IMG/VR virus record: IMGVR_UViG_3300028374_000073 | Span: 1 to 21,727 of that record | Direction: 5' to 3' (one strand) | Length of the DNA stretch: 21,727 nt | Source: a virus | Shown here: in pieces, positions 1 to 21,727 of the stretch | Layout: each line of letters begins with the position of its first letter | Numbering within the stretch: position 1 is the first letter of the stretch | Notes under the pieces: model-generated | What the model saw: the letters and a program-made list of their open reading frames with translations, nothing else | Told to the model about the DNA's origin: nothing | Databases searched by the model: none | Position numbers and translations under genes: made by a program

Positions 1-122
1 GATTTATTGCTGGCTGGTTCTATGCTAATGTTAATAGTGTACAGTTTCATGACTTCTTTACTGGTTCAGGTAGTGAGTATCACCTTGATTGGGACGAACA
101 AGTATTTGGAGAGGTTTGGTAA
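1..122 (+). CDS. C-terminal fragment of an upstream gene, possibly ribonucleotide reductase beta subunit (NrdB)
   Basis: An open frame enters from the left edge (first whole codon at base 3) and ends with TAA at 120-122, giving the last 39 residues of a protein. The stop shares one base with the ATG of the reductase large-subunit gene (TAATG), so the two are translationally coupled. The tail has FF, then EY, then LDWDEQVF. This loosely resembles the acidic, Tyr-containing C-terminal tail by which class I NrdB proteins dock onto NrdA (an FFE...TEY...LSWD pattern). That resemblance and the adjacent NrdA are the only support. It could be another nucleotide-metabolism or replication gene. The fragment is too short to decide. 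Confidence 0.35.
   Translation, partial: FIAGWFYANVNSVQFHDFFTGSGSEYHLDWDEQVFGEVW
108..114 (+). promoter_or_regulatory. Ribosome binding site that sets the nrdA start
   Basis: GGAGAGG lies 7 bases before the ATG at 122. It supports that ATG over the in-frame TTG at 89, which would add 11 residues with no good upstream ribosome binding site and would overlap the preceding gene by 34 bases. Confidence 0.75.
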
Positions 123-1807
123 TGAGTGAATTTGAAAAGTACAGTGCTGAACGTAAAGCATTAGTAGAAAGAGGAGATGTGCCTGATTGGTACACTACTC
201 AGGGCTACATTATGTTTAAGCGTAAGTACTCTTGGCAAGATGAGACTGTTAAGGAAGCATTGTATCGTGTATCTAGCCAGTTATCTAACCATGTACTAGA
301 TAAGTACCCTGAAGCACAGGAAAAGTTCTATGAACTGATGTGGTCAGGTAAGTTAGCACCATCTACCCCCGTACTATGCAACGTAGGAACCAACAGAGGA
401 CAGCCTGTGAGCTGTTCTGGTAGTTATGTGGGTGATAGCATAGATAGCTTCTATACATCATACCACGAGGCTGCTATGCTGTCTCAAGCAGGGTATGGTA
501 CGTCTAGTTACCTTAGTGGTATTCGTTCAAGGGGTTCAAAGATAGCTTCAGGAGGAGAAGCTGATGGTATTGTCCCAGTATTTGATAGCTTTGTAGATAC
601 AGTGACTAAGATCAGCCAAGGTAACAATCGGCGTGGTAATTGGGCTGGCTATGTTGACATGGACAGTGAAGACTTCTGGGAAATGGCAGGATACTTGCAA
701 AAACATCCAGCTGATGCCAATGTTGGCTGGGTATTTACTAATGACTTCATACATAAGCTACAAAACAAAAATAGAGAAGCAGTATCACGTTATAGTAAGG
801 TAAGTTACATACGAGCTAGGTCAGGTAAGGGTTACATTTGGAAAGTAGACGCAGCAAATGAGCTTGCACCTATACCTATTAAACAAAGCGGCATATCAAT
901 CAAGGCTTCTAACTTATGTACAGAAATAGCGCTACCACAGGATGAAGAGCATACTTTTTCTTGCGTGCTGTCATCTCTTAACCTTACGCACTGGGACGAC
1001 TTTACCTACTCAGATGTGTTTTATAGTATTCTATTCTTGGACTGTGTAGTAGAAGAAATGCTAGCAGAAGCACGAGGTAAGCCAGGATTCGAGAAGATAG
1101 TACGCTTTACTGAAAAATCTAGAGCTTTAGGGCTTGGTGCCCTTGGGTTCCATTCTTATTTACAGAGCAAAATGTTACCATGGGAGAGTATGGAGGTATA
1201 TCTTCTCAATGGTACTATATTTAAGCAGATACAAGAGTGGGCACTGGCTGCTACCCGTACACTGGGCCTAGAACTAGGAGAACCTGAGTGGTGTAAGGGC
1301 ACAGGACAGCGTAATGCTACTGTAATGGCAATAGCCCCCAATACATCGTCAGCATTGCTATGTGGCGGCGTAAGTCAGGGTATTGAGCCTGTTGTAGCTA
1401 ATGCTTACAATCAAGGAACAGCAGCAGGTGAGATGACAAGGATGAATCCACACTTTGTGCAGTTGTGCAAGGACAAGGGAATATTTAGTCTTGAACTAAT
1501 GCGAGATATTGCCATTAACCACAATGGATCTGTTCAGCACCTTGAGGAGTTATCTGATCTTGAGAAAGAAGTATTTAAAACGGCCTATGAACTTAATCAA
1601 TTCTCGCTCGTTAGGATGGCAGGTGCAAGGCAGCACTTCATCGACCAAGCGCAGAGCCTCAACTTATTCTTTGACACAGATGAAAGATACATATCAGAAG
1701 TAATCAAGGAAGCATTACTTAATCCATACATTAAGTCTCTATACTACCAGCGTAGCCTACGTGGTATCAAGGCTAGTAAAGGGGAATGTGAAGTTTGCGA
1801 AGGATAG
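122..1807 (+). CDS. nrdA: Class I ribonucleoside-diphosphate reductase, large (alpha) subunit, compact phage form
   Basis: This protein (561 residues) reduces ribonucleotides to deoxyribonucleotides for phage DNA synthesis. All catalytic landmarks of the family are visible. C98 (SCSGS) and C281 form the substrate-reducing cysteine pair. N264, C266 and E268 (NLCTE) form the active-site loop, with C266 the thiyl-radical cysteine. APNTSS at 405-410 matches the phosphate-binding P-x-x-T/S-S loop. The Y541-Y542 dyad in SLYYQRS matches the radical-transfer tyrosines of class I enzymes. C556 and C559 form the C-terminal CxxC redox pair. The YY dyad argues for class I rather than cobalamin-dependent class II, so a beta subunit is needed, perhaps the gene just upstream. 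At 561 residues it is far shorter than E. coli NrdA (761). The N-terminal ATP-cone is absent and the region before the NLCTE loop is shortened, so dATP feedback inhibition is probably lost. The start is ATG at 122. Confidence 0.93.
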   Translation: MSEFEKYSAERKALVERGDVPDWYTTQGYIMFKRKYSWQDETVKEALYRVSSQLSNHVLDKYPEAQEKFYELMWSGKLAPSTPVLCNVGTNRGQPVSCSGSYVGDSIDSFYTSYHEAAMLSQAGYGTSSYLSGIRSRGSKIASGGEADGIVPVFDSFVDTVTKISQGNNRRGNWAGYVDMDSEDFWEMAGYLQKHPADANVGWVFTNDFIHKLQNKNREAVSRYSKVSYIRARSGKGYIWKVDAANELAPIPIKQSGISIKASNLCTEIALPQDEEHTFSCVLSSLNLTHWDDFTYSDVFYSILFLDCVVEEMLAEARGKPGFEKIVRFTEKSRALGLGALGFHSYLQSKMLPWESMEVYLLNGTIFKQIQEWALAATRTLGLELGEPEWCKGTGQRNATVMAIAPNTSSALLCGGVSQGIEPVVANAYNQGTAAGEMTRMNPHFVQLCKDKGIFSLELMRDIAINHNGSVQHLEELSDLEKEVFKTAYELNQFSLVRMAGARQHFIDQAQSLNLFFDTDERYISEVIKEALLNPYIKSLYYQRSLRGIKASKGECEVCEG

Positions 1808-1809
1808 AT

Positions 1810-1833
1810 AAAAAAAGGGGCACTAAGCCCCTT
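1810..1833 (-). terminator. Intrinsic terminator at the convergent junction, strongest for the minus-strand late operon
   Basis: The arms AAGGGGC (1815-1821) and GCCCCTT (1827-1833) form a 7-base-pair stem with a 5-base loop. Read on the minus strand, the stem runs into seven consecutive T residues (the A-run at 1810-1816), a good rho-independent terminator for the late operon. On the plus strand the stem is followed by a broken T/C tract (CTTCTTCTTTCTT), so it may also end nrdA transcription, less strongly. The stop codon of the spanin-like gene lies in the loop and its last codons form one arm. Confidence 0.85.
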
Positions 1834-2194
1834 CTTCTTTCTTCTTAGGTCTATTGAAGATAAACCTAAACGTACCACCAACTCCTCTCTTGAATCCGTT
1901 CCACATAGTACTAGGTGTAGGAAAAGCAACAGCTAGTATGAGTAATAGTATATACCATAGAGGTATGTTACTTACAGTCACCTCTCCCACTTGTCCTGAA
2001 ACAGTAGAATTAGTCTGATCACCCCCAACACTGGTTGTTGTTTGATTTGCAACAACTTGCTGTGTATTCTCCTGCCCCACCTGTGCATTAGTGTTCACGT
2101 CTACGCCACCGGACTTACCCGGCAGCATAGAAGTTAGAGTTGAACATCCCACCAGCACACTAGTTAACACAATCAACCCAATATATTTCTTCAC
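1823..2194 (-). CDS. Spanin-like lipoprotein, candidate unimolecular spanin
   Basis: This is a 123-residue protein with two membrane-targeting elements. At the N-terminus there is a lipoprotein signal peptide with lipobox LVGC, where Cys17 would be lipidated. The residue after it is Ser, compatible with outer-membrane sorting. At the C-terminus there is a transmembrane segment at about residues 77-91, followed by a basic tail (R103, R110, R115, K117-K119) suited to the cytoplasmic side. The roughly 59 residues between are polar and rich in Gln, Asn, Thr, Val and Gly. This is the architecture of unimolecular spanins such as T1 gp11, which tether outer to inner membrane and fuse them in the last lysis step. 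It is the last gene of the late operon, directly after a holin-like gene, with a GTGA overlap (start GTG at 2194-2192). The ribosome binding site is weak, so translation is probably coupled. The spanin role is inferred from architecture and position. Confidence 0.68.
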   Translation of the reverse strand: MKKYIGLIVLTSVLVGCSTLTSMLPGKSGGVDVNTNAQVGQENTQQVVANQTTTSVGGDQTNSTVSGQVGEVTVSNIPLWYILLLILAVAFPTPSTMWNGFKRGVGGTFRFIFNRPKKKEEGA

Positions 2195-2463
2195 AGTATG
2201 TTAATCCCCGTAGCAGCTCCTATTCCTACCATTAAGACAAGGGCTACTACCTTAATTACTAACTGCAGACGATCATGTAGCTTGCTTAATTCTTTCTTCA
2301 AAACTAAGACTTCCGTGTCTCGATCCTTTCCCTCAGCTTCATGCTCGTGTTGCCACTTAGTTACATACAAAAGCTCCTGTTTCATGAGGCGTGTTTCTAT
2401 TATCATTTCGGATATCTTATCAATCTTATCCTCCATTCTCTGTAACCGTATTTCATCCACCAC
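2191..2463 (-). CDS. Holin-like membrane protein with N-terminal coiled coil
   Basis: This is a 90-residue protein. Residues 1-66 are strongly charged and heptad-like, predicted to be a coiled coil. Residues about 68-90 form one hydrophobic segment (VVALVLMVGIGAATGI) that ends the protein with almost no tail. The layout resembles small phage membrane proteins annotated as holins or hemolysin XhlA-like proteins. A place between the ejection proteins and the spanin-like gene fits a lysis role. The start is GTG at 2463, chosen because GGAGGT lies 5 bases upstream. The gene overlaps the end of the transglycosylase ejection gene by 11 bases and the start of the spanin-like gene by 4. With only one membrane segment it could instead be a pinholin, a holin regulator or a virion membrane protein. 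Confidence 0.5.
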   Translation of the reverse strand: MVDEIRLQRMEDKIDKISEMIIETRLMKQELLYVTKWQHEHEAEGKDRDTEVLVLKKELSKLHDRLQLVIKVVALVLMVGIGAATGINIL

Positions 2464-5074
2464 TCTCTACCTCCAAAGTACTAAAAAATCTTTCAGAGTA
2501 ATCTTCTTCAGGTGCCGTACCGCGCCATTGTTCTAGAGCAGCAGCTATGTCCCCATCGTTTTCTCTTATATGCTCAGCTAGCATGATCTTAGCAATCTGT
2601 TCGTATAGAGCTTTATCTTCAGGGCTCCTAAGTACACCCGGTCCTCCGTATTCAAAGGTTTTATAGTCAGCAGCAGTGTAAGTCTTTCCATCAATCTCTT
2701 TAGACCAGTCATCTGGAAGATTTTTCCAATCGCCATTCCCCATATCAAGCATCACTTCGCCTTGCTTAGACATCTTTTCAAGGAACGCTGTTTGTGCTGG
2801 TGTAAACAAATCAGATTTTCTAGTCAAGTAATCATCTACAAGCCTCTTTGTTATCTGAGTAGGCCCGTATGCGGAACTGCCCGGTGCGGTTGATATCGTA
2901 GTACGTATAAAGGGATCAGACGCTGCAGCAGTCTCAGCGCTAGACATAGCCTTGTACACAGGGTCCATGGGATCATTGCCATCTAGATTTAAAGTGGCAC
3001 CACTTGGTAAAGTGACTGGTACTTGATCAGGCGCATCCTGCATCCTAGGATTAGCATCAGCATTAGCAGCTGGAGGAGCAGAAGTCTCTACTACAGGCGG
3101 AGCGTCCAGTGCTCCAATAGCCTTATTAAGAGATTCAATTCCTGTACGCATAAGACGAGGATCTTCATCTAACGCGGCCTGAAACTCGTTACGTTGGCTC
3201 GGAGTAGCGCTGCCCTCAGCAACGGCATCTGCTAAGAATGAAAACCTGCGCCTAGGGCGATTAGCTAGAGGGAAATCATTATAGCTTGTCACGTTACTGA
3301 GAGGATCAGGTATCCCATCTGCTACAGATATACCAAGTGCTTCGTACACAGGAAACAGTACCTTGTTGCTACTCTCTAATACACCCAGTCCGTCCATAGC
3401 TGTGAATACTGTGTTAGTACTGCCTAACTTAGCGTTCAAGCTGTTGGCTGCCATCCTGTCTATTTTGTCTTCAGTTGTAGGTACTGCTAGTATGCGATTA
3501 CTGGTAGTATCGTAGGTAATTTGCACGTTACGTGGAGTATTACGCTTCCACTCTTGCACGGTCTGTGCTAAGTAGTCGTCAAGTGCCCCATTAGATATAG
3601 AATCAAACACCATATCTTTTGTATCTTGTGGCAAATTACCAAAAGCTTCTTCGTTACCAATAGCATCAAACCAACGATTGTAAGTTTCAGAAGTAACGGC
3701 TGTTGGGTTAGAGTTAATGTCTTTAGTAACCATTACAAGGGCGTCATTGCCTCTATTAACATCAGCAGCATTACCGGAAGTTAGCGCATCAGGTGCTCCA
3801 TTCAGCCAAGACTGCATCTTCCTGTTGTATGCTTTAGGATCTGTAGTTACGTCAATACCTGTTACTGGATTAGTGGGACTAGTTGTAGCATTCATAGAAT
3901 TAAGCAACTGCTGGGCCAACTTTGTCTGCTCAACTCTCATACTAGGAGGCACATCTTGCATGTCTTTAGTAATGGCGTTAAGTCCAGCAAAGCGCTGAGC
4001 TGCGTCTTGGTCAGCACCATAGATTGCAGCCAATGCCCCCTCTTGAAAGATGTTATTCTCTCTTTGCAGCTGTGTAAAGGTCATCTCCCCACTAGCTACC
4101 ATAGAAGCGTTATCAATGTAGTCTTCTAGTGGCTTATAGAAAGAATTAAACTCTGTCTCGCTCATAGCAGAGTAGGCGTTACGATACTGAGAACGCGTAA
4201 CAGTCTTAAGACTGTCCAAATCTTGCATAGCTTTTGCGCTGGCTGCACCACTGAAAGTTCCGTCATCTCCCATCCCACTTGATGCCAATACAGCCTTTAC
4301 CTGAGCACCAATGAAGTTAGGACTTTCTTTATTAGTGATGGCATTAACAATAGCAGGCCCTATGTTGTTACGTTGCTCAATAGCGTCAAGCTCAATGCCA
4401 CTCTCAATGCTACTAATCACTGCATCTTGGTAGGTGTTTTGTTCCTTAAGAGATAAGTTACGAGAGAAGCGCTCTTCCCATTCTAATGGATTATTCCTTG
4501 CTAAGCTAGGATCTAGTCCGAAGTTATTAAAGCCATACTTAATCCTATTGTCCTGTAATGCCTCTTGTTCTGTCTTATCGAAGGTGCCCATACCTGCACC
4601 ACCGCTACCGAAGTACTGTCCATAGGCTGTACGAAAAGCCTCAGCCCTATTAGGGTTGGCAGCTACTGCACTGCGTAGTTTAGTGGAGGCTAGTTCCCTA
4701 GCACGGTCTCCATTAATAGCTCCTGTCTTACGAGCGTTGAATATCTTCTCAAAGTTAAGGTCTTTAGCTTCAAGAGTTGTGATACTGTTTACGCTATCCT
4801 TACCAAGCATCATCTGCTTTTCATCAAGCTTGCCTGTTGGATTCTCAAACCCAGCAGTATCACCCGGAGTACCTTTCAGCCCTCTAATTGCTTTCTTCTC
4901 AGCTAGAGCGTCACCCCCTTTAATCACCGCGTCTACTACTCCACCTAGTCCTTCTACTAACGCAGTGTTACCAGAAATACGAGTAGCAGCAGAGGTATCA
5001 GAGGCAACTTGCCTAGATACAGGCCGTGGTGTGCCTATCTCTTCCATGTTATTAAAGCTTCTTAAGTCTGCCAT
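2453..5074 (-). CDS. Ejection (internal virion) protein with C-terminal lytic transglycosylase domain
   Basis: This protein (873 residues) probably rides inside the virion and enters the host envelope at infection. The C-terminal part (about 706-870) looks like a soluble lytic transglycosylase domain. E714 in SSAETAA is placed as the catalytic acid. SSAYGPTQI (733-741) matches the family S/A-x-G-x-x-Q-I motif. YGGPG (809-813) and the helix ending EQWRG fit the family end. Such a domain would cut peptidoglycan locally to let DNA through. The first 700 residues are hydrophilic, Ala/Asn/Asp-rich and mostly helical-looking, with no domain I recognise. The start is ATG at 5074, coupled to the preceding gene by TAATG, with GAGGGT upstream. 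In T7 the transglycosylase is at the N-terminus of gp16; here it is at the C-terminus of a different-sized protein. Confidence 0.72.
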   Translation of the reverse strand: MADLRSFNNMEEIGTPRPVSRQVASDTSAATRISGNTALVEGLGGVVDAVIKGGDALAEKKAIRGLKGTPGDTAGFENPTGKLDEKQMMLGKDSVNSITTLEAKDLNFEKIFNARKTGAINGDRARELASTKLRSAVAANPNRAEAFRTAYGQYFGSGGAGMGTFDKTEQEALQDNRIKYGFNNFGLDPSLARNNPLEWEERFSRNLSLKEQNTYQDAVISSIESGIELDAIEQRNNIGPAIVNAITNKESPNFIGAQVKAVLASSGMGDDGTFSGAASAKAMQDLDSLKTVTRSQYRNAYSAMSETEFNSFYKPLEDYIDNASMVASGEMTFTQLQRENNIFQEGALAAIYGADQDAAQRFAGLNAITKDMQDVPPSMRVEQTKLAQQLLNSMNATTSPTNPVTGIDVTTDPKAYNRKMQSWLNGAPDALTSGNAADVNRGNDALVMVTKDINSNPTAVTSETYNRWFDAIGNEEAFGNLPQDTKDMVFDSISNGALDDYLAQTVQEWKRNTPRNVQITYDTTSNRILAVPTTEDKIDRMAANSLNAKLGSTNTVFTAMDGLGVLESSNKVLFPVYEALGISVADGIPDPLSNVTSYNDFPLANRPRRRFSFLADAVAEGSATPSQRNEFQAALDEDPRLMRTGIESLNKAIGALDAPPVVETSAPPAANADANPRMQDAPDQVPVTLPSGATLNLDGNDPMDPVYKAMSSAETAAASDPFIRTTISTAPGSSAYGPTQITKRLVDDYLTRKSDLFTPAQTAFLEKMSKQGEVMLDMGNGDWKNLPDDWSKEIDGKTYTAADYKTFEYGGPGVLRSPEDKALYEQIAKIMLAEHIRENDGDIAAALEQWRGTAPEEDYSERFFSTLEVESGG
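2469..2474 (-). promoter_or_regulatory. Ribosome binding site for the GTG start of the holin-like gene
   Basis: On the minus strand GGAGGT sits 5 bases before the GTG at 2463-2461, inside the last codons of the preceding gene. A second GTG follows immediately, so initiation one codon later is possible. Confidence 0.6.
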
Positions 5075-8000
5075 TACTGACCCTCATCTATCACGTAATC
5101 AATTAATGTTTGCACATCTTGTCTCTGCTGTGTTGTCATTGGTATCTCAGAGTTATCCATAATACCTAAGTAATGCTCTATTGTGCCTTGAGGAGCGTTG
5201 CCCTCTAGTACAGTAGTAGTCATGTAGTCGATAAGCTGGTCAAAGCCAGTCTCATTAAGGTTGCGATCAATCCTTTCGCTGATACGCTTACGTACAGCAT
5301 ATCCTACATCCTCTGGTAGTATGGCAAACAATGTATTCTCTAGTGCCATCTTAGCTTCTAATTGATTGTACCACAGATCGTCACGAGATTCAATCTTTAC
5401 TGCACCTAATTCTCTATATATCTTAGATACTCTTTCGTAGTACTTCTCAGCAATAGAATCTACGTCACTAGCAGTAAGTTCACTTACCGTGTCGGCTATA
5501 CCCTTACTGGCAAAGCCTCCAGAGGTAGCTTCGAGTATACGGTAGTAGTCATCCATTGCTTCAGGGTTAATACCAAACAGAGACTTAGCCAATCCTTCTG
5601 CATATGTAGTTTCAAACAAAGGGTTACCAGAGTTAGACACATAGTATCCCATCTTCTGCATGACTTGGCCTTTAACATAGTTATTATATCCACCAAAGAC
5701 CTGACCACCTTGCTGCAGTACAGCTTGTATCGTCTCAGTCTTTGTCAAGTCTGGAATTTCTAATGCTATGTTAATGTTCATGTATGCATCTGAAATCCTA
5801 CCAAGCATACTACCAGAAGCCCCAAGGAATACATCAGGTAAATCCATTGTCATGGCCCTGCCAATAAGATTGGTAAAGCTTTCATTGATACCTGATGCAG
5901 GAGCAAGTGTACTACTAAAATCAATATTGCTATCTTCAGAAGTTACAGAGTTAATGACACCATTGAGCATGTATTCATAGAATAGCCCGTCAATGAAAGG
6001 TCTTGCTGCTGCAGGCACGTCTAATTCTAAGTTATCTGTTATCTTATCAATCATAGCACCAGCACCAAAGCCGTCAGCACCGTACATAGCAAACTGAGCT
6101 ACTACAAAGCTAGCCCTTTGGTGTGCAGGTAGGCCAGCGAAGGCCTTATTACCATACTTACCTGTAATGGCACCAGCGGTAGCTAGCAATGCCTTGTGTT
6201 GATAGGATAAGAACTGCGTAGCTAGAGAAAGTACTCCTTTTTGGTAAGGAAGTTCTCCTGATTTAGTCATATTCAATGCTAGATCACGAGCTTCTGTACC
6301 TATGTCATCCATAGCAGCAAATGTACGCCAATCTAGGCCTGGGTTTTTAGCAATCCAATCATTACGGGCAGTAAGATAGGTCATTGTAACGTTAGACCAC
6401 TCACCTGCGTCAAAACCTACACGCTTAGATGCTAGCATAGGTAGTTTTACAGCGTTAATTGCTGTACGGCCTGCCCTTTCTCCCCAAGTACCAGTTATAC
6501 GCTTACTAAGTTGCTGTAGTCCGTCCCTTGCATAGGTATGTGAGTCAATAGACTGAGGTAAACCGCTTCTTACGAAGGCATCGTACATCAATTCAAAGTC
6601 TTTAGGAGGCATCTTCAGCATTTTAGCTGCGCCATCACGGTACTTGCCCCATTGAGGGCGTTGACGCATTCCAGCTGCTCCCATAAATGCAGCAAACTCT
6701 TGTCCAGCCCGACCTGATGCAAAGTATTTAGGCCTCATGCCTGACAGAAAGCTAACTTGGTTAGCCTGCAAAAGGATCTGCCGTGCAGGATTTGAAGCAA
6801 TAAGGATATTAAACGTCATGCCACGCATAGACTTAATTGGATTAAATCCTCGAACGTGATCACCCATCTGTTTAACTTTCCTACCCCCGCCTAAAGTATT
6901 CTCCATACTCTCAGCAAGACCTGCCATAAATCCCCGCCACTTAAGACCCCACTCTCCCTGTACTCCTCGCATTCCTTGTATGTACCTAGCAAGTTCCTTA
7001 GCTTCTTGTATGCCATTAGCTGTAAATGTTGCACCTTTGATCTCATTAAGATTATCAGGAATGGAATCAAGTCCCATCTTACGCCCGTAGGTATTAACCC
7101 AGCGCTTCTCAAATCCTGCAATTAAGTCATCGTGGCTAGTACGAGCGGCTGTATAGCTAATGCTGTCAATCATACTTTGTACAGGATCGAGCAACTCTGC
7201 CTGTGCTTCGCCAATACCTCGAAGATGATCACCCCTTCTACCAGTAATAATGCCACCAGTACTATGAAGGTAATCAAACTCGTTATCGAATCTTTCAGGA
7301 GATGTCATCTTCTGGTCAGGAAATACGTCGAAGTCTACTCCATCGTTTTGCAGTCTTAGTTCATCCATCAACCGCACACCATCGCTGTTAGTAGGTACTG
7401 CAGCTACAGTTCTCCATGTCTCTCCTTTTACACCATCTATAGTTTTATTAACTTTCATCTTAACGAAGTAGTTTTCATCGTAGAAGCGAGTAACGTACCC
7501 TGGACGGTACTGTAAAGGATTACGACGAAGTGGACGTACGCGAGTTGCATCGTCTATTCCACTAACTACATAGGTAACTGTCTTGTCACCTGCAGTATGG
7601 GCAGTCTTGCTTTTAAATACTTGACCCCCATTATCATACAGGTAGTCTACTTCAGACCTAGACATTCTACTGATAGACTGTGAACTAGGATTAAATACAT
7701 CTATCTTATCACTGGTATAAGGAAGAGACTCTCTAGGCAGTGGTCGAGCAAAGGTTTCAAACCCTCTGTCACCATTAATTACACTTTGGTAACCATCACG
7801 CTTAAGTGTATTATATACTCGTGTATTATTTAATGCCCACTCAAGATCCATAACGCCACGTACAGTGTAGTAGCCTACAGCTTGGTCGTTAGTTAAGCCC
7901 TTACCTATCAGCTCATCGTATGTAAAGTTCTTGTCAGTCCTGCTACCTTCCTTAACAATGTCCAGTACTTTTAAATGTCCCTCCCTATTCAAAGGTTTGA

Positions 8001-9867
8001 GAAATCCTCGCTGGTACATGTCAAACATCCTGCCCTTAGTAGACTCTCCTATATCGTTAGCTCGCATAGATGCTTTGTTAATGAATCGTGAGAACTTAGT
8101 AGCAGGGTCACCTAGGACAGACTGTAGTCCACCAGTTACAAAGCCCTTGTCGAAGGTAGGTCCTCCGAACATGATAAGGTTCTCATCTAATAGAGACAAG
8201 TTATAAGTATAAGTATCTTCCACACGGTACCATACCTCTGTTTGAGGCTTGTCCCATGTCCACCTTCCACCCTCTACTTGACGCAGTGCTGCATCACCAA
8301 AGCCAGCCCTTCCTGCACCACGCTTGGCATCAGCTTTTCTGCTGTATGTACGTAGATTCTGTGTCTCGTCTACAATCTCTTCTAGCATATTTGCTGGTAT
8401 TGTACGGGCAGTATCTCCCACCCTAATCACAAAATCTACTGGAGTACCTTCAGGGAAGTTACGCTTGAAGTGCTCCATTGCTGGAGTGTATCCACCAAAG
8501 CCTGTATCAGTACTAGGACCAATGGCAGCCTTGACTGTGAAGCCCTTACCAGCCTCCTCGGTTACACCAAACTTAGAAAATGATTGGTTGTAGCTACCGT
8601 TAATGCCATCGTACGCAGCCATTACGCGCTGCTTCATTACAAGCTGTTCTTGTTGAGTGTAGTTAATACCAAAAGCCAAGTCATCTTCAATACGCTTGAG
8701 TTCTGTCTGCATTCCAGCTATACGATCAACCACGCCTCCGGGCGTAAGAGAGTTAATAGCTCCATCGAATGTTGGGTATAAGTCAGTAACTACACTTGAG
8801 GTATTTACACCTACCGCAGCTTCTAGATCAGTAGTGTCCTGCCTAGACAGTATAAGCGCACGTATGTCACGAGCTGCTTCTGGGTTAGCTGAGTCAATAG
8901 CAGCTTGAGGCAAGAACCTAGTGGTTGCTTTAATACCTTTGCCACCTAAGCGCGCAACAGTACCGGCTACAAACGTAGCATCCAAAACCCCAATTACATT
9001 GTTCCACATCCTGTCCCAGTTAAAGTCATCTGTTCCACGGCGGTTAAGCTCAGTAGAGAATATCTCATTGAGCATGGTAGATGCTATATACCCATTGTCA
9101 GTTACTAAGCCTGCATGTTCCTTAAGACTTTCTTTCAATCGGGGCAGCATTATATCACGATCTTCTTGTGACATAGAAGAAAACTTATTACCAATGAACT
9201 CCATTGTTTCACCGGCCCCTACAAAGCTACCTATAAAGGTACGATCTTCTGGGAACAGATCATTAGCTACTTGCGTATAAGAAAGAGGTATTGCAACAGG
9301 AGCTATTGCCTCAACAAACTCAACAACGCCCTCTGCAGTGCCTCCTCCCATCTCCTCTTTTAGCTGCTGACTCATCTGAGATACTTCATTGCTAAACTCT
9401 ACATCTGACAGTATCTTGTTAGCAACACCAAGACCTAGCTGTTCACCAACCCTTTCCCTAACCATCTCATCTGCATTAACAGTAGGAGGATTGTATTGAG
9501 ATGCTTGGTTAACATAGGTCTCATCAATCAAGTTAGGCTCATAAGTAATATCGTTAAGCCTATCCATATCACTTGCTTTATCTTCTACTGGCTTGTCAGA
9601 CACAGCAATACGCACCCGCTCTTCAGCCTTGGTGTTTTCAAACTCCGTTACTGCCTGTTGTTCTACCTGAAGATCAATGTCACTGCGTCTTCCGTATGAC
9701 ATTTGTCTTTTAGTTTCTGCTACCTGCTTACCTAGATCAGGACCGTTACCTTTACTAGACAAGACTGTATAAGCAGCCCTACCCATAGTAGTACTCTCTG
9801 GCTCTTGCTTGGAAGGTTCTTCCCCATCATAAATAGGAACTACTTCCTCGTCATATATCTTTGCCAT
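5074..9867 (-). CDS. Giant ejection (internal virion) protein, function unresolved
   Basis: At 1597 residues this is the largest gene in the window. It lies between two other ejection-type proteins, the position of the T7 gp15/gp16 internal core genes, so a role in DNA ejection is likely. I recognise no catalytic domain. The first 170 residues are very acidic and hydrophilic. Two moderately hydrophobic stretches at about 178-196 and 291-308 could be amphipathic or membrane-inserting segments. The rest alternates helical and mixed regions, ending in an acidic tail. The start is ATG at 9867, 5 bases after the previous stop, with only a weak GGGTAA ribosome binding site. Virion RNA polymerases of N4-like phages are also giant virion proteins, but I saw no RNA polymerase motifs here. 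Confidence 0.65.
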   Translation of the reverse strand: MAKIYDEEVVPIYDGEEPSKQEPESTTMGRAAYTVLSSKGNGPDLGKQVAETKRQMSYGRRSDIDLQVEQQAVTEFENTKAEERVRIAVSDKPVEDKASDMDRLNDITYEPNLIDETYVNQASQYNPPTVNADEMVRERVGEQLGLGVANKILSDVEFSNEVSQMSQQLKEEMGGGTAEGVVEFVEAIAPVAIPLSYTQVANDLFPEDRTFIGSFVGAGETMEFIGNKFSSMSQEDRDIMLPRLKESLKEHAGLVTDNGYIASTMLNEIFSTELNRRGTDDFNWDRMWNNVIGVLDATFVAGTVARLGGKGIKATTRFLPQAAIDSANPEAARDIRALILSRQDTTDLEAAVGVNTSSVVTDLYPTFDGAINSLTPGGVVDRIAGMQTELKRIEDDLAFGINYTQQEQLVMKQRVMAAYDGINGSYNQSFSKFGVTEEAGKGFTVKAAIGPSTDTGFGGYTPAMEHFKRNFPEGTPVDFVIRVGDTARTIPANMLEEIVDETQNLRTYSRKADAKRGAGRAGFGDAALRQVEGGRWTWDKPQTEVWYRVEDTYTYNLSLLDENLIMFGGPTFDKGFVTGGLQSVLGDPATKFSRFINKASMRANDIGESTKGRMFDMYQRGFLKPLNREGHLKVLDIVKEGSRTDKNFTYDELIGKGLTNDQAVGYYTVRGVMDLEWALNNTRVYNTLKRDGYQSVINGDRGFETFARPLPRESLPYTSDKIDVFNPSSQSISRMSRSEVDYLYDNGGQVFKSKTAHTAGDKTVTYVVSGIDDATRVRPLRRNPLQYRPGYVTRFYDENYFVKMKVNKTIDGVKGETWRTVAAVPTNSDGVRLMDELRLQNDGVDFDVFPDQKMTSPERFDNEFDYLHSTGGIITGRRGDHLRGIGEAQAELLDPVQSMIDSISYTAARTSHDDLIAGFEKRWVNTYGRKMGLDSIPDNLNEIKGATFTANGIQEAKELARYIQGMRGVQGEWGLKWRGFMAGLAESMENTLGGGRKVKQMGDHVRGFNPIKSMRGMTFNILIASNPARQILLQANQVSFLSGMRPKYFASGRAGQEFAAFMGAAGMRQRPQWGKYRDGAAKMLKMPPKDFELMYDAFVRSGLPQSIDSHTYARDGLQQLSKRITGTWGERAGRTAINAVKLPMLASKRVGFDAGEWSNVTMTYLTARNDWIAKNPGLDWRTFAAMDDIGTEARDLALNMTKSGELPYQKGVLSLATQFLSYQHKALLATAGAITGKYGNKAFAGLPAHQRASFVVAQFAMYGADGFGAGAMIDKITDNLELDVPAAARPFIDGLFYEYMLNGVINSVTSEDSNIDFSSTLAPASGINESFTNLIGRAMTMDLPDVFLGASGSMLGRISDAYMNINIALEIPDLTKTETIQAVLQQGGQVFGGYNNYVKGQVMQKMGYYVSNSGNPLFETTYAEGLAKSLFGINPEAMDDYYRILEATSGGFASKGIADTVSELTASDVDSIAEKYYERVSKIYRELGAVKIESRDDLWYNQLEAKMALENTLFAILPEDVGYAVRKRISERIDRNLNETGFDQLIDYMTTTVLEGNAPQGTIEHYLGIMDNSEIPMTTQQRQDVQTLIDYVIDEGQ

Positions 9868-9872
9868 TTATA

Positions 9873-10358
9873 TTACCCGAATATTGATGATAAGAACCCA
9901 CCTTGGGCTTGTGCTGCCGCTGCTTTGGCTTCTAATGTCGCCTTCTGTTGATTTAGTGAAGTGATTCTTTCGCCAACTTCAATAGCTTTATCTATCTGCC
10001 CTATGTTCTGTTGAGTAGTAGATACTATATCTTCTTTAGCACTGCCAAAACTACTGCTGCGAAAAGATCCAGAAGAGGTAGCTGATGCACGTAGAGCTGC
10101 ACTGTTAACTTGACCTTGCCGGAACATCTTGCGTCGTTGTTGCATCATGTTAGCTTTGTCAACGTTAAACTGCTCTCGAAATATCTCATTCTGTACTGAT
10201 GCTGACTGACTCTGTAAATCTGCTACCTCACTACCAGTACTTTGCCCAATTAGTCCCCCCATCAGGGCACCACCGGCTATTAAGCCCCACCCTATAGGAT
10301 TGGACAGAGTTGTAGTAGCTAGTACTGCAGTGCCTGCCACTGATGCTAAGCCTGCCAT
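9873..10358 (-). CDS. Small internal virion (ejection) protein
   Basis: This is a 161-residue protein. Residues 5-42 are hydrophobic and Gly/Ala-rich (for example GWGLIAGGALMGGLIG), able to insert in a membrane. The rest is Gln/Ala/Ser-rich and helical, probably coiled coil, ending in a Phe-Gly tail (FLSSIFG). Small Ala/Gln-rich proteins between the tail-tube B gene and giant core proteins correspond in place to T7 gp14, which forms an outer-membrane channel during ejection. The start is ATG at 10358, overlapping nothing and 1 base after the previous stop, with GAGGGT upstream. Function is assigned from position and composition. Confidence 0.6.
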   Translation of the reverse strand: MAGLASVAGTAVLATTTLSNPIGWGLIAGGALMGGLIGQSTGSEVADLQSQSASVQNEIFREQFNVDKANMMQQRRKMFRQGQVNSAALRASATSSGSFRSSSFGSAKEDIVSTTQQNIGQIDKAIEVGERITSLNQQKATLEAKAAAAQAQGGFLSSIFG

Positions 10359-10359
10359 A

Positions 10360-12297
10360 TTATACCCTCGTTAGCACATTACCGTTGTAGCCCCAGGCGT
10401 ACAACTGGCAATCTTTGCCATCTTCTGTCTCGAACTTAAACTGTAAAGTTCTTCCCCTTCCTCTAATTTTATTCTTAGTAGCAATATAATCTTGACCTGG
10501 TGCCCACGGAGTTTCTGGCATGTATAGCCTATTCAATCTGTATACTTGGTAAGGGCCGTGTACTTTACCAGTATAGCCATCATTAGCGTAGTTCCAATAG
10601 GCTGTTAAGAAGCACCCACTGGTACCTAGAAGCTCATCTGTATCCTCGTTATACCCTGTCTCAGTAGCCTTAAACGTAGTGGTAATGTAGTTAGGAGTCT
10701 TGCGTGTTTGCGTACTGTCCATAGTAAAGTAACCAGACTTCATGTATGCGTTAGCATCTACCCCAAGGGGGTACTGATCACTGCCTACAAAGTCATAGAA
10801 GGACATATCTTCTAGGGAGCCTACCTTAGCGGTAGTTGCACCATCACGTATAACATATTTAAAGCTAGATGTATACCTAAAGTTAACTAAGAATTCTACA
10901 TATACTGGCTCTCCGCCAACTGTCACATCTCCTCCGCTTGTTGTAAACACATACGCATTATCAAAGTCGGAGTCAACAGCATTATCAGGTACGTACTCAA
11001 TTACGTACGTGCTGTTAGTTGTTATACTTGAGTCATAAGGAAACTTATTAAATGTATATGCCCCATTAGCCATAGACATAACAAGCTCGGCGTCAAACTT
11101 TCTTTCATCCGCATCAGCCAAAGTTCCTACAAGAGAGTTATACAACCAACGCACTTCATTGTTTTGTTTATTGTATATGCCTCTAGCCTCTCTCTTGGCT
11201 AAAGGAAGTACTGTCTCATACCACCTCTGTATACGATTCTCTGATATGTTTTTTAGCTTAGGCAGTCCCGTGTTTTCATCAGGTGTTATAAGATAGATAC
11301 CTGAGTCAGCCCAAAACATTAAAACATTATCACGTATAACAATAGAGTTATTGCCTGCTACTTTAGTATCTGATATCTTATCAAACCTAAAGTCATAAGG
11401 ATTAAAGTATCCCTGTTCTGAGTACAAGTACCAAATGTTATCGGAAGTAAAGATAAGTAGACCAGTACGATAAGGAACTACCCGTTGTATAGCACCTAAA
11501 TCACTAGCTGTAACCCACACCCCATCAGTGTCTACTAGACTGCTAGTATCTACAGCTTGGCACTTAGCCAATACCTCTACTTGATTTTTTGCAGCGTCTG
11601 TTGGGTCTGGTAACTGGCTAATGCCTATTGCTAAACCACTACTATCATCAGTGTTATTAAATGCATATATCATTCTACCAGACCACGCAGCAATATCTGC
11701 TACTTTAGCACCCGAGGTTTTAATGTTAGTACCTGCGGAGTAAACTATGGGAGCAGATGCTGTTACCGCTAGCGTGTCTAATGTAGTATCGTATCCGTAT
11801 ATAAGACTTACTTGGTAGTCAGTGCCATTGACTGAAACGTAGGCCTGCCTAGTTGCATACTTAGTTACAAAGAAGGGAGCACTACCGTTAGTAGCACTGT
11901 AGGGTAATACTGCAAAGGTATCGTCTTCTGCATTATACGAGTACAGCTGATTGCCACTACCCGCGTCAGTGACTGTCAGCACATCTTGTTTGCGCTCACT
12001 ATAAGTAGAACCCCCGTCATCAGTATCAGCCTTATCTTCTCCATTTGGAGATATAGTAGAATACACTACACTAGTAGTTAAGTCTGTATTAAAGAAGCTG
12101 GTATCAGGTACAATGATGTTCCCAAGGTTATCAGTATCAAACGCTAGTCCGCGACGGCGCTGCCTACTGCCATCAGCACGTAGTTCAAAGTTCTGTTCAT
12201 CTACTGTAGCATTAGGGGGAAATGTTAGTGGATTAACATCTGATACATACCCAGCAGAGAAATCAGTTTGCTCTAGATTTAGTTCCTGTGCCGCCAC
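10360..12297 (-). CDS. Tail tubular protein B-like (tail nozzle) protein
   Basis: This protein (645 residues) is beta-rich throughout. It begins with the pattern common to podovirus tail-nozzle proteins: a DFSAGY element followed by NPLTFPPNATVDEQNFEL and a basic GSRQRRRG turn. The C-terminus is short and aromatic/Gly-rich (YAWGYNGNVL). T7 gp12 and its relatives form the distal tail tube through which DNA leaves. Two genes after tail-tube A-like and just before the ejection proteins is exactly where T7-type phages keep it. The start is GTG at 12297, supported by AGGAGA 6 bases upstream; it overlaps the preceding small gene by 35 bases. Confidence 0.75.
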   Translation of the reverse strand: MAAQELNLEQTDFSAGYVSDVNPLTFPPNATVDEQNFELRADGSRQRRRGLAFDTDNLGNIIVPDTSFFNTDLTTSVVYSTISPNGEDKADTDDGGSTYSERKQDVLTVTDAGSGNQLYSYNAEDDTFAVLPYSATNGSAPFFVTKYATRQAYVSVNGTDYQVSLIYGYDTTLDTLAVTASAPIVYSAGTNIKTSGAKVADIAAWSGRMIYAFNNTDDSSGLAIGISQLPDPTDAAKNQVEVLAKCQAVDTSSLVDTDGVWVTASDLGAIQRVVPYRTGLLIFTSDNIWYLYSEQGYFNPYDFRFDKISDTKVAGNNSIVIRDNVLMFWADSGIYLITPDENTGLPKLKNISENRIQRWYETVLPLAKREARGIYNKQNNEVRWLYNSLVGTLADADERKFDAELVMSMANGAYTFNKFPYDSSITTNSTYVIEYVPDNAVDSDFDNAYVFTTSGGDVTVGGEPVYVEFLVNFRYTSSFKYVIRDGATTAKVGSLEDMSFYDFVGSDQYPLGVDANAYMKSGYFTMDSTQTRKTPNYITTTFKATETGYNEDTDELLGTSGCFLTAYWNYANDGYTGKVHGPYQVYRLNRLYMPETPWAPGQDYIATKNKIRGRGRTLQFKFETEDGKDCQLYAWGYNGNVLTRV

Positions 12298-12484
12298 TAG
12301 GCTTCTCCTGCTTGACTGGCTTACTCTCTAAATAGGTATCAATCTTTTCTTGTACAAGCTTTGGGTGTGTGTAGGCTTTTCCCTTAAGTGCCTCTGGCAA
12401 TTCACCTCCACCCTCGTAGTGTGCTTCATACATAGCTGGAAATACTTTAGATGATCGTACTAGCATTTGTTTATCTGGATTCAT
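12263..12484 (-). CDS. Small tail-region protein of unknown function
   Basis: This 73-residue hydrophilic protein is not recognised. It starts with ATG at 12484 in an ATGA overlap with the tail-tube A-like gene, with AGAGGAAG about 7 bases upstream, so it is well supported as a translated gene. The N-terminal half (about residues 1-50) looks folded (SSKVFPAMYEAHYEGGGELP). The C-terminal 20 residues are Lys/Gly/Thr-rich and probably disordered. The last 35 bases overlap the next gene. Its place between the two tail-tube genes suggests a minor tail or assembly protein, but nothing in the sequence shows this directly. Confidence 0.7.
   Translation of the reverse strand: MNPDKQMLVRSSKVFPAMYEAHYEGGGELPEALKGKAYTHPKLVQEKIDTYLESKPVKQEKPSGGTGTKSRAN
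12304..12309 (-). promoter_or_regulatory. Ribosome binding site deciding the GTG start of the tail-tube B-like gene
   Basis: On the minus strand AGGAGA lies 6 bases before GTG at 12297-12295, inside the end of the 73-residue gene. No in-frame ATG is found close by, so the GTG start is favoured. Confidence 0.6.
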
Positions 12485-13233
12485 TTAGTTCTTCCTCTAC
12501 CAAAGTTAGTTAGCGTAATACCACCTCTAATCTTAAACTGATTAATAGAAGCTTTAACGCGTGATCGCTCTGCTTGTTGATTTGCTTTCTGATTTACCTC
12601 TTGTGCCAGTACTAGGAATGATCTGCTCTTAGCTTCATTTAGTAAAAGAGTGAACGAATCATTAGGTATGTCAGGTGTGAAGTTATCGGTGTGTGTCCAC
12701 TCTGCCTCTTTTTCTACCAACATAGCCGACTTAGAGTTCTGTATAAAGTCATCTACTTCCTTGTCGTATCCATCAAACACAACGTAGTCATCATCAAAGG
12801 TAGTCCAATATGTAGGTGCCCTGTCATTATGAATACTAAGGTATACCCCACTATCATCTACTACTTCTGTTATGTCTGTCTGACTCTCATCTCGTCCATT
12901 ACTCATGTCAAGAAATTCACTAGGAGTTATGTACGTCATGAGTTTGTATGTATTACGCACGTCACCTAACTTCTTAACATTATACCTAAGTTCTAATACT
13001 TCTTTAACTCCGTCTGCTACTTTGCAGTGAGTAGGCCTAGCTATACTGGCAGCGTTGATTTGAGATAATTGCTTAAGATGATCCCAACTATACAGTGAGA
13101 TTAAGTCGTTGTATGTAGTACGTATAATCTGTGCTACTTGCTGTGCTTCAGGAGTGTCATCAATGGAGTTAACTAGATCACTATCCATATCCGATAGTAT
13201 GTCTTGCACCATCTCCAGTAAGGTGTACTTCAT
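12481..13233 (-). CDS. Tail tubular protein A-like (head-tail adaptor) protein
   Basis: This 250-residue protein has a predominantly helical N-terminal part (DDTPEAQQVAQIIRTTYNDL, residues about 25-44). A beta-containing middle section follows, then a helical C-terminal part (about 195-235). The pattern of an N-terminal helical bundle, a DDDYVVFDGYD hairpin and a long Ala/Gln-rich C-terminal helix is that of T7 gp11-type tail adaptors, which join the portal to the nozzle. It lies just upstream of the nozzle-like gene. The start is ATG at 13233 in an ATGA overlap with the preceding gene, with GGAG about 9 bases upstream. Assignment is by pattern and synteny. Confidence 0.68.
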   Translation of the reverse strand: MKYTLLEMVQDILSDMDSDLVNSIDDTPEAQQVAQIIRTTYNDLISLYSWDHLKQLSQINAASIARPTHCKVADGVKEVLELRYNVKKLGDVRNTYKLMTYITPSEFLDMSNGRDESQTDITEVVDDSGVYLSIHNDRAPTYWTTFDDDYVVFDGYDKEVDDFIQNSKSAMLVEKEAEWTHTDNFTPDIPNDSFTLLLNEAKSRSFLVLAQEVNQKANQQAERSRVKASINQFKIRGGITLTNFGRGRTK

Positions 13234-13889
13234 ACTGTAAACTCCGCGTCACCGCCCAGGGTCCATGAAGATACACTTAGCTTGTCACCAGTATCTTGGC
13301 CAGTATCCCCTGATATTTGTAAAACATCCCCAATAGAGACTGAAATAGATTGTGTGTCAGTCACTGCGCCAGTGACGTCGCTCACTGAAAATGAGATTGC
13401 CAAAACATTATTTTTAAACACTGATACAGTTGCATTGTCTGAGACTGCATCAGATATTACCGATCTGACCGTTCCAGACGCTGTGATAATAACGCTTGGC
13501 CCAAATTGAGTACTGTCTGAGGGCACCTTTAATACATCGCTACTGACGTTATTGCCCTGCATTCTATGTGCCACCCACCTAACAGTAGAAGACGCAGTAA
13601 CTGTTTTACTTCCTATCCTAGCTGAAACCCAAGCATCTTCAGCAGCCCCTGTTTGAAGCTTTTCAGCTCCAAGAGTACCAGTAGCTACTTTATCATTAGT
13701 TACAGCGCCGTTGTCTAGTTTAACAGTGGTTACTGCACTTGGGGCAATGTTTCCTGTATCTACTAAACCAAATTCTAAGGCAGATCCATTGTACTGGTAT
13801 ACATGGTTTGTGCCAGGTGACCCTGTATCTGGGTACCCCTTTGGAGTGTGCTTTTCTGAGTCAGTAATAGTTTTATGGTCTATCGCCAT
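13230..13889 (-). CDS. Fiber-like virion protein (head or tail fiber candidate)
   Basis: This is a 219-residue protein. After about 35 residues of start region (HVYQYNGSALEFGLVDTGNI) comes a repeat-like stretch, AVTTVKLDNGAVTNDKVATG, typical of the shafts of phage fibers and of collar/adhesin proteins. The C-terminal half (about 95-219) is Ser/Val/Thr-rich and looks like one beta-sandwich domain. The best start is ATG at 13889, with GGGGAA about 6 bases before it; a TTG four codons upstream falls in the terminator region. It is the first gene after the capsid-cassette terminator. It could be a head fiber, as in phi29 gp8.5, or a minor tail fiber. The exact role is unknown. Confidence 0.6.
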   Translation of the reverse strand: MAIDHKTITDSEKHTPKGYPDTGSPGTNHVYQYNGSALEFGLVDTGNIAPSAVTTVKLDNGAVTNDKVATGTLGAEKLQTGAAEDAWVSARIGSKTVTASSTVRWVAHRMQGNNVSSDVLKVPSDSTQFGPSVIITASGTVRSVISDAVSDNATVSVFKNNVLAISFSVSDVTGAVTDTQSISVSIGDVLQISGDTGQDTGDKLSVSSWTLGGDAEFTV

Positions 13890-13902
13890 GTGTTTCCCCA
13901 AT

Positions 13903-13936
13903 AAAAAAGGGAGGGAAGGTTTCCCTTGCCACTCCC
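13903..13936 (-). terminator. Intrinsic terminator after the capsid cassette
   Basis: On the minus strand the outer stem GGGAG pairs with CTCCC (13932-13936 with 13909-13913). An inner stem AAGG/CCTT closes a GAAA tetraloop, with GG/CC pairs and small bulges between. The hairpin runs straight into six T residues (the A-run at 13903-13908). It lies between the decoration-like gene and the fiber-like gene, where it would stop or thin transcription after the capsid genes. Confidence 0.8.
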
Positions 13937-13956
13937 TATAGTCCTTACCTTAAAGG

Positions 13957-14427
13957 TTATGCACCTTCTGGCATATACTCTACAATAGTGCGTAGCTTAC
14001 CACCAGTCAGACTTCCACTACTGCCGCCAGTAGCGGCCAGAGTAAGTGCTAGCTCAGCACCTGCACTACCTACCGAAGTAGGAGTAGTAACAGCGTCAAC
14101 ACCTGCTGTGCCTCGTACAAGGCCACCCATAGATACGTCAGTACCAGTAAAGTCACCGATGACAGTACTAATGTCAAAGCCAGTACGATCACCATCTTGT
14201 GTAACTGCTTCAATAATCTCAGTAGTGACTTTTTGGATCTTGGCGTATGCTGGAATATCCAATACTAGATTGTCTGCACCAGCAGTAGGTAGATCGGTTA
14301 CATCATAAGAATAGACTACCGTAGCAACTCCACCCTTATATCCGTACGCTCCACCAAACCGGCCATTAGTAGTACGAGTACCATAATGTACTTCTACGCC
14401 CCGAACTGGGGCTGTTTGAAAAGACAT
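13957..14427 (-). CDS. Head decoration-like or minor capsid protein
   Basis: This 156-residue protein is small, Gly/Thr/Val/Ala-rich and beta-predicted, with no charged coiled coil. Examples are GGSSGSLTGGKLRTIVEYMP at the end and RFGGAYGYKGGV near residue 25. It follows the major capsid gene after 17 bases and ends before a strong terminator, so it would be made at capsid-like levels. These traits suit a decoration (cement) protein that binds the outside of the capsid. I have no motif that proves this. The start is ATG at 14427 with GAGGAAAC upstream. Confidence 0.6.
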   Translation of the reverse strand: MSFQTAPVRGVEVHYGTRTTNGRFGGAYGYKGGVATVVYSYDVTDLPTAGADNLVLDIPAYAKIQKVTTEIIEAVTQDGDRTGFDISTVIGDFTGTDVSMGGLVRGTAGVDAVTTPTSVGSAGAELALTLAATGGSSGSLTGGKLRTIVEYMPEGA

Positions 14428-14444
14428 AATTTGTTTCCTCTATA

Positions 14445-15383
14445 TTAGACAGTTGCCAAAGTGTAAATAACACCAAGGGTGTCTACACGCTGAATGCCAA
14501 AGCCATCACGAGTAGTAGTTTGAAACTTCTCACGACGCTCTTCATGGTCACGCCAGCCTTCAATAGAAGGAGCCACTCGTTGAGCGTACATAGCCGGTGT
14601 GTGTTGATCTGACATCAGAGACATTGCAATGTTTGCAACACCATCAGTGATGGTAGTAGTGCCATCGTCAAATGACCCTGTAGGCAGATAGTTGGTAGTC
14701 CAGATATCAAATCCATAGATGTTACGAATGAACTTGTGGCTCTGTGCAAAACCTTCAGTGACAATACCTTCAAACATGGGGTTGTCAGAAGTAACTACTT
14801 GAGCCAACTGGTTAAAGGTAAACTCTACAGACGGATCAACGAATAGCACACGGCCCTGAGCAGGTACACGGGCTTTATCAAATGCGTACTTCATACGACT
14901 GATATCTTCTAGTGTAATAACACCACTAGTACCCGTACCGGGAATGCGGTGATTAACACCGTTGATTACGTTTGGATCACCTGGGGTTTGTCCGGCATTA
15001 AGTGCTTTGAGAAAGTTAGTCTCATGCCATTCGGCAAGAGCAATAGCTGACTCTTGTGCGCGAGCTGCTTCCAGAGCTGCAATACGACGAAAGTCTTGAC
15101 GAACTTCATCGCTAACAAACCAAGCATCACCAACGTACTCGTTGATGGACATGGTTACTGTACCAGAATCAATCGCAGTAAAGTTCAACGGAATACCTTC
15201 AGCTACTTCTTGAATAGTAGCAGCGCCGGTAGTCGCGATGTTCAAAGTTGTACCATCAGCAAAGTCTGATACATTACGATACATGTTGTCAGGCAACATA
15301 ATATCAGGAAGAGTTTGGATTAGAAACTCTGAGTATTTCTGTGCGTCGTTAAACGCATCTGCATTTGAGCGTTGAATAGCCAT
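14445..15383 (-). CDS. Major capsid protein
   Basis: This protein (312 residues) forms the icosahedral shell. It fits the HK97-fold type: a helical N-terminal arm (DAFNDAQKYSEFLIQTL), then a beta hairpin (E-loop) region around GTTLNIATTGAATIQEV. A long spine helix follows (RQDFRRIAALEAARAQESAI, about 118-137). The P-domain and A-domain segments include RVLFVDPSVEF and GFDIWTTNYLP. The length is typical for podovirus capsid proteins. It follows the scaffold gene by 8 bases, with GGAAA before ATG at 15383. Position between scaffold and decoration protein, downstream of a strong promoter, supports the call. Confidence 0.88.
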   Translation of the reverse strand: MAIQRSNADAFNDAQKYSEFLIQTLPDIMLPDNMYRNVSDFADGTTLNIATTGAATIQEVAEGIPLNFTAIDSGTVTMSINEYVGDAWFVSDEVRQDFRRIAALEAARAQESAIALAEWHETNFLKALNAGQTPGDPNVINGVNHRIPGTGTSGVITLEDISRMKYAFDKARVPAQGRVLFVDPSVEFTFNQLAQVVTSDNPMFEGIVTEGFAQSHKFIRNIYGFDIWTTNYLPTGSFDDGTTTITDGVANIAMSLMSDQHTPAMYAQRVAPSIEGWRDHEERREKFQTTTRDGFGIQRVDTLGVIYTLATV

Positions 15384-15391
15384 TTAGTTTC

Positions 15392-16081
15392 CTAGCCTCT
15401 ATTTAGTTTTTGCTTCTCTTCAATCTGTTTCATAAGGTTTATAGCATCTTTGCTACGACCAGTACGCAACGGATTGGGAAGCTTGTCTTCATGTTGGTTA
15501 TACTGAAGTGCTTCAGTATTAACTGAAGAGGTACCAAATCCACTAGTGCTAGCTTGCTTAGGCTTGAGGCCGATCAGGTTATTGAATGCTTCGACGCTGT
15601 TAGCGGCTACACCCAATAAGAAGTCTTTGCTCACGTTAAGCTCTTTAGCTTTAGTGTTAAGTAGTTCCTCGGTCTTATCTCCATGAACTGCTGCAACACC
15701 CTCAATAGCTTTACGCTTGTTTTGATCTTGAGTAGCTGCTTCGTTCTCTGCAGACATACGACGCCGGAATTCTTCATACATTGAATCCAAATCAACGGCA
15801 TCGGCTCTGGCAGCATCAGACTCTTGCACTTCAGTGGTCGCTGGGGCTGGGTCTCTAGGCTTGCCATAGTTCTTAATTAGGTCTTCCATCCTTTCTTTCT
15901 CCGTCTTGAGGTTTTGATTTTCTTGCTCTAGGGTTTGGATATGCTCTTGGGCATGAGCCGCACCTTTGAGTGCCTCTTCTGGAGAAGTATACTTAGGCTC
16001 TCCACTAGTATTAACAATGGATTGCAACAAAGTATCTAGTTCAGATGGTTGTTCAGTGGTTTCCACGGCTTGGTCAGTCAT
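15392..16081 (-). CDS. Capsid scaffolding protein
   Basis: This 229-residue protein is highly charged, with no cysteine and few aromatics. Residues 40-72 form a clear heptad coiled coil (HIQTLEQENQNLKTEKERME). A second helical stretch, Arg/Lys/Glu-rich, lies around 104-150. The C-terminus is basic and Gln/Lys-rich (NLMKQIEEKQKLNRG), as in scaffolds whose tail binds the capsid protein. It directly precedes the major capsid gene. It is the first gene after the strong sigma-70 promoter, with GAGGA 5 bases before ATG at 16081. A roughly 37-base leader is implied. Confidence 0.82.
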   Translation of the reverse strand: MTDQAVETTEQPSELDTLLQSIVNTSGEPKYTSPEEALKGAAHAQEHIQTLEQENQNLKTEKERMEDLIKNYGKPRDPAPATTEVQESDAARADAVDLDSMYEEFRRRMSAENEAATQDQNKRKAIEGVAAVHGDKTEELLNTKAKELNVSKDFLLGVAANSVEAFNNLIGLKPKQASTSGFGTSSVNTEALQYNQHEDKLPNPLRTGRSKDAINLMKQIEEKQKLNRG

Positions 16082-16124
16082 GTAAATCCTCGTTTATTAA
16101 TGTAAATGTATTACTTATGAAGGT

Positions 16125-16153
16125 ATTATACCATATTCTTAATAAGAAGTCAA
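16125..16153 (-). promoter_or_regulatory. Sigma-70 promoter of the scaffold-capsid cassette
   Basis: On the minus strand the -35 TTGACT (16148-16153) is followed by a 17-base spacer and a perfect -10 TATAAT (16125-16130), preceded by TGG, an extended -10. Spacing and both boxes are near-consensus for the housekeeping sigma factor. The start would fall near 16118, about 37 bases before the scaffold ATG. The -35 box overlaps the end of the upstream 83-residue gene. Confidence 0.88.
16136..16148. promoter_or_regulatory. Palindrome inside the promoter spacer, possible operator
   Basis: TTCTTA and TAAGAA flank a single central base, a perfect 13-base inverted repeat between the -35 and -10 boxes. 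A regulator bound here would block the promoter. It is AT-rich and short, so chance or coding constraint (it covers the stop of the 83-residue gene) could also explain it. Confidence 0.35.
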
Positions 16154-16390
16154 GCCTTTTAACAAACTTTTTACTTCCTTGTATGCTTTAATCTTTCCCA
16201 TGATGTACGCATGTTCGTGGCTCCAGTCTCCTGTAAAGGATTCCCTTCCTAGGGCTAGTGTAAGCTCAGCTTCAATCATGGAGTTAAGTATATTATCCTC
16301 CTTATCAAATACCATACTAGAGCTATTTAGTACTTTTTCAAATTCTTCCTTAGCTTTGCCTTCAAGCCCACTAACCCATTGGTGTTTCAT
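16139..16390 (-). CDS. Small protein between portal and scaffold, unknown function
   Basis: This is an 83-residue, mostly helical, charged protein; residues about 10-50 are Glu/Lys-rich and 60-83 form an amphipathic helix. It is not recognised. The start ATG at 16390 is in an ATGA overlap with the portal gene, so it is coupled to portal translation. Its last codons hold the -35 box and spacer of the capsid promoter. Small helical proteins between portal and scaffold may be assembly factors, but that is only inference. Confidence 0.65.
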   Translation of the reverse strand: MKHQWVSGLEGKAKEEFEKVLNSSSMVFDKEDNILNSMIEAELTLALGRESFTGDWSHEHAYIMGKIKAYKEVKSLLKGLTSY

Positions 16391-18141
16391 TCTATAATTT
16401 CCCCTGTGTTAGTTACACCGCTTTCAGCAGATAGGTCTTCTTGTACACTAGAAGACGTACGCTGCATATCAGCTTCTTCAAATACAGCTTGATTCTTTTT
16501 AAACAAACCATAGCGCTCGATGTTGAGCAAGTCTTCTACCATATTAGCCAGAGCTGTTGTATCTGTGTGCTTCTCTAGTACCTGTCCTATACGACTATTC
16601 ATAATACCGTTAAGGTTTTGGAATGTCTGTGCCTGTGCTGCAAAGTGCCTAGCACCAATAGGGCGGATGGTTCCTTTAGCAGTAATGTCTTCCTTCGTAA
16701 CTGATACCAATGTCATGGCACCAATGTCATCATCCATTACACGAGCATAGTCTACCGCATCCATGTTCCTGCGGCTCTGTTCTAAGTAATCGTTAAGGAT
16801 AGGTTCCATTAGAAGTATTTCAAAAGTAGTAATCTTCTCTTGGAATATACGACCTGCTGCAGTCATTAGAGCAGACACTTCAAGTGCAGTCTTCTCTCCG
16901 GGAGTACGTATTCCCATAGCTTCCCTAGGAGCACCAGCATACTCTTCCATCTTCTGTTCTAGAGTACTGATCAGAAAGTCTGCGTTAAGAGCCTGGGTAT
17001 CAGGCACTAGCATTTCAACACTGCCTTCTGTCAGATCAATCTGAACACCCGGTGCCCATGTGAAATCATCTACAATACCTTTACGTACAATAGGAGGGTA
17101 CGCAATAAGATCAAATACGTCTGCCTTCATATTCTCAAGGTGGTCAATACGATACTGCATACCTACTAGGTTATCAAGTGGTCCCATACCCCACAGGTTA
17201 TCAGGGCGCAGACGCCATGTTACGTGACGTACTGTGCCGCCAGTAAACCAGCTAGGTATCTTACGATTACTAACTACCTTGCTCCTATCAATGACTGTTA
17301 TCTCCACATCTTCTAGGAGTTCGCCTGTATCTGGATCGTGCATAGTGCCTTCAAAGGTAAGTATCTCTACTAGGTTAGAAGTGTAGTAGTCATACAGGCT
17401 ACCAAAGCCATCAGCCACCATGCCATCTTGTTTATTGAAGTCCTCTTTCTTAATCATAGATGCTCGGCTACGAGTATCAAGTGCTGCTTCTAACGATTGG
17501 TATAGTTCCGAGTCTTGCGGTATTGTCTTTTGCATGACTTTGATTTCGCCAATGCTCTTGAGTGTCCTAACGATTGTCGGCGATTGTGCAAATGTTGCAG
17601 CACGTGGATCAAACACGATATCGTTAGGAGAAATACGAACCACACGAGGACCGATGTATCCCGGCACCACTTCACCACTCTCAAGAATTTTCTCTTCGTG
17701 GACATACTCCACCTTAGCAAAGGCGTTGCCATAGTCAATGAAATCTAACAGCAGTTGTGATGTTACTGTACGAAGCCCGCTCTCTCGTGTCTTGTTAGAC
17801 ATGTAGGCTTCAATGTACCTACGCTTCTCTAGTTCAGCATCTTCTTCTGTGTGTCCCTGCCATGATAACCAGTTGTCATTAGGAAACAACGCGGATAAGT
17901 AGTTAGCGTGTAAGTTATCCCTGATCTGGCACAGCTTAGGTAAAGTAGTTGAGTTGCCCCATCCGTTAGTACGGTTACTGGTAGTTGATGTATCTGTAGC
18001 AAAGATGTAGTTTCGTAGTTCTTTTTTCTCTCGAAGCCATGGGTCTCTGCTAGAATTAAAATTATCCCACATCAAAGAAACAGACTTAGCTATCCCATCA
18101 GGGTTTGTAATATATTTAATTTCTGCTACTGTACCTGCCAT
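16387..18141 (-). CDS. Portal protein
   Basis: This protein (584 residues) forms the dodecameric portal at one capsid vertex, where DNA is packaged and the tail attached. It follows the large terminase with a TAATG overlap and has a strong ribosome binding site, GGAGGT, 8 bases before ATG at 18141. Landmarks typical of podovirus portals are the N-terminal helical part with RDNLHANYLSALFPNDNW and the segment SPNDIVFDPRA. Also seen are the WRLRPDNLWGMGPLDNLVGM segment, the PREAMGIRTPGEKTALEVS region, and a helical C-terminus ending in an acidic tail. Length fits the family. Confidence 0.9.
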   Translation of the reverse strand: MAGTVAEIKYITNPDGIAKSVSLMWDNFNSSRDPWLREKKELRNYIFATDTSTTSNRTNGWGNSTTLPKLCQIRDNLHANYLSALFPNDNWLSWQGHTEEDAELEKRRYIEAYMSNKTRESGLRTVTSQLLLDFIDYGNAFAKVEYVHEEKILESGEVVPGYIGPRVVRISPNDIVFDPRAATFAQSPTIVRTLKSIGEIKVMQKTIPQDSELYQSLEAALDTRSRASMIKKEDFNKQDGMVADGFGSLYDYYTSNLVEILTFEGTMHDPDTGELLEDVEITVIDRSKVVSNRKIPSWFTGGTVRHVTWRLRPDNLWGMGPLDNLVGMQYRIDHLENMKADVFDLIAYPPIVRKGIVDDFTWAPGVQIDLTEGSVEMLVPDTQALNADFLISTLEQKMEEYAGAPREAMGIRTPGEKTALEVSALMTAAGRIFQEKITTFEILLMEPILNDYLEQSRRNMDAVDYARVMDDDIGAMTLVSVTKEDITAKGTIRPIGARHFAAQAQTFQNLNGIMNSRIGQVLEKHTDTTALANMVEDLLNIERYGLFKKNQAVFEEADMQRTSSSVQEDLSAESGVTNTGEIIE

Positions 18142-19667
18142 TAGCAGACACCTCCAAATCTTGAATTAAATTGAATAACGTTACTCTTATCTTCTATCCT
18201 ACGTTTGGCAGGAGGTATAGCAATCTCTACTGCACAAGCTAAGGCATCTTTTATATCATCGTGTGCTGGCCTAGCCAATACAAGTTCTTCTTCTAGTATG
18301 TTAGTGTATCCGCCTTTGCGGTGCCATATGGTGCTGTTATCATAGCGAGGCTCTAGTACAGCTGCAATACGTTCTAGCTTGTTACCATCGTTACGCGTAG
18401 GCCTATGCTTGTCGATAGATAAAGAGTTGCCGTTCTTACGTATCCTATCTGCTAAGTCATTAGCAATAATATCCTGTGCTATACTAACCTCTGTACGTAA
18501 CTTCCTAAATCCCCACTTACTGTGCATGGCTACTGCATGATCATAATACTCATTAATCTTGTTTGTCTTAAACCTGTCTATATCTAATACGTATATGTCA
18601 CCACTAGAGTCTATACCTATAACTACAATAGCTGTGAAGTCAGCAGTCTTGGCTATAGAAAATGCAAAGTCAATCGCAGCGTATACATTAAGAGCCTGGC
18701 CATTGTACTGCCACTTGCCCATGTCGTGTGTCAAGTACTTCTCATTGTAATACTGAAACTTATCATGAGACAGGCGGTGGCTTTCTGGATCGTTAGGCTG
18801 TTGGTAGTACTGTGCATAGAACTGCGTCCTATCTAGGTACTTAGCTTTCTTACGTGCCAGTTCTTTGTTATCAAAACCAAATACCTTGCCATCAGCTCTT
18901 GCTTCTTTTGGCCACAAGTATAGACCATCAGTCTCTACAATCTCAGTCTTGAACTCGTACACGCTAACTGAATCTATGATTTCACCTGCATCATTAAAGA
19001 CTTCTTCCTTCATATTAATCAGGTCGTCATAGATATCCAATGGGTGATAGCGTGTTCCTACTACAGTCTCTGACGCACCTGTAGTTTCGATAGAAGCTAG
19101 TTGTGAATACTGGTCCCTAACACTGCGCCTGCCTTCCTCTGTGTAGGCGTTCTTCGGAACTACCATGTCATCTAGAAACACATCAGTTGCGTGAAACCCT
19201 GTGATGTTAGTAGTAAGCCCTGCAGCAAATACTGTAGAGTCACGTACACCTTCTGCTTTACGACGAGGATCGTCTACACATATCTCTACGTTGGTCCAAC
19301 GCTCTCTCTTACCCTCATCGCGGTTAACCATACTAGGCCAATAGTAAAGATATATGTCACTAGTTATAATGTCTTTAATAGCCTTCAACTGTTTCTCAGC
19401 TAAGCTTGATGTAGCTGACAGATACAGAATAGTCTTTGTTGGATCTTTTGTAATAAGCCAAGCAGCTTTAACAGCAGCACAGTGGGACTTTTGGTGATCG
19501 CGTGGAAGAAGAAGACCTGTGTTGTCAATTCCTTTATCTGTACAGTCCATCCACCAACGGAATATATCTTTATGAATATCACCATATACCCGATGAGGCA
19601 AGACAAGACAAGCAAAAGTGTAAAGATCACTCTCAGCTGCTTCTCTTATCTCTGTCCTTTTACTCAT
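18141..19667 (-). CDS. terL: Terminase large subunit
   Basis: This packaging motor (508 residues) has an N-terminal ATPase and a C-terminal nuclease. The deviant Walker A is LPRDHQKSH (54-62). Walker B is VFLDD (163-167), with the catalytic carboxylate at the end. GTRYHP (204-209) is the coupling motif. The RNase H-like nuclease shows D333 in AIDFAF, E393 in RTEVS and D474 in DDIKDALA, the three acidic residues that bind metal. Length is typical of podovirus terminases. It is coupled to the small terminase by an ATGA overlap (19664-19667). Confidence 0.95.
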   Translation of the reverse strand: MSKRTEIREAAESDLYTFACLVLPHRVYGDIHKDIFRWWMDCTDKGIDNTGLLLPRDHQKSHCAAVKAAWLITKDPTKTILYLSATSSLAEKQLKAIKDIITSDIYLYYWPSMVNRDEGKRERWTNVEICVDDPRRKAEGVRDSTVFAAGLTTNITGFHATDVFLDDMVVPKNAYTEEGRRSVRDQYSQLASIETTGASETVVGTRYHPLDIYDDLINMKEEVFNDAGEIIDSVSVYEFKTEIVETDGLYLWPKEARADGKVFGFDNKELARKKAKYLDRTQFYAQYYQQPNDPESHRLSHDKFQYYNEKYLTHDMGKWQYNGQALNVYAAIDFAFSIAKTADFTAIVVIGIDSSGDIYVLDIDRFKTNKINEYYDHAVAMHSKWGFRKLRTEVSIAQDIIANDLADRIRKNGNSLSIDKHRPTRNDGNKLERIAAVLEPRYDNSTIWHRKGGYTNILEEELVLARPAHDDIKDALACAVEIAIPPAKRRIEDKSNVIQFNSRFGGVC

Positions 19668-20179
19668 TGAAGCTCCCTAATTCTTTTGTAATCATCATCC
19701 AAACGAGTTGCCTCTGCAGCTGCTTGTTTAAGATATCCTTGCTTCTCTTCTTTACTTGGGCGGCCTCGTTCTTTAACGCTTTTACCTAGCTCCCATGACT
19801 TATCAGCTAAGTACTTAACAGCCCTATGATCTCCTTCAGCTGCGTGCTCTTCCATGCGTTTAAAGTTACGACTCCGTATCTTCATTGCTAGTTCTACCCG
19901 CCACTCCTCTACCCACGCTTTGAGTAGAGGGCTATCACAGATACGCTGCCAGTGCCTCCAACTATCAAAGTATTTCTTAGCAAAGTTGTACTCATGTATG
20001 TCTTCCATCTCTACATATAACCTACCCAGAGAATATACAGTACGTCCGTTGTCAAGTACCTTGTCGTTATCAGTAAGTGTATACACAGCAGCAGAGCTAT
20101 CCCAACCATTAAGTTCTAGGAATAGTTTCTGTGTGTACAGCTGCCCACCGGATGCTTTTAACATTGCTTTGTCTATCAT
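19664..20179 (-). CDS. terS: Terminase small subunit candidate
   Basis: This is a 171-residue protein located just before the large terminase and overlapping it by 4 bases, the usual place of the DNA-recognition subunit. It is helical, with a basic central region (about 112-123, MKIRSRNFKRME). Its end has a GRPSKEEK linker followed by a long charged helix, a pattern common in small terminase C-termini that contact the large subunit. No helix-turn-helix is obvious. The start is ATG at 20179, with GGAG about 6 bases upstream. The call rests mainly on context. Confidence 0.72.
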   Translation of the reverse strand: MIDKAMLKASGGQLYTQKLFLELNGWDSSAAVYTLTDNDKVLDNGRTVYSLGRLYVEMEDIHEYNFAKKYFDSWRHWQRICDSPLLKAWVEEWRVELAMKIRSRNFKRMEEHAAEGDHRAVKYLADKSWELGKSVKERGRPSKEEKQGYLKQAAAEATRLDDDYKRIRELQ

Positions 20180-20215
20180 GTGTTACTCCAATACACCACA
20201 GCCGCTTGCACTTCC

Positions 20216-20710
20216 TCAAGAATGAGTTTCAACATAGTCATCAAACTCCTCTTTTAGTGCATCGAATTTCTGGTTAACCTCTTGTAAGGCTTTAATCAGG
20301 GGACCAATCAATTCATCGTAGCCTATACTCAAAACGTCTTCACCACCTGACACTTTATGGTCTTGGTAACCACCGAAATCAATTCCACTCTCTGCGATTA
20401 CTTCAGCGACTTCCTGAGCAATTACCCCGTGGTGATATCTACTACGTTTATGCGTTCCGTCATGTATAAGGTTTTCGTGTTTTACCGCGATCAACCACTC
20501 AGCACAATCATTTTCATACTGAGATAGTGCCAACTCATGCGCTTGAATATCTTGTTCTGTTGCATCATCTTTCAACGGTTCAGGTTCGGTAGGGGCATCG
20601 GGCTTGTAATCATCACGTAGATCCCAACGGTAGTCCACCGGACGTAGGGCAGTAATAAAATCTAACCCCAGTATCGTATCTCTCACGTCTGCTTTATCAC
20701 GCAAATCAGA
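20216..20710 (-). other. Peptidase_S74 intramolecular chaperone domain, predicted self-cleavage boundary
   Basis: The conserved Ser-Asp of RSDLRDK is encoded at 20705-20710 (Ser codon 20708-20710), the site used by S74 fibers for autocleavage just before Ser. Cleavage would release about 164 residues. Between the first block (DFITALRPVDYRWD) and the HHGVIAQEV block lies an acidic segment of about 60 residues. The domain ends in an IKALQEVNQKFDALKEEF coiled coil, suited to trimerisation. Confidence 0.75.
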
Positions 20711-21727
20711 GCGATCTTGGACTGTACCATATACATACGTTGTAGTGCCACTGTTACCAAGCTGAACTTGGTCTGAGGCTGTTACTTGAGCGTCACTGCC
20801 AAAGCCTGATGTGTTGTTGTAACTTGTGTTGGAAGCCAGTGCTTCATGGCCAGTGGCTGTGTTACTGTGCCCTGTTGTGTTGGAATACAGTGCGTTCCTG
20901 CCAGAGGCGGTGTTAGTGTCCCCTGTTGTATTGGAGCGTAGTGCGTCATAGCCGTGGGCTGTGTTTCTTATCCCTGTTGTGTTGGAAAACAGTGCGGCAT
21001 AGCCGGTGGCTGTGTTACTGCCTCCTGTTGTGTTGGAAAACAGTGCGGCAAAGCCGGTGGCTGTGTTTCTTATCCCTGTTGTGTTGTCACGTAGTGCTCG
21101 ATAGCCGGTGGCTGTGTTATTGATACCTGTTGTGTTGGAATACAGTGCTTCATAGCCGTTGGCTGTGTTGTTGTCGCCGTCTGTGTTGGAAAACAGTGCG
21201 GCATAGCCGGCGGCTACGTTACCGTCCCCGTCTGCGTTGGAAAACAGTGCGGCAAAGCCGGCGGCTGTGTTTCTTATCCCTGTTGTGTTGTCACGTAGTG
21301 CTCGATAGCCGGTGGCTGTGTTATTGATACCTGTTGTGTTGGAATACAGTGCTTCATAGCCGTTGGCTGTGTTGTTGTCGCCGTCTGTGTTGGAAAACAG
21401 TGCGTTATAGCCGTTGGCTGTGTTTCTGCTACCGGTTGTGTTGAAAACCAGTGCGTCATAGCCGTGGGCTGTGTTATAGTTCCCTGTTGTGTTGTCACGT
21501 AGTGCTTGGTAGCCGTTGGCGGTGTTTTGAATCCCTTCTGTGTTGGAAAGCAGTGCGTAATAGCCGGTGGCTGTGTTACTATAACCTGTTGTATTGGAGC
21601 GTAGTGCGTCATAGCCGTGGGCTGTGTTTCTTATCCCTGTTGTGTTGGAACTTAGGGATTGAGTGCCATAGCTAGTATTACTAGACACCCCACCCCCGCC
21701 ATAATATGTGATCTCGCCAGTAAACCC
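20216..21727 (-). CDS. Tail fiber with tandem repeats and S74 self-cleaving chaperone domain (5' end outside window)
   Basis: The frame runs open to the right edge: 503 codons before the stop, including 13 upstream of the GTG at 21688 that read into a Gly-rich stretch (TYYGGGGV). The true start is therefore outside the window. Sixteen tandem 17-residue repeats of the form SNTTG-x-x-NTA-x-GY-x-AL follow. They resemble beta-helical or trimeric shaft repeats of phage fibers. The C-terminus is an intramolecular chaperone of the Peptidase_S74 family (RSDLRDK, then a HHGVIAQEVAEV block) ending in a short coiled coil. Such fibers trimerise, cut themselves before the Ser of the RSD motif, and then release the chaperone. 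It sits upstream of the terminase genes, 36 bases apart. It is the likely host-recognition protein. Confidence 0.85.
   Translation of the reverse strand, partial: GFTGEITYYGGGGVSSNTSYGTQSLSSNTTGIRNTAHGYDALRSNTTGYSNTATGYYALLSNTEGIQNTANGYQALRDNTTGNYNTAHGYDALVFNTTGSRNTANGYNALFSNTDGDNNTANGYEALYSNTTGINNTATGYRALRDNTTGIRNTAAGFAALFSNADGDGNVAAGYAALFSNTDGDNNTANGYEALYSNTTGINNTATGYRALRDNTTGIRNTATGFAALFSNTTGGSNTATGYAALFSNTTGIRNTAHGYDALRSNTTGDTNTASGRNALYSNTTGHSNTATGHEALASNTSYNNTSGFGSDAQVTASDQVQLGNSGTTTYVYGTVQDRSDLRDKADVRDTILGLDFITALRPVDYRWDLRDDYKPDAPTEPEPLKDDATEQDIQAHELALSQYENDCAEWLIAVKHENLIHDGTHKRSRYHHGVIAQEVAEVIAESGIDFGGYQDHKVSGGEDVLSIGYDELIGPLIKALQEVNQKFDALKEEFDDYVETHS
20834..21649 (-). repeat. 51-base tandem repeat array, 16 units, in the tail fiber shaft
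   Basis: Sixteen in-frame 51-base units encode 17-residue repeats. Conserved positions are Asn-Thr at 2-3, Gly at 5, Asn-Thr-Ala at 8-10, Gly at 12 and Ala-Leu at 15-16. The first and fourteenth units are identical over all 51 bases. Partial, decayed units flank the array on both sides (SNTSY at each end). Conservation at DNA level, not only protein level, suggests recent expansion or recombination. Confidence 0.9.
21032..21404 (-). repeat. Higher-order duplication inside the fiber array
   Basis: The 169 bases at 21032-21200 recur at 21236-21404, offset 204 bases (four units), with a single mismatch (21058 T versus 21262 C). This is a recent four-unit duplication or gene conversion within the array. 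Confidence 0.9.

Follow-up and report, generated by a model that had tools for sequence, protein, structure and literature searches.

In this work we have analysed 21,727 nucleotides of viral DNA (the window, by which we mean this whole stretch) and have found that its scaffold, major capsid and 156-aa genes lie between a rare sigma-70 type promoter and the strongest terminator-like site of the late strand. We consider it likely, with a probability of roughly 0.7, that host RNA polymerase reads the late arm and that the extra promoter and a partial terminator raise the mRNA for scaffold and capsid over that for terminase and portal as well as that for the tail. According to this model, the host enzyme would transcribe the late arm leftwards, starting both upstream and at 16118; the promoter would add transcripts beginning just before the scaffold gene, the partial terminator would halt most polymerases after the 156-aa gene, and the tail genes would be made by read-through. 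The extra promoter would therefore place scaffold/capsid mRNA above terminase/portal mRNA, and the terminator would place it above tail mRNA. The observation is right, the mechanism likely and its kind already known: a promoter-terminator cassette is ordinary, and the more interesting result is the pattern of hairpins that we found in related phages.

Table. Elements and genes of the capsid cassette and its immediate neighbours, in window coordinates
Feature	Position	Strand	Remarks
Gene of 83 aa, located between portal and scaffold and not part of the cassette	16139..16390	(-)	phrog_8956, unknown function
Sigma-70 type promoter, TTGACT-17-TATAAT, extended -10 (TGGTATAAT)	16125..16153	(-)	11/12 consensus match
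Predicted mRNA leader, ~37 nt, between a start near 16118 and the scaffold start codon	16082..16118	(-)	inferred from the position of the -10
Scaffold gene, 229 aa	15392..16081	(-)	phrog_7931
Major capsid gene, 312 aa	14445..15383	(-)	major head protein phrog_267, 2.9e-30; 116 phage records match
156-aa gene, role unproven	13957..14427	(-)	family adjoins the capsid gene in many relatives
Predicted intrinsic terminator: 11-pair hairpin 13936-13909, then six T 13908-13903	13903..13936	(-)	terminator scans
Next gene, 223 aa from TTG	13230..13901	(-)	phrog_892 (tail fiber) weakly matched, 1.4e-5; would need read-through

The window covers the late arm of a podophage, whose late genes are encoded on the minus strand. 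Reading leftwards, the series opens with a tail spike type gene and a 171-aa gene (by position only, the small terminase) and continues with the large terminase, portal, the 83-aa gene, scaffold, the major capsid protein (MCP) and the 156-aa and 223-aa genes; further left lie two tail genes resembling the tubular A and B genes of relatives, and then internal virion proteins. The first two thirds of the tail spike type gene (20216-21688) are made of repeated short NTTG..NTA.GY.AL..NT units and its C-terminal part matches tail fiber families. Two late genes, of 873 aa (2453-5074) and 161 aa (9873-10358), gave no PHROG or Pfam match, the product of the former having no cysteine; Rfam and tRNA searches also returned no match. 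A plus-strand ribonucleotide reductase gene (89-1807) meets the late arm head to head, and the junction at about 1811-1837 holds a hairpin with T-runs on both strands, with a terminator-like site near 1811. Two opposed arms with a terminator between them are a trait described for cobaviruses, bidirectional in their case (PMC6775973, available text), and the window has both the opposed arms and a similar junction hairpin. The MCP is 30-51% identical to its counterparts in 116 phage records (maximum 50.9%); 22 of the 24 records that were opened are classified as Zobellviridae and two carry no family. Judged by its sequence the capsid protein is Zobellviridae-like, and the late order portal, small gene, scaffold, MCP is the same in the window and in Zobellviridae relatives. 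The family placement uses capsid and portal relatives together with gene order, and the tree the capsid only. A 29-kb sibling contig, different at 4 of 6970 compared bases, extends past the left end of the window, where the recognisable genes encode a DNA polymerase, a helicase-like ATPase, exonucleases, an endonuclease and a gamma-glutamyl cyclotransferase-like protein. In the early arm of the sibling contig (L067, 13896-13997), a 95-nt A/T-rich gap contains a pair of strong promoter matches that oppose each other. The one with the higher score, TTGACA-17-TGATATAAT (16.4), faces against the flanking early genes, so that antisense RNA would result.

Within the cassette, the original prediction had named scaffold, major capsid and decoration-like genes. 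The first two names stand, the family phrog_7931 being unnamed in PHROGs and several homologues of the scaffold gene being annotated as scaffold protein. The third is unconfirmed: the 156-aa protein gave no PHROG, Pfam or PDB match, and its two structure models (pLDDT 52 and 54), mostly strands, were too poor for a fold search.

The promoter is the sole site in the window, on either strand, that matches at least 11 of the 12 consensus bases. Its TG sits one base upstream of the -10 and its -35 overlaps the final codons of the 83-aa gene. Shuffles of the whole window held a mean of 0.545 sites of at least 11/12 and 0.025 with an extended -10 (5 of 200 shuffles have one); when only the local 89 nt were shuffled, a site of at least 11/12 appeared in 19 of 5000 cases and one with the TG in none of 5000. 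With a weight matrix the promoter scored 15.5, the runner-up on the late strand 11.3. Weaker sigma-70 matches occur at chance level, since between 5000 and 21727 there are 32 sites of at least 9/12 and 32.6 are expected; the promoter ranks best among them. It has a -35, a spacer within 16-18 nt and a near-consensus -10, and it stands above chance. The late-strand scan found no promoter of comparable strength between scaffold and capsid. Strength of this order would not in itself limit a promoter to the late phase of infection.

The terminator hairpin has a GC-rich stem that is interrupted by two single-base bulges and capped by a GAAA loop, and it runs directly into the T-run, as is characteristic of intrinsic terminators. 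Its predicted energy is -15.7 kcal/mol, or -17.8 once the first T pairs. Among the 20 sites found when 12.3 kb were scanned it ranks first, as it does across the late strand, where the second-best terminator-like site (-15.4) is the one at the arm junction near 1811. Folded as one piece, the 66 nt around it gave a z of -0.90, with 32 of 200 shuffles folding equally well, and a general terminator scanner saw only a 6-pair stem here, among 15 sites (9.8 expected). Both elements which the original prediction had placed at the two ends of the cassette, the near-consensus promoter and the hairpin terminator, are thus borne out as sequence features. For the 223-aa gene, the ATG at 13889, which lies after the T-run with GGGGA, a likely ribosome site, ahead of it, is a likelier start than the TTG. 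The string ACTATAGGGAG at 13942-13932, which we take to be the T7 promoter core, was considered as a phage-polymerase promoter and rejected as chance, there being a single exact copy and fewer near matches (5) than expected (8.5).

Is the cassette autonomous, as had been claimed? This is overstated. On the late strand upstream of the promoter (about 18227-16077), the best of three terminator-like sites, within portal, reaches only -8.0 kcal/mol, so that terminase and portal transcripts should enter the cassette. Past the terminator the late strand has no strong promoter (next best 11.3), and the tail genes should therefore depend on read-through.

We then compared 55 loci, namely the window, 24 of the 116 phage records and 30 IMG/VR loci. 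Of 63 IMG/VR loci, 50 had a capsid match; from these were removed 5 that ran past the contig end, 11 near-duplicates picked by eye (L001, L002, L003, L005, L007, L021, L022, L024, L027, L035 and L060) and 4 without a usable next gene (L028, L029, L039 and L046). Membership of the window's clade and the comparison with random windows come from 54 loci and the other counts from 55. Promoters with a matrix score of at least 13 are called strong and those of at least 10.5 middling, and the control gene ends (n=94) are those followed by a gap of 40-400 nt. L030 has a stop inside the capsid reading. The siblings L001 (4 of 6970 bases different) and L002 and L003 (about 1.3%) have an identical promoter core, and L003 has one T fewer in the terminator run; they are too close to the window to inform on conservation.

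The relatives lend more support to the hairpin than to the promoter. In 48 of the 55 loci, counts that are not independent since related rows remain, the module ends in a hairpin of -14 kcal/mol or stronger, compared with 10 of the 94 control gene ends. The number includes three Cobavirinae loci (L087, L088 and L090; L087 is SIO1) for which the module end was set behind the capsid gene, since the gene that follows it in L088 and L090 is unmatched to the 156-aa family, a choice made once the hairpins had been seen; counted after the next gene they give -12.4, -9.0 and -9.2, and the total falls to 45/55. For 44 of the 55 loci, the module-end hairpin is the strongest among all gene ends of the locus; of the 478 other ends, 32 are equally strong. 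Against 24 random windows it came out ahead of every one in 45 of 54 loci. In RIO-1 (L084), one of the seven loci with a weaker hairpin, a terminator of -18.0 lies slightly further along in the same gap, and in L041 an extra gene is followed by a hairpin of -24.0; in the other five, L004 (-11.0), L010, L030, L031 and L037, the hairpins remain weak. A run of at least four T near the stem was found at 20/55 module ends vs 19/478 other gene ends, and at 16/23 in the window's clade vs 4/32 outside it, which takes a minimum of 7 changes on the capsid tree; L013 has the hairpin without such a run. In several loci a ribosome site comes directly after a T-poor hairpin. The comparison suggests that the hairpin is widely shared and that the T-run comes and goes.

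Promoters at the module are fewer. A strong one stands upstream of scaffold in 5 of 55 loci (the window, MW202697, MEP402, MEP401 and L012) and after the capsid gene in 3 (the Cobavirinae SIO1, ICBM2 and P12053L, 65-74 nt past the gene); middling ones add three before scaffold (ICP2, RIO-1 and VpV262) and two after the capsid gene, and 42 loci have neither kind at either module edge, L004 and L013 among them, which are near the window in the capsid tree. Promoter class needs at least 5 changes on that tree. The -35 lies within the last codons of the small gene in the window, L012 and ICP2; in MW202697, MEP401 and MEP402 the best promoter is one small gene further upstream, ahead of that gene. 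The promoters of the window and MEP402 have 27 of 31 bases in common, and 10 of the first 14 spacer bases agree, as 285 of 20,000 shuffles also do. The 55 loci hold 15 strong promoters on the coding strand and 3 on the opposite strand. The interval before scaffold makes up 8.1% of the sequence and holds five of the 15 (binomial 0.005), and the two module edges together make up 10.3% and hold eight (4e-5), both values being too small because the loci are related and the second interval was added after the Cobavirinae had been seen. In MEP401 and MEP402 (L073 3013-3052; L074 at the same place) the predicted start nearly coincides with the annotated small gene's start codon, which would leave almost no leader. 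Nine gammaproteobacterial or oyster-derived phages (L069-L071, L075-L077 and L080-L082) have an A/T-rich gap of 98-163 nt before scaffold with no sigma-70 site above 9/12, possibly another kind of late promoter, and in GP100 (L079) the pre-scaffold gap carries an annotated tRNA-Asn.

Could the hairpin act mainly on the RNA, by blocking 3' exonucleases or marking a processing end and so stabilising the capsid mRNA, with termination as a lineage-specific addition? Strong hairpins outnumber T-runs in the 55 loci by 48 to 20, with T-runs in 4 of 32 loci outside the window's clade, and the ribosome sites directly behind T-poor hairpins point the same way; however, the T-run of the window is perfect and such runs are enriched at module ends, and we regard this explanation as unlikely for the window. 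Alternatively, the promoter might be a chance match, in which case the cassette would be transcribed from upstream only and the terminator alone would set the ratio of capsid to tail. This would accord with the chance level of weaker sites in the window and with the 42 relatives that have no recognisable promoter, but the rarity of the site with its extended -10 in shuffled sequence and the counterparts in ICP2, L012, MW202697, MEP401 and MEP402 make it very improbable.

Which polymerase would read the late arm? A phage-modified or phage-encoded polymerase or sigma factor might take over late transcription, the sigma-70 site being an early or leftover promoter. The phage phiEco32, also without a polymerase, works via sigma factors (according to the available text of the Klyazma paper, PMC9960094), our sequence leaves part of the genome unseen, and several of the early genes match no family. 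Nevertheless, Pfam gave no RNA polymerase or sigma factor family among 29 proteins, and no RNA polymerase-like ORF was found in the window or the sibling contig part (about 34 kb of an incomplete genome). A search with PF00940, also without a match, says nothing, since the control genomes gave none either. The 1597-aa protein contains no cysteine, an absence which one paper, in its available part, uses as a hint for a virion RNA polymerase; we think that role unlikely here, as the protein has no Pfam family and matches an internal virion protein (phrog_12003). In the text available to us, Zobellviridae (PMC9960094) and SIO1 (PMC6775973) are described as lacking an RNA polymerase. We therefore hold a late phage factor to be improbable and transcription of the cassette by the host enzyme, as originally proposed, to be likely.

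Host transcription with an added promoter and a leaky terminator gives a testable account of how T7 relatives without a polymerase could make many shell proteins per genome using host signals alone, and it points to a hairpin position common to many such phages. Perhaps what a broad podophage lineage has conserved is the strong hairpin that closes the capsid module on its 3' side, retained while its sequence, the neighbouring genes, the promoter and the T-run changed. It would be an old device acting on the capsid mRNA at RNA level, possibly at the place homologous to T-phi of T7, and intrinsic termination and sigma-70 promoters, on either side of the capsid genes, would have been acquired on more than one occasion; we offer this tentatively, as an idea somewhat more likely to be wrong than right. 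We did not find this hairpin position described in the open-licence literature searched or in the available text of PMC6775973, PMC5592923, PMC3080317, PMC9960094, PMC10580990, PMC10747016 and PMC10386132; the supplement of the cobavirus paper lists predicted terminators and may hold part of it.

The analogy with the T7 gene 10 terminator, part of the original prediction, is supported by the T7 layout (PMC5592923, in the text available). T7 has promoters ahead of genes 9 and 10 and the sole terminator for the phage polymerase, T-phi, after gene 10, genes 11 and 12 being expressed by read-through; like the window, it thus has a promoter before scaffold, a partial terminator ending the capsid genes and tail tube genes reached by read-through. 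Unlike the window, whose sigma-70 consensus predicts the host polymerase, T7 uses its own enzyme and has an extra promoter between scaffold and capsid, and it is only in the window that the 156-aa and 223-aa genes flank the terminator. In a T7-like Pseudomonas phage, gene 10 is followed by a rho-independent terminator and gene 1.3 by a hairpin without poly-T, at a usual place for a terminator (PMC3080317, available text). Closer to the window, Vibrio phage ICP2 (Zobellviridae, HQ641345) carries a sigma-70 promoter, annotated by the depositors, that overlaps the end of the small pre-scaffold gene, and a terminator-like hairpin behind the gene that comes after capsid, whereas its promoter is weaker (TTGACT-16-TAGAAT) and a second, stronger terminator-like site directly follows the capsid gene. 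The Methylophilales phages MEP401 and MEP402 share TTGACT-17-TGGTATAAT and a related gene of the 156-aa family followed by a hairpin, but their promoter lies upstream of the small gene, not after it, and the hairpin has no run of four T. The Cobavirinae SIO1, ICBM2 and P12053L likewise have a module-end hairpin, the locus's best promoter at a module edge and two opposed arms with a terminator between them. Their promoter, however, lies just beyond the hairpin that follows the capsid gene and therefore serves the next genes, not the capsid; in these three loci (L087, L088 and L090) transcription would stop at the capsid hairpin and restart for the next genes.
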